DNA from: Candidatus Gastranaerophilales bacterium
GTDB lineage: Bacteria; Cyanobacteriota; Vampirovibrionia; Gastranaerophilales; Gastranaerophilaceae
Reading direction: 5' to 3'
Assembly: GCA_944324285.1 (NCBI GenBank)
Contig: CALUVR010000011.1
Coordinates: 1 to 64,000, forward strand
DNA: 64,000 nt
Shown here: in pieces, positions 1-64,000 of the stretch
Position numbering within the stretch: the stretch's first letter is position 1
Layout: each line of letters opens with the position of its first letter
The notes under the pieces: generated by a model
Database searches by the model: none
Seen by the model: the letters and a program-made list of their open reading frames with translations, nothing else
Told to the model about the DNA's origin: nothing
Made by a program: the position numbers and the translations under genes

Positions 1-78
1 GCAAGTAAGATTATGCAAGATATAGTAACAATCATATCAAAGCAAGAAAATGAATACAGGTTGCTAGTAAATATTTAA
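1..78 (+). CDS. 3' end of a CDS cut by the left edge (25 residues)
   Basis: The first frame is open from the window edge to a TAA at 76-78 and would encode the last 25 residues of a protein ending LLVNI. No start codon with a ribosome binding site lies within the segment, so if real it belongs to a gene that begins outside the window. The fragment is too short to recognise. Confidence 0.35.
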   Translation, partial: ASKIMQDIVTIISKQENEYRLLVNI

Positions 79-406
79 AAAATTAAAATGAGAATAATAC
101 AAGGTCTACCAAGGTCAAAATAAATCAAACCTTGTGGTTCTTTAGATTCCGGTTTTTGATAAAATAATTGAAGATGCTTCAATGCAGCAAATCTATTTGA
201 AAAAATTTTAATTTGCGAGTGTATGAATTCAGGACATTCTGGCAGCGTAATATGTACAAAGCTTTGTGCTTACGTTTTAGCGGTTTACTTTGAAACAAAC
301 ATTACGAATTGTAACGAATTTATTATATCAAATCTTTTATAAGCAATTTTTATTTCTGATTTTTTTTTAGAAAAGAGGGGATTAAACAAAAACAGGAGGA
401 ATTTTT
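79..406. other. Intergenic region, no gene; two small inverted repeats
   Basis: No plausible coding region is seen. An inverted repeat ACAAGGT/ACCTTGT pairs 99-105 with 129-135, and a tight hairpin ATTGAAG-atg-CTTCAAT lies at 167-183. Neither is followed by a T run, so neither looks like a terminator. No DnaA-box-like 9-mer (TTATCCACA type) was seen although dnaA is close by. The last bases hold the AGGAGG Shine-Dalgarno of the gene at 407. Confidence 0.5.
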
Positions 407-859
407 ATGGGGGATCAAACGGTAAAAATTTATAAGCCGACTATTAATGAACGTACGGTTACTTATCGCTATAATAACAAGGATATAACTGTCGAATTTC
501 CCACAAAAAATACAGGCGGATTCAGTAATACAAGAGCAAATATAGGATTGTCTATAGCTAAAGCTTTTAATGAATACGCATTCAAAGATAAAGATGTAAA
601 CAAAGGCAACATTCAACGAAAAGATGCTATAAAAATCCTACAAAATGTATTCAAAGAAAACAGCGGAACAGAATCAGTATTTCTTTCAAGCGGACTGAAA
701 GCCGGATACTCAGAAGTTTCAGGATTGTTATCAGAAACAAAAGATTTCTTTGAATTATATATGGATAAAGATTCCGACGGCGGAGAAACTTTAACTCAAC
801 AGGAACAGGCTGAGATACTCCACACTTATGCTCAAAAATATGGAAAAATAAAAGAATAA
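407..859 (+). CDS. Hypothetical protein with an EF-hand-like acidic loop
   Basis: A 150-residue protein with a strong AGGAGG ribosome binding site 7 nt before ATG. It has no signal peptide or membrane segment. Residues 120-125 read DKDSDG, followed by an acidic and glutamine-rich stretch. This resembles the start of an EF-hand or dockerin calcium-binding loop (DxDxDG), but the usual spacing to the distal glutamate is two residues too long, so calcium binding is only a suggestion. I do not recognise the rest. It stands alone: dnaA follows 79 bp later with its own promoter-like sequence. Confidence 0.75.
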   Translation: MGDQTVKIYKPTINERTVTYRYNNKDITVEFPTKNTGGFSNTRANIGLSIAKAFNEYAFKDKDVNKGNIQRKDAIKILQNVFKENSGTESVFLSSGLKAGYSEVSGLLSETKDFFELYMDKDSDGGETLTQQEQAEILHTYAQKYGKIKE

Positions 860-903
860 CAGTTTTAAACATAACAAATTAATATTTTCTTTTCAAATTA
901 TAA

Positions 904-932
904 TTCAACGATTATTTTATTTATAGTAAAAT
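904..932 (+). promoter_or_regulatory. Putative dnaA promoter, leaderless arrangement
   Basis: TTCAAC (904-909), a 17-bp spacer, then TAAAAT (927-932), ending 6 nt before the dnaA ATG at 939. There is no Shine-Dalgarno in front of that ATG, so transcription may begin at or next to the start codon. The -35 box is a weak match. Confidence 0.45.
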
Positions 933-938
933 ATTCTT

Positions 939-2354
939 ATGGATATTTCGGAAGCAAAAAAAATTTGGAGTGAAGTTAAAGCTGAATTAAGAACAACAAT
1001 TCCTGACCACGCTTTTTATAACTGGATTGACACGATGGAAGCTGCCGGCTGTGAGGATAATACTTTTTTTCTCATAACAGTCCATGCGCTCGCAGTTCAA
1101 ATCGTCAGACAAAATTATTTTTCACAGATTAATGAGGCATTTAAAAAAGTTCTCGGGAAAGAAGTTAATTTTACAATAACTTATGACGATGAACTTGCAC
1201 ATAAATACGAACAGGAAAAACGAAAAGAACGTTTAAGAGAAAATAAAAAACCGCGCTCAATTATTCAGGAAGAAACGTCTGAAGCCAAGGCAATGGACAA
1301 CCTTGCTCAAATGCAGTCTTTTGCTAATCTGAATTTGAAGTTTAAGTTTGAAAATTTCGTTGTCGGAGAAAATAGTCGATTTGCACATGCTCTTGCGTAT
1401 TCAGTGGCTCAAAATCCGGCAAAAAAATACAATCCGCTTTTTATATACGGCGGTTCAGGATTAGGTAAAACTCACCTTATGCAAGCTATCGGACATTATA
1501 TTATTTTCCACAAGCCTAATTTGAAAGTCCGCTATGTAAAAACAGAAGAATACGTTACGGATTTTATAAATTCAATAAACCCGATGCAAAAATCAAAAGG
1601 GAAAAAATCGGCTGACGCGGAATTCCGTGACAAGTACAGAAATATTGATGTTCTTTTGATGGATGATATTCAGTTTCTGGAATCAAAAACACAGACAATG
1701 AACGCTGTTTTTTATACGTTTGATGATTTGTTGAACCGTAATAAGCAAATTGTTATTACATCAGACAGACTGCCAAAAGATATTCCGACACTTCCGGATA
1801 GACTTCGCACACGATTTGAAATGGGTATTGTAACCGATATAACTCCTCCGGATTTTGAAACAAGAGTTGCGATTTTACAAAACCTTGGAAATCAAATTTC
1901 TTTGAATGCAGATTTTTCTGTTTATGAATATATAGCAAATAATTTTGTGAATAATGTTCGAGAACTGGAGGGTGCTTTTAATAAAGTAACGGCTTACGCC
2001 TCAATCGAACAGACTGATGTTACTTTAGAATTTGCAAAAAAAGTTTTGAATTGCGAGGGCATGAAAAAAGAAATTTCTCTTGATGAAATTGCAAAAAAAA
2101 CTGCGGATTTTTACGGCGTTACCGTGAGCGATTTTTTGAGTTCTGCAAGAAGCCAAAAGATATCTGCAGCAAGACATATAGCTGTTTATTTGTCGAGGGA
2201 AATTACAGAAAAAAGCTTTGAAAGTATTGCGAAATTTTTCAATAAAAAACATACAACAATGTTATATTCTTATGAAAAAATTCGTGACGATTTAAAAGTA
2301 AATAAAGAACTCGAAAAATCCGTTGCGGAAATAAAAAATTCTCTAAAGAGGTAA
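939..2354 (+). CDS. dnaA: Chromosomal replication initiator DnaA
   Basis: A 471-residue DnaA with the usual domain order: N-terminal interaction domain (about 1-90), a charged linker (about 95-130), an AAA+ domain with Walker A GGSGLGKTH near residue 172 and Walker B DVLLMDDIQF near 237, then a C-terminal helix-turn-helix with the family signature SAARHIAVYLSRE near 410. It binds DnaA boxes at oriC and opens the duplex with ATP. Length is normal. The downstream neighbour is ruvA after 6 bp rather than dnaN, and no cluster of DnaA boxes is visible around the gene, so the origin is probably elsewhere. The start codon lacks a Shine-Dalgarno and may be read from a leaderless transcript. Confidence 0.98.
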   Translation: MDISEAKKIWSEVKAELRTTIPDHAFYNWIDTMEAAGCEDNTFFLITVHALAVQIVRQNYFSQINEAFKKVLGKEVNFTITYDDELAHKYEQEKRKERLRENKKPRSIIQEETSEAKAMDNLAQMQSFANLNLKFKFENFVVGENSRFAHALAYSVAQNPAKKYNPLFIYGGSGLGKTHLMQAIGHYIIFHKPNLKVRYVKTEEYVTDFINSINPMQKSKGKKSADAEFRDKYRNIDVLLMDDIQFLESKTQTMNAVFYTFDDLLNRNKQIVITSDRLPKDIPTLPDRLRTRFEMGIVTDITPPDFETRVAILQNLGNQISLNADFSVYEYIANNFVNNVRELEGAFNKVTAYASIEQTDVTLEFAKKVLNCEGMKKEISLDEIAKKTADFYGVTVSDFLSSARSQKISAARHIAVYLSREITEKSFESIAKFFNKKHTTMLYSYEKIRDDLKVNKELEKSVAEIKNSLKR

Positions 2355-2360
2355 TAAAAA

Positions 2361-2978
2361 ATGTACGATTATATAAAAGGAATTCTTGCCGGAAAAAACA
2401 GCACATCAAAAGGCACTTATGCAACCGTAGAAACCGGCGGTATCGGCTATCTTTTAGAAATTACTACAAGAGATTTTTCCGCGTTAAATAATAGTGGAAA
2501 TGAAGTAAAATTTTATACGGTTTTACTACATAGAGAAGATAAAATGAGTTTGTGCGGATTTTTGCACAAAGAAGAACGTGATATTTTCAACATTTTAACA
2601 TCAGTGTCAGGAGTCGGAAGCAAGATGGCGCTCACGTTGATTGATGAATTTCAATCGTCTGAACTTATCGGTTTTGTTATTCAGGGTGATTATAAAGAAC
2701 TCACAAGAGCAAAAGGGGTCGGACCGAAATTAGCTCAAAAAATTATTCTTGAATTAAAAGATAAATTGATGAATTTTAAACAAAATGAACCGATAGAAAT
2801 AAAAGTTTCAACGCACCAAAATTCTCAAGATATTGATGATGCACAAACCGTACTTTTATCACTCGGATATGAACGAAATGAAATAAAATCTGCAATATCA
2901 AAAGCCTCTGCTGTATTGAAAGACAATGCTTCTGCAGAAGAAATTTTGAAAGAAACATTGAAAATATTATCAATATAA
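2361..2978 (+). CDS. ruvA: Holliday junction DNA helicase subunit RuvA
   Basis: A 205-residue RuvA, full length for the family. It has the N-terminal OB-fold (start MYDYIKG), two helix-hairpin-helix motifs (VSGVGSKMAL near residue 81, AKGVGPKLAQK near 117) and a C-terminal domain that contacts RuvB. RuvA tetramers hold the four-way junction while RuvB drives branch migration. It follows dnaA by 6 bp and is probably co-transcribed with it. ruvB and ruvC are not in the window. Confidence 0.97.
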   Translation: MYDYIKGILAGKNSTSKGTYATVETGGIGYLLEITTRDFSALNNSGNEVKFYTVLLHREDKMSLCGFLHKEERDIFNILTSVSGVGSKMALTLIDEFQSSELIGFVIQGDYKELTRAKGVGPKLAQKIILELKDKLMNFKQNEPIEIKVSTHQNSQDIDDAQTVLLSLGYERNEIKSAISKASAVLKDNASAEEILKETLKILSI

Positions 2979-3121
2979 TTTATAATATATTTTGTTTAAA
3001 AATTTTTGAAAATTTCATGCGAATTTTTATAAAAATTTTTAAGAAAAAAACATATATTTGGTGGATGTTGAGAAAAAAATATTCGTATATATTTTTTCTA
3101 TACAAATCAAGGAGGATTTTT

Positions 3122-3670
3122 ATGAAAAAGGATTTTGAACAATTAATCAGCAGCTACAGCGGCGGGGACTTAGATTTATCCGGCTGCACAATGAAGAAAT
3201 TGGAATTGGATCACGTAGAAGGAAACCTGAACATTTCCAAATGTACAATTGACAAACTTTCAATCGGCTGGGTAAGCGGTACTTTAAATATGTCAGGTGC
3301 TGACATCAAAAGTATCGACAGACCTATTGATGCACAAAGCGTTGATATGTCCGGTGCAAAAATAAAAAAATTACCTGCTCACATCTGGACTGAAAGCTTA
3401 AACATGGAAAAAAGCAGTGTGCTTTTGAAATCTAATTCTGATATCAAAACAAGCTATCTTAACATCAGAAGCTCAAAAGTAGATCAATTGCCGAAAGATT
3501 TGAGAGTATCAAGATTGGTAGTTGATTCAAAAACAGCAAAAAGCTTACCGTTAACTTCATTAAGACAATGTGATTCCATTCAGATTGACGGTGTTACATT
3601 CTCTGAACAACGTTCAAGCGATTACAGTTTTGTAAGCTCTGAATCCGAATGTGTATGTGCAGCTGTATAA
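3122..3670 (+). CDS. Hypothetical beta-solenoid-like repeat protein
   Basis: A 182-residue protein. I chose ATG 3122 because GGAGG lies 5 nt upstream; the frame is open back to 3017 but that stretch has no ribosome binding site. Residues 12-130 contain loose repeats of about 20 residues in which beta-prone segments recur (DLDLSGCTMKKLEL, NLNISKCTIDKLSI, TLNMSGADIKSI, SVDMSGAKIKKL), the pattern of a small right-handed beta-solenoid. No signal peptide is seen. The C-terminus contains CVCAAV. Its function is unknown. The gene at 43096 encodes another protein of this general design. A terminator follows. Confidence 0.8.
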   Translation: MKKDFEQLISSYSGGDLDLSGCTMKKLELDHVEGNLNISKCTIDKLSIGWVSGTLNMSGADIKSIDRPIDAQSVDMSGAKIKKLPAHIWTESLNMEKSSVLLKSNSDIKTSYLNIRSSKVDQLPKDLRVSRLVVDSKTAKSLPLTSLRQCDSIQIDGVTFSEQRSSDYSFVSSESECVCAAV

Positions 3671-3690
3671 TAACAAAACAAAATTTGATA

Positions 3691-3722
3691 AAAAAGCCCT
3701 TACTTTCATAAGGGCTTTTTTA
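3691..3722 (+). terminator. Rho-independent terminator after the solenoid-like gene
   Basis: A perfect hairpin of AAAAAGCCCTTA and its complement around TTTCA, followed by a T run. Confidence 0.92.
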
Positions 3723-3779
3723 TTTTGACAAATTATGATAAGATAAAAAGTATCCGGAATATTTAAAGGAGATAAAACA

Positions 3780-4496
3780 ATGAAAACTATTGCTATGTTT
3801 GAATCTAAGAACGGGGGGGGGGCTAAAGCCAAGCGAACACAAGGGTTTACACTAGCAGAAACCCTTATAACACTTGGCATTATTGGAGTTGTTACTTCAA
3901 TGACACTGCCCGGAATTATTACAAAACATAGGAATATGGTACTGAAAACCCAGTTTGATAAAGCACATTCAGTACTAAGACAGGTAGTGGAAAAAATGGT
4001 ATATGACAGCGGCGGGGATTTATACGGTATGTATTATTCACCTACTGATGAAAAAGGAGATGAATTAAGAGAAGCCTTTTTCAGCTATTTTAAGGGAACA
4101 ACAAACGAAGAAATTCTGGCTGAAATAAAACCGTATTATACCTCTGCCAAAAATTCTACAACAACAATACACAATTGCCCAGCAGGCTGCTGCATGAATC
4201 CCGGGGAAAAATCATACATAGTTGTTGACGGCATTATGTATCTGGCCTGTGCAAGAGATAACAGTATAAATTTTGCCTTTGATATTAATGGTAACAACAA
4301 AGGTCCTAATAAGTGGGGAATAGACCTTTTTGATTTCGATTTTGGCAACAATAACAAACTTACAGCATATCCTTGTACCAAACCATACTGTGATACTTAT
4401 TTCAGGACAACCTCTACAAATAATGTAAATGATGGTTTGGCATGTACACAATGTGCACTCGAAGATCCGGATTACTTTAAAAAAATTGATTACTAA
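3780..4496 (+). CDS. Prepilin-like protein with an in-frame G10 tract in its leader
   Basis: A 238-residue type IV prepilin / type II pseudopilin-like protein. Residues 23-40 are FTLAETLITLGIIGVVTS, the hydrophobic helix that follows the peptidase cleavage site G22|F23, with Glu at mature position 5. The mature part is cysteine-rich, with CPAGCC near 138, and ends in a DPDYFKKI motif shared with the gene at 37253. The leader is 22 residues, much longer than the 4-6 residues of the prepilins at 37253 and 42567, and contains a run of ten G (3813-3822) coding GGG-Ala. At this length the frame is open. The gene has an AAGGAG ribosome binding site and faces the prepilin peptidase gene, 22 bp away. 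Confidence 0.9.
   Translation: MKTIAMFESKNGGGAKAKRTQGFTLAETLITLGIIGVVTSMTLPGIITKHRNMVLKTQFDKAHSVLRQVVEKMVYDSGGDLYGMYYSPTDEKGDELREAFFSYFKGTTNEEILAEIKPYYTSAKNSTTTIHNCPAGCCMNPGEKSYIVVDGIMYLACARDNSINFAFDINGNNKGPNKWGIDLFDFDFGNNNKLTAYPCTKPYCDTYFRTTSTNNVNDGLACTQCALEDPDYFKKIDY
3813..3822 (+). repeat. Homopolymer G10 within a prepilin leader
   Basis: Ten consecutive G in the part of the gene encoding the cleaved leader. A change of one or two bases would shift the frame before the mature protein begins. This is the kind of tract that mediates slipped-strand phase variation in other bacteria. Confidence 0.95.
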
Positions 4497-4518
4497 TATA
4501 AAAATCTCACAGCTGCCG

Positions 4519-5505
4519 CTAAATTAATAATATAAGCAGCCCGGCAAGAGCAAGTGCTGGCCCGAATGGAAGATAAGTCAAGCTGTCAGGATTTTTTAAA
4601 CTTTTAATTATCATTATGCACGACCAAATTCCAAGTGCAAACATAACCGTTATTGTTAACAAGACTACATAAATATTATCAAATATCGGCGATTTTTGAA
4701 GGAAAAAGTATATAAGCACATAAGTAAAAAAGAGTATGAGCGGAATTAGAATATGCCATTCTTTTTTTACAATAAGTTTTTTAAAAAAAAGAGGAAGCGT
4801 CAAAACGAGTTGTATAACAACACTCAAAATAAGGATTACAAGAATATTTTTCCAGCCGAAAACCGCGCCTAAACCTGCAGCGATATAAGTATCCCCTTCA
4901 CCGAAAGCACGGGAGCCTGCGAACAGATAACCAATTCTTGCGGCAATTTCCATAATAACTACACCCGCAATAATACCGGCAACAGAAACCGTAAGCGGAT
5001 TATTCAGAACCCATTCCGTTGAAATTTGAAACTGCGTGGAAGATTGTCCGACGCTTACAATCTGCATTATCATAAGGTATATTGCATATAAAAGCCCTGC
5101 TCCTACAAGAGTATAAGTATGCCCGTCAAAAACAACACGCTCTTTTATATCCGTCACGGAAATCACAATCAGCAAACTTGCGATTATAAAGCCGAAAATA
5201 GTTTCGACAGATATCCCGTATTTTAAAAACACAAGCACAAAAAATACACCTGTTATAAATTCCACAATCGGGTATTGAATACTGATTTTTTCTTTACAGA
5301 AATAACATTTTCCGCGAAGAAGAATGTAAGAAAGTATCGGGATATTGTGCCACCATTTTAATCTGTTACCGCATTTAGGGCATTTTGAAGGAGGCATAAC
5401 AATTGATTCTCCGCTGAATGCTCTTAATATAACTACATTTAAAAAACTGCCTATAACTGCTCCGATACAGAAAATAAACAGAAGTAAAATTATAAAAAAT
5501 AACAT
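4519..5505 (-). CDS. Prepilin peptidase / N-methyltransferase, A24 family
   Basis: A 328-residue polytopic membrane protein of the PilD/GspO type. The N-terminal domain contains GSFLNVVILR and paired zinc-binding cysteines (CPKC, CYFC). The catalytic aspartates lie in VTDIKERVVFD and FGEGDTYIA, the latter matching the GxGD motif. It cleaves prepilin leaders at G|F and N-methylates the new terminus. ATG 5505 has GAGGG 5 nt upstream; a TTG at 5517 is an alternative. It is longer than the usual 250-290 residues, mainly in the C-terminal membrane part. It is the only peptidase in the window and could process all five prepilin-like proteins seen here. Confidence 0.95.
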   Translation of the reverse strand: MLFFIILLLFIFCIGAVIGSFLNVVILRAFSGESIVMPPSKCPKCGNRLKWWHNIPILSYILLRGKCYFCKEKISIQYPIVEFITGVFFVLVFLKYGISVETIFGFIIASLLIVISVTDIKERVVFDGHTYTLVGAGLLYAIYLMIMQIVSVGQSSTQFQISTEWVLNNPLTVSVAGIIAGVVIMEIAARIGYLFAGSRAFGEGDTYIAAGLGAVFGWKNILVILILSVVIQLVLTLPLFFKKLIVKKEWHILIPLILFFTYVLIYFFLQKSPIFDNIYVVLLTITVMFALGIWSCIMIIKSLKNPDSLTYLPFGPALALAGLLILLI

Positions 5506-5530
5506 AATGTCCCTCAATTCTGATTAAAAA

Positions 5531-6307
5531 TTATTCGTGGTGTTTAATAAGTTCGTACATTTTGTTTAAAGCTTTTTTCAATCGTCTGGAAACCTGCATC
5601 TGCGACATATTCATAATTTCTGAGATTTCGCGCTGGTTAAGGTCTTTATAGAAACTAAGCTCTATAACCTTTTTTAAATCCGGCGGAAGTTTTTCAATCG
5701 TTTCCGCGAGCATAATCTTATTTTCGTGAGAATTCTGAAACTCCTGATAATCCTCTGATGGTATTTTATCCAAAAGAGAAGATTCTTCATTATCCGATAT
5801 AATCGACTGATCGAGCGATAAAGTATTTCTGCAGGACTCGATATTACAAACTTCAACAATTTTTTCGACAGGAACTTTTAAGTATTCTGCAAGCTGTTCA
5901 TTTGAAGGGTCTGAATACCCGCTTTCCGTAAGTTTCTTTCTGGCAGTATTTAATTTTAAAAGAAGCTCCTGAATTTCTCTCGGAGTTTTTATCAGAGAAG
6001 CTTTATCTCTAAGGTAGTGTCTTATTTCTCCTTTAATAAAATACAAAGCATAGGTCGTGAATTTTGTGTTCATATCGGGCTTATAAAATTCAATAGCTTT
6101 GATAAGCCCGAGTGCTCCGACCTGAATTAAATCTTCAGGCGGAATCCCTGATTGCATAGCAATTGAAATAGCAACACTTTTCACTAAATCCATAGTGTTT
6201 TCAACTATGCTTATATGAATCATCCTCTTTTTTTTAGAATCAGTGCAATTTTTAAATTGTACAAGCAATTCTTCAAGAGACTCGTTTTGTTTAGACTTGC
6301 GTTCCAA
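5531..6307 (-). CDS. RNA polymerase sigma factor, sigma-70 family group 3 (SigF/SigB/FliA-like)
   Basis: 258 residues with sigma region 2 (about 35-105, with DLIQVGALGLIKAIEFY and the promoter-melting segment FTTYALYFIKGEIRHYLRD), region 3 (about 110-160) and region 4 (about 205-255, helix-turn-helix LNQREISEIMNMSQMQVSRRLKKA). Region 1.1 is missing, as in alternative sigma factors of the sporulation / general-stress / flagellar type. The likely start is TTG at 6307 with GGAGAG 5 nt upstream. No anti-sigma factor gene adjoins it. Which genes it controls cannot be read from the window. Confidence 0.93.
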   Translation of the reverse strand: MERKSKQNESLEELLVQFKNCTDSKKKRMIHISIVENTMDLVKSVAISIAMQSGIPPEDLIQVGALGLIKAIEFYKPDMNTKFTTYALYFIKGEIRHYLRDKASLIKTPREIQELLLKLNTARKKLTESGYSDPSNEQLAEYLKVPVEKIVEVCNIESCRNTLSLDQSIISDNEESSLLDKIPSEDYQEFQNSHENKIMLAETIEKLPPDLKKVIELSFYKDLNQREISEIMNMSQMQVSRRLKKALNKMYELIKHHE

Positions 6308-6446
6308 GAATACTCTCCGATTATAAAGGTATTATAGCATGATTTTCCGGTATGTAAAAATATTTAAATATAATTAATATAACTTTCTCATAATTTAATT
6401 TTATGTTATAGTTTAAAAATAGTATTGAGATAAACGGGAGTACGTT

Positions 6447-6728
6447 ATGATTACCATAAAAGATGTTGAACACGTAGCAAAGCTTGCTCGTTTGGAATTG
6501 ACAGAAGATGAAAAAGAACTTTACACTAAACAATTAGGTGACGTTTTGAAATATGTTGACCAAATGAATGAGGTTGATACTTCAAACGTTAAACCGATGT
6601 GTCAGGTTATAGATTTCGTAAACGTTATGCGCGATGACAAAGTCGTTTACGAACATACAAAAGCGGAACTTATGGCTAATGCGCCGGAAGAAGAAAACGG
6701 GTTCTTCAAGGTTCCGAAAATTAACTAA
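6447..6728 (+). CDS. gatC: Asp-tRNA(Asn)/Glu-tRNA(Gln) amidotransferase subunit C
   Basis: A 93-residue GatC, the normal length, with the family start MITIKDVEHVAKLARLELTE and the C-terminal PEEENGFFKVPKI. GatC stabilises GatA and GatB, which amidate Glu-tRNA(Gln) or Asp-tRNA(Asn). gatA and gatB are not adjacent, so the complex is encoded at separate loci. GGGAG precedes the ATG. A hairpin follows the gene, before pyrG. Confidence 0.96.
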   Translation: MITIKDVEHVAKLARLELTEDEKELYTKQLGDVLKYVDQMNEVDTSNVKPMCQVIDFVNVMRDDKVVYEHTKAELMANAPEEENGFFKVPKIN

Positions 6729-6736
6729 AAGCTTTT

Positions 6737-8412
<1,676 letters not shown>

Positions 8413-8422
8413 TGAGGATTTA

Positions 8423-8803
8423 ATGGCAGACAACGGATTTCCTAAAAACTCTCAGGTTTCAAATTATACCCGACCAAAGGAAAAACTTAAATTAGGGCTT
8501 CCGGAAATTTGGTTTATTCTTTTGAATATTCCGAATATAGTTTTGATTGCTATGTTGCTTTTTGCGGCTGTTATTGATTTTATTGTTTTGGTTATACCAC
8601 TCTTCTGGCTTGCAGGTAATCCGTTTTTAACATTTTGTCTGGTATGGCTGAAGATTTTCTGGCTTTCTGTTGTTGTGGCAGGCGGTTATGGCTTAGTTAA
8701 AGATAAGAAATATCTTTACGGTTATACAATTGTTATAATTTCTTATTATTTATATTTCATGTTCTTTAACGGTAATTTAGTCTTTCAAACTGTGGAGTGG
8801 TAG
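8423..8803 (+). CDS. Small multi-pass membrane protein, unknown
   Basis: 126 residues starting 10 bp after pyrG, with a GAGG ribosome binding site, so probably co-transcribed with it. After a polar 25-residue N-terminus there are about three to four hydrophobic segments (about 28-50, 52-68, 72-92, 100-118). I recognise no family. A functional link with CTP synthesis cannot be argued from sequence; the pairing may only be transcriptional. Confidence 0.75.
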   Translation: MADNGFPKNSQVSNYTRPKEKLKLGLPEIWFILLNIPNIVLIAMLLFAAVIDFIVLVIPLFWLAGNPFLTFCLVWLKIFWLSVVVAGGYGLVKDKKYLYGYTIVIISYYLYFMFFNGNLVFQTVEW

Positions 8804-9865
8804 TACTAGTAAATAACATTGTTGATTTTCAAGGCTTTTTGACCTTTGCCATTAAAGGAAAGACCGTTAGGTGCGGCTTGCTTATGTTTTATTTTGCCTA
8901 AAAATTTTTTCGGACGATTTAAGGAACTTATATAGCAAATTCCACTAAAAATGTCTAGAAATGTCACCCCTGAAATAAATTCAGGGCAGGCTCTGAACTG
9001 GCTGCAAAATCAGTTGAGCCGAATTGCGAAACGTGATTTTATGCCCCTACCTGGTGACCAGGGATCGCATAATCGTTGCATTCTGCAGTAATACGATTCT
9101 GCATCGCTTGACACTTCTTCTGCGTCATTGCGGGCTTGACCCGCAATCGCATCATTTTGCGTTTCAACTGGATTGCGATTCCGCATAGCTTGAAAAACTT
9201 GATTTCGACATCAGTCTCAATCGGTTTTTCTATGCTTTCGGAATGTCGGGGATTTTCTTTGTTTGCCCCCTCACCCCTGCCCCTCTCCCTGCGGGAGAGG
9301 GGTTTATAGTGTCATTGCGAGGCATTAGCCGAAGCAATCCAGCCTTTTGTAAAGTGAAGGGTAAGGCTTGAAGTGTGTAAGGGTTAATTACTTTTTATTG
9401 AACAATTTACCATTCGCTTTTATCTACCCCTCACCCTAGCCCTCTCCCTCAAGGGGAGAGGGTAGAAACCAGCCTCCTTTGTAAAGGGAGGTTGTGCGAA
9501 GCGTCGGAGGGTTTGCTCTTAACCCTTCACTTTTCACTCTTTTTTACCCCTTCTCCCTAGCCCTCTCCCTCAAGGGGTGAGGGTAGAAACCAGCCTCCTT
9601 TGTAAAGGGATGTGGCGCGAAGCGTCGGAGAGTTTGCTCTTAACCCTTCACTTTTCGCTCTTTTTTGCCCCCTCTCCCTAGCCCTCTCCCGCAGGGAGAG
9701 GGGATATATGGATTTACCTCCCTTTGTAAGGGAGGTTGCACGCATGCGCCCGAGGGTTTTCTATAATACCCCTTCACTACTCACTTAATTGCAAACTTTT
9801 TTATTGACTACGCAGTTTTTTCGTTGTATCTTTATAAGGCAGAGAGTTTATTTGGGGAATTTCCT
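8804..9865. repeat. Repeat-filled intergenic region between the 8423 gene and the MFS gene
   Basis: About 1 kb with no plausible gene. From about 9010 to 9250 there are copies of the CGGAATG / GAAAAAC palindromic element. From about 9270 to 9760 there are three head-to-tail units of about 120 bp, each joining a CCCTCTCCC...GGGAGAGG hairpin, a CCTCC..TTGTAAAGGGAGG hairpin, a GC-rich stem and GGAGGGTTT. A GTCATTGCGAGG...GCAATCCAGCC element lies at 9310-9342. Translations of these repeats give low-complexity open frames that I do not consider genes. Confidence 0.85.
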
Positions 9866-11251
9866 ATGGAAGAAAATAATAATTTGAAAAGATTTACAAC
9901 AGCACAATTTTTGAACTTTTGCCTCGGATTTTTTGGTTTGCAATTTGCGTGGCAGATGAGAATTATTCTCTCAGGACCTGTTACAGAAGGGCTTGGCGCA
10001 TCTCCTTTTATATATGGTCTTATATGGCTTGCGGGACCTTTTACCGGTATGGTTGTACAACCGCTTATAGGTACACTCAGCGATAAAACAGTTTCTCCGT
10101 TCGGCAGACGAAGACCATACCTTTTGGGTGGTGCACTTCTGGCTGCTATTGCATTATGGATTTTCCCGAATTCCGACGGAGTCGCTAACTGGCTTCATAA
10201 TATTACAGGGCTTCATTTGCCTGCCTGTACTGCACTTCTTATTGCTGCAGCCATGATATGGATTATTGATGCATGTGTTAATGTTGCTCAGGGTCCTTAC
10301 AGAGCATTAATTCCTGACGTTGTACCGCCGGAACAGCATTCTCTTGCTAATTCTTATATTAGTCTTGCTATTGGACTTGGCTCAGTTATTGCTGCTGGAA
10401 CTGCCCCTTTTCTTATGTGGGCTTTTGGATACCAGATGTCTATCCCTGCACAATTCATTATGGCTGCGCTTGCGTTCACTCTCGGTATGATTTGGACCTG
10501 TATTACCATTAACGAAAAACAAACTAAAAAAGAAATTATAAAAGATGTAGCAACCGCAGAAATTAAAGAAGATACATTCCTGGATGCTTTGAAAAACTTC
10601 TTCTCTCTTTCGCCGGAAGTTTCTAAAATCTGTACAATGCAATTTTTTACATGGATTGGTACTATGTGTATGATGATTTTCTTTACCCAGTATTCTGTCC
10701 ATACCGTTTTCCATGTTCCTGATTTGAGTTCGGTTACAGAAGAAATTACCGAGCAATATTCTAACGCAACCCTTTTTGGAACCAATTTTTCTTCAATTTG
10801 TTTTGCTATATTTAACCTTGTTTGTTTCCTCGTGGCTATTCCTATCGGGATTATGTCAGCAAAATACGGAAACAAAAAGGTTCATATTATTTCATTAGTC
10901 ACAATGATTCTTGCATATTTGGGAATGGCAACCTCCTGTAACCCTAAAATTGTCGCACTTTTAATGGGAGTTGCCGGTATCGGCTGGGCGAGTATTTGCG
11001 CGCTTCCTTTTGCTATGCTCTCACAGTATATAAAAAAAGGAACCGAAGGTTCTGTTATGGGAATTTTCAATATCTTTATAGCCGGACCTCAGGTATTTGT
11101 ATGTACGCTTGTTGCCTGGTTCATTTCTAAGTGTATAATTAAATTAGAAGATAATCTTGTTAATTATCACTGGGAATACGCATTTTTAATTGGTGCAATT
11201 TGTCTGGCAATAGCTGCTGTTATAACAAGCACGGTTAAGGAAAAGGAATAA
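9866..11251 (+). CDS. MFS transporter, glycoside-cation symporter / SLC45 sucrose-transporter-like
   Basis: 461 residues from ATG 9866 (GGGG 8 nt upstream; a TTG at 9824 is less likely). About 12 hydrophobic segments. The loop DKTVSPFGRRRPYLLGG is the RRRP motif typical of the SLC45 / plant sucrose transporter branch, and the N-terminal GFFGLQFAWQMRI matches that group. A sugar or glycoside taken up with a cation is the likely substrate; the exact substrate cannot be told. It ends 4 bp before the radical SAM gene, so the two are probably one operon. Confidence 0.9.
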   Translation: MEENNNLKRFTTAQFLNFCLGFFGLQFAWQMRIILSGPVTEGLGASPFIYGLIWLAGPFTGMVVQPLIGTLSDKTVSPFGRRRPYLLGGALLAAIALWIFPNSDGVANWLHNITGLHLPACTALLIAAAMIWIIDACVNVAQGPYRALIPDVVPPEQHSLANSYISLAIGLGSVIAAGTAPFLMWAFGYQMSIPAQFIMAALAFTLGMIWTCITINEKQTKKEIIKDVATAEIKEDTFLDALKNFFSLSPEVSKICTMQFFTWIGTMCMMIFFTQYSVHTVFHVPDLSSVTEEITEQYSNATLFGTNFSSICFAIFNLVCFLVAIPIGIMSAKYGNKKVHIISLVTMILAYLGMATSCNPKIVALLMGVAGIGWASICALPFAMLSQYIKKGTEGSVMGIFNIFIAGPQVFVCTLVAWFISKCIIKLEDNLVNYHWEYAFLIGAICLAIAAVITSTVKEKE

Positions 11252-11255
11252 TAAA

Positions 11256-12671
11256 GTGGCGGAAGAGAAGGAAAAGAAAAAGAAAAAAATATTATTAATC
11301 TACCCTCCGTCACCTGTTTTGAACAGAGAGGACAGATGCCAGCAGCCGACAAAAGAATTGATAGTAATTCCGCCGCTGCCGCCGACTGATTTGATGTATC
11401 TTGCGGCTGTCGCAGAAAATGCAGGACTTGAAGCTAAAATTAAAGATTACAGTCAAGGCGGCAACTTTGAAAAAGATTTAAAAGAATTTCAACCGGATTA
11501 TCTTCTTATAAATGTTGCAACTCCTACATTTAAAAATGATTTAAATTCACTGACTGTTGCAAAAGAAATTTGTCCTGACATAATAACTATTGCAAAAGGG
11601 GCTGCATTTTTTAACGTCGCGCTGGATGTTATGTATTTTCAAAAAGATTTGGATTTAATTATATACGGAGAACCTGAAGAAACTCTGCGCGAAATATTGA
11701 AAGGTCGCCGTTATAAATATATAAAAGGCTTATATTACAGAGAAGATTTGCGGGCAAAATTCACAGGTCCGCGTCCGTTTATTCAGGATTTGGATAAACT
11801 TCCGTTCCCGGCGCGTCATCTTGTTGATAATACTATCTACAGACGTCCGGATAACAATGAAATTCAGGCTGTTATAAAAGTTTCGCGAGGCTGCCCGTAT
11901 CATTGTTTCTTCTGTCTGGCAACTCCTGTATCTGGAGCAAAAGTGAGAAGGCGCTCCCCCGACAACATTATAGAAGAAATAAAAGAATGTATTGACAAAT
12001 ATGGAATTACAAATTTTATATTCTGGTCGGATGTTTTCAATGCAGACAAAGAATGGGTTATGGAACTGTGCGATAAAATAATTGAGAATGAACTGGATAT
12101 AACCTGGTCTGCCAATACGCGTGCTGATACCGCTGATGAAGAAATGGCATATAAAATGTACGATGCGGGATGCCGTCTTGTGAGTATCGGGGTAGAAAGC
12201 GGTTCGCAGGAAATTCTTAACAATATCGGGAAACGCATAACACTTGATGATGTACGTTTAACAGTTAAAATTTTTAAACGCGCCGGGATTAAAATTTATA
12301 ACTATTTTGTAATCGGGCTTCCGTGGGACGATGAGGATACTATTGAGGATACAATTGAATTTGCTATAGAACTGGATAGCGACTTTATAAGTTTTTATAC
12401 GGCAACACCGCTTCCGGGAACGAAATTCTATGAATATGCAAAAGAAAATAATCTTATAAATTCTGATACATCTTTCAAAAGTGCTTATTATTACCCGTCA
12501 GTTGGCACTCATTACTTATCAAAAGAGAGAGTATTTGAACTTCATAAAAAAGCAATACGACGATTCTATCTTCGTCCGGGATATATATTGAGAACTCTTT
12601 TACGGATACGTTCCATCACAGAATTTAAAAATTATTTCAAAGCAGGGCTGGGAATTTTATTCAAAAGATAA
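11256..12671 (+). CDS. B12-binding-domain radical SAM protein
   Basis: 471 residues starting at GTG 11256. The N-terminal part (about 10-140) has the cobalamin-binding fold of the BchE/anaerobic-methylase group (PPLPPTDLMYLAAVAENAG). The central radical SAM domain carries CPYHCFFC, the CxxxCxxC cluster motif, near residue 213, followed by VGVES-like SIGVESGSQ. These enzymes transfer methyl groups or rearrange carbon skeletons on lipids, tetrapyrroles or peptides; the substrate here is unknown. The N-terminus is very lysine-rich (KEKEKKKKK). A cobalamin adenosyltransferase gene lies elsewhere in the window (59301), consistent with corrinoid use. Confidence 0.93.
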   Translation: MAEEKEKKKKKILLIYPPSPVLNREDRCQQPTKELIVIPPLPPTDLMYLAAVAENAGLEAKIKDYSQGGNFEKDLKEFQPDYLLINVATPTFKNDLNSLTVAKEICPDIITIAKGAAFFNVALDVMYFQKDLDLIIYGEPEETLREILKGRRYKYIKGLYYREDLRAKFTGPRPFIQDLDKLPFPARHLVDNTIYRRPDNNEIQAVIKVSRGCPYHCFFCLATPVSGAKVRRRSPDNIIEEIKECIDKYGITNFIFWSDVFNADKEWVMELCDKIIENELDITWSANTRADTADEEMAYKMYDAGCRLVSIGVESGSQEILNNIGKRITLDDVRLTVKIFKRAGIKIYNYFVIGLPWDDEDTIEDTIEFAIELDSDFISFYTATPLPGTKFYEYAKENNLINSDTSFKSAYYYPSVGTHYLSKERVFELHKKAIRRFYLRPGYILRTLLRIRSITEFKNYFKAGLGILFKR

Positions 12672-13062
12672 AGTTGACGAATTTTTACTTTTAAAGAACG
12701 TCATTACGGGGAGCTTAAAGAAACTGATTGAGCAGTAATGAGATTTTCTTTTTAATCCCCACTTTCTTTGTGAGGTTGCGCGCAAGCGCCGGAGGGATTC
12801 TATAATACCACTTCACTCCGCAACATTCACTTTTATTTACCCCTCACCCGAATTTCTAAGCTCACTAGCGTTCGCTAAGAAATTCTACCCTCTCCCTCAA
12901 GGGGCGAGGGTAGAGTGGCTACCCACCTTGAAAAGGAGGGTCGGGGGGGGGGATTAAAGCGGGAGCGTGGGAGAAAAAAGTCCCCTCTTCGTAAGGTGAT
13001 AGAGGGGAACATCCTTCACTCTTCTTACAAAGAAGGAAGTATTGGATTCTTTTTGCTAACAA
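12672..13062. repeat. Repeat-filled intergenic region with a G10 run
   Basis: It holds a degenerate TTTGTGAGG..GCGCAAGCGCCGGAGGG unit (about 12764-12795), a CCCTCACCC..CCCTCTCCCTCAAGGGGCGAGGG composite (about 12838-12912) interrupted by GAATTTCT..AGAAATTC, and a homopolymer of ten G at 12943-12952. No gene is visible; the G10 run is not inside a recognisable prepilin leader. Confidence 0.8.
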
Positions 13063-13098
13063 AATCGGAGTCCTGATATGTCAAGCCTCCGATTTTTT
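13063..13098 (-). terminator. Terminator of the winged-helix gene, probably bidirectional
   Basis: AAAATCGGAG and CTCCGATTTT form a 10-bp stem around about 16 nt, with T runs on both strands. Confidence 0.8.
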
Positions 13099-13118
13099 GC
13101 TATTCTTAATCTTTTATA

Positions 13119-13802
13119 TTATACGTGTAGGATAAATCCGCCTTTTTCTGCGTTTTCAAGCTTTTCTCCTTCAATTTTAGCACGCAGATTTTTTATGTAT
13201 TTGTAAACATAATCTCTTGGCAAATCCAACAATGTTGCCAAATCTTTTGCATAAACAACCTGATTTTTGTTTTGTGCAAAGTGGTCAAAAACTTTCTGTT
13301 CTCTATCTGTAAGCGCTTTTTTGAAAACAACTCTTACTTCTTCTCTTAAGGTATCGGCAGCAAGTTCTGCTTTAACTTTTGAAGTTTTTGGTTTAACTGT
13401 TTTTGCGGCTGTTGTTTTTACGGTTTTCTTAACAGTTTTCTTTTCCGTCTTTGTTTTTGCTGTTTTAACCGCTTTTACAGGTTTATGTTCTTTTGATGGT
13501 TTTATCGGTTCTACGTCCGCATCAATTTTAATTTTAGAAATAGAGAAAGGTGAAGGTGCGATTTCCTGTTCTCTTTCATAAGCACGCTGCGCTATTGTGC
13601 TGATTCTTTCGCTTTTCGGCTGCATCCAGGTATCTTCTGTTGACATAACAGGTTTACCCTGCAGAACAATATCAATTAAATCATTAGTCGGCTTAGCTTC
13701 TTCAATTTTTTTACCCAACCTTGCAGCAAATTCTTCTAAAGTAATTTTTTCTAATGAGCTTCTCCACTGTTTAATCTCTTCTTTGCTCAAGTATTCAGAC
13801 AT
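13119..13802 (-). CDS. Winged-helix protein with a lysine/threonine-rich histone-like linker
   Basis: 227 residues with an AAGGAG ribosome binding site. Residues 1-60 are helical and acidic/basic mixed. Residues about 103-145 are a low-complexity stretch of K, T, V and A (repeats such as KTVKKTVKTTAAKTVK) like the tails of histone H1-like or HU-fusion proteins. Residues about 155-227 look like a winged helix-turn-helix (LTDREQKVFDHFAQNKNQVVYAKDLATLL, then YVYKYIKNLRAKI). I infer a DNA-binding protein, perhaps architectural or regulatory. Co-transcription with the kinase operon upstream is uncertain because 142 bp separate them. Confidence 0.8.
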   Translation of the reverse strand: MSEYLSKEEIKQWRSSLEKITLEEFAARLGKKIEEAKPTNDLIDIVLQGKPVMSTEDTWMQPKSERISTIAQRAYEREQEIAPSPFSISKIKIDADVEPIKPSKEHKPVKAVKTAKTKTEKKTVKKTVKTTAAKTVKPKTSKVKAELAADTLREEVRVVFKKALTDREQKVFDHFAQNKNQVVYAKDLATLLDLPRDYVYKYIKNLRAKIEGEKLENAEKGGFILHV

Positions 13803-13944
13803 TAATAAATCTCCTTAAACTCTGTATTCTTAACCTTCAATACCTTTAATCTAGCACAAACCATGCCGAAAAAATCAAAATGTTTCATAAAGTAAATTTT
13901 TATTTTTTATTGTAACAATTACTTGAAAAATAAGGTTTTCGCGT

Positions 13945-14613
13945 TTATGCAAGAATTCCGGAATCCAATAATTTTTGTACCTCATCGTTCATAATTTTAT
14001 GGATTTCCTGAATAGATTTTGTGCCGTCTATGCTTCTAAAATTATATATTTCTTTCATCTTGTTATATTGCTCAAGGCATTTGTTCTGATATATTTCAAA
14101 ACTTTTGTAGAAATCTGTCGAAAAACCCACATCTCTTCCGCTTTCATAGAAATCAAGCCCTGTTGTTCCTATAATACGTTTCAAAAGGACATCCACCGGC
14201 ATATCAAGATAAAAGACTAAATCCGGTTCAGGGGCGTATTCGTATAAATTTTTAACCCATTCGATACACTGACCTCTGACAACATCGCGAGCAAGCGCAG
14301 TGTAAAAATATCTATCCAGAAGCACTATAAACCCTGATTTCAATGCCGGTATAATCTGGTTTTCCAAACGGTCTGCAAAATCAGCCGCATACAATAAACT
14401 GTATGTTGTTGCGTTTAAAAGGTTGCGTTCCTTTGCGTCGTCGATTACGTTTGCGATTAGACGCGAGGTTTTCCATTCGGATACCATAACCCCGTAAGAT
14501 TTATCCTGAATAGATTTTTTCAAAAGTTCAAGCTGGGTGGATTTGCCGGAACCGTCTGTTCCTTCGATTACTATTAAAAGTCCTTCGTATCCGTTTTTTG
14601 TTTTATGTTCCAT
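13945..14613 (-). CDS. tmk: Thymidylate kinase (first of two tandem paralogues)
   Basis: 222 residues. P-loop EGTDGSGKSTQ near residue 17, the DRYFYTALARD motif (DR[YF] of thymidylate kinase) near 100, and a lid region RIIGTTGLDFYESGRD near 150. It converts dTMP to dTDP. It begins 2 nt after the stop codon of a clearly related second copy (14616-15314). The two proteins share the same motifs throughout but are well diverged, so the duplication is old. Either could be the housekeeping dTMP kinase, and the other may have a different nucleotide substrate. Confidence 0.88.
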   Translation of the reverse strand: MEHKTKNGYEGLLIVIEGTDGSGKSTQLELLKKSIQDKSYGVMVSEWKTSRLIANVIDDAKERNLLNATTYSLLYAADFADRLENQIIPALKSGFIVLLDRYFYTALARDVVRGQCIEWVKNLYEYAPEPDLVFYLDMPVDVLLKRIIGTTGLDFYESGRDVGFSTDFYKSFEIYQNKCLEQYNKMKEIYNFRSIDGTKSIQEIHKIMNDEVQKLLDSGILA

Positions 14614-14615
14614 TC

Positions 14616-15314
14616 CTACACCTCAATCCCTTTTTCCCGAAGAACTTCTCTCAAGAGTTCTCTTATTTTAACCTGTTTTGAGTGAATTGAATCATTCGCA
14701 TCAAGTTTAATCAATCCGAATTCATCGACCATTTTGTTGTATTCATTTATAACACGACCCTGGAAAATCATATAGCTTTCATAAGGGTCGCTGCTTAGTT
14801 TCAAGTCCATACCTGCTTCGTAGAATTTAGGGGTTCTGTTGAAGCAAATTCTTTCTAATGAGGTTTTCGGGTCAATATCAAAATAGATTGCAAGATCAGG
14901 TTTGTAGGCAAAATCATAAACTTTTCTGACCCACTGCGGATCAACGCCCCTTGCAACATCTCTTGCAAAAGCCGTATAAGCGTATCTATCCGCAAGCACA
15001 ATAAAACCTGCTTTTAGTGCCGGCGCGATAACCTGTTTAGCGCGGTCGGCAAAATCTACTGCGTGAAGAAGCGAGAAAGTTCTTGGCGAGAGCATATTTT
15101 TCTTTTTGGCAAGTTTAGTTGTTTGGCTGATGAGTTCGGAGGAATTCCATTCCGTAAAAATGACGTCCTGTCCCGTTGCTTTCAGCCAGTCCCGTAAAAG
15201 TGCAAGCTGGGTGGATTTTCCCGATCCGTCTATACCTTCCACACAAACTAATGTCCCTTTTAAATTATGCTTTTCCGTAAGTCTGCCCAATTTTTTCTCC
15301 TTAGTGTTCTTCAA
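14616..15314 (-). CDS. Thymidylate kinase-like protein (second tandem paralogue)
   Basis: 232 residues. P-loop EGIDGSGKSTQ near residue 27, DRYAYTAFARD near 110, and a shorter basic lid RICFNRTPKFYEAG near 160. The N-terminus has an extra charged stretch (MKNTKEKKLGRLTEKHN) absent from typical Tmk. The start overlaps the end of the HD-domain gene by 14 nt, and the next tmk copy follows by 2 nt, so translation is likely coupled. It is a nucleoside monophosphate kinase; dTMP is the default guess. Confidence 0.85.
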   Translation of the reverse strand: MKNTKEKKLGRLTEKHNLKGTLVCVEGIDGSGKSTQLALLRDWLKATGQDVIFTEWNSSELISQTTKLAKKKNMLSPRTFSLLHAVDFADRAKQVIAPALKAGFIVLADRYAYTAFARDVARGVDPQWVRKVYDFAYKPDLAIYFDIDPKTSLERICFNRTPKFYEAGMDLKLSSDPYESYMIFQGRVINEYNKMVDEFGLIKLDANDSIHSKQVKIRELLREVLREKGIEV

Positions 15315-16143
15315 GCATTGCTACATTTATTTTACCGAATTTTGCAGAAAGATTATCTATCAGATGAATAAAATACAATTCCGGTTCCAAATCTTTCTGG
15401 TCTAAATCTATAATCGCGCCCCAGTCGCTTCTGCCATGGTGTGCGGCAATCATTTTTGCGATTTCTTTAAAGCCTTCTGTCATACAAATTGAAAATCCGT
15501 ACTGAGAATGAGAAATCCATTCTTTTCGGAAGTTTTCATCATAATCTATTATACCTGATTCCAAATCAATTGTGTATTCAAAAATTTTCCCGATATCATG
15601 GAGTATGCATGCCGCAAAAATATTGTCGCGGTTGAATTTATACTCAGATAAATCCATATTCATCTCTGCATATTTAAGGCATTCCAACGTATGTACCATT
15701 AACCCGCCGACATAATTGTGATGCATAACTTTTGCAGCAGGCATAATTTTTATCTTATCTTTGTGCTCCATAAAGAACATTGTCAGAAACGAATTTAATT
15801 TTTCGTCTTTGATTTTATCAAAATAGGAAGTTAATTCAGCATAAACTTTTTCTCTTTCCTGTTCATTCAAACCCGTTTTTGCTTCTTTTATAAGTTCAAC
15901 GGCTGAAACAAGGCAGTTGTTGAATTTTTCATTAAACGAAGCAGACACAAGTCTTAATAAGTTTCCTGTTCTGAAAACTTTACTGTCTATTCTGTTGAGT
16001 GTTTCTTCCCAGAGAATACAGTTTAAAATTGAGTCATCTTCGGTATTTTTGAGTTGAAGCTTCCCCATTTTTGTTCCGGCTTTTGTATCGCCTATTGAAA
16101 ATACTACTACTTCGTATATTGATTCTGTATCAAAATTTGACAT
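15301..16143 (-). CDS. HD-domain hydrolase with an OB-fold, YhaM-like 3'-5' exoribonuclease
   Basis: 280 residues. The N-terminal part (about 10-90) resembles a nucleic-acid-binding OB-fold (LQLKNTEDDSILNCILWEE). The C-terminal part has an HD metal-binding set: HH in MHHNYVGGLMVHTLE (about 142-155), HD in CILHDIGKIFEY (about 182-193), then AAHHGRSDWGA (about 230-240) and a distal D in HLIDNLSAKFG. This order matches the YhaM / CBF1 family, 3'-5' exonucleases of RNA or single-stranded DNA. It starts 3 bp after ilvC and overlaps the kinase gene downstream, inside one operon. Confidence 0.85.
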   Translation of the reverse strand: MSNFDTESIYEVVVFSIGDTKAGTKMGKLQLKNTEDDSILNCILWEETLNRIDSKVFRTGNLLRLVSASFNEKFNNCLVSAVELIKEAKTGLNEQEREKVYAELTSYFDKIKDEKLNSFLTMFFMEHKDKIKIMPAAKVMHHNYVGGLMVHTLECLKYAEMNMDLSEYKFNRDNIFAACILHDIGKIFEYTIDLESGIIDYDENFRKEWISHSQYGFSICMTEGFKEIAKMIAAHHGRSDWGAIIDLDQKDLEPELYFIHLIDNLSAKFGKINVAMLEEH

Positions 16144-16146
16144 TTA

Positions 16147-17706
<1,560 letters not shown>

Positions 17707-17862
17707 ATGCTTAAAAAGATTGTATCACCTTCGTGTAATGTATGCGACAGTGTGGAATTTATATTAAGAGGAGCGAGAAAACGCCGTAATATGGCGATTA
17801 CTTCTGCAAAAAGCATTAATGCCGATGCAGGTATTAAAACAGGACTTGCGGCTGTTAAGTAA
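17707..17862 (+). CDS. Small CxxC protein (51 residues), unknown
   Basis: A short frame with a strong AAGGAG ribosome binding site 10 nt before ATG. The product begins MLKKIVSPSCNVCDSVEF, giving a CxxC pair at residues 10 and 13, then a basic segment RGARKRRN (about 21-28) and a neutral tail ending TGLAAVK. It lies alone between two repeat/terminator regions, with a terminator 40 bp downstream, so it appears to be a one-gene transcript. It could be a small metal-binding or nucleic-acid-binding protein; this is inference from composition. Confidence 0.65.
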   Translation: MLKKIVSPSCNVCDSVEFILRGARKRRNMAITSAKSINADAGIKTGLAAVK

Positions 17863-17902
17863 GTGGGCGCGCAAGCATTTTTAAGATAAGAGAGCTTTAT
17901 AT

Positions 17903-17937
17903 TAAAAGACCGGTTTTCAAAAGCTGGTCTTTTTTAA
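17903..17937 (+). terminator. Rho-independent terminator after the small CxxC gene
   Basis: AAAAGACC(G)G and (C)TGGTCTTTT pair around TTTTCAAAAG, followed by a T run. Confidence 0.88.
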
Positions 17938-17990
17938 TGTTCTTGCCCCATCTAATGTTCCTGCTATAATTAATACAAAGGGAGAACATT

Positions 17991-19562
17991 ATGGGGAATA
18001 AGAACAGGGACAAAACAGCAATTATAATAGGTGCAGGACCGGCAGGTTTGAGTGCCGCATATTATTTACTAAAAAACACTGAGGATATAAAACCGATAGT
18101 TATTGAAGAACTTGACTGCGTCGGCGGAATTTCCAGAACTGTTCACCATAACGGCAACGGGATAGATTTAGGCGGGCACAGGTTGTTCTCAAAAAATCAA
18201 GAGATACTGGATTTCTGGGAAGAAATTCTCCCGCTTCAGGGAAAACCGCCGATTGATGACAAAATCCTTCACCGTGAAATAACCCTTTCCCCGACAGGTC
18301 CCGACCCTGATGAAACCGACAGGGTTATGCTCAAACGCAGAAGAGTTTCAAGAATTTTTTATTTAAGAAAATTTTTTGATTACCCGGTGAGCCTTAAAGC
18401 CTCGACAATACTCAATATGGGGCTTGGAAGAACCTTCAACGCCGGTATGAGTTATCTGAAATCCTGTGTGCATAAGGTTCCTGAAAAGACGCTTGAAGAT
18501 TTTATGATTAACCGTTTCGGCAAAGTGCTTTATAAAATGTTCTTTGAAAAATACACCCAAAAAGTCTGGGGGCTTCATCCGTCTGAAATTTCCAAAGAGT
18601 GGGGGGAGCAGCGAATTAAGGGGCTTTCGCTATCAAAGGCTGTTTTAAATGCAATCCTGTCGCCTTTAAAATTAATCTCAAATAAAGAAAAGGAAACATC
18701 TTTAATTGAAGAGTTTTATTACCCGAAATACGGCTGCGGTCAGGTTTGGGAGTTTATGGCGAATGAAATTATCAAAATGGGCGGCGAAATTCATTTTAAT
18801 ACCAAAGTGACGGATTTTGAAACTGACGGCAATAAGATATTATCCGTTAATGCACTCCGGAACGACGGTCGTTCCGAGAAATTCCGCGGAAATTTCTTTA
18901 TATCCTCAATGCCTGTAAAAGATTTGGTGGAAGGGCTTGGCGCCCGGGTACCTGAAAAGGTTGCGGCTGTGGCTAAAGATTTGCCGTACAGGGATTATAT
19001 TCTCGCCGGATTTTACTGCAATAAAATTAACCTTAAAAATAACACCAAAATCCCGACTATTAATAATATTTGTCCTGACTGCTGGATTTATATTCAGGAA
19101 GATGATATCACAGCCGGTCGCCTGCAGATTATGAACAACTGGTCGCCGTATCTGGTGAAGGATTTCAGGGATAAAGTGTTTATAAGCCTTGAATACTTCT
19201 GTAATGAAGGGGATGAGCTGTGGAATAAATCCGAAAAAGATATGATTGATTTCGGGCTTTCAGAGCTTCAAAAACTCAATATAGTGACCCCCGAAGATGT
19301 TATTGACACTGTGAGAGTAAAAGTTAAAAAGGCGTATCCTGCCTATTTCGGCACCTACAAGGATTTTGATATAGTAAAACAATATCTGAACAGTATTGAA
19401 AATCTATATTGCATAGGTCGCAACGGTCAGCATAAATATAACAATATGGATCATTCAATGCTGAGTGGAATTGAGGCTGTTAATGTTATAAAAGGAGGAC
19501 TCTCTAAGGATATATTATGGAAAGTCAATACGGAAAAGGAATACCATGAAGTCAAAAAATAA
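17991..19562 (+). CDS. NAD(P)/FAD-dependent oxidoreductase, UDP-galactopyranose-mutase / protoporphyrinogen-oxidase-like fold
   Basis: 523 residues. The N-terminal FAD-binding motif is [17 protein letters not shown] (about 11-27) with the acidic end of the second strand at [10 protein letters not shown], and the GG-motif [19 protein letters not shown]. The C-terminal [16 protein letters not shown] is the FAD-ring-contact region typical of the amine-oxidase/UGM-like group. Several bacterial homologues sit in polysaccharide clusters. Its stop lies 17 nt inside the next gene, a GT-C glycosyltransferase, so the two are coupled and a role in modifying a lipid-linked or surface sugar is plausible. 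Confidence 0.88.
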
Positions 19563-20973
19563 TAATGTTTGGTTCTGGGTTGTAATTTCTATTTATACCG
19601 TAATCACAATTTTGCGGCTTATTAATCATCAGCCGTGGTTTGATGAGGCTCATGCATACAGTATTGCGCAAGAGATGAATTTGTTGGAAATTATCCAACT
19701 GATGTCGCTTGAGGGGCACACTTTCCTCTGGTATCTTTTGTTGATGCCGTTTGCAAAACTCAATCTGTGGTATCCGTGGCCGATGCTTATTATGAACTAC
19801 ATTTTTGCCTGGACGGCGGTCGTGATTTTGTGGAGAAAGGCTCCTTTCAGTAATCTTACCAAAACTCTCGTAACATTTTCCTTTCCGTTTTTCGCGTGCC
19901 TGCCTATTCTTGCAAGATGTTATGCAATCGGTGTAATGTTTCTATTTTTGCTTCAGGCACTGTTTAAGGATAAATTAAAACATCCTCTTGTTTATTCAAC
20001 TCTGATTATTTTATGCGCAAACACAAGCGTAATGGCGATTTTCGGGGCTGCTGCATACGGGTTTATATTTTTATATGACTTGATTAAATCAGGCTTAAAG
20101 TCTGAAACGTCAAAGAAAGATTTTATTCTGAGTTCTGTAATTATGGCGTTTGGCGCTGTATTAATTTTCTGGCAGCTCGGGTCAACGTCAAAACTTTTGA
20201 CAGGAGAAGCCGGCACCTTTATAAGCAAATTCCTCGGATTTCTATTTGGTAAATCAGTTTTGATGAACTGGTTTTCCTTAGCCGCTTTTATCGGCGGACT
20301 CTCTGCTGTCGGGATTTGTCTTGCTGCTGCAAGAAATCTAAAAGGACTTTTTTATTATATCTTTACGATAGGCGGATTATTAACTGTATTTTTCACAATG
20401 TATGCAGGCTGGCCGCATCATTTCATTTTTTTATACATATATGCACTTCTTTCGGCGTGGTTCCTCACAAAAGCAGGAAAGACGTTCCTCATTGCGGATA
20501 TTGCGGTTGCGGTTATGTTTGCGAGCCTGATATTTAACGATAAATCCGCAGACGTTATTTATTTTGGCTCACAATCTATACAAATCGTAAACAGTATTCT
20601 AAAAGATGAGAAACTGAAAAATGCACGGTTTATTGTATACGAGGCACCATCAAAATCAATGCTGCCGCTTTTCAAGGCTCACAATATTGAGGTTTGGGAC
20701 TACTGTACCGGGGAACCTGCTAATTCAAGTATTGTAATGAATTTATCAACCCCTTTATGCACAATGAAAAACAAAATTTACCTGACCCCTTACGTTGAAA
20801 AGGTTCTCTCAAAAGATAAGGATAACTATTCTTTTGTCGGGATTAAAGATGATAATACGTACGATCCAGTATTTATGGTTCGTCAGGGAAATGTAAGAAT
20901 TATATATGAGTTCTACAGAGGCTTTAAAAACAGCGGATATCTTTTGTATAAGACTACAAGGGTTGAAAATTAA
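19546..20973 (+). CDS. GT-C-fold membrane glycosyltransferase (GT39-like)
   Basis: 475 residues with about 10-11 membrane segments. Residues about 28-40 read [13 protein letters not shown]: a DE pair in the first periplasmic loop is the metal and lipid-phosphate-sugar binding signature of GT-C enzymes such as PMT/ArnT. The soluble tail (about 330-475) lacks recognisable motifs. These enzymes move sugars from polyprenyl-phosphate donors onto lipids or proteins outside the inner membrane. It overlaps the FAD enzyme gene by 17 nt. The acceptor is unknown. Confidence 0.85.
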
Positions 20974-21337
20974 CCCAAAAAGCAAAGCTGCAGACTGTAT
21001 TTTGTTCAAAGAAGAAAAACGTCATTCCGGAAGCTTAGAAAAACACATTGAGCCGAATGGCGAAATCATGTTTTTCAAGCTATGCGGAATCGCAGTACAA
21101 CAAAGTCTAACGATTATGCGATCCGGGGTCGGAGTCCGGGATGACGTTAAACATTTATTACCATATAACTTTACGGCAGTGCGATTGCTGGAAAGGTCGA
21201 TTGAGCATACCTGCCCAACTAAGTTACTAATTTTTGTTGAACCATTCACTACTCACTATTCACTATTCACTTAATAAAGGCTGGATTGCTTCGCTACCGC
21301 TCGCAATGACTCCGTAGTAAAACGTCATTCCGGAAGC
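20974..21337. repeat. Intergenic region with an inverted copy of the GGAATG palindromic repeat
   Basis: A palindromic element in reverse orientation at about 21020-21146 (CATTCCGGAAGCTTAGAAAAAC ... GTTTTTCAAGCTATGCGGAATCGC, separated), ending in the GGGATGACG motif, then a GGCTGGATTGCTTCGC...GCGAGCAATGAC-like element (about 21275-21310) and the start of another copy at 21326. No gene seen. Confidence 0.8.
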
Positions 21338-22378
21338 TTATTTCATCCAGGGTTTAACTAAGAATTTAATTGCTTTGCCGTCAATATGCTGCTGCATAGC
21401 CCATTCAATTTTATCAAGCCCGATTGTGTCTGTGATAAGTTTTTCAACTTCAACATCCCCCGATGCAATATAATCCAGAGCCATTCTGAAATATTTAGGA
21501 GTATGGTGGAATACGCTCATAAGTCTTATATCGCCGTAGTGCATTTTTGTTGTGTCAAAAGTTACTGTAGAACCTGATTTACATCCGCCAAAGAAATGTA
21601 CGGTTCCACCTGGGCGTACAAATGTGAAAATTCTCTCCCAGATTTCAGGGAGTCCGACGCATTCTATCGCAACATCAAGCCCTTTCCCTTCTTCCGAAAA
21701 ATCTCTGAATATTTTTTCAGGGTTAGGATATTTGACTAAATCAACTATTTCATCAGCGTGCGCAAATTCTTCTGCCATTTTTAATTTCAGAGGATTTCTG
21801 CCGGCGACTATAACCCGTGCGCCTTTCAGTTTTGCAAGTCTTGCAAACATTAATCCTATCGGACCTATGCCGATAATTCCGACGCTCTGACCTTCTTTAA
21901 TTCCTGTTCTTTCAACTCCGTGAACGACGTTTGCGAGCGGTTCGCAAAATGCTGCTTTATCAAAACTTAATCTATCTGGCAGAATTAGCATATTTTTTTC
22001 GACAATTCTCGCCGGAACTGTTATGTATTCCGCATAAGCACCGTTTAATAAATCAAGGTTTTCGCAAAGGTTATATTCTTCATGGCGGCAGTAGAAGCAT
22101 TTACCGCAAGGTGCAGAATTTGCCGCAACCACACGGTCGCCGGCTTTGACGTTTTCAACGCCTTCGCCTACTCTATCGACAATCCCGGCGAATTCATGCC
22201 CGAAACCAGAAGGGATATTTTTTATCAATACAGGATGTCCGCGGCGGAAAGTTTTCACGTCAGTTCCGCATGTGAGGGCGGACATTACTTTAACAACTAC
22301 TTCCCCTTTTTGAGGCGGTTTAACCATTACGTTTTCAAGTCTGATATTCTGCGGTCCGTAATATTGAATTGCTCTCAT
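21338..22378 (-). CDS. Zinc-dependent medium-chain dehydrogenase
   Basis: 346 residues of the MDR superfamily. Catalytic zinc ligands are Cys in LTCGTDVKT (about 37) and His in GFGHEF (about 61); the structural zinc site is CGKCFYCRHEEYNLC (about 91-105). The Rossmann motif GIIGIGPIGLMFARL is near 168. Relatives include threonine, sorbitol and galactitol-phosphate dehydrogenases, so an NAD(P)-linked polyol or sugar-alcohol oxidation is likely; the substrate cannot be assigned. It follows a second MDR gene by 10 bp in the same direction. Confidence 0.92.
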   Translation of the reverse strand: MRAIQYYGPQNIRLENVMVKPPQKGEVVVKVMSALTCGTDVKTFRRGHPVLIKNIPSGFGHEFAGIVDRVGEGVENVKAGDRVVAANSAPCGKCFYCRHEEYNLCENLDLLNGAYAEYITVPARIVEKNMLILPDRLSFDKAAFCEPLANVVHGVERTGIKEGQSVGIIGIGPIGLMFARLAKLKGARVIVAGRNPLKLKMAEEFAHADEIVDLVKYPNPEKIFRDFSEEGKGLDVAIECVGLPEIWERIFTFVRPGGTVHFFGGCKSGSTVTFDTTKMHYGDIRLMSVFHHTPKYFRMALDYIASGDVEVEKLITDTIGLDKIEWAMQQHIDGKAIKFLVKPWMK

Positions 22379-22388
22379 TTTCTACCTT

Positions 22389-23369
22389 TTATCCGATTTT
22401 TATATAAGCTTTCATAATTCTGTTATTAATTGTATCATCAAAAGCTTTTTGTATATCATTCAGGCTGTAAACCGTCGACATATTCTTAACAATTACCTTG
22501 CCGTCGCGAAGAAGTTCAAGAGAATCCTTTAAATCCGCAGGCGATGGCGAGTAGCTTCCGAGAACCGTGAGTTCTCTATAATAAATTTCATTATTGCCGT
22601 AGCCTGTATTTTTAGGAGTGCTTGAAAATACAAGAATTGTTCCGCCGCTTCTGATATTTTTAAGGGCAACATCAATCGCTTTATCTGCCCCCGATGTCAT
22701 AAATACAGCATCAAAATCTTCATTGTCCGCAAGTTCACGAGAATCAAAGGCATTAATCCCGAGGTTATTCAAAAAATCAATTCTTTCAGGCAAAAGGTCG
22801 CATCCCGTAACCTCCATTCCGAAAGCTTTTAACGCTTGGGACATAAGAATTCCGATTGACCCTAAACCAACTACAAGGACTTTTGAATCTTTCATAAGGT
22901 TAGCACGTTTAACGGCTCTCACACAGCAGCCGAGAGGTTCATAAAAAGAAGCTTCAATTTCCGTGAGATTTGACGGAATAAGATGCGCGACATTTTGCAG
23001 ATGTTCTTCCGAAAGATAAACATATTCGCTAAATCCGCCCGGTTTTATATTTGTACTTTTAAAATGTTTGCACATAGATACATTCCCGTGTTTGCAGTAA
23101 TTGCAGGTTCCGCACGGGATATGGTGAGATGTAACTATTTTATCGCCTTCTTTAAAAGATGTTTCGGAATTAATCTCCATTATCTGAGCAACGATTTCGT
23201 GCCCGAGAACGGTTCCGTTGCCGCTCAAGTGTTCTCTGAATTTTACAATATCAGAGCCGCAGAGCCCGCTTCCGAGAACTTTTACAATTGCTCCCTCACG
23301 CCCTGCAAGCGACAATCGTTCCGTATCTTTCACAACAATTTTATCATTTTCAATAACTGCTATTTTCAT
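22389..23369 (-). CDS. Zinc-dependent medium-chain dehydrogenase (second copy, diverged)
   Basis: 326 residues from ATG 23369 (GAGGT 6 nt upstream). Catalytic-site Cys in GLCGSDIVKF (about 39), GHE in VLGHEIVAQ (about 60), structural zinc CGTCNYCKHGNVSMC (about 85-99), and nucleotide-binding VVGLGSIGILMSQ. It is only distantly similar to the gene at 21338, so the pair probably acts on two different steps or substrates of one sugar or polyol route. The two genes form an operon, convergent with the FAD/GT-C operon. Confidence 0.92.
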   Translation of the reverse strand: MKIAVIENDKIVVKDTERLSLAGREGAIVKVLGSGLCGSDIVKFREHLSGNGTVLGHEIVAQIMEINSETSFKEGDKIVTSHHIPCGTCNYCKHGNVSMCKHFKSTNIKPGGFSEYVYLSEEHLQNVAHLIPSNLTEIEASFYEPLGCCVRAVKRANLMKDSKVLVVGLGSIGILMSQALKAFGMEVTGCDLLPERIDFLNNLGINAFDSRELADNEDFDAVFMTSGADKAIDVALKNIRSGGTILVFSSTPKNTGYGNNEIYYRELTVLGSYSPSPADLKDSLELLRDGKVIVKNMSTVYSLNDIQKAFDDTINNRIMKAYIKIG

Positions 23370-23478
23370 ATTTCGACCTCTTGTCATCCCGCGCCGCAGC
23401 TTCCCGCCGGCTTTCAGGATTGGCTTTTGCGTCCGTTAACACAAAATTTTCTCGGACATATAAATTTTAACATAAACC

Positions 23479-23507
23479 TTGCGAACGCGCAAAAAAAATA
23501 TTATAAT
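23479..23507 (+). promoter_or_regulatory. Promoter TTGCGA-N17-TATAAT, leaderless arrangement
   Basis: TTGCGA at 23479-23484 and TATAAT at 23502-23507 with a 17-bp spacer. The ATG at 23514 is 6 nt after the -10 box and has no Shine-Dalgarno. Confidence 0.65.
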
Positions 23508-23513
23508 AATAGT

Positions 23514-24500
23514 ATGACGCGCATCAGAAGATTAAGTTGTCTTGATATCCCCAAAATCCGTAAAATGATTGAATATCTTGACAACAACGAGTATGACAAA
23601 TTTACGGGAGATTTACGCAACGAGGCATTTACAATGCTTCATACTATGCTGCCTTTGAAATATAAATTTCTGCCTGAATCCTATGTCCTCTGTGATGATA
23701 AAGAAATTCTCGGACTTATTACAGTGGTGCCGACGATGGGAAATCCGTATAAGATTAATATTTCGAGGCTGATTTTCGGCAATAATTATTATGAAGCGGG
23801 ACAGCAGCTTGTTGAATTTGTTATAGCTAGATACGGTGCGCGCGGGGCAGTTTCTTTTTGCGTAATGGTTGATGAATCACACGAAGAACTTTTGCAGCTT
23901 TTCTCGCAAGGGTGCGGTTTCCGGCACTGTGCAAGCGAAAGCCTATGGAAAATAGAAAATTTCCAATCCGATGATATTCATCCCGCTAATTTCCGTCCAT
24001 GCCAGAATTCCGATGCAAAACAGGTCAGCAGACTTTTTAACGGTGAATTGAAAAGTCTTTTCAGACCATCTCTGGAACGGGATAAAAATGAATATAAGAC
24101 GCCGTTTTTTGAAGGTTTTACAAACTTTTATAAAAACCGATATGTACTGGAAGAACCGCAGAAGAAAAGAATTATTGCATATCTTTCGATTACAACGAAC
24201 GATAATTTGAATTTTATAATTGATATTTCTACAAATGACGGCTACAATCTTTCATACGACGAAATCTTATGTTTTGCCCTAAAAGAAATCTCCGCGCGAA
24301 AGTCGTCTTTTTATGCATTTGTAAAACAGAAAAAATATACAAAAACCTCTGACGCGTTTGAAGAATACTTAAAAAATCACGGGTTCAATTGTATCCAGAC
24401 CCAGCACGTACTGATAAAAGATTTTTATAAACCGGTAAAGCAGACAGAAAATGCCCTGCAGGTATTTTTGTTCGGTGAAAACAGAGTATCCGCAAATTAA
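23514..24500 (+). CDS. GNAT-like acetyltransferase-fold protein, unknown substrate
   Basis: 328 residues from ATG 23514. The frame is open far upstream (to 22983), but that part lies antisense to the MDR gene and a good promoter sits directly before 23514. The order of elements looks like a double GNAT arrangement: a first domain (about 1-150, with ILGLITVVPTMGNPYKINISRLIFG) and a second (about 160-310, with RIIAYLSITTNDNLNFIIDIST). No clear acetyl-CoA P-loop (Q/RxxGxG/A) is visible, so activity is uncertain. It diverges from the MDR gene. Confidence 0.7.
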   Translation: MTRIRRLSCLDIPKIRKMIEYLDNNEYDKFTGDLRNEAFTMLHTMLPLKYKFLPESYVLCDDKEILGLITVVPTMGNPYKINISRLIFGNNYYEAGQQLVEFVIARYGARGAVSFCVMVDESHEELLQLFSQGCGFRHCASESLWKIENFQSDDIHPANFRPCQNSDAKQVSRLFNGELKSLFRPSLERDKNEYKTPFFEGFTNFYKNRYVLEEPQKKRIIAYLSITTNDNLNFIIDISTNDGYNLSYDEILCFALKEISARKSSFYAFVKQKKYTKTSDAFEEYLKNHGFNCIQTQHVLIKDFYKPVKQTENALQVFLFGENRVSAN

Positions 24501-24796
24501 TAGTTCTAATCTAGTGTCGCTGCTTTCCGCCGGCTCTACGCCGCCGTACAGCGGCTCACCTTTTCAACGGTCACTCTTTCGCTTTACTGCCTTATCGCAA
24601 AATTTTTTCGGACAATCTTTTGAACTCTAATTGTAACAAAATATAAAGACAGGTTTAAACCGGACGAAATCCAGTTATATTACGGAAGAGAAGAGAAGAG
24701 AACGTTCATTGTCAATATTTTTTGTAAAAAGCCGTTTACATGAATATAAGCAATGTGTGCTTAAACGAGTATAAACAAGAGAAAGGAGTTCGCGCA

Positions 24797-25135
24797 ATGG
24801 GCGGAATTGAATTTAACGGAAATGTTAACAATTTAAATGGTAAAACACAGGCAAAAACAAATGCCCCGAAACCTAAAATATCGCCAAACGATCCGAGAAT
24901 TGCAGACTTGTTGAGCGGTACAAAATCCGGTATTGAACCTGCACCAATGCCAGGGGACGGACGCCGACACATACCAGTTAATCCTATCACTGGAGAAATA
25001 ACCCCTGCCGCTAAGATGCCAGGCGATGGAGAAGCTCCTCGTATTCAGATTAATCCTCTAACAGGTGAGGTTGTAAAGTCAGCTGCAATGCCAGGCGATG
25101 TTGATATTTCCGAATATCTTAAAGGAAATGATTAA
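24797..25135 (+). CDS. Small repeat protein with MPGDG motifs
   Basis: 112 residues from ATG 24797, with GAAAGGAG 9 nt upstream; the frame extends to 24740 without support. The second half has three near repeats of about 25 residues: MPGDGRRHIPVNPITGEI, MPGDGEAPRIQINPLTGEV and a truncated MPGDVDISEYL. It is proline- and glycine-rich, without signal peptide or membrane helix, and probably largely disordered. The N-terminus MGGIEFNGN contains an aromatic-x-G motif that also occurs near the N-termini of other small unknown proteins here. Function unknown. A strong terminator follows. Confidence 0.75.
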   Translation: MGGIEFNGNVNNLNGKTQAKTNAPKPKISPNDPRIADLLSGTKSGIEPAPMPGDGRRHIPVNPITGEITPAAKMPGDGEAPRIQINPLTGEVVKSAAMPGDVDISEYLKGND

Positions 25136-25179
25136 ACAGATATTCTACAGGAAATTTTTGCCAAAGAATATCTATATGC

Positions 25180-25213
25180 AAAAAGCTCTCTCTTTAAAAA
25201 GAGAGAGCTTTTT
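25180..25213. terminator. Bidirectional terminator between the MPGDG gene and thrS
   Basis: AAAAAGCTCTCTC and GAGAGAGCTTTTT form a 13-bp stem around TTTAAAAA; T runs on both strands suit both convergent genes. Confidence 0.93.
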
Positions 25214-25259
25214 AAGTTCACAGTATAATTAGTTTTTTAGCGGATATTCCCCAGCGGAT

Positions 25260-27065
25260 TTACGCTTTAACCAAATCTTTGGCAAAAGATTCAGATCTGC
25301 GGGCGTGAATTTCGTCTTCAATTTTTGATATGAATTCATCAACCCCCATTGTGCCGACCTGACCGATACCGCGCGCACGGACAGCTACAGAATTTGCTTC
25401 AATTTCCTTGTCGCCTATTACGACAACATAAGGAACTTTCTTATCCTGCAGACTTTCTCTGATTTTGTAATTCATAGATTCGGAACGGTCATCAAGTTTT
25501 GCTCTGATACCGAGTGCACGCATTTTCTTGTAAACTTCCGCCGCAAAATCAGCGTGTTTTTCGTTGCTGATAGGAACGATTGCAACCTGTGTCGGCGCAA
25601 GCCATGTAGGGAATGCACCCGCATAATGTTCAATTAAGATACCGTGGAATCTTTCCATAGAACCGAATATTACACGGTGAAGCATAACAGGAGTTTTCAT
25701 CTGACCGTCTTTATCCTGATATTTGATACCAAATCTTTCAGGCAGGTTAAAGTCAAGCTGAATAGTTGCACACTGCCAGGTTCTTCCTATTGCATCTTTT
25801 ACTTTAAAGTCGATTTTCGGACCGTAGAATGCACCGTCGCCTTCATTAATTTCATATTTCATACCGCGGCGTTCCATAGCCTCTTTCAAGCCTGCTTCGG
25901 CTCTGTTCCAGTTTTCAATTTCGCCTACATAGCTTTCAGGCCTTGTTGAAAGTTCAACATCAAATTTCATATTAAATAATGCCATTGTATCAGCGACAAA
26001 ATCAATAATTTCATTGATTTCATCAACCAGTTGTTCAGGAGTACAGAAGATATGTGCATCATCCTGAGTAAACCCTTGAACACGTGTTAAACCTGAGAGT
26101 GCACCTGATTTTTCTTTTCTGTAAACCGTACCGAGTTCAGCCATTCTGAGAGGCAGCGAACGGTATGAATATCTGTTTGCCTGATAAATCAAAATATGGA
26201 AAGGACAGTTCATCGGTTTTACGATATATTGTTCATCCTCTTCATTATCTTTTTGTATAAAGAACATATTTTCTTTATAGTGGTCAATATGTCCTGATAA
26301 TTCCCAGAGTTTCGATTTTGCAATCTGCGGAGTATTAACAATTACGTAACCGCGTTTTCTGTGTTCTGTTCTCCAGTAATTTTCAATTTCTTCTCTTACA
26401 ACAGCAAGATTAGGATGCCACAAAACAAGCCCGCCGCCGATTTCTTCTCTTACAGAGAATAGGTCAAGTTTTGCACCGAGTTTTCTGTGGTCACGTTTTT
26501 CTGCTTCTTCAAGGAAATGCAGATAATCTGCTAAATCTTCTTTTGTCCAGAAAGCTGTTGCATAAATTCTCTGGAGCATTTTATTTTTCTCATTACCGCG
26601 CCAGTATGCGCCTGCAACTTTTAATAACTTAATTGCGTTACCTTTAATATATGAAGTATTCGGAATGTGCGGGCCTGCGCAAAGGTCGTTAAACAACACA
26701 TTTCCGTCTTTATCTTTTGTCAGATACAATGTCGGATTGTCGTTTCTGTGTTCTTCAAGAAGTTCAGCCTTGTAGATTTCGCCCTCAGCCTTAAATTCCG
26801 CAATCTGTTTATCAACATCAGGAATAACGTATCTTTCAAAAGTAAGATTTTGTTTAATGATGTTTTTCATCTCATCTTCTATTTTTTGAAGGTCATCTTC
26901 CGTAAAAGCATGCCCGTCAGTTAAGTCAAAATCGTAGTAAAAACCGGTGTCCGTAGAAGGTCCGATAGCCAACTTTGCCGAAGGGAAGAGCTTCTGAACA
27001 GCCTGTGCCATAATGTGAGATGCGGAGTGTCTTAAAACACTCAAAGTTTCTTTGTTTTTTTCCAT
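25260..27065 (-). CDS. thrS: Threonyl-tRNA synthetase lacking the TGS domain
   Basis: 601 residues. The editing domain begins almost at once, with HSASHIMAQAV (HxxxH) at about 13-23 and the distal CAGPHIPNT motif near 129. The class II catalytic core follows (zinc ligands in MNCPFHILIY, YRSLPLRMAELGTVYRKEKSG and HRVIFGSMERF), then the anticodon-binding domain. E. coli ThrRS has about 60 more residues forming an N-terminal TGS domain; these are absent and the upstream DNA is non-coding, so this is not a frameshift. Some other bacterial ThrRS are also TGS-less. An AAAGG site precedes the ATG. The leader contains a long hairpin (27100-27143). Confidence 0.97.
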   Translation of the reverse strand: MEKNKETLSVLRHSASHIMAQAVQKLFPSAKLAIGPSTDTGFYYDFDLTDGHAFTEDDLQKIEDEMKNIIKQNLTFERYVIPDVDKQIAEFKAEGEIYKAELLEEHRNDNPTLYLTKDKDGNVLFNDLCAGPHIPNTSYIKGNAIKLLKVAGAYWRGNEKNKMLQRIYATAFWTKEDLADYLHFLEEAEKRDHRKLGAKLDLFSVREEIGGGLVLWHPNLAVVREEIENYWRTEHRKRGYVIVNTPQIAKSKLWELSGHIDHYKENMFFIQKDNEEDEQYIVKPMNCPFHILIYQANRYSYRSLPLRMAELGTVYRKEKSGALSGLTRVQGFTQDDAHIFCTPEQLVDEINEIIDFVADTMALFNMKFDVELSTRPESYVGEIENWNRAEAGLKEAMERRGMKYEINEGDGAFYGPKIDFKVKDAIGRTWQCATIQLDFNLPERFGIKYQDKDGQMKTPVMLHRVIFGSMERFHGILIEHYAGAFPTWLAPTQVAIVPISNEKHADFAAEVYKKMRALGIRAKLDDRSESMNYKIRESLQDKKVPYVVVIGDKEIEANSVAVRARGIGQVGTMGVDEFISKIEDEIHARRSESFAKDLVKA

Positions 27066-27099
27066 TTTAATAACCTTTCATGTCCTTTTGGGTTTGTGC

Positions 27100-27143
27100 G
27101 GCTGATACCAGTTTAATTAACAACACTTAAATAAACATCAGCC
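27100..27143 (-). promoter_or_regulatory. Long imperfect hairpin in the thrS leader
   Basis: GGCTGAT (27100-27106) pairs with ATCAGCC (27137-27143), and GTTTAATTAA (27111-27120) with TTAAATAAAC (27127-27136) with one mismatch, around a CAACAC loop; an ACCA bulge separates the two stems. It lies about 35 nt before the thrS start codon and lacks a T run. In other bacteria thrS is controlled by leader structures, so this may be an operator; that is inference. No T-box consensus is present on the coding strand. Confidence 0.5.
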
Positions 27144-28278
27144 CCCGGGGTGGACCCCCCTAACTGTGTACACGAATACTTTAACACCAATAAACTTGCA
27201 ATACAAGAAAATTTATAACAAGTTATTCCGACAGCGGATCTCGTACTGATAGCATATTAAGCGACGTAATATAACATTTTACCCCTCAACCCTTGAGGGC
27301 GAGGGGGAATTTTAATGCCTCCATTTGTAAGGGAGGTGGCGCGAATGCGCCGGAGGGTTTTCTTTAGTATAATGCTGGCTACGACCCGCAATCGCATAGC
27401 GGTTATACAGTATCAGTAGTGTAATGATTTTACGTCATCCCGGGCTTGACCCGGGATCGCATTACCGCTGTGTTCTACAATTCTGCGATTCCGCATAGCT
27501 TGAAAAACAAGATTTCAGCTTTCGCTTCAATCAGTTTTTCTACGCTTCCGGAATGACGTAATATACCCTTTTAAACCTTTCCCGAAATTGTAAATTTGCT
27601 AATGCTCATTAACAATCTCCAACCTCAGCACAAGGCATACAAGGTCGCAATGAGCGAGGGAAGAATACTCCCCCCTTGTAAAGGGGGGATAATGGGGTGG
27701 GGGGTTTTTAATAAATTTTACCAGCAATCCATTTTGTACCATCCCTCACCCTGTCCCTTCCCGTATGGAAATGGGATAAGTCATTGCGAGCGATAGCGAA
27801 GCAATCCAGCCTTTTGGCTACCTGTGTAAGAAAGGTTCCACGCAAATGCCGAATGATTTTTTCTATCCCCCTCACCCTTACCCCTCTCCCGCGGGGAGAG
27901 GGAAGAAGACATCATTACTATACATGTCTGGCAAACCCGGATAAGCTTATCCTTTTTAGCGTCATGCAGGCTACGACCCGCAATCGCATAGCGGTTATAC
28001 GGTATCAGCAGTGTGATGATTTTACGTCATCCCGGGCTTGACCCGGGATCGCATTACCGCTGTGTTCTACAATTCTGCGATTCCGCATAGCTTGAAAAAC
28101 AAGATTTCAGCTTTCGCTTCAATCAGTTTTTCTACGCTTCCGGAATGACGGGTTCATTTATTGTTTAAAGCTTCCCCACTATTTAAAAATTAATCAATTC
28201 TCTAATCTTGCTATTTCCATATAAAAAAATTTATAGTAAGATATTTTTTATAAGAGAAGTAAGATGAGGGGATATTAT
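27144..28278. repeat. Repeat-filled intergenic region with a duplicated 180-bp segment
   Basis: The segment at about 27371-27557 (GGCTACGACCCGCAATCGCATAGC... to ...CGGAATGACG) recurs at about 27967-28150 almost unchanged. Each copy holds a TCATCCCGGGCTTGACCCGGGATCG hairpin and the GGAATG palindrome. Between them are a TTGTAAAGGGGGGAT unit, a CCCTCACCC..CCCGCGGGGAGAGGG hairpin (about 27868-27903) and a GTCATTGCGAGCG..GCAATCCAGCC element (27780-27811). No gene is supported. Confidence 0.85.
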
Positions 28279-30858
28279 ATGAAGAAATTTATTGTTTCAT
28301 TATTTGTTATCTTAGCAGGAACAATCGTCTTTGCCGCAGAAAATGTCTACACTCTCGATAACGGGCAAACCGTTATTATAAAAGAGGTTAAGTCAAACCC
28401 GATTGTCACAATGGATACCTGGATTAAAACAGGCTCCGTTAACGAAACCGACAAAAATAACGGCGTTGCACATTTTCTGGAACACCTTTTCTTTAAAGGC
28501 TCAAAAAATCATGCACCCGGAGAATTCGATAAACTTCTAGAAAGTAAAGGCGCTGTGACAAATGCCGCAACAAGCAAAGATTTTACCCACTATTATATTA
28601 CTATCCCGTCAAAATATTTTTCAGAAGCCCTTGAACTTCATGCAGATATGCTCTTAAATCCTCTCATCCCGAGAAAAGAACTTGAAAAAGAAAGAAAAGT
28701 CGTCTTAGAAGAAATTTCCAAAGACGAAAATTCACCGGATCACGTTGTATACGACAACTTAGTCAGTATGCTTTATACAACCCATCCTTACAAAAGAAAA
28801 GTTATCGGGACAAAAAATATCATAGGGACAATTCCGCGTGAGGAAATTTTAAAATTCTATAACACATGGTACTCACCTTCTAATATGGTAACAGTAATTG
28901 TCGGAGATGTAAACGCAGAAGATGTTCTTTCAAAAATTAAACGGAACTTCAACGGCAGCCCTCAAAAAGCACCAAAAATTAAATACCCGAAGGAAAAACA
29001 ACTCACGGAACAGGCAAAAAAAGTTCTGTATCTTCCTGCTCAATCCGGTTATATGCTGATCGGGTTCCGCGGAGTTCCGATTAGCGATAAAGATTCTTAC
29101 GCTCTTGATGTTCTCGCGACAATTCTCGGCGACGGCCGCTCTTCAATTTTCTATCAGGAAATTAAAGATAAATTACAGCTTGCATTCTCAATCTCTGCTT
29201 CCAACGCAGGTTTTAGGGATGACGGAATTTTCTATGTTTCAGCTAACTTTACACCTGAAAAACTTGATAAATTAGAAAAAAATATCTTTGAAATAATAGC
29301 GAAGGTTAAAAAAGACGGAGTGACCACTGAACAGGTTAACCTTGCAAAAAATATTATTGAAAGAGATACCTACTACCAAAGAGAATCCATTTCAAATATC
29401 GCACAGGAAATCGGATACATTATGGTGACAGGGAACGACATAAGTATTTACGATGACTATGTCGCAAACATTAAAAAAGTTACGCCGGAAGATGTCAAAA
29501 GAGTTGCAGATAAATACTTAGGCATAAATAAATCCGCCGTATCTATAGTGCTGCCTGAATCTTCCAAAGAAAAAGAAATCTCAAACTTAACAGCACCAAC
29601 TGTCACATCAAAACTCGTAAGCGAAAATAAAACAACACAAAAATACGAACTTTCAAACGGCACAATAGTTTTAATAACGCCAAACACATCCAATGAAATT
29701 GTCGCAATAAATATTTTTGCAAAAGGCGGCAACTTCTTACAGGAAAAATACGGCACATCCAGCCTTGTTGCTTCAACTATGCTTAAAGGAACAAAAAAAT
29801 ACTCACCGCTTGAACTTGCGGAAACCCTAGAGGATAACGGGATTAAAATAGCACCGTCCGTCCGCTCGGACGCATTCTCGGTGACAGTTCTTACTACCAC
29901 AACCGAATATGACAGAACTCTTGCGCTCCTGAATGAAATACTCAATAACGCAACCTTCAGCGATTACGAAATTGAAAAAGTAAAAAATGAAAAATTAAAT
30001 ACAATTAAACAATCACGTGACATCCCGTTTCAGGTTGCAATCGAAGAATATAAACACCTGATTTTCGAAGGCACACCTTATACAAATTCAACACACTTGC
30101 TTGAAAAAAATATTCCGTCAATCACGCGCGGTGACATTGTAGGTTACTATAACAGAATTTTCGCACCGCAAAATATTGTAGTATCAATTAACGGAAATGT
30201 TGATAAAGAAAAAACTATAAAAGCGTTTTCAACAATGTTTAAATCAACAGACAATGAAAAATTTGCATTTGACACCCATAAAGATGATATAAAACCGTTT
30301 AGAGAAGCAAAAGAAAGCATAAAAGAAGCACCGGATACAAATACCGACTGGATTATACTCGGCTGGCAGACTGCCGGTATGAACGACAAGAAAGATTATG
30401 CAACCTTACAGGTTATAGATTCTCTTCTCGGTTCCGGCATGAGTTCGCGCCTTTTCAAAAACCTCAGAGATCAGGAAGGGCTTGCTTATCAACTGGGTTC
30501 AAGCTATTCCGCAAACGCTCTTAAAGGAGCCTTCATCGTCTATATAGGCACAAACCCGAAAACTTTAGAAAAATCTCAGGAAATGCTTCTTGCGGAAATA
30601 AATAAACTAAAGACCGAATTTGTCGGCACAAAAGAACTGAAAGAAGCGAAAGACAAACTAATCGGACAATTCATTCTTTCACAGGAAACAAACCTTGATA
30701 AAGCGGCAACTGTCGGCTGGTTTGAAACAATTGGCTCAGGCTACAATTTTACAGATGAGTACGAAAAGTTGATTAATTCAGTTACAGAATCGGACATTAT
30801 TGAAGTCGCAAATAAATACTTCAACAGGAACTACGTACTTTCTATAGTGAAAAAGTAG
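28279..30858 (+). CDS. Two-domain M16 zinc metallopeptidase, exported
   Basis: 859 residues from ATG 28279 (GAGGGG 8 nt upstream; an ATG at 28264 is the alternative). A Sec signal peptide spans about 1-21 (KKFIVSLFVILAGTIVFA|AE). The first M16 half contains the inverted zinc motif HFLEH (65-69) and the distal Glu region VVLEEISKDENSP; the second half (about 440-859) has the fold but no HxxEH, as in processing-peptidase/pitrilysin-like pairs where one half is inactive. It probably degrades or processes peptides in the periplasm. A single-domain M16 homologue without catalytic residues is encoded at 37960. Confidence 0.93.
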   Translation: MKKFIVSLFVILAGTIVFAAENVYTLDNGQTVIIKEVKSNPIVTMDTWIKTGSVNETDKNNGVAHFLEHLFFKGSKNHAPGEFDKLLESKGAVTNAATSKDFTHYYITIPSKYFSEALELHADMLLNPLIPRKELEKERKVVLEEISKDENSPDHVVYDNLVSMLYTTHPYKRKVIGTKNIIGTIPREEILKFYNTWYSPSNMVTVIVGDVNAEDVLSKIKRNFNGSPQKAPKIKYPKEKQLTEQAKKVLYLPAQSGYMLIGFRGVPISDKDSYALDVLATILGDGRSSIFYQEIKDKLQLAFSISASNAGFRDDGIFYVSANFTPEKLDKLEKNIFEIIAKVKKDGVTTEQVNLAKNIIERDTYYQRESISNIAQEIGYIMVTGNDISIYDDYVANIKKVTPEDVKRVADKYLGINKSAVSIVLPESSKEKEISNLTAPTVTSKLVSENKTTQKYELSNGTIVLITPNTSNEIVAINIFAKGGNFLQEKYGTSSLVASTMLKGTKKYSPLELAETLEDNGIKIAPSVRSDAFSVTVLTTTTEYDRTLALLNEILNNATFSDYEIEKVKNEKLNTIKQSRDIPFQVAIEEYKHLIFEGTPYTNSTHLLEKNIPSITRGDIVGYYNRIFAPQNIVVSINGNVDKEKTIKAFSTMFKSTDNEKFAFDTHKDDIKPFREAKESIKEAPDTNTDWIILGWQTAGMNDKKDYATLQVIDSLLGSGMSSRLFKNLRDQEGLAYQLGSSYSANALKGAFIVYIGTNPKTLEKSQEMLLAEINKLKTEFVGTKELKEAKDKLIGQFILSQETNLDKAATVGWFETIGSGYNFTDEYEKLINSVTESDIIEVANKYFNRNYVLSIVKK

Positions 30859-31787
30859 CATAAAATATGTTATCGGAACAAGGAATATCCCCTCGCCCGC
30901 AAGGGGCGAGGGGATATTTTGTTAAAAAGCAAATGCGAATTTATAAATTCGGGTGAGGATTATATAGCTACAATATTTATATTTGGGGCTTATGCAGCCC
31001 CAAACCCCGCACCGGATATTCTTTCTTTTTGTTGCGATGCAAAGCGTATTGCCGCCAGAGGGCATAAGCATACGCATAGCGTATACGTGCCCGTTTAACG
31101 GCGGCAAACAAGCAAAGAAAGAAATCGGCTAAGAAAGAAAAACACGCTATATTACAGCACTGCTGCGCAGCGCAAGACCGAATGGATGTAGTTAAATGCT
31201 GACGCATTTAACCTTTGAGCCTCCCTATCGCACTTCGTGCACGTTCGGCAACCGACCACAGGTTGGTCTAAATAAATCCCCCCTACCCCCCTTTACAAAG
31301 GGGGTAAAGTAAAAGCCTCCCTTGTAAGGGAGGTGGCGCCAAGCGCCGGAGGGTTTTCAGGCGAGCGTGCGGCTTTGCCGCGATAGCGAGCAAAAAAGGT
31401 TGAAGGCTTTGCCTTCAACTGCATCTATTTTATTTCGCGGCGCGTAGCGACGCTGGAATATTTTGCCAATTTTTCTTTTCTTTGGTTCGTTTCTTTTCTT
31501 TTTTCCGGCTAAAAAAGAAAAGAAATGAACATACCTAAAGAATATACAATTACCCATCACCCGAATTTCTATGCTCACTAAAGTTCGCTAAGAAATTCCT
31601 CCATCTCCCTATGGGAGATGGGTAAAAAATCTTCCGATAACATATTTTATGTATTCAAGTTCTACTTAAGATTATAAAAAATACAAATCCTCAAAATTAA
31701 GTATTCACTTTTGTAAAGAAAATTTCTATAATGTTTACATAATTTCATGTTTATTATTACATGGGTTTAAAATAGGACGGGTTAAAA
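30859..31787. repeat. Hairpin-rich intergenic region, first copy of the 370-bp array
   Basis: No gene. A CCCCTCGCCC-gcaa-GGGGCGAGGGG hairpin lies at about 30890-30916. The array of stems at 30978-31345 is described as its own entry. After it come GTTGAAGGC-ttt-GCCTTCAAC (about 31399-31419), a long T/C-A/G stem with 15-bp arms (31490-31525), and a CCCATCTCCC-type stem near 31602-31623. The AT-rich last 130 bp should hold the promoter of the gene at 31788. Confidence 0.85.
30978..31345. repeat. Tandem-hairpin array, copy 1 of 2
   Basis: A series of strong short-loop hairpins: TTGGGGCT-tatgc-AGCCCCAA (30983-31003), a nested stem GCCGCC...GGCGGC enclosing ATACGC-ata-GCGTAT, GTTAAATGC-tgac-GCATTTAAC (31191-31212), GCAC-ttc-GTGC, ACCGACC-aca-GGTTGGT (about 31250-31267), CCCCCTTTacAAAGGGGG, CCTCCCTTgtAAGGGAGG and GGCGC-ca-aGCGCC. 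About 90% of the sequence recurs at 56955-57332 in the same orientation, with compensatory changes in at least one stem. Confidence 0.88.
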
Positions 31788-32432
31788 TTGCTAAATAATT
31801 ACGAAAGCTTTGATAATTCAGAAACAGCGTCAAGAAAATCAGCCCTTATTATGGAAAGAGTCGGTCTGGTTTCTACCCACATGTATAAACAGTTCCTCGA
31901 CTATCAACACGCAACCTATAATACCAACGAAATCTTTACCCGTATGATTGATAACCTTCAGGAAGTCGCGGAAATTTTAAAAGAAGCGTTTTCTTCCCGA
32001 GGTGTTACTACGCAAAACATTTATGTGGATTTTGACCCGCAGAAATCTGTTGTTATTATTAATATTCTTTGGCATAAAATAAGCTTTACTACTCGTTGTA
32101 ATTTTCAGCCGCAAGCTCTCTATAGAGAAAACGGCAATCACATGTTTTCCGGCAGAATTATGGCAATTAGAGGCAACTACAACGAGCTTATGGCAGGAGT
32201 AAAAGACCACGATGAAGAAATGGTAAGACTTCTGGATAACGAAGTTGCATCACTGTTTATTCCGGCAGAAGGAAGCCAGCGCTGTATTCTTAAAATACGC
32301 CACCTCGGAAATAAAGAAATTGACATTAATCAGGTTGATGCACCGCGCGAATTTGTACTGAAAGTAATTGAAACAATTTGCGGAGGAGGTTTCTACCACG
32401 AAGAAGGCGCAAGAAAAAGCTTTAATATATAA
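31788..32432 (+). CDS. Hypothetical cytoplasmic protein
   Basis: 214 residues if it begins at TTG 31788, which has AGGACGGG 6 nt upstream; the first ATG in frame is about 21 codons later (MERVGLVSTHM). It is a globular-looking protein with helical N-terminal half (about 15-75) and a beta-rich middle (IYVDFDPQKSVVIINILWHKISFTTRCNF). No signal peptide, membrane helix or known motif is visible. It stops 2 bp from the convergent prepilin gene. Function unknown. Confidence 0.7.
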   Translation: MLNNYESFDNSETASRKSALIMERVGLVSTHMYKQFLDYQHATYNTNEIFTRMIDNLQEVAEILKEAFSSRGVTTQNIYVDFDPQKSVVIINILWHKISFTTRCNFQPQALYRENGNHMFSGRIMAIRGNYNELMAGVKDHDEEMVRLLDNEVASLFIPAEGSQRCILKIRHLGNKEIDINQVDAPREFVLKVIETICGGGFYHEEGARKSFNI

Positions 32433-32434
32433 AG

Positions 32435-33189
32435 TTACAACCTTATAGGGTAATCATCAGGAATTGTAAAATTATTCTGCATTATCAAGACAGTACAAAC
32501 ATCTGCTCTGCTCCAATCTGCCAGAAGTGGATGGGCGGATTCTGATATACAGCCCTGAATTAACTCCTCCTTTGAGTAACGTGACGTATCAATTATTGAA
32601 GTCCAAAAAGCCCCCCTTGAACGATCCAAGCGAAATGAAAAAACATCTCTGCCATCAATTTTCGAAGTTTTATTCGGCTTCAAAAATACATAAAACTGCC
32701 CGCGGGTTCCACCTCGCGCATAAAAGCATAGTCCTGTTCCATTAACCAATTTCACACATTTATTCATATTTCCATAATTTGAGGAAACACCGCCATTAAA
32801 TCCATTGGAAACAAAATATGGAGAATTTTTTGGATATTCTTCCGTAACCTTGATATATTTTTTAAAATATTTATTAAAAATAGCTTCATTTTGTTCAAAA
32901 GAGTTGTCATTTCCGTCATTGTTGAATTCACCGGAAACCGTAAACTCAAAACCGACGCCATATTCAACTTCAGCCATTTTTACAGCATTTGAAATTAAAG
33001 AATAGCAGGTCTTTAACTTATTTTCAACAACACTTTTCTGATAATTTTGAATCAAACCAGGCAAAGTCATAGATGCAACAATGCCAATAATACCAAGGGT
33101 AACTAACACCTCGGCAAGTGTAAATGCTGATGTTAGCTTAGAATCAGGCGCCCCCCCCCCCGAAACGCAATAATACCAACGGATTTCAT
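32435..33189 (-). CDS. Prepilin-like protein, out of frame at a G11 tract (phase-off)
   Basis: ATG 33189 has a good AGGAGG site. The reading frame from it enters a run of eleven G (33151-33161 on the plus strand as C) and stops soon after at LILS. The frame of the mature protein resumes directly after the tract and runs to 32435: FTLAEVLVTLGIIGIVASMTLPG, then about 200 residues ending FTIPDDYPIRL. With 12 (or 9) G the two parts would join, giving a 22-residue leader ending SKLTSA|F. Position -1 would be Ala rather than the usual Gly. The rest of the gene is intact, so this looks switchable rather than decayed; a homopolymer sequencing error is the alternative. Confidence 0.82.
33151..33161 (-). 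repeat. Homopolymer G11 (C11 on the plus strand) in a prepilin leader
   Basis: Eleven identical bases at codon 10 of the prepilin gene that starts at 33189. The frame is open only when the count is a multiple of three. Confidence 0.95.
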
Positions 33190-33262
33190 ACTTACCTCCT
33201 GCAATTGAATATCTTAATTATAGACTTATTTTATCATACAAAAACAATATAAACAAGAGATA

Positions 33263-33514
33263 TTATTCCATAGAAATCTTTGACGACATTTCGGCAAGAA
33301 TTCTCGCAACATCAGAGCCGCCTATGCAGACTTCCAATATCAACGGGCTATGGATAAGCACAGTTTCACTGTATTCCATAGTATCAACATTGATTACGTC
33401 GAATTCAATGAAATCATCTCCGGCATAAACAAGCTTTCCATATTCGCCGCCTGTTGCCCAACGGATAAACATATATTGATTTTCAAATTCTTTGAGTTTT
33501 TCTACTAAACGCAT
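33263..33514 (-). CDS. Small protein, possible Sm-like barrel
   Basis: 83 residues starting MRLVEKLKEFENQYMFIRWATGG. A short N-terminal helix is followed by five beta-prone segments (YMFIRW, YGKLVYAG, DFIEFDVINV, SETVLIHSP, ILEVCIGG), the order expected of a small Sm/LSm-like barrel, and then a C-terminal helix. This fold guess rests only on the strand pattern. The gene sits alone upstream of the phase-variable prepilin gene and in the same direction, 73 bp before its start. Confidence 0.7.
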   Translation of the reverse strand: MRLVEKLKEFENQYMFIRWATGGEYGKLVYAGDDFIEFDVINVDTMEYSETVLIHSPLILEVCIGGSDVARILAEMSSKISME

Positions 33515-33783
33515 ATAACCCTCATTCCCTATACCTTATATTTTAGTCATTTTTTCACTTAAGTCAACCTCTCGATACGAAACGTACTATCCCATTTATA
33601 TAAAAAGAAAAGCCATACTTTTTTTCCAGTATAGCTTAAACAATAATCTTGGGAGGAGATTTGGGGATAGTTGTACATGCATGATAAAGCAAGCATGAAA
33701 ATCATGTTACACATGTAACTAAAAAATTAATAAAAATTTACAATTACTTGATTTTATAATACAATAAGAGTAAGGAGAATTTA
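33515..33783. promoter_or_regulatory. Region upstream of aroQ with two inverted repeats
   Basis: An imperfect stem AAGCcATACT/AGTATaGCTT spans 33610-33636, and a palindrome GTTACA-ca-TGTAAC lies at 33706-33719. A GGGAGGAG motif at 33651-33658 is followed by only a very short Met-rich frame (33677-33718), which I do not call. These could be operator or leader elements for aroQ. Confidence 0.4.
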
Positions 33784-34236
33784 ATGAAAATATTGGTCAT
33801 AAACGGCGTAAATATGAATATGCTTGGAATTCGGGAACCTGAAAAGTACGGTTCCATGACATTGAAGGATTTGGAAAAAATATTATACGCCTTCTCATTT
33901 GAACTTGGAGTTGATGTAGAGATGTACCAGAGCAACCATGAAGGTGAAATCGTTGAAAAAATTCACTCTGCATATCAAAACGTGGAGGGAATTGTCATAA
34001 ACCCAGGTGCCTACACCCATACAAGCGTTGCAATCAGAGATGCCATAGCTGCAGTGAATATTCCGACAGTGGAAGTTCACATGACAAATATCCATGCAAG
34101 AGAAGATTTTCGCCACACATCACTCATTGCGCCTGTTTGTATGGCACAAATAAGCGGATTTGGTTTTGACGGTTATAAATTGGGTCTCAAAGGGTTAGTC
34201 GACTTTTTAAAAAGTGACAATTCATTAAAAGAATAA
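33784..34236 (+). CDS. aroQ: 3-dehydroquinate dehydratase, type II
   Basis: 150 residues, the normal length of the dodecameric type II enzyme. Active-site motifs: [18 protein letters not shown] (catalytic Tyr and Arg in the lid), [45 protein letters not shown]. It dehydrates 3-dehydroquinate to 3-dehydroshikimate in aromatic amino acid synthesis. AAGGAG precedes the ATG. No other shikimate gene is adjacent. Confidence 0.97.
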
Positions 34237-34248
34237 AATGTATATTTT

Positions 34249-34596
34249 TTATCGCGCAATAAATTCTTTTCTGAAGGCTTCTGTTAATGCTGCAGCTTTT
34301 TCGTAAGGGTTTTCAACGCCCTGTTTTCTGTAGTTTGCTTCTGCTGCATCAAAGACTTCATTTGCTTTTGCAACTGCTTCCGGGTTTTCAAGCATTGTTT
34401 TGACATCATTTTCAATATTATCTGAACCCGTAACAAGAGATCTGCCGCTTATTGCGGAAGGAGATTTAGAAAGATCCTCTGTCCCCTTAGGTGCTTCCTG
34501 GACTTCTGGTTTTACTTCAGGTGCTTTAGGGGTTTCAGGTTTCAAATCAGTTTTTGGAGAAAATGGAACTCCGGTGTTGTTTTGAATTTCTCTCAT
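34249..34596 (-). CDS. Small proline-rich protein, unknown
   Basis: 115 residues. The N-terminal 55 residues are disordered and rich in P, E and K (KPETPKAPEVKPEVQEAPK); the C-terminal 60 residues look helical (NDVKTMLENPEAVAKANEVFDAAEANYRKQ). The start MREIQNNTGVPFSPK contains a short hydrophobic-x-F-S motif close to the N-terminus, similar in style to other small unknown proteins of the window. It has an AAAGAAGGA ribosome binding site. It is convergent with aroQ. Function unknown. Confidence 0.72.
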   Translation of the reverse strand: MREIQNNTGVPFSPKTDLKPETPKAPEVKPEVQEAPKGTEDLSKSPSAISGRSLVTGSDNIENDVKTMLENPEAVAKANEVFDAAEANYRKQGVENPYEKAAALTEAFRKEFIAR

Positions 34597-34785
34597 ATTG
34601 GCATCCTTCTTTCTTTCGAACGATTTCTTAACCGTCCTTTGTTTTCTCTTTAATCCGTTTAAAGTTTTAAAACACCAAAATATATTTTTTTGCTATTTTT
34701 CACAAAAAAAATTACAAAAATTAATAAATAACTCTCTCCCGTAATTTTTTATGTTATTATTTAGTATATACTATAAAAGGAAGTA

Positions 34786-35928
34786 ATGCAATATATGAAA
34801 TTAACTAATTTATTCTGCAACGTAAATCCTAAAGAAATTCTGCAATACCTACCGGACGCTGTTTTCGTGGTCAAAGAAGGCAGCGGAAGGATTATCTGGA
34901 TAAATGAAAAAGCCGCACAATTATTTGAATTAGACAAAAAAAATCTAAAAGGAACAAAATTCAACGATATAGTTGATAAAGGTCTGGAGTTGGCTGAAAA
35001 ATCTTCAAAGAAAGATGTTCCTATTATTGCAGGAGCAATGGTTAGCTCTGGTGAATTCTTTATAGAACTTAACGCAACTTTACTTGATGATGAATATTTT
35101 ATTACGATACGCGATGTTACAGCAATGACTAATGTTCTGGTCAATGCAGAAAAAACAGGACGTCTGAATAGAGATAAAAATCTTATGCTGATGAAATTAG
35201 CGCACGAATTCAAATCTCCTGTGCAGTCTATCCTCGGTTTTTCAACAGCATTAACCGACGGACTCGGCGGTGATATTAATTCAAAACAACAAAAATATGT
35301 CAAAATTATTCACAAAAACGCTACTGAATTGATGTATTTTATGGATAAATTTTTTGAATTTACCGGTGTTGAAGCCTCTTCAAACGCATTTTCTTTCTAT
35401 ACTTTTGATATTGTTAATCTTGTTCAAAATGTGATAAAACACAACGAAAGCAGTCTGAGAAATAAAAATATTGCAATAAATATTGTAGATGAAGGCTTAA
35501 AAAATAAAACTGTATACAGTGACGAAAATGCCGTAAAAACAATACTGCAAAATATTATAGAACTTTCAGTCAACTTAACGGAAATGGGTTCAATTACAAT
35601 AGAACTAAATACTCCTGAACTTGAATTTGTAGAAAAAACCGGGGTTCAATTAATAAAAGATGCAACAGAAACCTCATACATACAAATTTCGATTATTGAT
35701 AACGGTATTGGACTACAAGAAAACGAAATCGAAGGAATCTTTGAACCGTATATACAGGCGGACAAAGTAAACAAGAAAAATATAGTACGTTCATTTTCTC
35801 TGGGTACAGCCAAAGAGCTTGTCAAACATTTAAACGGGGCAATCTGGCTTGCGACGGAGGTTATGAAAGGAACTGTATTCAACGTGATATTACCTGTTGA
35901 AAAGGGAGCAGTAAAACAGGATGAGTAA
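34786..35928 (+). CDS. Cytoplasmic PAS-domain sensor histidine kinase (orphan)
   Basis: 380 residues from ATG 34786 (AAGGA 4 nt upstream). A PAS domain occupies about 15-110 (YLPDAVFVVKEGSGRIIWINEKAAQLF). HisKA carries the phospho-acceptor H140 in HEFKSPVQSILGFS. The ATPase domain shows a degenerate N box (NAVKTILQNIIELS), G1 DNGIGLQENE and a poor G2 (SFSLGTAKELVKHLNGAI, lacking GLGL). There are no membrane segments, so it senses something inside the cell. No response regulator is adjacent; instead its last 8 nt overlap the start of an ABC-transporter ATPase gene. Confidence 0.9.
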   Translation: MQYMKLTNLFCNVNPKEILQYLPDAVFVVKEGSGRIIWINEKAAQLFELDKKNLKGTKFNDIVDKGLELAEKSSKKDVPIIAGAMVSSGEFFIELNATLLDDEYFITIRDVTAMTNVLVNAEKTGRLNRDKNLMLMKLAHEFKSPVQSILGFSTALTDGLGGDINSKQQKYVKIIHKNATELMYFMDKFFEFTGVEASSNAFSFYTFDIVNLVQNVIKHNESSLRNKNIAINIVDEGLKNKTVYSDENAVKTILQNIIELSVNLTEMGSITIELNTPELEFVEKTGVQLIKDATETSYIQISIIDNGIGLQENEIEGIFEPYIQADKVNKKNIVRSFSLGTAKELVKHLNGAIWLATEVMKGTVFNVILPVEKGAVKQDE

Positions 35929-36916
35929 TGTAACATTAAAAAATGTTAGGAAAATCTATGACAAAAAAGTTGTTATAGATAATATTGATTTGGAAATAAA
36001 AGACAAAGAGTTTATAGTTCTGGTAGGAGCCTCAGGCTGCGGGAAATCAACAATTTTAAGAATGATAGCGGGACTGGAAGAAATTACCGGCGGCGAAATT
36101 TTAATCGGGGATAAAAAGGTTAACAATATTCCTCCGAAAGACAGAGATATTGCCTTTGTATTCCAGAGTTACGCACTATATCCGCACATGACAGTGCGGG
36201 AAAATATTGCATTCGGCTTAAAGATGCGGAAAGTTCCGAAAGACGAAATTGAGAAAAAAGTTTTGGAAGCCGCAAAAATTCTTGACTTAACAGAATATTT
36301 AGACAGACGACCGAAACAACTCTCTGGCGGGCAAAGGCAAAGGGTTGCGCTTGGACGAGCAATTGTCAGAAACCCGAAGGTATTCCTTATGGATGAACCG
36401 CTCTCTAACCTTGATGCAAAGCTTCGCGTACAGATGCGTGCGGAAATAAAAAAATTACACGAAAAACTGCAGACAACCTTTATCTATGTAACACACGACC
36501 AGACAGAAGCCTTAACAATGGGCGACAGAATTGTTGTTCTTGATAAAGGCGTTATACAACAGGTAGATACACCGGAAGAAATCTACAACAACCCGCAGAA
36601 TATGTTTGTTGCAGGATTTGTCGGGTCGCCTCAGATGAATTTTATTGCAGGGGAAGCGCTTTCACCCGAATTTGCCGGAAAAATTGCAGGAGTAAGACCT
36701 GAGAAAATGAGAACCGGCGGCGAATTTAAACTAACGGTTCCGGTTGAGATGACAGAACTTTTAGGCAGTGAAAAAATTGCATATTTTTCTATTGGTGAAA
36801 ATAAATGCAGCGCAAAACTCCCAGCAGAATTTAATGTAGGAAAAGAACTCGAATTAAGCATAAAAAGAGATGATATCTACCTCTTTGATAAAGAAAACGG
36901 AAAAAGAATTTCTTAA
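35921..36916 (+). CDS. ABC-transporter ATPase, MsmK/UgpC/MalK-like
   Basis: 331 residues. Walker A GASGCGKST near 39, Q-loop FVFQSYALYPHMTV, signature LSGGQRQRVALGRAI near 135, Walker B VFLMDEPLSNLDA and switch His in VTHDQTEA. A short C-terminal TOBE-type domain (about 235-331) follows. This subfamily powers carbohydrate importers, and one ATPase often serves several permeases made elsewhere; no permease or binding-protein gene is present here. It overlaps the histidine kinase gene by 8 nt. Confidence 0.92.
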   Translation: MSNVTLKNVRKIYDKKVVIDNIDLEIKDKEFIVLVGASGCGKSTILRMIAGLEEITGGEILIGDKKVNNIPPKDRDIAFVFQSYALYPHMTVRENIAFGLKMRKVPKDEIEKKVLEAAKILDLTEYLDRRPKQLSGGQRQRVALGRAIVRNPKVFLMDEPLSNLDAKLRVQMRAEIKKLHEKLQTTFIYVTHDQTEALTMGDRIVVLDKGVIQQVDTPEEIYNNPQNMFVAGFVGSPQMNFIAGEALSPEFAGKIAGVRPEKMRTGGEFKLTVPVEMTELLGSEKIAYFSIGENKCSAKLPAEFNVGKELELSIKRDDIYLFDKENGKRIS

Positions 36917-36929
36917 CTGCAAAGCAATT

Positions 36930-37142
36930 TTATTTATTCAAATCTAAAAATTCAAGTTTATAATTTAATATTTCAGCAATAAATTCAGCCTCTTTCAACG
37001 AAAGACTTTCTCTGTTCAATTTTCCGAGGAGGCTGTTGTATGAATAGTCTTGCGCAGTAAATGTGCTTAATTTTTCCGCCAGTTTTTTTAATGTCATTCC
37101 GCGCGACACTGCAAGCATTTTTATCTTATTTTTAACATTCAT
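36930..37142 (-). CDS. Small helix-turn-helix regulator (XRE-like), divergent from a prepilin gene
   Basis: 70 residues, nearly all helix-turn-helix: MLAVSRGMTLKKLAEKLSTFTAQDYSYNSLLGKLNRESLSLKEAEFIAEIL fits an XRE-type fold with a slightly long loop between helices 2 and 3 (motif broken here for clarity: GMTLKKLAEKL, then YNSLLGKLNRES). It is divergent from the prepilin gene at 37253, with a 26-bp palindrome between them, the classical layout of a local repressor. Its target is inferred from that layout. Confidence 0.75.
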   Translation of the reverse strand: MNVKNKIKMLAVSRGMTLKKLAEKLSTFTAQDYSYNSLLGKLNRESLSLKEAEFIAEILNYKLEFLDLNK

Positions 37143-37164
37143 AATAGCTCAATTATATCTTATA

Positions 37165-37196
37165 TTGACTTTTAAAATGTAAGAGTTTATTATAAT
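37165..37196 (+). promoter_or_regulatory. Putative promoter of the prepilin gene at 37253
   Basis: TTGACT (37165-37170) and TATAAT (37191-37196) with a 20-bp spacer, longer than ideal. The -10 overlaps a TAATATTCATATA half-site (37193-37205). Confidence 0.5.
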
Positions 37197-37236
37197 ATTC
37201 ATATACAACAAATAATATTCATATATGAATATTATT
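37193..37236. promoter_or_regulatory. Operator-like palindrome plus half-site between XRE and prepilin genes
   Basis: A perfect 26-bp palindrome AATAATATTC-N6-GAATATTATT at 37211-37236, preceded 19 bp upstream by a direct copy of its left arm (TAATATTCATATA at 37193-37205). The half-site overlaps the -10 box and the palindrome lies just downstream of the expected start of transcription, where a bound repressor would block it. Confidence 0.7.
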
Positions 37237-37252
37237 AACTAAGAGGAGAATT

Positions 37253-37954
37253 ATGAAATACTCACAAGGATTTACTTTAGCAGAAATTCTGATTACACTC
37301 GGGATAATAGGTGTTATTGCGGCAATGACACTGCCGGTATTAACAGGGAAAACTAAATACAAAGAATTAGAAACAAGATACAAAGTAGCCTCAAATCTTC
37401 TACATAATGTTGTGAACTATTTTCATGCTAGAGAATTGATGATTTACGGCACCACATACTGTACGGCAAGTCAAAACTGCAACGGGCAGGCACCGGTATT
37501 TACAGAAGTTCTAGCGGAAGGCTTCAGCGGAATTCATGCACTTAACAAAGATTACGGGGCATTTGCAAAAGAAAAATATTACAACTTTTCAAATACAGTA
37601 AAGTTTAATGGCTCCCTTCTTGATGACGGGTATATGGAACTAAAAAACGGAATGAGCGTAATCGTTGAATCCGGTACCACCAACACCGTACCTATTATAT
37701 ATTTTGACATAAATGGAAGCGAAACAAAACCAAATAGAATGGGACACGATATTTTTGCATTTGTAATTGATAAAGGGGACAGGGTGTGTCCGCTGGGAGC
37801 AGAGGCTTGTACAACCCGTTCAAACTATATAGAAAGAACAGACGATTTCGCACAGAGCAGCTATTGCAACCCGACTTCTACAGATGCACAAAACGGTATT
37901 ACATGCGGATATTTTGCAAGCATTGATAAAGATTATTTTAAAAAAATAAAATAA
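37253..37954 (+). CDS. Prepilin-like protein with short leader
   Basis: 233 residues with the leader MKYSQG|F and the helix FTLAEILITLGIIGVIAAMTLPVL (shown here in two parts: FTLAEILITLG and IIGVIAAMTL). The mature domain has cysteines at several places (YCTASQNC, DRVCPLGAEAC) and ends IDKDYFKKIK, like the gene at 3780. Unlike 3780 it has a 6-residue leader and no G tract. GAGGAG lies 5 nt before ATG. It is divergent from a small HTH gene across a palindrome, so it is probably transcriptionally controlled. Confidence 0.88.
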   Translation: MKYSQGFTLAEILITLGIIGVIAAMTLPVLTGKTKYKELETRYKVASNLLHNVVNYFHARELMIYGTTYCTASQNCNGQAPVFTEVLAEGFSGIHALNKDYGAFAKEKYYNFSNTVKFNGSLLDDGYMELKNGMSVIVESGTTNTVPIIYFDINGSETKPNRMGHDIFAFVIDKGDRVCPLGAEACTTRSNYIERTDDFAQSSYCNPTSTDAQNGITCGYFASIDKDYFKKIK

Positions 37955-37959
37955 ACATC

Positions 37960-39174
37960 CTACGGTTTCAGGACAGCAAGAACATAATTATCGTTGAAAT
38001 ATTTGTTTGCACAATTCTGCAGCTGCTCTGACGTAACGAGTTTTATTTTTTCTTTCAATTTTTCGTTAAAGTCAAAACCAAGCCCCTGTATTCCGTAATG
38101 AGCCGCAAGACATGCCTGCTGACAGTTTGTTTCCTGCATAAACGCCCATTTACCTATAATGTTATTTTTCGCGTTTTCCAGTTCTTCATCACTTACAGGG
38201 ATAGTTTTTATTTTTTCGATTTCTTCTTTAAACCCGGCTAAAGACACTTCTATATTCTTAGGTTCAGTTGCTATATAAATAGAAAAGCTACCGCACAAGT
38301 CAAACGGTTCAAAAGAACTTCTTACAACATAAGCAAGCCCCTTCTTATCGCGAAGTTCCAAAAACAATCGTGAAGAAAGTCCGGATGCCCCGAGGATTAT
38401 ATTCAAAAGCACAAGCGGCGGGTAATCCTCCGATAAATATGTCGGAACAATCCAGCCCTGAAGAATATGAGCCTGATTTGCATCTTTTTTAATAATCTCC
38501 GCATATTTTTTCTCATTCAAAACAGGAATATCTTTTTCACCCTCCTCTGAAGTAGAATAAGGCAAAGAGCCAAGGTTTTCATTCAGAGTGGAAAGAATTT
38601 CATCACAGGCTAAATCTCCAACAAAGGTCAAAACTTTTCTGCTCTTGGTGATAATAGAATTATAAGCGTCAATTACATCCTGTTTTTTAATATTATCAGC
38701 GTTTTCAAGAATTTTTGTATAGGTATTTCCGTACGGATGATTTTCGAATATTGTCTTATAATACGCATCAGAAACTTTACCACGCGGGGAATCCAATTCC
38801 GCAACAATCTCACCTGTCATCTTGGCAAGTTCTTTATCAAATTCTTCAAAGGTAGAATTTTTGATAATATCCGTCATAATTTCAAGAGCTTTTGCAAAAT
38901 CTTCATTCAAGCAAACAAAACGAAATCTCAAATAATCCTGTTTCAATTCAGCGGACAATTCTATTGCGTAAGCGTCGAGTTCTTCTGCAATCTGCTGTGC
39001 TGAACGTGTTTTAGTTCCCTGCATAAACAGCCTGGACATTAGAGCATGAATACCTGCACATTTTTCCGGCTCTTCTATGGAGAAATTAAGACACAGAGCA
39101 ACGCGCGGTGTATTAGGATTTCTTTTGTAAAAAAATTCCGTATTGTTTTTTAACGTACTGATTTTGCTTTCCAT
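37960..39174 (-). CDS. Single-domain-pair M16 peptidase homologue without the zinc motif
   Basis: 404 residues with the M16 fold (middle LEDYP.. region and C-terminal GLSSRLFLELRDKKGLAYVV, YIATEPKN). At the place of the HxxEH motif it reads GIHALMSRLF, so the second His and the Glu are missing. It lacks a signal peptide. M16B enzymes often work as an active/inactive pair; this would be an inactive partner, although the larger M16 protein at 28279 already has its own second half and is exported, so another partner elsewhere is more likely. It is convergent with the prepilin gene (5 bp). Confidence 0.88.
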   Translation of the reverse strand: MESKISTLKNNTEFFYKRNPNTPRVALCLNFSIEEPEKCAGIHALMSRLFMQGTKTRSAQQIAEELDAYAIELSAELKQDYLRFRFVCLNEDFAKALEIMTDIIKNSTFEEFDKELAKMTGEIVAELDSPRGKVSDAYYKTIFENHPYGNTYTKILENADNIKKQDVIDAYNSIITKSRKVLTFVGDLACDEILSTLNENLGSLPYSTSEEGEKDIPVLNEKKYAEIIKKDANQAHILQGWIVPTYLSEDYPPLVLLNIILGASGLSSRLFLELRDKKGLAYVVRSSFEPFDLCGSFSIYIATEPKNIEVSLAGFKEEIEKIKTIPVSDEELENAKNNIIGKWAFMQETNCQQACLAAHYGIQGLGFDFNEKLKEKIKLVTSEQLQNCANKYFNDNYVLAVLKP

Positions 39175-39272
39175 AAACCTCTCTCCTATAGCTGAATTTT
39201 AGCACAGCAATCTGAAAAACACAAGGATAATCTGTATGTTCATTTTGCTCTAGAAAGTTGCATTAATATTTC

Positions 39273-39301
39273 TTGCACATTTAACGTATTTTGCATATAA
39301 T
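39273..39301 (+). promoter_or_regulatory. kdsA promoter TTGCAC-N17-TATAAT, leaderless arrangement
   Basis: TTGCAC at 39273-39278 and TATAAT at 39296-39301 with an exact 17-bp spacer. ATG 39309 is 7 nt after the -10 box, where transcription would start, and has no Shine-Dalgarno. Confidence 0.75.
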
Positions 39302-39308
39302 ATAATGT

Positions 39309-40133
39309 ATGAAAAGAATTAAACTCGGGAATTTTGAAATAGGCGGAGAGAAACTGACAATTCTTGCAGGTCCATGTGCGATTGAAAGTCAGGATATCTT
39401 AAATAAAACCGCAGAAAAATTAAAAGAAATTACAGAAAAACTTGATATTAATTTTGTATTCAAGTCCTCATTTGACAAGGCAAACCGTTCCTCAATAACA
39501 TCTTATAGAGGTCCGGGAATGGAAAAGGGACTTGAAATGCTTAATAAAATAAAAAAAGAATTTAATCTTCCTATAGTAACGGATATTCATACTCCTGATC
39601 AGGCGGCAGTCGTTGCTGAGGTTGCAGATATATTACAAATTCCGGCATTTTTATGCAGACAGACGGATTTGCTTGTTGCTGCAGCAAAAACAGGCAAAAT
39701 TGTAAATATCAAAAAAGGACAGTTTCTCGCACCTGAACAAATGGGTCCGTTAATTAAAAAAGTTGAAGACAGCGGCAACGATAAAATTCTCGTGACAGAC
39801 AGAGGATCCTCTTTCGGCTACAACAATCTTGTTGTAGATTTCCGCGGAATACCTATTATGCAGGAGTTTGGCTATCCTGTCGTATTTGACGCAACCCACA
39901 GCGTCCAATTACCGGGGGCTAACGGAACCTCCTCCGGCGGCGACAGAAGATTTGTGCCGTATCTTGCTAAAGCTGCTATGGCTGCCGGTGCGAATTGTTT
40001 ATTCTTTGAAATTCATCCTGACCCGGATAAAGCGCTCTGTGACGGGGCGAATATGGTTCCGCTGGATAAAGCTGAAAATTTATTCAATAACTGTAAATCT
40101 ATTTTTGAATTAGTAAGGAGTCAACAATGTTAA
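39309..40133 (+). CDS. kdsA: 3-deoxy-8-phosphooctulonate synthase
   Basis: 274 residues, the normal length. Motifs: LAGPCAIES, FKSSFDKANRSS, RGPGMEKGL, TDIHTPDQA, VTDRGSSFGYNNLVVDF and the C-terminal HPDPDKALCDGANM. It condenses arabinose-5-phosphate with phosphoenolpyruvate to make Kdo-8-phosphate, a core sugar of lipopolysaccharide, so the organism should make an LPS-type outer membrane. Its end overlaps the MBL-fold hydrolase gene by 7 nt, and pheS follows, forming a three-gene operon. Confidence 0.97.
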   Translation: MKRIKLGNFEIGGEKLTILAGPCAIESQDILNKTAEKLKEITEKLDINFVFKSSFDKANRSSITSYRGPGMEKGLEMLNKIKKEFNLPIVTDIHTPDQAAVVAEVADILQIPAFLCRQTDLLVAAAKTGKIVNIKKGQFLAPEQMGPLIKKVEDSGNDKILVTDRGSSFGYNNLVVDFRGIPIMQEFGYPVVFDATHSVQLPGANGTSSGGDRRFVPYLAKAAMAAGANCLFFEIHPDPDKALCDGANMVPLDKAENLFNNCKSIFELVRSQQC

Positions 40134-40762
40134 TTAAGACCTACGCTGCAGGACCTTTTGATGCTAACAATTACCTTGTAGCGGATAAAGAATCTAAAGA
40201 AGCTGTTATTATCGACTGTTCCGATTATATACAAGATCTTATTAACGTGGTTAATATGAATAATTTTAATGTTAAATATATTCTTATTACTCACGGACAC
40301 TTTGACCACGTTCTCGGTATTAACGAAATGAAAAATGCCTTGAATGCTGAAGTTGTTGTTCCTTCGGAAGATTTAATACTGATAGAAAATATCAATGAAC
40401 ACGCAAGATTTTTCGGACAGGAAATAATCGAAATACCTGTTCACGACAGAACATTTGATGAAGGGGTTGACTTACGTATCGGCGGACACGAAATTGAAGT
40501 AATACAAACCCCGGGACATACAGAAGGCGGAGTGTCTTTTCTTATTAAAAATTGTCTGTTTTCAGGCGATACTTTATTTAAAGACAGCTTTGGCAGAACC
40601 GATCTCTACGGAGGCAACTCCAGAAAACTTATCAACAGTATTGTGAATATTCTTTTCAACCTGCCGGATAATACTCTCGTTTACCCGGGGCACGGACCTT
40701 CCACTACTATCGGATATGAAAAGCAGCACAATGATATTATGCATTATGTAAAAAGAGGATAA
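40127..40762 (+). CDS. MBL-fold hydrolase (glyoxalase II-like)
   Basis: 211 residues. Metal motif HGHFDHVLG near 56, then GHTEGGVSFL, FSGDTLF and a C-terminal YPGHGPSTTIGYEK. This order matches the YcbL / hydroxyacylglutathione hydrolase-like group of the metallo-beta-lactamase superfamily, which hydrolyse thioesters. The short form lacks the C-terminal domain of true GloB. The ribosome binding site AAGGAG is inside the kdsA end. Substrate unknown. Confidence 0.9.
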   Translation: MLIKTYAAGPFDANNYLVADKESKEAVIIDCSDYIQDLINVVNMNNFNVKYILITHGHFDHVLGINEMKNALNAEVVVPSEDLILIENINEHARFFGQEIIEIPVHDRTFDEGVDLRIGGHEIEVIQTPGHTEGGVSFLIKNCLFSGDTLFKDSFGRTDLYGGNSRKLINSIVNILFNLPDNTLVYPGHGPSTTIGYEKQHNDIMHYVKRG

Positions 40763-40764
40763 AA

Positions 40765-41799
40765 ATGAAAGAACAACTGGAAAAAATTTACGCAAGCGCG
40801 AAAGAAGATTTATCAAAAGCTCAAACAATAAGTGATTTAGACGAAATACGAGCAAAATACCTGAGCCGCAAAGGTGAATTTAACGAAATTAAAAAAAACC
40901 TCAAAAACCTCTCTGATGAAGATAAAAGAATTGTAGGTTCGCTTGCCAATGAAATTACCAGAAATCTTGAAACCTCTATTCAGGTAAAACATGATGAATT
41001 TTACAAAAAAGAACTCGACGAAAAACTTGCGAAAGAACGTATTGACGTAACTTTACCAGGGAAATTCACTCCGCGAGGAAAAGTCCATCCGATAACCTCT
41101 ACGACAAATGAAATTGTAGCAAGCCTGCAGAGCCTAGGCTTTTCAGTAGTTCCGGATGCATTATCACCTGAAGTTGAAACAGAATACTTTAACTTTGATA
41201 TGCTGAATGTTCCAAAAGATCACCCTGCACGCGATGTTCAAGATACTTTCTATACTCTTAATGCAAAAAACGTTGTATTAAGAAGCCAGACTTCAGGAGC
41301 ACAAGTTCATGTTATGGAAGAACAAAAACCGCCTATCAGAGTGATTGCACCGGGAAGAGTTTACCGAAACGAAAATATCAATGCACGTAAATACAATTTT
41401 TTCCACCAGATTGAAGGTTTGTACGTGGATAAAGATATTACCTTCGGGGATTTAAAAGGTGTATTGAATGAATTTATAAGAATATACTTTGGTGCAAGCC
41501 GTCCGACAAGATTCAGAAGCAGTTTCTTTCCGTTCACGGAACCTTCTGCCGAGGTTGACGTTCAATGTATTATGTGTGAAGGCAAAGGCTGCAAAACCTG
41601 TTCCGGCACAGGCTGGCTGGAAATTCTCGGCTGCGGCATGGTAGACCCGAATGTATTAAGAGGTGTCGGAATTGATCCTGATGTTTATACAGGATTTGCG
41701 TTCGGTATGGGGGTTGAAAGACTCGCTATGCTTAAATACGCAATAGATGACATTAGACTTTTCTTTAATAACGATGTTAGATTTTTGAAACAGTTTTAA
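40765..41799 (+). CDS. pheS: Phenylalanyl-tRNA synthetase alpha subunit
   Basis: 344 residues. An N-terminal coiled coil (about 1-90) is followed by the class II core: HPITSTTNEIVASLQSLGF, motif 2 RVYRNENINARKYNFFHQIEG, a CxxC pair loop CIMCEGKGCKTCSGTGWLE and motif 3 GMGVERLAMLKY. It acylates tRNA-Phe together with the beta subunit; pheT is not in the window, an unusual separation. It starts 2 bp after the MBL gene. The cysteine loop is a four-Cys zinc-knuckle-like insertion. Confidence 0.96.
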   Translation: MKEQLEKIYASAKEDLSKAQTISDLDEIRAKYLSRKGEFNEIKKNLKNLSDEDKRIVGSLANEITRNLETSIQVKHDEFYKKELDEKLAKERIDVTLPGKFTPRGKVHPITSTTNEIVASLQSLGFSVVPDALSPEVETEYFNFDMLNVPKDHPARDVQDTFYTLNAKNVVLRSQTSGAQVHVMEEQKPPIRVIAPGRVYRNENINARKYNFFHQIEGLYVDKDITFGDLKGVLNEFIRIYFGASRPTRFRSSFFPFTEPSAEVDVQCIMCEGKGCKTCSGTGWLEILGCGMVDPNVLRGVGIDPDVYTGFAFGMGVERLAMLKYAIDDIRLFFNNDVRFLKQF

Positions 41800-41823
41800 A
41801 CCGCGGGTAATCTGCCAGCCTGT

Positions 41824-42567
41824 TTACTTACAACTTGTTTTACCATTCCAGTCAAGCTCATCTTTACATCTAAGATAATCTAAATTTTCATTAAAAATTA
41901 CCCAGGCGGTTGCACCATGCCCCGTACTATCTTTGATGCTATAAGTGGTTTCCTCTTTGGTTCCGCTTGGAATTATACCATATTTTGTCAAATAAAACCC
42001 GAACAAATCATATCCCATTTTATTTGGAGCATTTGCACCATTCACATCAACAAATATCCAGGCGCAAACATTTGACAGAGGCTTACTCGTTCCTCTGACG
42101 TCGGTACAGCTTCCACTATTAACAAGAATGATAATTGAATTTCCGTCTATAATTGACAGAGATGAAGCTTTCGACTCAAGTTCAGAAACTAGAGTACCAT
42201 TTGCATAGTAATAATGTTCGGCAAGTCCGCATTCAGACTTTTTTAAACTTGCATCACAGATTTTTAGGTTTTTAACATGTGCAAAGAATTTTTGTTTTAA
42301 AATACTTGCATTTACCGCTATATAATCAGTTTCATTATCATTCTCAGAACCCGTATCTCTGTTACCAAAGCCCCATAAGTCCGGTGTACCGTAATCATTT
42401 ACTGCAAACTGGTAGGCTTGTGATAGTATACTGTATACCTTTTTTAGTTTTGTCACAGTAACCTTTTCCTGATTTTTTTGCACAAGCGCAGGCAGCGTCA
42501 TCGCAGCAACAATCCCGATTATACCAAGTGTTATAAGAACTTCCGCAAGTGCAAAACCCTTTTTCAT
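41824..42567 (-). CDS. Prepilin-like protein with a very short leader
   Basis: 247 residues: leader MKKG|F, then FALAEVLITLGIIGIVAAMTL. The mature domain includes ICDASLKKSECG and SGSCTDVRG cysteines and ends DELDWNGKTSCK. There is no G tract. AAGGAA lies upstream. It is divergent from an XRE-family gene at 42700 with a 19-bp palindrome between, repeating the layout found at 36930-37253. Confidence 0.87.
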   Translation of the reverse strand: MKKGFALAEVLITLGIIGIVAAMTLPALVQKNQEKVTVTKLKKVYSILSQAYQFAVNDYGTPDLWGFGNRDTGSENDNETDYIAVNASILKQKFFAHVKNLKICDASLKKSECGLAEHYYYANGTLVSELESKASSLSIIDGNSIIILVNSGSCTDVRGTSKPLSNVCAWIFVDVNGANAPNKMGYDLFGFYLTKYGIIPSGTKEETTYSIKDSTGHGATAWVIFNENLDYLRCKDELDWNGKTSCK

Positions 42568-42581
42568 AAATATTCCTTTCT

Positions 42582-42655
42582 CACATCAATATATTTATCT
42601 ATTTTTATTGTAACACGTCATGCATATTAATACAACACATCAATATTATTGATGT
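42582..42655. promoter_or_regulatory. Operator-like palindrome and half-site between prepilin and XRE genes
   Basis: ACATCAAT-att-ATTGATGT, perfect, at 42637-42655, plus a copy of one arm (ACATCAAT) at 42583-42590 close to the prepilin start. For the minus-strand prepilin gene, TTGTAT (42635-42630) and TACAAT (42612-42607), 17 bp apart, form a promoter touching the palindrome; for the regulator, TTGATG at 42649-42654 overlaps it. One bound regulator could control both. Confidence 0.7.
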
Positions 42656-42699
42656 ATTACATTCTTAAGTTATTCACATTAAAAAGGTTTAATAAAAAA

Positions 42700-43017
42700 A
42701 TGGATATAAAAACACAATTCGGGAAAAGACTTAGGGAAATAAGAATATCAAAAAATCTTACACAGGAAAAAATTGCTGAAAATATAGGCATTCAACCCGA
42801 AAACTACTCTCGCATTGAAAACGGGCTGTCTTTTCCAAAGCCCGAAAATATCGTTAAGCTCAGCGAAGTTCTCGGGGTTGAAATCGCCGAACTATTTCAA
42901 TTTACCCATATTAATGATTACGATAAAATACTCGATGCAATCATTACAAAACTCAAAAACGACAAAGAAACAACGGTTATTACCTATAAATTTCTAAAAA
43001 GTTTGGGGAAATTGTAA
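42700..43017 (+). CDS. XRE-family transcriptional regulator, divergent from a prepilin gene
   Basis: 105 residues from ATG 42700; the frame opens earlier, at 42649, inside the palindrome. The helix-turn-helix is canonical: FGKRLREIRISKNLTQEKIAENIGI (written here as FGKRLREIRISKNLTQEK, IAENIGIQPENYSRIENG) followed by LSEVLGVEIAELF. The C-terminal third is helical and may dimerise. By position it is a local regulator of the prepilin gene at 42567 and of itself. Confidence 0.88.
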   Translation: MDIKTQFGKRLREIRISKNLTQEKIAENIGIQPENYSRIENGLSFPKPENIVKLSEVLGVEIAELFQFTHINDYDKILDAIITKLKNDKETTVITYKFLKSLGKL

Positions 43018-43095
43018 TTTTTTTGAAAACTGGTGTTCAAAAAATTTTTCTTTTTATTTTAGAATAATGTACACAAAAAGGAGAAATTATTTAAT

Positions 43096-43902
43096 ATGAT
43101 TACAAAAATAGGCTACACCCCTCTAATTCAGGCAAGACCTGCCAATCAAGTTGCATTCACCTCAAATAATTATTACAGCAGATATTCTGACATGAATTTT
43201 AACAATCAGGTTGTAGACTCTCACATTCAAACGATGAGCGGGAACATTGAAGCTTCTGATTCTACGCTAAAACAAGGCGCTTCAGCTTTGAGCGGAAATA
43301 TCGAAATTGAACGCTGCAAAGTTAAAGACGATTTAAAAGTGACAAGCGGAGATATTAGGCTTTATAATACAAAAGTTAACGGAAATGTAAAAGCCACAAG
43401 CGGTAGCATACGAGTATTAGATGATTCAACAGTATCTGGCAATGTTTGTGCTACAAGCGGAGATGTAAGAATCGAAAATTCCAAAGTAAAAGGGAAAGTT
43501 TCTACAACCTCAGGCGACATTACCCTAAGAGACGCTAATATAGAAGGGAAGCTACTCTCTGATCCTGACAATTTAAGATTAAAAGGTAAAAATATTATAG
43601 AGGATTTAATTCTTGCCGCTCATGAAAAAATAAATATATGTATGAATTTTGGCAATACGCTAATCCATGACAACCGCTCAACCCGAATTATAATAAACGG
43701 AGTTGACGTAACCTCAAAATTTATGGCGATAGCAGAAGAGTCCGCCCCTCCGGCACAACCAATTAAATTCACACTTCCTTCCGGAACAACAATTACCAAT
43801 AGCGTGACATTCGATTCAAAAGTTCCCGGGACATTGTTACTTGAAAAAGGAGCAAAACTCTTAGGAAAAGTTATTAACGGGACGGTTAAACACTTAAAAT
43901 AA
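43096..43902 (+). CDS. Beta-solenoid-like repeat protein, unknown
   Basis: 268 residues. Residues about 40-155 hold about six repeats of 18-20 residues with the core TSGDIRLxxTKVxGNVKA (for example VTSGDIRLYNTKVNGNVK, ATSGSIRVLDDSTVSGNV, ATSGDVRIENSKVKGKV), the pattern of a regular beta-solenoid as in bactofilin or DUF4097-like proteins. A non-repeat domain (about 160-268) follows. No signal peptide is apparent. The N-terminus has QVAFTSN, resembling the aromatic motif of other small unknown proteins here. AAGGAG lies upstream and a terminator follows. Confidence 0.82.
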   Translation: MITKIGYTPLIQARPANQVAFTSNNYYSRYSDMNFNNQVVDSHIQTMSGNIEASDSTLKQGASALSGNIEIERCKVKDDLKVTSGDIRLYNTKVNGNVKATSGSIRVLDDSTVSGNVCATSGDVRIENSKVKGKVSTTSGDITLRDANIEGKLLSDPDNLRLKGKNIIEDLILAAHEKINICMNFGNTLIHDNRSTRIIINGVDVTSKFMAIAEESAPPAQPIKFTLPSGTTITNSVTFDSKVPGTLLLEKGAKLLGKVINGTVKHLK

Positions 43903-43903
43903 T

Positions 43904-43933
43904 AAAAAAGCCTCTCAAAAAGAGGCTTTTTTA
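43904..43933. terminator. Terminator between the solenoid gene and the DUF151 gene
   Basis: AAAAAAGCCTCT and AGAGGCTTTTTT pair around CAAAA; T runs occur on both strands, serving the two convergent genes. Confidence 0.93.
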
Positions 43934-43940
43934 TTTATAA

Positions 43941-44456
43941 CTACTGGTCGCTTTCGTGATGGTCGTTATCTTTCATAAGTTTCGCAAAATCAGAAGGCTT
44001 AATACTTTGGACAAACTTTTTAAACTCCTGAGCTTCTTCTTCATCTTTAGCGGAATCAGTAGAAACTGACCCGTTAGAAATAACATTAGCCGTCACAAAA
44101 ATAGGTGCATCAACACGAATAGCAATAGCAATAGCATCAGACGGACGCGAATCAATTTCCAAAACTTCATCCTTGTCATTTTTCAGATATAACGTAGCAT
44201 AATAAGTATCTTTTTCGACATCGTTAATCTCAATTTTATCAAGATGATATCCGGTTTTTTCAATAACATTAATAATCAAATCGTGAGTCATAGGTCTTGC
44301 AACCGTAAGATTTTCGATTTTTCTGATAATAGCGCTGGCTTCTGCAGAACCAATCCAAATCGGAAGCGCCTTTCTGTTTTCCTTATCGTGGAGAACAACA
44401 ATAGGCGAACCGGTTCTTGTATCAAGCGCAATACCCATAACTTTCATTTCAATCAT
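43941..44456 (-). CDS. DUF151 bifunctional nuclease family protein
   Basis: 171 residues. The DUF151 core (about 1-135) begins MIEMKVMGIALDTRTGSPIVVLHD, split here at 20 residues or fewer: MIEMKVMGIALD, then PIVVLHDKENRKALPIWIG, and contains the conserved RPMTHDLIINVIE and SRPSDAIAIAIR motifs. A charged, DE- and K-rich tail (about 136-171) follows. Relatives in plants and mycobacteria have RNase/DNase activity; the role in bacteria is not settled. It is convergent with the solenoid gene. Confidence 0.92.
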   Translation of the reverse strand: MIEMKVMGIALDTRTGSPIVVLHDKENRKALPIWIGSAEASAIIRKIENLTVARPMTHDLIINVIEKTGYHLDKIEINDVEKDTYYATLYLKNDKDEVLEIDSRPSDAIAIAIRVDAPIFVTANVISNGSVSTDSAKDEEEAQEFKKFVQSIKPSDFAKLMKDNDHHESDQ

Positions 44457-44611
44457 ATATAATAAACCTTTCCGAATTTCACTAATAACAATAAATTATA
44501 CAAATATTATAGACTAAAAAAATAAATAAAAAAGATTTACGAAAAAAAATATTTATGCTAAAATACAAATAAGGCTGACAAAAAGCAGCATGACAAAAGA
44601 ATAAAAGAAAT

Positions 44612-44701
44612 GGAGTAGTGGCCGAGTGGCTGAAGGCGGCACCCTGCTAAGGTGTTATGTGGGTCTAACCTGCATCCAGGGTTCAAATCCCTGCTGCTCC
44701 G
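44612..44701 (+). tRNA. tRNA-Ser(GCU)
   Basis: A 90-nt type II tRNA with a long variable arm. Acceptor stem GGAGTAG/CTGCTCC with discriminator G, D arm GGCCGAGTGGCTGAAGGC split by the loop, anticodon loop CTGCTAA with anticodon GCT, and T arm with GGTTCAAATCC. CCA is not encoded. Confidence 0.97.
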
Positions 44702-45055
44702 TTTTTTATTGGTTTTTCAGGCTTTTTGAATTCTTGTGGTGTCGCCTCTTTTTTTAAATGCTCACAAAATGCTCACAAAATATTTTGTATTCTATTGCCT
44801 CTTTTGCATTTTTTAACGTCCCATTTATCATTGGGCAGGTATCCCAAACCGACAAAATCCTTTTAACATATAATAACATCAATACTCATCAAACTCTGAC
44901 ATGTTTATTCTCTAATTTTTAACTTATACTGAGGTTTTAAATAATCAATTATTTCAGCAGAAGGTTCAATACAATTATAAAATATAAGTACGTCTATTCA
45001 GACGTACTTAATTTATTAAAGGTTAATGGTAAAAAATAAAAAAATATCGTAGATT
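44702..45055. other. Intergenic region after tRNA-Ser with a tandem 11-bp repeat
   Basis: No gene with a start and ribosome binding site is seen. ATGCTCACAAA occurs twice in tandem (44758-44768, 44769-44779). The minus strand from about 44870 to 44775 has a short open stretch that could be a decayed coding end (GYLPNDKWDVKKCKRG). A region like this beside a tRNA 3' end may be the scar of an integrated element; no integrase gene is present. Confidence 0.4.
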
Positions 45056-45898
45056 TTATTTTTCCGGTAAAACATCCTTTAAAGCTCTTAGAGCTGAAAG
45101 TGTATTCGGGAAACCAACATAGGGCAGACATTGAATTATTGCCGCGGTAATAGTTTCTATTGAATTTCCCGCTTTTAAATTACCTTTTATATGACTTTTA
45201 AGGGTTTCGGTGTTACCTGTTGTTACAAGAATACTTACCACAAGAAGTTCTCTGGTTTTCAAATCAAGCCCTTTTCTTGTATAAAAATCACCGAAGCAGA
45301 CTTCCGTTAAAAATCTTGCGACATCCGCACCCATATCCTGAGGAAGCCCTTCTAACGATTCTTTAATTTCATCTCCGTAAAGAGGAGTTTGAATTGCCAC
45401 TCCTTTTTCAAATCTTTCCTCTTCTTTTACTGTTGCTGTACTATCAAGCGGAGTTTTTATATTTCTTTCTTTAAACACCTGATTTAAAACATCAAGAGCG
45501 TTGAGTGTTTTTGGAAATCCGATGAAAGGTGCGCACTGGTAAATTGCTTCTCTGAGTTCAATTGGTGTCACACCTACATTCAAAGCTGCATTGATGTGAG
45601 CTTTTAATTGCGGCAAAGTTTGCTGTACCGCAAGGGATGTTACAGTAATCATTTCCCTCGTTTTGTTGTCAAGGTCGCCGACAGTGAATACTTCTCCAAA
45701 AATGTATTTCTGCAAAATAGCCATCATTTCAGGGTCATTTCCTGTATTCGATAAGGCTTCTCCCCCAAAAAGAGTATTGTAATTTTCTTTACAAATTTCG
45801 GTTCTGTTTACAAATGATTCTGCTCCTGCTAATGCAACGGCTGAAGTTGCCTGCGCCATAAGTGCTGATGCTGCTATTGCGGCTATTTTCTTTTTCAT
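45056..45898 (-). CDS. Exported carboxymuconolactone-decarboxylase-family protein, two domains
   Basis: 280 residues. A signal peptide spans about 1-25 (KKKIAAIAASALMAQATSAVALA). Two tandem CMD domains follow (about 55-140 and 190-275); each has the segment KTREMITVTSLAVQQT.. / KTRELLVVSILVTTGN.. and a C-terminal IYQCAPFIGFPKTLNAL / IIQCLPYVGFPNTLSAL, with one Cys per domain in place of the usual CxxH pair. CMD proteins act as decarboxylases or thiol peroxidases; with a single cysteine the activity is uncertain. It shares a MerR-type promoter with the flavodoxin-like gene at 51412. Confidence 0.9.
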   Translation of the reverse strand: MKKKIAAIAASALMAQATSAVALAGAESFVNRTEICKENYNTLFGGEALSNTGNDPEMMAILQKYIFGEVFTVGDLDNKTREMITVTSLAVQQTLPQLKAHINAALNVGVTPIELREAIYQCAPFIGFPKTLNALDVLNQVFKERNIKTPLDSTATVKEEERFEKGVAIQTPLYGDEIKESLEGLPQDMGADVARFLTEVCFGDFYTRKGLDLKTRELLVVSILVTTGNTETLKSHIKGNLKAGNSIETITAAIIQCLPYVGFPNTLSALRALKDVLPEK

Positions 45899-45923
45899 AT
45901 TTTCTCTCCTTATTTGTTATATA

Positions 45924-45959
45924 GAAATTTTACACCCTGATAGCTGCTCTCAGTCAAGT
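45924..45959 (-). promoter_or_regulatory. MerR-type promoter TTGACT-N19-TAAAAT of the CMD gene
   Basis: On the minus strand TTGACT and TAAAAT are 19 bp apart, the long spacer typical of MerR-controlled promoters. The spacer has a dyad CTGA-N9-TCAG. About 30 of 40 bases match the promoter at 51447-51480, in the same order and spacing. Confidence 0.65.
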
Positions 45960-46017
45960 GATAATATTCGTAATTTATATGTTATAATTATACTCATAAT
46001 TCTAAATAAAAATGTTT

Positions 46018-46100
46018 TCTAGGGTTCCGCGGCTCTGCCGGCAGGTCCGAGAGAAAACTCACTAAAAGTGTACACGGAGGGAAAAAAGCCCGGGAGATAA
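46018..46100 (+). ncRNA. Guanidine-I riboswitch (ykkC class)
   Basis: The conserved ykkC blocks are all present in order: TCTAGGGTTCCG, then GGTCCGAGAG, ACACGGAGGG and AAAAAAGCCCGGGAGA. The 3' part of the aptamer (GCCCGGGAGATAAT) is also the 5' arm of the terminator that follows, so ligand binding would prevent termination. It precedes a Gdx-type guanidinium exporter gene, the usual target of this class. Confidence 0.96.
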
Positions 46101-46126
46101 TATCATAATTATCTTGCGGGCTTTTG
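46088..46126 (+). terminator. Riboswitch-controlled terminator
   Basis: GCCCGGGAGATAAT and ATTATCTTGCGGGC pair around a short loop, followed by TTTT. Its 5' arm is shared with the last stem of the guanidine aptamer. Confidence 0.9.
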
Positions 46127-46148
46127 ATAATATAAAGAGAAAGGATAA

Positions 46149-46472
46149 ATGATTATGGAATGGATTATATTGCTAATTGCAGGATTTTTTGAAATAAGCT
46201 GGGCAATAGGGTTGAAATATTCGCATGGATTTTCGCAGCTCATACCTTCTGTTTTGACTGTAATCTGTATGATTGCGAGTTTTTATTTTCTGGCGCTGGC
46301 GCTCAAGAGCCTTCCGCTCGGAACCGCTTATGCAGTTTGGACCGGAATTGGCACCCTCGGAACAGTTATCCTCGGGATTATTCTTTTTAAAGAACCTGCT
46401 ACAGCGATTAGACTTTTTTGTATTGCATTAATCATAAGCGGTATTACAGGATTAAAACTTATAACACACTAA
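46149..46472 (+). CDS. gdx: Guanidinium exporter, small multidrug resistance family
   Basis: 107 residues with four membrane helices. The proton/substrate Glu is in AGFFEISWAIGLKYSHGF (Glu about 16), the Gdx/SugE form, and GTAYAVWTGIGTLGTVILG is the helix 3 signature. Gdx proteins exchange protons for guanidinium as antiparallel dimers. A guanidine-I riboswitch directly upstream supports the substrate. ATG 46149 follows AAAGGA; ATG 46155 is an alternative. Confidence 0.96.
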   Translation: MIMEWIILLIAGFFEISWAIGLKYSHGFSQLIPSVLTVICMIASFYFLALALKSLPLGTAYAVWTGIGTLGTVILGIILFKEPATAIRLFCIALIISGITGLKLITH

Positions 46473-46486
46473 GACTGTATGTCCCG

Positions 46487-48058
46487 TTATTTATGCTTAT
46501 GACCTTCTTCTTTATCTATGTATTCACAGTGAAGTACGGATTCTAGCTCATCAAATATTTCCTGATAATGATACTGGAGTGCGTGTCGGGCTTTGTGGTG
46601 AAGGTCATCTAAATGATAGTGCATTGCTATTTCAAGATTTGCAAGTGACATATTGTAGTCGTAGAGTGTATTTACATATAATATTTTTGCGTTGTTGTAA
46701 TCTGTTCTTGCCTGCTGGAGTGTAAGGTAATCAATTTGCAGTTTATCGTAGCGGGCATCCGCAAGTTTGTAATTTTCAAGTGCTTCTTCCACTTTTGACT
46801 GGACGTTTATAACCTGCTGTTCACCCTTATTTACGTTTAGAAAACATTTTTTTACTTCAAAATATAAATCCTGTTTAAATAAGTCTATATCGTTGCTTGC
46901 AAGATTTACTTCCGCTTTTGCCCGGTCGATTTCGTGCTTTAGCTGTTTAAAATTAATTGCGGTCGTCATATTTACTGCCATATTAAGATTATTGTTGGAA
47001 AGGGTTCTGGTATTATTAAAACCGTAGCCGATGTTTCCGGTAATATCAGGGTAGTATTCTCTTTTAATATATAGCAGTGATTGTTTCATAGCATCAAGGG
47101 TCGCATCAAGAACCCATAAATCAGGACTGTTTTTATAAGCGAGATCAAAGGCTTTATCCATTGAAAACGGAAGCTCAAGAAGTTCCGAGGTGACGATTTC
47201 AGATACTGTATTTTTTTCTATTCTTGTTCTGTATGCGATATTTTTTATATTTTTATCTTGAAGTGTTTCGGGGAGTTTATTTTCTTTGGTGTATTTAGAT
47301 TTGTCGTAAAGTTCCTGAGGTGTGTAGATATCATAGAAGTTAAAAGTTTTGATTTTCTTAATTTTAAAATCCGGTGCAAATGCAATATATAAAGAATTCG
47401 CGAGATCAGCCATCGCAACATCGTAGGCTGTCTGGGCGTCTGTCAGCCGCATTTTAGCTTCTGTAAGACAGACTTCTGCATTTACGAAATCTATTTTTGG
47501 TTTTTTACCGGATTCGTAGAATTTCTTTGCGCGCCAGTAATTCTTTATACATATAAGAGTGTTATTATATTCAATATCTCTGATTCCCTGGGCTTTCAGG
47601 GCGTTGTAGTATTTTGTCTTAACGTCATAAATAGTATTGCAGATGCTGTCCATAAACTGGTATTCTGCTGCAAGCTGATAGAATTTTTCCATCCTGATGA
47701 GGGCGCTTGTTTTGCCAAAGTTCCAGATTAACTGGCTCAGATATACATCGACGGACGGAAGGTTTCTGTTAGAGGAGCCGTCATAGTTTTTATTAGAATT
47801 ATAATCTTGATAAATTCCGGCTCCTGCTCCGAGTGTCGGGAAATAATTTGACTTTGCTATTCCGACGTTGCTTTTTGCAACTTCAAGGTTGTATTCGTAT
47901 TTTTTAATATTCGGACTGTGGTTGATTGCAATACCGACGCAATCCTCCAGAGTAAGCATCTGATCTTTTTTTACGGGACTTTCTTCTATTGCAAAAACAG
48001 AGGAAGTATTCCAGCAAAATAGTATTAATATTAATAATATAGCCTTAATCTTTTGCAT
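46487..48058 (-). CDS. TolC-family outer-membrane efflux protein
   Basis: 523 residues. A signal peptide spans about 1-23 (KIKAILLILILFCWNTSSVFA). Two OEP repeats of long helices and short strands follow (about 36-260 and 285-490), with VGIAKSNYFPTLGAGAGIY and LLYIKREYYPDITGNIGYGF typical of the equatorial strands. The C-terminal about 30 residues are His-rich (HYHLDDLHHKARHALQYHYQ), possibly metal-binding. The export pump partner is not adjacent: only the SMR gene is near, and it faces the other way. Confidence 0.9.
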   Translation of the reverse strand: MQKIKAILLILILFCWNTSSVFAIEESPVKKDQMLTLEDCVGIAINHSPNIKKYEYNLEVAKSNVGIAKSNYFPTLGAGAGIYQDYNSNKNYDGSSNRNLPSVDVYLSQLIWNFGKTSALIRMEKFYQLAAEYQFMDSICNTIYDVKTKYYNALKAQGIRDIEYNNTLICIKNYWRAKKFYESGKKPKIDFVNAEVCLTEAKMRLTDAQTAYDVAMADLANSLYIAFAPDFKIKKIKTFNFYDIYTPQELYDKSKYTKENKLPETLQDKNIKNIAYRTRIEKNTVSEIVTSELLELPFSMDKAFDLAYKNSPDLWVLDATLDAMKQSLLYIKREYYPDITGNIGYGFNNTRTLSNNNLNMAVNMTTAINFKQLKHEIDRAKAEVNLASNDIDLFKQDLYFEVKKCFLNVNKGEQQVINVQSKVEEALENYKLADARYDKLQIDYLTLQQARTDYNNAKILYVNTLYDYNMSLANLEIAMHYHLDDLHHKARHALQYHYQEIFDELESVLHCEYIDKEEGHKHK

Positions 48059-48118
48059 TTTTCTGCTTAACTCTTATCCCGTTTTTATTGTAGAACATTA
48101 TGTATAAATTAACAAGAG

Positions 48119-49318
48119 TTATAGTTTTTTAAGAATATATTTATCTACAGGGCATTTTATTATCGCTGGAGTATGGTTATAGAGAAATTTTAAAAATTTA
48201 ATATATATTTTTTTATGCAGATATTTTTTAGTTAAGGCACTTGGTGTCTTTTTGCCTGTTTCAATGTCTTTTAAAAATTCTTCGCGCTTCGGGTGCGCTA
48301 TCGACGATTTTATAATGTTCGGATTATGTTTTGTGGCACTTTCCTGCGGGACTTCTCTTGTTATTATTTCTGCATTTTTCAATATTTTATTGAAATATTT
48401 TTCACCTTTTTTTGAATTTATCAAGATTATAGAGGTTCCTTTTGAGTCATTAAGCGTTGCGTCAAATTCATCAACACCCCAGAAATCCCCCATTGTAATA
48501 TCTGCTGTCCGCGGAATTTTATTGAACTTACAATCTACGCAACTGTCGTTAATGCTTAAATTTCCCAGAAAACACTTCATAAAACTATTATTTTTTCTAT
48601 CCAGAAAATAGTCTTTTTCAGTTGTTTTTATTCTGAGGAATATTTTTGAATTCCAGCCATTGTCTTTTGCCCTCATATTTATGTTTATCAATTTTCCCTT
48701 ATCTTTTTGGGATTTGAGGAATTCTTCTTTATACATTTCAAAGAATTTTCTTGAAGGTACTCCGTGGCATATAATATCCATTGTCAGCAAATTTTCATAA
48801 TCTTTCCTGAGGTAAGATTTTAACCCTGCAATCTGACATGGGGTACCGGTATATAGAACATGTAATCCGCTTTCTAAAATCTTTTTTGCTTCTTTGAACG
48901 TAAACTTTGTATCACTTTGTACATATTTTGAACTCTGCATTTTTTCTATTTCAGAAAGTGTTTGTGCAGCAATATGGCAGACTTTCATATCTTCATCATA
49001 AACTACCCCGAATACGACTCCGCCGTTTTTAATAAAATATTTCGCAAATGCAGGAAACACCCCGCCTGATGCTGATTTTAATCTTACAGTTTCATCCTGA
49101 TTTATAAAAGCATAGAATTTTGGGGAAGAGGAGTTTACTGTTTCAAAATTCAAAACAGGACAAACATTTTCGCACAAACCGCAGTTTATACATTTATTTT
49201 TATTAATCAATGGTTTTAGAAACCCTCTTTCATCCTCTGTAATTGTAATTGCACTATGCGGACAGATATTTGCGCAGGCGCCGCAGCCCGTGCAGTTTTT
49301 TATATTTATTTTATCCAT
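48119..49318 (-). CDS. 4Fe-4S protein, F420 hydrogenase/dehydrogenase beta-subunit family
   Basis: 399 residues. Two 4Fe-4S clusters are held by CTGCGACANICPHS (about 9-20) and CINCGLCENVCPVL (about 43-54). The FrhB-type domains follow (KSASGGVFPAFAKYF, YTGTPCQIAGLKSYL, MDIICHGVPSRKFF, ADITMGDFWGVDEF). In many bacteria this family lies next to a polysaccharide pyruvyl transferase, as here, and is thought to belong to surface-polysaccharide synthesis rather than F420 metabolism. It overlaps the pyruvyl transferase gene by 13 nt. Confidence 0.9.
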   Translation of the reverse strand: MDKINIKNCTGCGACANICPHSAITITEDERGFLKPLINKNKCINCGLCENVCPVLNFETVNSSSPKFYAFINQDETVRLKSASGGVFPAFAKYFIKNGGVVFGVVYDEDMKVCHIAAQTLSEIEKMQSSKYVQSDTKFTFKEAKKILESGLHVLYTGTPCQIAGLKSYLRKDYENLLTMDIICHGVPSRKFFEMYKEEFLKSQKDKGKLININMRAKDNGWNSKIFLRIKTTEKDYFLDRKNNSFMKCFLGNLSINDSCVDCKFNKIPRTADITMGDFWGVDEFDATLNDSKGTSIILINSKKGEKYFNKILKNAEIITREVPQESATKHNPNIIKSSIAHPKREEFLKDIETGKKTPSALTKKYLHKKIYIKFLKFLYNHTPAIIKCPVDKYILKKL

Positions 49319-50550
49319 TGATTTATCCTGTTCTTTAAATTTAAAGAATACTTCTGCACCGGTGCCGGCATAAATTTACATATACCGAGCCAAATTTTCC
49401 AAATTATTTTTTTTATATTGTATTTTAACGTTGCTTTCCTTTTTAATTCCTGTATGGTATTTTCTGATTTATATAATTCCTGTTCTAAAAAATGCATCCT
49501 TGCAGAAAGTTTCGTATTATAATTATCCGGATCAGGTGCAGTTTTTAATATTTCATTGAGCTTTTCAAGTGCGTTTTCGGACTCTTGGGCAATCCTTTCG
49601 TTTACCTTGGCATAATCAATTTTAAAAATGCAGTCTTTTCGCAGAATTTCATCAATTGAAATTATACATTTATCTTCAATTCCTAACATTTCTAATATTG
49701 AATCAAACCTGGCTCCGCCGCGATTTTTATTTTTTATACAGATAAAAGGTTTGTTGAAAATTATGGCAAAACACATTCCGTGGAAAGAATCGGTAATAAG
49801 GATTTCACAATTTTTAATTGCAGCAAGCCAGTTTTCAACTGAAATATTGGTGTCTGCAAGCGTTTTAACCGGCAAATTATACTTGCGTTCCAACTGTTTA
49901 TAAATGTTCTTATCGTGTTTATTTGTATCAAGGACATAGCTAACGATTTTGCCGGAAAAATCAATATCCGCTTCTTTAATCATATTCTCATAGAAAGTCT
50001 TATCAAGAATAAATACGGGGTCAATAATCCAATCGGCATTAATCCCCATAATATCACGGCAGATTTCAACGCCTGCATTTTCTCTGACAGATATGTAGTC
50101 GAAAGATTTTAGAGAATTTCGCATATCTTCGATTACATCTTTTGAATATTCGTTTAAAAATGTTTCCTTATCTATACCGAAACTTGCTGAAAAAGCGATT
50201 TTCTTACTATCCGGCGGAACAAAATCCAGAAAATATTCCCCAGTTTTATTGTTTAAATAAGGCAGCCTGAAAACCTGATCTGAACCTGTTATATAAATAC
50301 TCGCATCAGTATTAAGCAACTCTTTGTATCCGTCAATACAAGAAGAAATTTTTAAATATTTTTTGCGGAAGTTAGGGCAAAAGTTGAATTTAGACAATTT
50401 TCGCCTGCTTTGATGCCCTTGATTGGCTGCCAATTCAGAGTCGTAACCGAGAGTTTGCAGCACCTGCTGCAGTGCATAAGCCGTGAGCATTGCACCATAA
50501 TTATTAATTGTGTGCCATAAATTGAAGATATATATTTTTGGTTTCACCAT
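49306..50550 (-). CDS. Polysaccharide pyruvyl transferase family protein
   Basis: 414 residues. N-terminal HTINNYGAMLTAYALQQVL, then ITGSDQVFRLPY, SFHGMCFAIIFNKPF and a nucleotide-sugar-like region match the CsaB/WcaK family, which ketalises sugars or cell-wall polymers using phosphoenolpyruvate. The C-terminal about 60 residues form a helical, charged tail (LEQELYKSENTIQELKRKATL). Its end overlaps the iron-sulfur protein gene by 13 nt. The substrate is not known. Confidence 0.9.
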   Translation of the reverse strand: MVKPKIYIFNLWHTINNYGAMLTAYALQQVLQTLGYDSELAANQGHQSRRKLSKFNFCPNFRKKYLKISSCIDGYKELLNTDASIYITGSDQVFRLPYLNNKTGEYFLDFVPPDSKKIAFSASFGIDKETFLNEYSKDVIEDMRNSLKSFDYISVRENAGVEICRDIMGINADWIIDPVFILDKTFYENMIKEADIDFSGKIVSYVLDTNKHDKNIYKQLERKYNLPVKTLADTNISVENWLAAIKNCEILITDSFHGMCFAIIFNKPFICIKNKNRGGARFDSILEMLGIEDKCIISIDEILRKDCIFKIDYAKVNERIAQESENALEKLNEILKTAPDPDNYNTKLSARMHFLEQELYKSENTIQELKRKATLKYNIKKIIWKIWLGICKFMPAPVQKYSLNLKNRINQWIK

Positions 50551-50773
50551 AGATATTATAATATCATTTAGAAATTTTTTTTACAAACAAAAATACAGAA
50601 AATATTCTGTAAATGTTGTAATCCGGTATGCTGAAAATTCTCATTTCAATACTGCCTTGAAGCGGCTCTCATTTTCACACGCAACTCAAAATTTCACTTT
50701 ACAGCTGAACACTAAACTTTCCGTAAAAATCAATTAATTCGCCCCCAACCTCAAGGGTCGAAGGGATTATTTC

Positions 50774-51412
50774 TTAGATATTTTTACCAAGGCCATAAGC
50801 TTTCTCTGGATACTGAGTATGTTTTACATCACCGGCACTCCAGACACCGGATGCTATAACTCTACCTGCATCTGTCCAACCGAGATATCTTAACAATGAT
50901 TCATAATGACTTATTATCGGTTGTGCTACTCTTTCTGAGGTGTCAGCATAAGTCATAAGAAGAACTGCCTTTTTGGAAACATGAATCTTATCGTTTATTG
51001 CATAAAATCTGTCTATAACAGACTTAATTTGCGATGAAATTCCGAAATAATACATCGGGGTCGCAAATACCACACAATCAGCATCCGCGATATTTGCTTT
51101 CACAAATTCAAAATCATCCTTATACGCGCATTCTCCGTTCATACCGCATTTGTTACAGGCTATACACGGATGTACGGTTTTAAATGCGGAATCAAACCGC
51201 ACAACAGAATGCCCAGACTCCTGTGCTCCTTTTATAAAATTATCCGCTAGAATGTTTGAATTTCCATTTTTCCTCGGGCTTCCTGTAATAACAAGTATCT
51301 TCATCTTTTTCCCTCCTGTTTTATTTATTCCCTCAATATTGATTGTCTTACCTATAACAGCCGCTCCCGCCGCTGTTATAACCGTCGCTTTTATAAAATT
51401 CCGTCTATCCAA
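50774..51412 (-). CDS. Flavodoxin-like NADPH-dependent FMN reductase with a Tat-type leader
   Basis: 212 residues from TTG 51412 (AGGTG 5 nt upstream). The leader LDRRNFIKATVITAAGAAVIG is a twin-arginine signal (RRNFIK then a hydrophobic run). The flavodoxin-like domain begins at an internal ATG (51304) with ITGSPRKNGNSNIL, the FMN phosphate loop, and has a cysteine motif CIACNKCGMNGEC and the PMYYFGISSQIKSVIDRF flavin region. That internal ATG has a near-perfect AGGAGGG site 6 nt upstream, so a shorter cytoplasmic form may also be made. Its promoter matches that of the CMD gene at 45898. Confidence 0.88.
   Translation of the reverse strand: MDRRNFIKATVITAAGAAVIGKTINIEGINKTGGKKMKILVITGSPRKNGNSNILADNFIKGAQESGHSVVRFDSAFKTVHPCIACNKCGMNGECAYKDDFEFVKANIADADCVVFATPMYYFGISSQIKSVIDRFYAINDKIHVSKKAVLLMTYADTSERVAQPIISHYESLLRYLGWTDAGRVIASGVWSAGDVKHTQYPEKAYGLGKNI
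51304..51317 (-). promoter_or_regulatory. Internal Shine-Dalgarno and start codon of the flavodoxin-like gene
   Basis: AGGAGGG (51317-51311), 6 nt spacing, ATG 51304. It lies at the junction between the Tat-type leader and the flavodoxin domain and is a stronger initiation site than the upstream TTG. Confidence 0.6.
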
Positions 51413-51446
51413 ACCTTCACCTATTATTATTGACACTTTATATAAA

Positions 51447-51480
51447 GATTTTACAACTTGATAGCAACTCTCAGTCAAGT
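51447..51480 (-). promoter_or_regulatory. MerR-type promoter TTGACT-N19-TAAAAT of the flavodoxin-like gene
   Basis: TTGACT and TAAAAT are 19 bp apart on the minus strand, with a dyad ACTTGA-N13-TCAAGT overlapping the -35. It closely matches the promoter of the CMD gene (45924-45959). It overlaps the 3' end of the gene at 52206 upstream. Confidence 0.65.
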
Positions 51481-51486
51481 TTATCA

Positions 51487-52206
51487 TTAAATATTATTTG
51501 AATTGCCTGATTTTTTAGCGGCTTTTTTTAATTTTCGCGGTAGTTTTTCGCTTCGCCCCGATTTTGCAGCGACATTAACAGTGTCCGCATTTCTTGCCAG
51601 TATTTTCCTTAAATTTATAAACGGTCGCTGTACATGCGGAACTATTCGTTTGCAAAGAGATTCCATTCTTTTAAGAACACGCAGCTTTCGTTTTTCTTCA
51701 TCTTTTGGTAATAACTTCAAACTGACTTTTGCTTTTGTTGTATTTGCAGCGTCAATAGAATTTAATGTATCGGCATCAAATTCCGCACTGTCAATAGCAT
51801 CAAAAAACCTTGATTTTCCGTAAACAGTATTTCCTTTACTGCTCCCCACAATAATTCCGCTATTACCTATAACCTCCTGAATTGAACCAACCACCGGATA
51901 AGGATTTACCTGCCATTCCTTATGAACAAAACCTTTTGAATCATACGTTTTAATCCGTAAATTATTTTTTATATTATCAGCAACATCTATCACTATATGA
52001 TTTTTATTAGCCGCCTGCCGCTCTGTAACTAATTTAGACAACACAGACCACAATGGCAACCTGTGCCCCTCAGGGATATTCACATCCAGATAAACTGCCG
52101 CAGATGCTTTAACCGCCTTATCTGCCCTCTTTAAAAGTTTTTCTGCCGGAACCGTTGTTATTAATTGCCCAAAGTTTAAATTTCTATTACTATCATTTAT
52201 TCTCAT
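51487..52206 (-). CDS. Hypothetical protein with a lysine-rich C-terminus
   Basis: 239 residues if it begins at ATG 52206; a TTG at 52224 is also possible and neither has a good ribosome binding site. The N-terminal domain (about 1-150) mixes strands and helices (SVLSKLVTERQAANKNHIVIDVAD); the C-terminal 50 residues are very basic (KLPRKLKKAAKKSGNSN). The N-terminus NLNFGQL has an F-x-G-like motif seen in other small unknown proteins here. No known family. A basic tail suggests contact with nucleic acid or membrane, but this is inference. Confidence 0.65.
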   Translation of the reverse strand: MRINDSNRNLNFGQLITTVPAEKLLKRADKAVKASAAVYLDVNIPEGHRLPLWSVLSKLVTERQAANKNHIVIDVADNIKNNLRIKTYDSKGFVHKEWQVNPYPVVGSIQEVIGNSGIIVGSSKGNTVYGKSRFFDAIDSAEFDADTLNSIDAANTTKAKVSLKLLPKDEEKRKLRVLKRMESLCKRIVPHVQRPFINLRKILARNADTVNVAAKSGRSEKLPRKLKKAAKKSGNSNNI

Positions 52207-52328
52207 ATTAATATAAAACCTCAAAAAATAAATTTTGCCAAGCTAAAAAATTTCATAAACGGCAATATTATTAATATATTTGTTTAAAATTAAAGCTTAC
52301 TGTATCATAATAATATCAGGAGGCAGTC

Positions 52329-52547
52329 ATGGTGTCTACAAATAAAAATGTAATCGAGTTATGCGACCGTGAACGCGAGGTTCTTGACCTGTTGACACAC
52401 GGATATGAAAACAAACAAATTGCAGACAAATTATTCATAAGCACTCATACGGTAAAAGCATGCATCAGCGGCATCTTGAAAAAATTGGAAGCAAAAAACA
52501 GAACAGAAGCCGTTAGTATTGCTCTGAGAAACAATTTAATTCCGTAA
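52329..52547 (+). CDS. Stand-alone LuxR/GerE-type helix-turn-helix protein
   Basis: 72 residues, essentially one GerE domain: LCDREREVLDLLTHGYENKQIADKLFISTHTVK (given here as CDREREVLDLLTHGYENKQI and ADKLFISTHTVKACI), then ISGILKKLEAKNRTEAVSIAL. There is no receiver or autoinducer domain. AGGAGG precedes the ATG by 6 nt. It may bind DNA on its own. It is 60 bp upstream of the amidase gene in the same direction. Confidence 0.9.
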   Translation: MVSTNKNVIELCDREREVLDLLTHGYENKQIADKLFISTHTVKACISGILKKLEAKNRTEAVSIALRNNLIP

Positions 52548-52607
52548 CATTTCCATATTTCGTTACAATTTGATAATTTAAAAGATAAATTATATTATAT
52601 AATAGTA

Positions 52608-54476
52608 ATGAGATTGTATGGTATGAAAAAATTATTTATATTATTACTATTTATAATTGCAACAGTTTTAACATTTTGCTCCAAAGTATATGCGGAAGAT
52701 ATTTTTAAAATAACCTCCGCCAATTTTGATACATCAAATTCAATAATGGTAATCTCAGCACAGGATAATACAACAGAACAGATAATGCCTGATGTCAAAA
52801 CCGTTATGCTTGAAAATCCGAAAAGGATTTATTTTGACATAAATTCAGCAATTCTTACCATACCTAAACAGGACTGGTCATTTAATTCACAGGGAATAAA
52901 ACAGGTAATTGTATCCCAGTTTACAACAAATCCGGATGTCGTCAGGGTTGTATTATATCTGGATGAAAACTTTTCGCCTTCGGATATCAAGTTTTTGAAA
53001 ATTAAGAATAATATCATTCTTAAATTCAAAAATTCTCTTTGCCAGAATACATATTTTCAAAACACCTACAGGGATGAACATGCCTCATCAAGCGACTTTT
53101 ATGAATACATGACAGTGTATACTCCTATAAAAAAAGCTTTAACAGAAGATAATATCGTAGAACAACTTCAGGAAGCTTTTAACGCTACAGTACAGCAGGT
53201 GACGGCACCAGCCGTTGAAAAAATGCAGCTGAAATTAAACACAAAATATTATATTGATAAACTCACAACAAAACCTAATGCAGTATTAATAAACGGTTTC
53301 GGTTCTCTAACCGTTGAAAAACCAATGATTTTAACAAACCCCACAAGAATTGTATTTGATATGTCAAACACTCTTGTTGCTCAAAATTTAAGGAATAAAG
53401 AATTTAAAATTAATGAAACGGAAAGTGTTAAAATAGGACAATTTTCGGTAAATAAAGCGAGAATTGTCATAACAACACCAGATGTAGAAAAATATATTCC
53501 AATATATTCAAACGATAACCAATCCTTGTTAATTGCGAACATAAACAGTGTAATTCCGTCATCATTGTATTCTTCATCTGCTGATGCTCTGACATACAAT
53601 CTTGAAACAACAAACAGCCAGACCGAATCAATGACCATATCTTTCAACAATCCTGTAGTACACGGATTTGACAGAACAAACGATGAAATAACATTTTATC
53701 TTTATAATGTTTCGCGATACAATGAAGAAACCTTCAAAAACACATTTGTAAAATCAAATTTGTTTTCTAATGCAAAAATTACCCTGTTGAACGGCAACGG
53801 ACTTAAACTTACTATACCGATAGACAAAGACAGTCTTGTAAATACGTATCTCGGGGCTGACGGAAAAGCTTTAAAAATCACGGTAAAAGCTCCGAAAAAA
53901 GTATCCATACAAAAAGAGTCTGCTATTTTGCCGGCAAAGCCTGGAGTAAAAAGTGTTGTAATTGACGCAGGACATGGCGGCACGGATTACGGAGCAATAA
54001 GAAACGGTATTAATGAAAAAGATATAACTCTTGATGTTGCAAAAAGAATTGAAAAATTACTGAAAAAACAAGGATATCAGGTTACTATGACAAGAGCAAA
54101 CGATATTTACGTTTCACTTCAAGACAGAGTAGCCATAAGCGAAAGCGTTGCGCCTGATATATTCGTAAGTGTTCATGTAAATTCAAGTACCCGCCCTGAA
54201 ATAACAGGTATAGAAACCCACTACTACCATCAGGAAAGTCTGAATCTTGCTCAAACAGTGCACTCCTCTCTTGCCAGTGCAATAGAGTCAAACAACAGAG
54301 GGTTATTCAAATCTAAATTCTACGTAATTAATCATACAACATCTCCGGCAATTCTTATTGAGATAGGCTTTATCTCAAACGATAATGAACGCGCACAGCT
54401 CGTGAGCGAAAAACGCAAAGAAAAAACTGCCAAATCAATTGTGGAGGGCATTAACAATTACTTCAAACAGCATTAG
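52608..54476 (+). CDS. Periplasmic N-acetylmuramoyl-L-alanine amidase with AMIN domains
   Basis: 622 residues from ATG 52608 (ATG 52623 is an alternative and would leave a cleaner signal peptide KKLFILLLFIIATVLTFCSKVYA). The N-terminal half contains two AMIN-like beta domains (about 45-145 and 200-300) that localise amidases to septal wall. The C-terminal amidase_3 domain (about 445-620) has VVIDAGHGGTDYGA (zinc His), VSVHVNSS and LIEIGFISN with catalytic Glu. It cuts the amide bond between muramic acid and stem peptide during cell separation. murI begins inside its last codons. Confidence 0.92.
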   Translation: MRLYGMKKLFILLLFIIATVLTFCSKVYAEDIFKITSANFDTSNSIMVISAQDNTTEQIMPDVKTVMLENPKRIYFDINSAILTIPKQDWSFNSQGIKQVIVSQFTTNPDVVRVVLYLDENFSPSDIKFLKIKNNIILKFKNSLCQNTYFQNTYRDEHASSSDFYEYMTVYTPIKKALTEDNIVEQLQEAFNATVQQVTAPAVEKMQLKLNTKYYIDKLTTKPNAVLINGFGSLTVEKPMILTNPTRIVFDMSNTLVAQNLRNKEFKINETESVKIGQFSVNKARIVITTPDVEKYIPIYSNDNQSLLIANINSVIPSSLYSSSADALTYNLETTNSQTESMTISFNNPVVHGFDRTNDEITFYLYNVSRYNEETFKNTFVKSNLFSNAKITLLNGNGLKLTIPIDKDSLVNTYLGADGKALKITVKAPKKVSIQKESAILPAKPGVKSVVIDAGHGGTDYGAIRNGINEKDITLDVAKRIEKLLKKQGYQVTMTRANDIYVSLQDRVAISESVAPDIFVSVHVNSSTRPEITGIETHYYHQESLNLAQTVHSSLASAIESNNRGLFKSKFYVINHTTSPAILIEIGFISNDNERAQLVSEKRKEKTAKSIVEGINNYFKQH

Positions 54477-55260
54477 AAATTACCCCATAGGATTTTTCGA
54501 TTCAGGTGTCGGCGGATTAACCGTCTTAAAACAACTGAAAGAAATTTTGCCGTATGAAGATTATCTCTACTTCGGCGATACAAAAAATATGCCTTACGGA
54601 GAAAAATCCAAAGAACAGCTGGTTGAATTTTCCGGAAAAATTTTCAAATTTTTTGAAAAAAAAGGAGTTAAAGCGGTTGTTATGGCTTGCAATACAACAT
54701 CTGCAACAACTTACGATATATTAAAAAATGACTTCAATTTTAAAATTTACCCTATCATACAATCTGTCACAAAATTATTCGCAGAATTACCTGTAAAAAA
54801 AATCGGAGTTTTTGCAACACATGCGACAATAAATTCACATGCCTATAAAATAGGAATAAATAGGATTAACCCTGAAATTGAAGTAATTGAACATGCTTGC
54901 CCTGAATGGGTAAAAATAGTAGAAGAAAAGCTTGAAGATAAAACTGAAAGTATTGCAGCAATAAAGTATGATTTAAACTCCGTATTAAAAGAAAATCCGG
55001 AAAAAATAATACTCGGCTGCACGCATTATCCTTATTTAATAGACATCTTAAAACAGTTTGCGCCGGAAGATATTTTTATTAATCCGGCAGAAGAGTTTGC
55101 GAAATTCATAAAATCAGACCTCGAAAAAGCAGGACTGCTTGCTGACAAAACTACAGGCAGCCAAAATTTCTATGTGAGCGGAAGTCCGCAAAAATTCATT
55201 AATGCTGCATCTATTTTTTATGAAATAAAACACCTGCCCGAACAGATTATATTAAATTAA
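54439..55260 (+). CDS. murI: Glutamate racemase
   Basis: A protein of about 262-273 residues. Catalytic cysteines are in MACNTTSATTY and LGCTHYPYL; GFFDSGVGGLTVLKQL is the N-terminal hallmark. It supplies D-glutamate for peptidoglycan. The start is unclear: the only conventional codon is TTG 54439, 38 nt inside the amidase gene and without a Shine-Dalgarno, and it gives an odd 13-residue extension. The alignment start of the family fits ATT at 54472, which overlaps the amidase TAG (ATTAG). Translation is probably coupled to the amidase. Confidence 0.92.
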   Translation: MWRALTITSNSIRNYPIGFFDSGVGGLTVLKQLKEILPYEDYLYFGDTKNMPYGEKSKEQLVEFSGKIFKFFEKKGVKAVVMACNTTSATTYDILKNDFNFKIYPIIQSVTKLFAELPVKKIGVFATHATINSHAYKIGINRINPEIEVIEHACPEWVKIVEEKLEDKTESIAAIKYDLNSVLKENPEKIILGCTHYPYLIDILKQFAPEDIFINPAEEFAKFIKSDLEKAGLLADKTTGSQNFYVSGSPQKFINAASIFYEIKHLPEQIILN

Positions 55261-56212
55261 GACAGGTTTCATAATCAGGGACTTCAATGATTTTACCGGA
55301 AATTTTGTCAGACGTTATATTTAAAGCTGTTGTATTTTCTTTTACTGCAAAAACTTTTATATTTCTTTCAACCGACTGAAAAACAGGCACTGACCCGAGA
55401 GAATCATAAGGCATTACAAGAAAATCCAAATCATTTACGGAAATTCCGCCTGATTTAACAAGTTTTGGTGCAACTGAAAGTCCGAGTAAAATACACGGAA
55501 GAAAAGTAGGTGTAATATATTCAGATGCTGATTTAGGGTTAACAATATCAGCAGAAATGGAATAATCTGCAAAAGCCGGCGAATGCGCACAAGGTATTTG
55601 TAATTCTTTTGAAATGTAATGCGACAGAATTGCCTCAACTCCCCCTACAGGATCAGTTCCTTCGCCTGAGGCGTAATCTTCATTCATATCTTCCGGATCT
55701 TCAAAAAAACAAACTATAGCAATAGCTTCAGCACCCATATCCAGAAGTTTTTCAGAAGCATTTAAAAGCGTTTTTTCATTTTTCACGCTGCCGAGGGAAA
55801 CCCCGTCAGTCCCCAAAGAAAATTCAACTCCTACCGGCTGCTTAGTTAATTCATATCCTAAAATATCGACTCCGTAAACTGTTTTGACTGCATTTAACGT
55901 ATTTATATGAATATTCAAAACATCCTCAGGGATTTTAGAATCAAAAACTATACCGATTTTGTTATTTTTTGACGGAAGAAGATTAATATTTCCCTTAAAA
56001 AATTCATCCAGAGAATACCCCTCCACATAAAACATATTATCGTTAATTCCGGAAAAACCGCCTGCATTGACGACATTAGGGTTAACAATAAGCTTTGATT
56101 TTTCGGAAAATTTTCTTGCCCAAGAGCTTGCATCACCTGCATAGCCGCCTACAGATGCCCCAATGCCTGTCGGAACCACAAATGCTCCGAGTTTTTCTTT
56201 ATTATTAATCAT
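55247..56212 (-). CDS. DUF3326 family protein
   Basis: 321 residues from ATG 56212; an open frame continues to 56407 but overlaps the terminator and the neighbouring gene. The core shows FVVPTGIGASVGGYAGDA, VNPNVVNAGGFSG, NMFYVEGYSLDEFF, VGGVEAILSHYISKEL and PCAHSPAFADY, matching DUF3326 as I know it from cyanobacteria and plastid-bearing plants. No function is established to my knowledge. A TATTAT box lies 6 nt before ATG with no Shine-Dalgarno. It converges with murI, the two ends overlapping by 14 nt. Confidence 0.88.
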   Translation of the reverse strand: MINNKEKLGAFVVPTGIGASVGGYAGDASSWARKFSEKSKLIVNPNVVNAGGFSGINDNMFYVEGYSLDEFFKGNINLLPSKNNKIGIVFDSKIPEDVLNIHINTLNAVKTVYGVDILGYELTKQPVGVEFSLGTDGVSLGSVKNEKTLLNASEKLLDMGAEAIAIVCFFEDPEDMNEDYASGEGTDPVGGVEAILSHYISKELQIPCAHSPAFADYSISADIVNPKSASEYITPTFLPCILLGLSVAPKLVKSGGISVNDLDFLVMPYDSLGSVPVFQSVERNIKVFAVKENTTALNITSDKISGKIIEVPDYETCLNLI

Positions 56213-56229
56213 AAATAAATAATACAACA

Positions 56230-56257
56230 AAAAAGCGGCGAATACGCCGCTTTTTTT
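56230..56257 (-). terminator. Terminator of the coiled-coil gene at 56283
   Basis: AAAAAGCGGCG and CGCCGCTTTTT pair around a four-base loop, with T runs on both strands, directly upstream of the DUF3326 start. Confidence 0.92.
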
Positions 56258-56282
56258 GTTAATTCTGCTATTTAATTTTGAA

Positions 56283-56675
56283 CTATTGACCTGCACCTCC
56301 GTATGTAAAGTCGTTCTTGATGTTGTTCTGCAATAACTTGGTCCATGAACTCTCAAACGTTGTGACTTCGTTAAGTCTTGTTTCATAATTATTTTTCTCG
56401 ACTTCAAGCTGAGCCTCCCAGGAATTCAAGTTAGCAAGCTCGTATTCACGATCCTTAGTCAGCTGTTCCATAACTTCTTGATATACAGTCTGATCTTCGG
56501 AATCGTAATATTGATAATAATAATATTGTTCCTGTTCATTGTATTTTGCCTGAATTTCAGCGGTTTCACGCGTTGCATTCATAATCTGAAACATAACATC
56601 GCCGATTTTTTGGTTAAGCATTGATTTTTGTTTAGTATACATTAACAAAGTTTCTTGAATGTTAGAAATAGCCAT
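56283..56675 (-). CDS. Small coiled-coil protein, unknown
   Basis: 130 residues, nearly all alpha-helical, starting MAISNIQETLLMYTKQKSML. It is rich in Q, E, Y and N, with a remarkable YYYYQYY run near 52-58, and heptad-like segments (about 15-50 and 66-105). No signal or membrane segment. GAGAGG precedes the ATG. In overall style (short, coiled-coil, cytoplasmic start) it resembles the protein at 58168, which may be a distant relative; similarity is too weak to claim homology. Confidence 0.75.
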   Translation of the reverse strand: MAISNIQETLLMYTKQKSMLNQKIGDVMFQIMNATRETAEIQAKYNEQEQYYYYQYYDSEDQTVYQEVMEQLTKDREYELANLNSWEAQLEVEKNNYETRLNEVTTFESSWTKLLQNNIKNDFTYGGAGQ

Positions 56676-57443
56676 AACTCTCGCCTCTCTTCATTTAGTT
56701 CTCTTATATATATAAAGGATTAGAAAAATTTCCAATTTCAAGACTTTATCAATTCGTTACATTTATTAACATAAAGTATGTTATCGAAAGAACTTTTACC
56801 CCTCGCCTTTAAATGAGTACAATTCGGTATAGATGCCCTCCCCCCAACCCCTCTCCACTTGCTGGATACAAAGGGGGCAGACAAGGTAACGAGTCTTGCG
56901 ACTTTGTATGCCTTGTGCTGAGGGTGTCCGTTGGACAGGTGAGGGGTTCTCTTATATATTTGGGGCTTATGCAGCCCCAACCCCCGCACCGGATATTCTT
57001 TCTTTTTGTTGCGATGCAAAGCGCATTGCCGCCAGAGGGCATAAGCATACGCTATGCGTATGCGTGCCCGTTTAACGGCGGCAAGCAAGCAAAGAAAGAA
57101 TATCGGCTAAGAAAGAAAAACACACTATATTACAGCGCTGCTTCGCAGCGCAAGACTAAATGGATGTAGTTAAATGCTGACGCATTTAACCTTTGAGCCT
57201 CACTATCGCACTTCGTGCACGTTTGGCAACCTGCCTACGGCAGGTCTGAATCCCCCCTGCCCCCCCTTTACAAGGGGGGTAGTTCAGAACCTTCCTTGTA
57301 AGGGAGGTGGCGCGTAGGCGCCGGAAGGTTTTCTCCTTTACCCTTCACCCTACCCTATCCCATAGAGAGAGGGGTAAAAAATGTATTACAATAACATATA
57401 TTATGTTTTTGTGTTATAATAAACATATAATTAGGAGAGAAAA
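56676..57443. repeat. Hairpin-rich intergenic region, second copy of the 370-bp array
   Basis: The array itself is at 56955-57332. Before it come a CCCCTCCCCCC-like composite (about 56830-56880) and a GGGTGTCCG segment; after it a CCCTATCCCATAGAGAGAGGG piece (57343-57375). The last 70 bp contain the clpP promoter (GTTATAATAA at about 57412) and ribosome binding site. Open frames in the array are translations of repeats and not genes. Confidence 0.85.
56955..57332. repeat. Tandem-hairpin array, copy 2 of 2
   Basis: Same order of stems as the copy at 30978: TTGGGGCT-tatgc-AGCCCCAA (56960-56980), nested GCCGCC..GGCGGC enclosing GCATACGC-tat-GCGTATGC, GCGCTGC-ttc-GCAGCGC, GTTAAATGC-tgac-GCATTTAAC, GCAC-ttc-GTGC, ACCTGCC-tac-GGCAGGT, CCCCCCTTtacAAGGGGGG, and CCTTCC...GGAAGG closing the last unit. 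Two base pairs of the ACCTGCC stem are changed on both sides relative to copy 1. Confidence 0.88.
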
Positions 57444-58058
57444 ATGGATCAGCAAACTTATATGAGAATTATGGGCTATGTCCCGACGGTTATTGAAGCT
57501 TCTTCTCGCGGCGAAAGATCTTTTGATATCTTTTCAAGACTTTTAAGAGAAAGAATTATCTTCCTGGGTTCTGAAATTGATGACGAGGTTGCAAATTCAA
57601 TCGTCGCTCAATTATTACTTTTAGACAGCGAAAACAACGAAAAAGATATTATGCTCTATATAAACAGCCCGGGCGGCGTAATCACTGCCGGCATGGCTAT
57701 TTATGATACGATGAACCTTATTAAATCAGATGTTGCAACTATCTGCTTAGGTGATGCAGCATCTATGGGAGCTTTCCTTCTTTGCTCCGGCGCTAAAGGT
57801 AAAAGAATGGCACTCCCGAATTCAAGAATTATGATTCATCAGCCATTGGGCGGCGCTAAAGGTCAGGCTACTGATATTGAAATTGAAGCTAAAGAAATTC
57901 TTAGAATGAAAAATATGCTGATTGATATTATTGCCCAGAATTCAGGTCAGCCTTTTGATAAAGTTAAAGAGGACTGCGAACGCGACCACTTCCTCTCTGC
58001 ACAAGAAGCTCTTGAGTACGGGTTAATTGATAAAGTAGTCCAAAGAAACTCTTTGTAA
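57444..58058 (+). CDS. clpP: ATP-dependent Clp protease proteolytic subunit
   Basis: 204 residues. Catalytic triad: S107 in [10 protein letters not shown]132 in MIHQPLGG, and an Asp near 181. Family motifs [18 protein letters not shown] and LIDKVV are intact. It forms 14-mers that degrade unfolded proteins with ClpX/ClpA/ClpC. The N-terminus ([26 protein letters not shown], shortened here) is of the usual kind. AGGAGAG is 5 nt upstream. No clpX follows, so it is separate from its ATPase. A terminator follows. Confidence 0.97.
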
Positions 58059-58077
58059 CAAAACTTTACAAATTATC

Positions 58078-58113
58078 AAAAACATGCAATTCGTAAGAGT
58101 TGCATGTTTTTAT
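58078..58113 (+). terminator. Terminator of clpP
   Basis: AAAAACATGCAA and TTGCATGTTTTT pair around TTCGTAAGAG-type loop, with a following T run. Confidence 0.92.
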
Positions 58114-58167
58114 ATACATGTAAAGGTTAAAAAAGGTTAGTTAAAATTTAATGGTAGGAGTACGGTT

Positions 58168-58695
58168 ATGTCTCTATTGATGTTTCACAAGCGTCGGCTT
58201 GACATTATGCACCGGCAATACGAGTGCAATGCTAGGCTGAACGAAATCTCGATGAAAATCCACGACTTGCAGCAATACGCAAGCAATATTGCAGACGGCG
58301 GAATTTCAATGGCTGATATGATGAGCACACCGGCATCAATGTTCAACAGAACATTAATGTATATGACTTATGCACATAACGGTGCTTTAATGGGTGCGCA
58401 ATACAATATGCAGCAAATTATGATGATGCCGAACATTCAAGCACAAATGGCTCAAATGCAGGATCCAAATCAGCAGGCAATGTATCAGCAGTGGATTTTC
58501 CAGAATTTATATGCTCAGGAAAGAGAAAAATTCTCTAAACAGGAAACTAAACTCTTGCATGAGCAGGAAAAAGAATTAGAACACGAAAAAACAAGAATTG
58601 AAACCGAATTAAAAATGCTGCAGGCAGAACTCGAAGGAGTTAAACAGGGTGAACAAGATGCAGTTAAAAACTGGAAACCTGAGTTTGTAGCTTAA
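58168..58695 (+). CDS. Methionine- and glutamine-rich coiled-coil protein, unknown
   Basis: 175 residues with a TAGGAG site 7 nt upstream of ATG. The N-terminal 65 residues are amphipathic helix; the middle (about 58-115) is very rich in M, Q, N and A (ALMGAQYNMQQIMMMPNIQ); the C-terminal 60 residues form a charged coiled coil (EQEKELEHEKTRIETELKML). There is no signal peptide. It may be a structural or secreted helical protein; I do not recognise a family. A terminator follows, overlapping the end of the convergent 5-FTHF ligase gene. Confidence 0.75.
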   Translation: MSLLMFHKRRLDIMHRQYECNARLNEISMKIHDLQQYASNIADGGISMADMMSTPASMFNRTLMYMTYAHNGALMGAQYNMQQIMMMPNIQAQMAQMQDPNQQAMYQQWIFQNLYAQEREKFSKQETKLLHEQEKELEHEKTRIETELKMLQAELEGVKQGEQDAVKNWKPEFVA

Positions 58696-58737
58696 TAAAA
58701 AACATACCCCCTCAAACCTATCCTTAACTAACCATTT

Positions 58738-58765
58738 AAGGCTCACTTAACAGTGAGCCTTTTTA
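58738..58765. terminator. Terminator between the coiled-coil gene and the cyclo-ligase gene
   Basis: AAGGCTCACT and AGTGAGCCTT pair around TAAC; T-run on the plus side. It overlaps the last codons of the minus-strand gene. Confidence 0.85.
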
Positions 58766-59276
58766 CGTTTGTAATAATATAATCAACCTTTCTGTCAAAC
58801 TTTTCCCGCGGTAGAGTTTCCTGTATAAAATCGTCGTACATGGGGACAACTGTTACTGCATTACTGCATATCGGCAGAAATCTGTCATAGAACCCGCCGC
58901 CATATCCCAGTCTATATCCTTCAATATCCACAGCCAGCGCCGGAACAAATATTAAATCTAAAACATTAGGAGAAACAGCCTCTGAACACGGCTCATTTAT
59001 GTTAAAACCTGATTTTTTAAATTCAACATTATTTGAATAAGGACAAACCTCAAGTTCGTTTCCGCTAACCCGCGGGAAATAAAAAGTCTTATTATCATTG
59101 AGAAGCGGCAGAAGATTAATCTCAAACTTTGTCGGATAAAAAAGCATTACATTTTTTGCCTTTTCATAAGGTTGAAAATCTCTTATATTTTTACAAATAG
59201 CCGCACTTACACTTTCTGTATCAATTTCTTTGCGCAAATTTTTAAATTTAGTCCTTAGGTGTGATTTTTCCTGCAT
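58743..59276 (-). CDS. 5-formyltetrahydrofolate cyclo-ligase
   Basis: 177 residues from ATG 59276, which aligns with the family start QEKSHLRTKFKNLRKEI; the frame continues to 59363 inside the divergent gene and is not likely used. Motifs: FYPTKFEINLLPLL, DLIFVPALAVDIEGYRLGYGGGFYDR (shown in parts: VPALAVDIEGYRLGYGGG, FYDRFLP). It returns 5-formyl-THF to the active pool. There is no Shine-Dalgarno; a TATATT box (59288-59283) lies 6 nt before ATG with TTGTCT 17 bp upstream, inside the divergent cobO gene. Confidence 0.9.
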   Translation of the reverse strand: MQEKSHLRTKFKNLRKEIDTESVSAAICKNIRDFQPYEKAKNVMLFYPTKFEINLLPLLNDNKTFYFPRVSGNELEVCPYSNNVEFKKSGFNINEPCSEAVSPNVLDLIFVPALAVDIEGYRLGYGGGFYDRFLPICSNAVTVVPMYDDFIQETLPREKFDRKVDYIITNVKRLTVK

Positions 59277-59300
59277 AAATTTAATATATAATAAATAATT

Positions 59301-59879
59301 ATGACAGACAATTGTTCCAACAAATTGATAAACCCGAATTGGGCAAAACATGGCTATATTCAAGTTTATACAGGTGACGGGAAAGGTAAAACCACGGCGT
59401 CCCTAGGGCTTGCTATGAGGGCACTCGGAAGATGCTGGAAAGTTCTTATTATAATGTTTATGAAAGGCGGAGATGATTACGGGGAACTGAATTCCTTCAG
59501 AAACCTTTCGCCGGAAATTGCTCAGAATTTAACTATAATTCAGGCAGGTGCAGACAGAATCGTTTACCAGAATAACAAAACTGACGCTGATACCTCTGTT
59601 GTAAAGGAAGGCTGGGAACTTGCAAAACGCGTTATTAAAAACGATGAATACAATCTTGTTATCCTTGATGAAGCCAATATTGCAATAGATATGGGATTTA
59701 TTGATTTAGATGAAATGCTTGAAGTTCTGAAAAATAAACCTGAAGAAATGGAAATTGTTTTGACAGGCAGAAACGCTAAACAGGAAATCATTGATATTGC
59801 GCATCTTGTGTCGGAGATTAAGCCTGTAAAGCACTACTGGGATACAGGAATTGCAGCCCGCAAAGGCATTGAATACTAG
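59301..59879 (+). CDS. cobO: Cob(I)yrinic acid a,c-diamide adenosyltransferase (BtuR/CobO type)
   Basis: 192 residues. P-loop VYTGDGKGKTTAS near 23, FMKGGDDYGE, the NLVILDEANIAIDMGF Walker B region and VLTGRNAKQEII are typical of BtuR/CobO. It transfers the adenosyl group from ATP to cob(I)alamin precursors. The start has no Shine-Dalgarno and follows a TATAAT box (59287-59292) by 8 nt. Only 24 bp separate it from the divergent cyclo-ligase start. It indicates use or salvage of adenosylcobalamin, in line with the B12-binding radical SAM protein at 11256. Confidence 0.93.
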   Translation: MTDNCSNKLINPNWAKHGYIQVYTGDGKGKTTASLGLAMRALGRCWKVLIIMFMKGGDDYGELNSFRNLSPEIAQNLTIIQAGADRIVYQNNKTDADTSVVKEGWELAKRVIKNDEYNLVILDEANIAIDMGFIDLDEMLEVLKNKPEEMEIVLTGRNAKQEIIDIAHLVSEIKPVKHYWDTGIAARKGIEY

Positions 59880-60006
59880 CTGCCACGGATAATCTTCTTT
59901 AAACTGCCACCGGACATAGTCCGGCTCTCTTCTGCCGCACAAATTGTCCGCTATCTCGACTTTTGCAATGCGGACGGCTGGCAGTTTTTCGCTTTACTCG
60001 TCCGCT
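59880..60006 (-). pseudogene. Remnant of a second prepilin C-terminus
   Basis: On the minus strand, 59887-59923 encodes YVRWQFKEDYPW, nearly the same as the C-terminus of the adjacent prepilin gene (YDGWQFKEDYPW at 60007-60045). The two DNA copies differ at several third codon positions (TTT/TTC, GAA/GAG, GAT/GAC, CCG/CCT) yet keep the residues. There is no complete gene around it and no stop at the end of the motif. It looks like the 3' end of another prepilin gene. A CCGGAC-tat-GTCCGG hairpin sits inside. Confidence 0.6.
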
Positions 60007-60752
60007 CTACCAAGGATAGTCCTCTTTGAACTGCCAGCCGTCATATACAAACACCGCAAAACAGATTGTAGCATTTCCATCTACATAATTATCGTTTTTA
60101 CATTCTTCAATTGCCTCTTTTCGGGTTTCTTCATTCTTTATCCTTGCCTGACGAGGTGGAGATTGTAGATTTTTTCCACCTTCCCAGTATAATTCAGCTA
60201 TATCAAATACATCTTTCCCAAGAACATTTGGAGGTTTTTCGCAGTTTACATCCGCTGTGAATACAAAATACTGATTATTTGACCACATTGTTATGCACAT
60301 GCCGTCATTTAATCTAAAACGAGTGCCCCGTCCTACCGCATTATCTGTGTACCCGGCATCTCCGCCGCTTATGTTTCGAACTTTATAACTATTACCAAGA
60401 AGATTTGCTTTCATCTTTGAGGTTTGCAGATACGGAGCATAATACCTGTTAAAAAACTCTTCCTGTGTTATGTCGGAAGCCTGCTCTCCCGAAATCGGAT
60501 AATCCCAGTATTCGGAAGGTCCGAAATCATTTTTTGCACGCTGGGTCGCATTTGTCAATAAGGAGTATATTCTCTTTAACTTTGTTACTGTAACAGCTTT
60601 TTGATACTTATTTATTACTGTCGGCAGAGTCATTGATGCAACTACGCCAATTATACCAAGTGTTATCAGCACCTCGGCTAAGGTAAAGCCTTTAGCACTG
60701 AGGAATCCGGTCGCCCCCCCCCCCGAAATGCGCTCGTCACAGTCAGTTTCAT
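60007..60752 (-). CDS. Prepilin-like protein, out of frame at a G11 tract (phase-off)
   Basis: ATG 60752 (GGAGAAAG upstream) leads through MKLTVTSAF into eleven G (60714-60724 as C on the plus strand) and then out of frame. The mature frame resumes after the tract: GFTLAEVLITLGIIGVVASM, then about 200 residues with a pilin-like C-terminus ending DGWQFKEDYPW. With 12 (or 9) G the frame would be open, with a 22-residue leader ending SAKG|F. The distance from ATG to the first in-frame GTG in the helix (80 nt) equals that in the gene at 33189, and the bases around the tract are alike, so the two share a leader design. Confidence 0.82.
60714..60724 (-). repeat. Homopolymer G11 (C11 on the plus strand) in a prepilin leader
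   Basis: Eleven identical bases at codon 10 of the prepilin gene starting at 60752. The frame is open only at multiples of three. The flanks, gcatttc and cg, match those at 33151-33161 (gcgtttc and cg). Confidence 0.95.
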
Positions 60753-60983
60753 ATCTTTCTCCTATAAATTATACTGTCTGAATTACATTACTATTTTTTT
60801 ATTATAACGCATTTTCAATAAAATTTCAATTTAGTCTTAATGTTACTTATATCGCAGTTTACACTAAAAACGCAGACATGCCACCCTGAACTCGTTTCAA
60901 AATCTAACAGCATAGAGATGCTGAAATAAATTCAGCATGACACTATTTGTGTATCTGGTATAAACCGCGATAAAAGTCCCGTC

Positions 60984-61154
60984 TTAATAGCTTCTTCTCA
61001 TTAAATCCGAAAGCTTAATCTCTCCTGCTGCCTTCACTGCCTTAACTTTCGGCTTTTCTACAGGCTCCAAACTTTTGAACTGAGAAAGTCCTATCTTCTT
61101 TTCCTCACTTTTTATCATAAACATTTCTTTTAAAAAATTTACTATTTCTTGCAT
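60984..61154 (-). CDS. Small basic protein, unknown (56 residues)
   Basis: Chosen start ATG 61154 has GGAG 7 nt upstream; the frame extends to 61208. The product begins MQEIVNFLKEMFMIKSEEKK, a short amphipathic helix, then a lysine-rich segment (PVEKPKVKAVKAAGEIK) and ends LMRRSY. No known family. It lies between the phase-variable prepilin gene and the HEAT-like gene, which is divergent. Confidence 0.6.
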   Translation of the reverse strand: MQEIVNFLKEMFMIKSEEKKIGLSQFKSLEPVEKPKVKAVKAAGEIKLSDLMRRSY

Positions 61155-61269
61155 AGGGTAACTCCTCATTCGTTTCTTATAACCATATAATACATTAAAT
61201 CCAACCAATGTGCAAATTTCATTATACTTTATGTTATATTATTTATACGAAAATGCGGAGATGTAAGAT

Positions 61270-61980
61270 TTGAATACTTCTTATTATGAAACCTTAGACG
61301 AAAATTTTAATAAAGCCATGGAATTAATGAATAAAGAATTATCCCACGAGGAACTAATCTCAATGCTTAAAAACGGAAATATTGCAGAAAAACAGATTGC
61401 AGCGCTCAGGCTTGACACCATTAATTCTGAAAAAGATGCGGATATTCTAATCAACAACTTGACGGGTCAAGATGGGAAAATCAGAGAAGCTGTTTCTATG
61501 AGGATTAATGAATTTATGTCAAATCCTGACCTACTGCCTTTTTTTGAAAATACTAAAAGTTACGACATCTTTCTGGACGCAATTATTGATATTAATGCTA
61601 ATATCTGCCGGAATATTATCTCAGCCATATCTAACATGAAAAATAACTGTGAATTTTCTTCGTATTTCACCCGCAAACTGACTCAAAAAACTAGTGCTCT
61701 CCTTGAGGTTATAAAAGATTTCGATTTTCAGGAAGGAAAGTATAAGGTGAATAAAGAAGTCTTTAAGCTTTACTGGTGCCTTGAAACGCTCTATCATTTC
61801 ACGGAAAAAGTTGATTTTGCCGAATTAAAAAAAATTTTACTTACAGCTAAGGATATAAACGAATACACTATCCGTGAAAAAACCGCAAAAATCTTAACAA
61901 AACATTTCTCTGACCCTGATCTTGAAAACGCCCGTCAAGAACTGAAAAATGATCCCAATTACTATGTCCGCAGATTTTAG
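61270..61980 (+). CDS. HEAT-repeat-like helical protein
   Basis: 236 residues if it begins at TTG 61270; no ATG codon fits near the ribosome-binding sequence GGAG (9 nt before). The sequence is almost entirely paired helices of about 35 residues (SHEELISMLKNGNIAEKQIAALRL, shortened here, and DADILINNLTGQDGKIREAVSMRI), as in HEAT or armadillo repeats, with a final NDPNYYVRRF that resembles the VR motif ending HEAT repeats. A scaffold or protein-binding role is likely. No enzyme motif is visible. Confidence 0.75.
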   Translation: MNTSYYETLDENFNKAMELMNKELSHEELISMLKNGNIAEKQIAALRLDTINSEKDADILINNLTGQDGKIREAVSMRINEFMSNPDLLPFFENTKSYDIFLDAIIDINANICRNIISAISNMKNNCEFSSYFTRKLTQKTSALLEVIKDFDFQEGKYKVNKEVFKLYWCLETLYHFTEKVDFAELKKILLTAKDINEYTIREKTAKILTKHFSDPDLENARQELKNDPNYYVRRF

Positions 61981-62101
61981 TAAATAAAGTTTTGTTAAGC
62001 TTTTTATAAAAAATATATACAAAATAAGCAATTTTTCTCTACAGAATTTCTTTATATATATGGGAAAAGTAAATTACAGGGAAATGGAAAAGGAGTTAAA
62101 T

Positions 62102-62290
62102 ATGGCAAGAGTATTAATTTCAATGCCTGAAAGATTTTTGGACGAAATAGACAACATAGCAAATTCGGAAAACAGAACACGTTCCGAGTTAATCAGAGAA
62201 GCACTTAGAACTTATATGTACAGAAATCAAATCAGAAATTCTAAAAAGGCTGTAAAAAATGCAGAAATTTTAGAAACACTACTTGGCTAA
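62102..62290 (+). CDS. Ribbon-helix-helix (CopG-type) DNA-binding protein
   Basis: 62 residues from ATG 62102 with AAGGAG 6 nt upstream; an earlier ATG at 62060 would be unsupported. MARVLISMPERFLDEIDNIA followed by ENRTRSELIREALRTYM is a textbook ribbon-helix-helix: an N-terminal strand for the DNA groove and two helices. Such proteins are often antitoxins or autorepressors. A 60-residue open frame follows 47 bp later; whether the two form a pair is open. Confidence 0.88.
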   Translation: MARVLISMPERFLDEIDNIANSENRTRSELIREALRTYMYRNQIRNSKKAVKNAEILETLLG

Positions 62291-62337
62291 ATTAACAACT
62301 TGCTGTTATAATAAAAATAGGAAACACTGGGGGAAAT

Positions 62338-62520
62338 ATGGAAAATTTGGAATTAGACAAAAACGGTTACATTATGTCATCAATTGACGAGTACTTTGAA
62401 ATATTAGATCAAGAAGCTCAAAAACGTTCCAAAATGGTTGCAAAATCATTAACAAAGTACTTAAAAAGAGTTCACGCCGAAACTAAATTTGACAAACTTA
62501 AAACTTCGGCAGTAAACTAA
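62338..62520 (+). CDS. Small helical protein, unknown (60 residues)
   Basis: 60 residues, ATG with GGGGGAAAT upstream. It reads MENLELDKNGYIMSSIDEYFEILDQ and then a helical, basic half (KRSKMVAKSLTKYLKRVHAET). It follows the ribbon-helix-helix gene and precedes a terminator. It has no features of known toxins (no catalytic or nuclease motif). It could be a small regulatory protein. Confidence 0.65.
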   Translation: MENLELDKNGYIMSSIDEYFEILDQEAQKRSKMVAKSLTKYLKRVHAETKFDKLKTSAVN

Positions 62521-62573
62521 AAAAAATTAGAACCGTGTGTGTGCGCTTTACACGGGAAAACCGAAAAATTGTA

Positions 62574-62603
62574 AGACCTGCGAATAAATTCGCAGGTCTT
62601 TTG
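62574..62603. terminator. Terminator after the 60-residue gene
   Basis: AAGACCTGCGAA and TTCGCAGGTCTT pair around TAAA, followed by TTTG; it also ends transcription from the minus side. Confidence 0.92.
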
Positions 62604-62606
62604 TAT

Positions 62607-62972
62607 TTATTTATTTTTAGATTTGTTTTTCATTTTATCCAGAAACTTCATTTTTGACGAAATTAAATCAAGCATTTCCTGCCCTATTGGCATCTTACCC
62701 TTTGACAACAAAAACCTGATCGGAGGCTTTTTACTTTTTACGTTTGACACTTCCATATAGGTATCTGTCATAGCAATTTGACCTCTATAGACATCCATAG
62801 CAGGATATGTATCATAAATTATATTTATACTGTCATGCTTATTTTTGCCTGCTCGAAAACTTTTTGCAGCATCATAACCTTCCGAACCAAGTTCTTCAGC
62901 GAACTTTTTTATTGTATTTGCGGACAACTTCCCGCTGAATGAGGGCTGCGCGTTTATTTTTTGAATTGCCAT
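62607..62972 (-). CDS. Hypothetical small protein with N-terminal SFSGK motif
   Basis: 121 residues from ATG 62972 (AGGAG 7 nt upstream). It begins MAIQKINAQPSFSGKLSANT; the SFSG segment fits the aromatic-G motif near the N-terminus shared by other small unknown proteins of the window. The middle (about 45-95) is beta-rich (SINIIYDTYPAMDVYRGQIA) and the C-terminus is a basic helix (MKFLDKMKNKSKNK). No signal peptide. Function unknown. Confidence 0.7.
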   Translation of the reverse strand: MAIQKINAQPSFSGKLSANTIKKFAEELGSEGYDAAKSFRAGKNKHDSINIIYDTYPAMDVYRGQIAMTDTYMEVSNVKSKKPPIRFLLSKGKMPIGQEMLDLISSKMKFLDKMKNKSKNK

Positions 62973-62995
62973 AACTATTCTCCTGAATTTATACA

Positions 62996-63033
62996 AAAAG
63001 AGCTGACATAATTTATATATCAGCTCTTTCTTT
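62996..63033 (-). terminator. tuf terminator
   Basis: AAAGAGCTGA and TCAGCTCTTT form a stem downstream of tuf, with T runs on both strands. Confidence 0.88.
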
Positions 63034-63063
63034 AATTGTTAAACGGTTTGTTTATCAATAAAA

Positions 63064-64000
63064 TTATTCAATAATTTTATCAACAACACCAGCACCAACT
63101 GTGTGACCGCCTTCACGGATAGCAAATCTCATACCTTCTTCGATTGCTACAGGAGCGATAAGTTCAACTTCCATAACAACGTTATCACCAGGCATTACCA
63201 TTTGACCGTCGAATTTGATAGTACCGGTAACGTCAGTAGTTCTGATGTAGAACTGTGGACGGTAACCAGGGAAGAACGGAGTATGACGACCGCCTTCTTC
63301 TTTAGTCAATACGTAAACGTTTGCTGTGAATTTAGTGTGTGGGTGGATTGAACCAGGTTTAGCAAGAACCTGACCGCGCTGAATATCAGTTTTGTCGATA
63401 CCACGGAGCAATGCACCGATGTTATCACCAGCTTGACCCTGGTCAAGAGATTTTCTGAACATTTCAACACCGGTAACAGTTGTTTTCTTAGTATCGCCAA
63501 GACCAACGATTTCAACTTCATCACCAACTTTAACAACACCACGTTCAACTCTACCAGTTGCAACAGTACCACGACCTGTGATAGAGAATACGTCTTCAAC
63601 AGGCATCAAGAACGGTTTGTCTAAGTCACGAACAGGTGTAGGGAAGTAAGAATCGATAGCATCCATCAATTCCCAAATTTTGTCAACCCATTTATCTTGA
63701 CCGCGAGCGATTGACGGATTAGCTTGAGCAGCTTCAAGAGCTTTCAAAGCAGAACCGTGGATGAACGGAATGTTGTCGCCGTCGAATTCGTAAGAAGAAA
63801 GGAGTTCTCTAACTTCCATTTCAACGAGTTCTAACAATTCAGGATCATCAACCATATCGCATTTATTCAAGAATACAACGAGGTTAGGAACGCCAACCTG
63901 ACGAGCTAACAGGATGTGTTCACGAGTCTGAGGCATAGCACCGTCAGTAGCAGCAACAACGAGGATTGCGCCGTCCATCTGAGCTGCACCTGTAATCATG
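63064..64000 (-). CDS. tuf: Elongation factor Tu, C-terminal part (5' end beyond the window)
   Basis: 312 residues are visible; about 85 N-terminal residues, with the first GTPase motifs, lie outside the right edge. Seen: GTPase motif NKCDMVDD, the second domain ([21 protein letters not shown], split here: [21 protein letters not shown]) and the third domain ending VVDKIIE. It brings aminoacyl-tRNA to the ribosome. It has clearly better codon use than its neighbours, as expected of a highly expressed gene. Confidence 0.97.

Follow-up and report, generated by a model that had tools for sequence, protein, structure and literature searches.

A G11 tract in a prepilin leader of an uncultured gut bacterium probably acts as a slipped-strand phase switch within an exchangeable 5′ cassette

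A prepilin gene of a Candidatus Gastranaerophilales genome carries a run of 11 Gs in its leader and is out of frame as assembled. This tract is probably a slipped-strand phase switch, located in a leader that is cleaved from the prepilin and carried on an exchangeable 5′ cassette. On such a reading of the sequence, single cells most likely switch individual surface proteins on by the loss or gain of one G. Here we describe the gene, the family to which it belongs, and the evidence on tract length and cassette exchange, and we weigh four other explanations.

RESULTS

An out-of-frame prepilin gene with a G11 tract

The window, a stretch of 64,000 nt, belongs to contig C11; the genome measures 2.03 Mb and is 99% complete. 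The gene (hereafter the 60.7k gene) lies on its minus strand. Upstream are a promoter-like TTGAAA (60829–60824) and TATAAT (60806–60801) with 17-bp spacing (60801–60829), predicted from consensus match alone; in an alignment, both line up with matching elements in L120, the corresponding locus of a relative. A Shine–Dalgarno (SD)-like AGGAG (60759–60763) stands just 5′ of the ATG (60752–60750). The leader before the tract is 28 nt long (60725–60752) and encodes MKLTVTSAF plus one further C. The 11 Gs that the initial annotation had placed at 60714–60724 are indeed there, on the minus strand, and the prepilin gene is indeed out of frame. A 26-nt spacer (60688–60713), open in the ‘on’ frame, leads to the cleavage site, and the mature prepilin (FTLAEVLITLGIIGVVASMTLP...; 60007–60687) begins with FTLAE at 60687 and runs for 226 aa to a stop at 60007; its orthologues are L120–L128.

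At G11 the gene reads MKLTVTSAFRGGGRPDSSVLKALP and then a stop, and translation ends after 24 codons. The prepilin frame (...KGFTLAEVLITLGIIGVVASMTLP...) requires a tract length divisible by three (9 or 12 Gs), at which the leader is stop-free; hence loss of two Gs or gain of one reopens the frame to a complete prepilin. The repeat thus lies between the start and the functional protein and shifts the frame, as at a contingency locus. Overlapping G8 matches number 14 in the window, compared with 0.39 expected from shuffles, none of which reached 14. GTG 60672 was considered as the true start and rejected, as this codon lies within FTLAEV and its use would remove the cleavage site.

The encoded protein resembles type IV prepilins at its N-terminus. 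The segment KG^FTLAEVLITLGIIGVVASMTLP (about 60690–60622) contains G/A before the cleavage site, FTLAE with Glu5, and a hydrophobic helix, and FTLAE is unchanged in 10 orthologues. The Pfam N_methyl profile scored 17.3 bits (E 0.0035; cut-off 21.2) on the gene without its leader, and sister genes at 3780 and 37253 passed the cut-off. An AlphaFold model, poor at a pLDDT of 57, places a helix at residues 4–56, followed by strands; a Foldseek search with this model gave no match at E < 0.001 and matched no pilin structure. The close relatives of the pilin come from Candidatus Gastranaerophilales MAGs.

The genome also encodes processing and assembly functions. A prepilin peptidase gene (4519–5517, minus strand) gives the single PF01478 match in the genome (at 4798–5187) and stands tail to tail with a poly-G prepilin gene (3780–4496, plus strand). 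Four matches to the T2SSE ATPase family (PF00437) exceed the cut-off, and both a peptidase and an assembly ATPase are thus present.

A family of poly-G prepilins

FTLAE sites number 83 in the genome, against 3 for a reversed-pattern control. Runs of at least 9 Gs number about 35 (counted by eye), and 20 of them are found in prepilin leaders, 27–35 nt past the expected start. The leaders fall into a few related types: usual ones read MKTIDMTEF..GGG, and others begin MQN or MLK. Leader tracts of 7 or 8 Gs were not seen in this genome, save one truncated at a contig end. Despite an open ‘on’ frame, just one of the 20 poly-G prepilins is in frame, the 3780–4496 gene with its G10 at 3813–3822. At two poly-G prepilins (L043, one of the 20, and L124), ATA occupies the expected leader start codon. 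Two contigs, C24 and C42, break and overlap at one poly-G prepilin (the end of L058 and the start of L119), possibly owing to tract-length differences in the reads or to repeats.

Poly-G prepilins occurred in 14 of 39 relatives searched, mainly of the same genus, and the control pattern in none; the search patterns required at least 9 Gs, so that shorter tracts would be missed. Poly-G leaders beginning ATGCAA are numerous in two genomes (38 in G003 and 63 in G012). A search of viral contigs for the poly-G prepilin pattern gave no match. Almost all poly-G prepilins that were read have their own start, the great majority with an SD-like motif.

Over all genomes, 103 genes have the leader fused to the prepilin. 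The frame is correct in nine; removal of one G would restore it in 77, and addition of one G in 17. Under equally likely frames, 9 of 103 has a probability of 4e-9, a value that overstates independence given shared ancestry. Across spacers of at least 45 nt, the ‘on’ frame has no stop in 2973 codons and the other two frames have 264 and 185, although the absence of stops is partly true by definition, the fused class being defined by one open frame. More telling, nearly all leaders with FTLAE close behind belong to this class, the exceptions being those whose pilin starts independently. A protein-level constraint on leader codons was also considered and set aside: entropies at codon positions 1, 2 and 3 are 0.53, 0.81 and 0.85 bits, with no clear synonymous pattern.

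The 60.7k gene has a counterpart in the window with the same layout, a second out-of-frame prepilin gene on the minus strand (ATG 33189, FTLAE 33124; hereafter the 33.1k gene) with a G11 tract at 33151–33161 and a mature part (32435–33124) that matches DUF6613. The initial annotation had treated the two as a pair. The distance of 80 nt from ATG to a conserved GTG was confirmed in both (60752 to 60672; 33189 to 33109). Tract position and context were said to be equal; this is so for the length of 28 nt before the tract and for the CG after it, but not for the preceding bases, which are GCATTTC in the 60.7k gene and GCGTTTC in the 33.1k gene. A private common source of the two leaders did not stand up: their identity of 0.62 ranks 87th among 210 leader pairs within the genome, for which the median is 0.60. 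Both genes share the layout 28 + 11 + 26, and a third gene (L058) also has 28 and 26 nt. Judged from these comparisons, the two leaders are ordinary family members and no special pair.

Copies with identical flanks differ in tract length

A comparison of copies provides a view of tract-length change. Two tandem genes at L359 (G006) carry G12 and G10 on identical or near-identical flanks, and near-identical tandem genes at L154 (G031) carry G9 (off) and G10 (on). Likewise, identical leaders have 10, 11, 11 and 12 Gs in G009, and 10 and 11 Gs in G012. The repeat is thus more variable in length than its flanks, as at contingency loci, in a comparison between copies rather than within one lineage. 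Such length differences on identical flanks support slippage as the source of the variation.

G11 nevertheless dominates, with 68 of 119 leader tracts and 51 of the 61 split elements described below. This peak would fit tracts that mutate fast and have the same most common length in a mixed population, and a function of fixed length is the main rival. In that rival, RNA polymerase or the ribosome would slip on G11 in a programmed manner, giving each cell a constant in-frame fraction and no heritable switching. The striking uniformity of G11, which includes most of the 63 cassettes of G012, speaks for it, as does the share of out-of-frame genes (77 of 94) that removal of exactly one G would restore, the outcome expected of a directional slip. 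Against it, length differs among copies with identical flanks, a few genes are in frame already, and ‘on’ lengths of both 9/12 and 8/11 exist, the 60.7k and 33.1k genes being among those that need one G more. We therefore regard programmed slippage as unlikely.

The leader is probably part of an exchangeable 5′ unit

The comparison with the relative at L120 shows where similarity ends. L120 is collinear with window positions 57391–63727 at 84–94% nucleotide identity, and BLAST similarity runs up to the FTLAE codon (60687), breaks off precisely there and restarts at 60984. Between these points the promoter can be aligned, but the 5′UTR, leader and spacer cannot (spacer of 26 nt in the window vs 118 nt in L120). 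The converse is seen in the L359 neighbours, which are the same or nearly so for about 75–80 nt 5′ of the tract and 85 nt 3′ of it and then fall to chance level; a promoter-leader-helix block of about 160 nt thus stands on two genes with unrelated mature domains, which are 26% identical past 30 aa. In G002, one identical 27-nt spacer is found in L341 and L342, whose mature proteins differ. The spacer of the 60.7k gene is 81% like this one, and its mature protein is 0.27 and 0.21 identical to theirs.

The initial annotation had proposed that leader cassettes are reused on differing mature proteins and had suggested a comparison of leaders with mature parts. Reuse is supported at the family level, by L120, L359, L341/L342, the split elements and the glycosyltransferase genes. 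A comparison of the suggested kind, over 78 genes, gave a correlation of r = 0.09 between leader and mature identity, compared with r = 0.36 for a 30-nt control segment (mature codons 29–38) that overlaps the compared mature region by a few codons. Restricting the comparison to pairs whose mature parts are at least 0.75 identical gives an identity of 0.79 for the control segment (background 0.46) and of 0.65 for the leader (background 0.62). The nearest leader lay in the same genome in 31% of cases (mature parts, 25%; shuffled labels, 15%); as 31% is barely above the 25% for mature parts, we do not claim strong homogenization of leaders by genome.

Some leaders (L042, L043, L046, L095 and L131) contain two FTLAE motifs a short way apart, which may be left over from earlier prepilin starts. 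In four other cases (L218, L235, L241 and L290), the leader is fused onto a pilin that retains its own start. Both kinds look like joined units. As delimited by these alignments, exchange involves more than the leader: the unit extends from the 5′UTR or promoter up to, or into, the N-terminal helix.

Could the family instead descend from one prepilin ancestor, with a constrained leader and a diverging mature part, so that the cassette never moves? Split elements are 82% identical across unrelated pilins, and constraint alone could suffice for this. At L120, however, the mature gene and both flanks are conserved and the leader and spacer are not, which is the reverse of constraint, and the identity at L359 ends abruptly at both sides of the common block. 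Moreover, glycosyltransferases do not descend from prepilins, and both the tandem FTLAE motifs and the leaders fused in frame to genes that retain their own start resemble insertions. Common descent without movement is accordingly improbable, and an exchangeable cassette remains the preferred reading.

Leaders on glycosyltransferase genes and a split form

Poly-G leaders are fused not to prepilins alone but also to GT2-like genes (L034 and L208), RgpF genes (L048 and L185) and others. At two GT11 genes (L041 in the same genome and L226 in G008), one tract class brings the end of the leader ORF onto the enzyme's start codon (TGATG/ATGA overlap), which suggests translational coupling. The SD of the L041 enzyme lies inside a GCCTC/GGAGGC hairpin.

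A split form, in which a separate poly-G mini-ORF precedes a pilin that has a start of its own, was found at 61 examined loci, mostly of G003 and G012 (L188, L213–L222 and L252–L311), with L040 in the same genome as the 60.7k gene, L123 and L245. At these loci, nucleotide identity of the control element is 0.82 and amino acid identity of the pilins 0.29. Across 54 aligned copies, an anti-SD CCTCC downstream of the tract is invariant, and a CCGTG..CACGG hairpin with a T-rich stretch behind it is nearly so. In the predicted consensus fold, the G-tract pairs with CCTCC (CCUCC in the RNA), which is itself complementary to the GGAGG SD of the pilin; most pairs are invariant and covariation is weak. 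With 12 Gs the mini-ORF traverses CCTCC; with 11 or 10 it usually stops 5′ of it. L123 stands before an orthologue of the 60.7k pilin; here an alternative frame crosses a TCAGCCA...TGGCTGA-T6 hairpin and stops at the hairpin end. Tentatively, the split form may be a phase-variable attenuator, in which the G count would set how far the ribosome reaches into the control region and so free the pilin start or not; the G-tract would then serve as both slippage site and RNA-pairing arm.

The fold raises the alternative that the G-tract acts chiefly at the RNA level, as the target of a C-rich small RNA or through local pairing, with the effect on frame secondary. There is a published precedent: RepG controls the Helicobacter pylori tlpB-hp0102 leader through a variable G-repeat, in a graded manner (PMC8295292). 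As there, a variable G-repeat in an mRNA leader would tune expression of surface-glycan genes; unlike there, where a small RNA acts on the mRNA leader, the tract here is translated. The pairing of the G-tract with CCUCC, also complementary to the pilin SD, further favours RNA-level action. Yet ordinary translation of fused genes such as the 60.7k gene gives no pilin at G11, irrespective of events at the RNA level, and one frame is strictly open over thousands of codons, which means that translation through the tract matters. In addition, an Rfam search with the split and coupled elements returned no match. Action at the RNA level in place of a frame switch is therefore quite improbable.

A pseudogene or a homopolymer assembly error is very improbable: homopolymer counts can be off by one and some contigs end at tracts, but the frame past the tract is intact across long spacers, the pattern recurs across many genomes and assemblies, and ‘on’ lengths differ by gene, so that one systematic miscount would not leave nearly all genes out of frame.

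DISCUSSION

The slippage switch that we favour would operate in several steps. Replication slippage would alter the G count in single cells, such that each cell produces one or a few pilins from a large repertoire. Signal cleavage would then remove the tract from the finished pilin, and homologous recombination via leader and helix sequences would relocate the cassette. Because the cassette also precedes glycosyltransferase genes, a single mechanism would vary both the pilins and their possible glycans.

Slippage phase variation is known mostly from cultured pathogens. Neisseria has few opa genes per genome. In these, the leader-peptide region contains CTCTT repeats (PMC3960869). As with opa, we see a multigene family of surface proteins with a slippage-prone leader-peptide repeat in each copy, in which the frame would determine on or off and recombination would reshuffle diversity. 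Unlike opa, which encodes outer-membrane proteins and has pentamer repeats, the present family has poly-G and prepilins with a class III signal, numbers about 20 or more per genome, and shares its leader with enzymes. The best explanation by this analogy is a switch that would work like that of opa but is larger and modular.

Poly-G contingency loci are known from Campylobacter and Neisseria, for example pilC and glycosyltransferase genes, and a flagellin-glycan gene of C. jejuni is reportedly another. Similar to these loci, G-tracts of about 8–12 put surface and glycan genes in or out of frame here; different from them, where the tract lies within individual genes, tract and leader form a common unit on unrelated genes. 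In Neisseria pilE/pilS, pilin antigenic variation arises by recombination, and in both systems a constant pilin N-terminus is joined to differing C-terminal parts, here probably by recombination as well. Unlike in pilE/pilS, every fused gene here starts independently with a leader of its own, and what is exchanged is the 5′ part. Gene conversion of the pilE/pilS type, with silent promoterless cassettes and one expression locus, is not supported, as no such cassettes were seen in a non-exhaustive search for start-less partial copies.

If the proposed switch is real, contingency genes acting on pilins and glycosyltransferases would be numerous in an uncultured gut relative of the cyanobacteria. 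The switch itself would be packaged as an exchangeable 5′ cassette, so that its spread between unrelated genes becomes testable, as does cell-by-cell surface diversification in gut commensals. Most poly-G pilins are out of frame in the consensus assembly and will therefore be missed or truncated by annotation pipelines. A literature search found no paper combining ‘Gastranaerophilales’ with ‘phase variation’ and none pointing to poly-G prepilin leaders, an absence that is not proof of novelty.

Several observations concern prepilins and G-runs outside this family. In the genome of the 60.7k gene, 39 of the 59 prepilins without poly-G have a divergent small Cro/CI-type HTH gene (Pfam HTH_3) within at most 500 nt (window 37253–37954 and L063–L118), compared with 0 of 22 poly-G prepilins (Fisher P 1.5e-8). 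Palindromic repeats often lie 5′ of the start in prepilins without poly-G. HTH gene and poly-G are apparently two mutually exclusive regimes over one pilin repertoire. Elsewhere, G9–G10 runs outside leaders (window 12943–12952, L045, L056, L060 and L061) lie in intergenic GC-rich palindromic repeats (CCCTCTCCC...), and a G16 (L033, same genome) lies upstream of an aldo/keto reductase gene. Finally, a long ORF in this genome (L055) carries a G12 close to its 5′ end; the tract follows a signal-peptide-like stretch, and 425 aa are open past it; the ORF perhaps encodes a phase-variable secreted protein.
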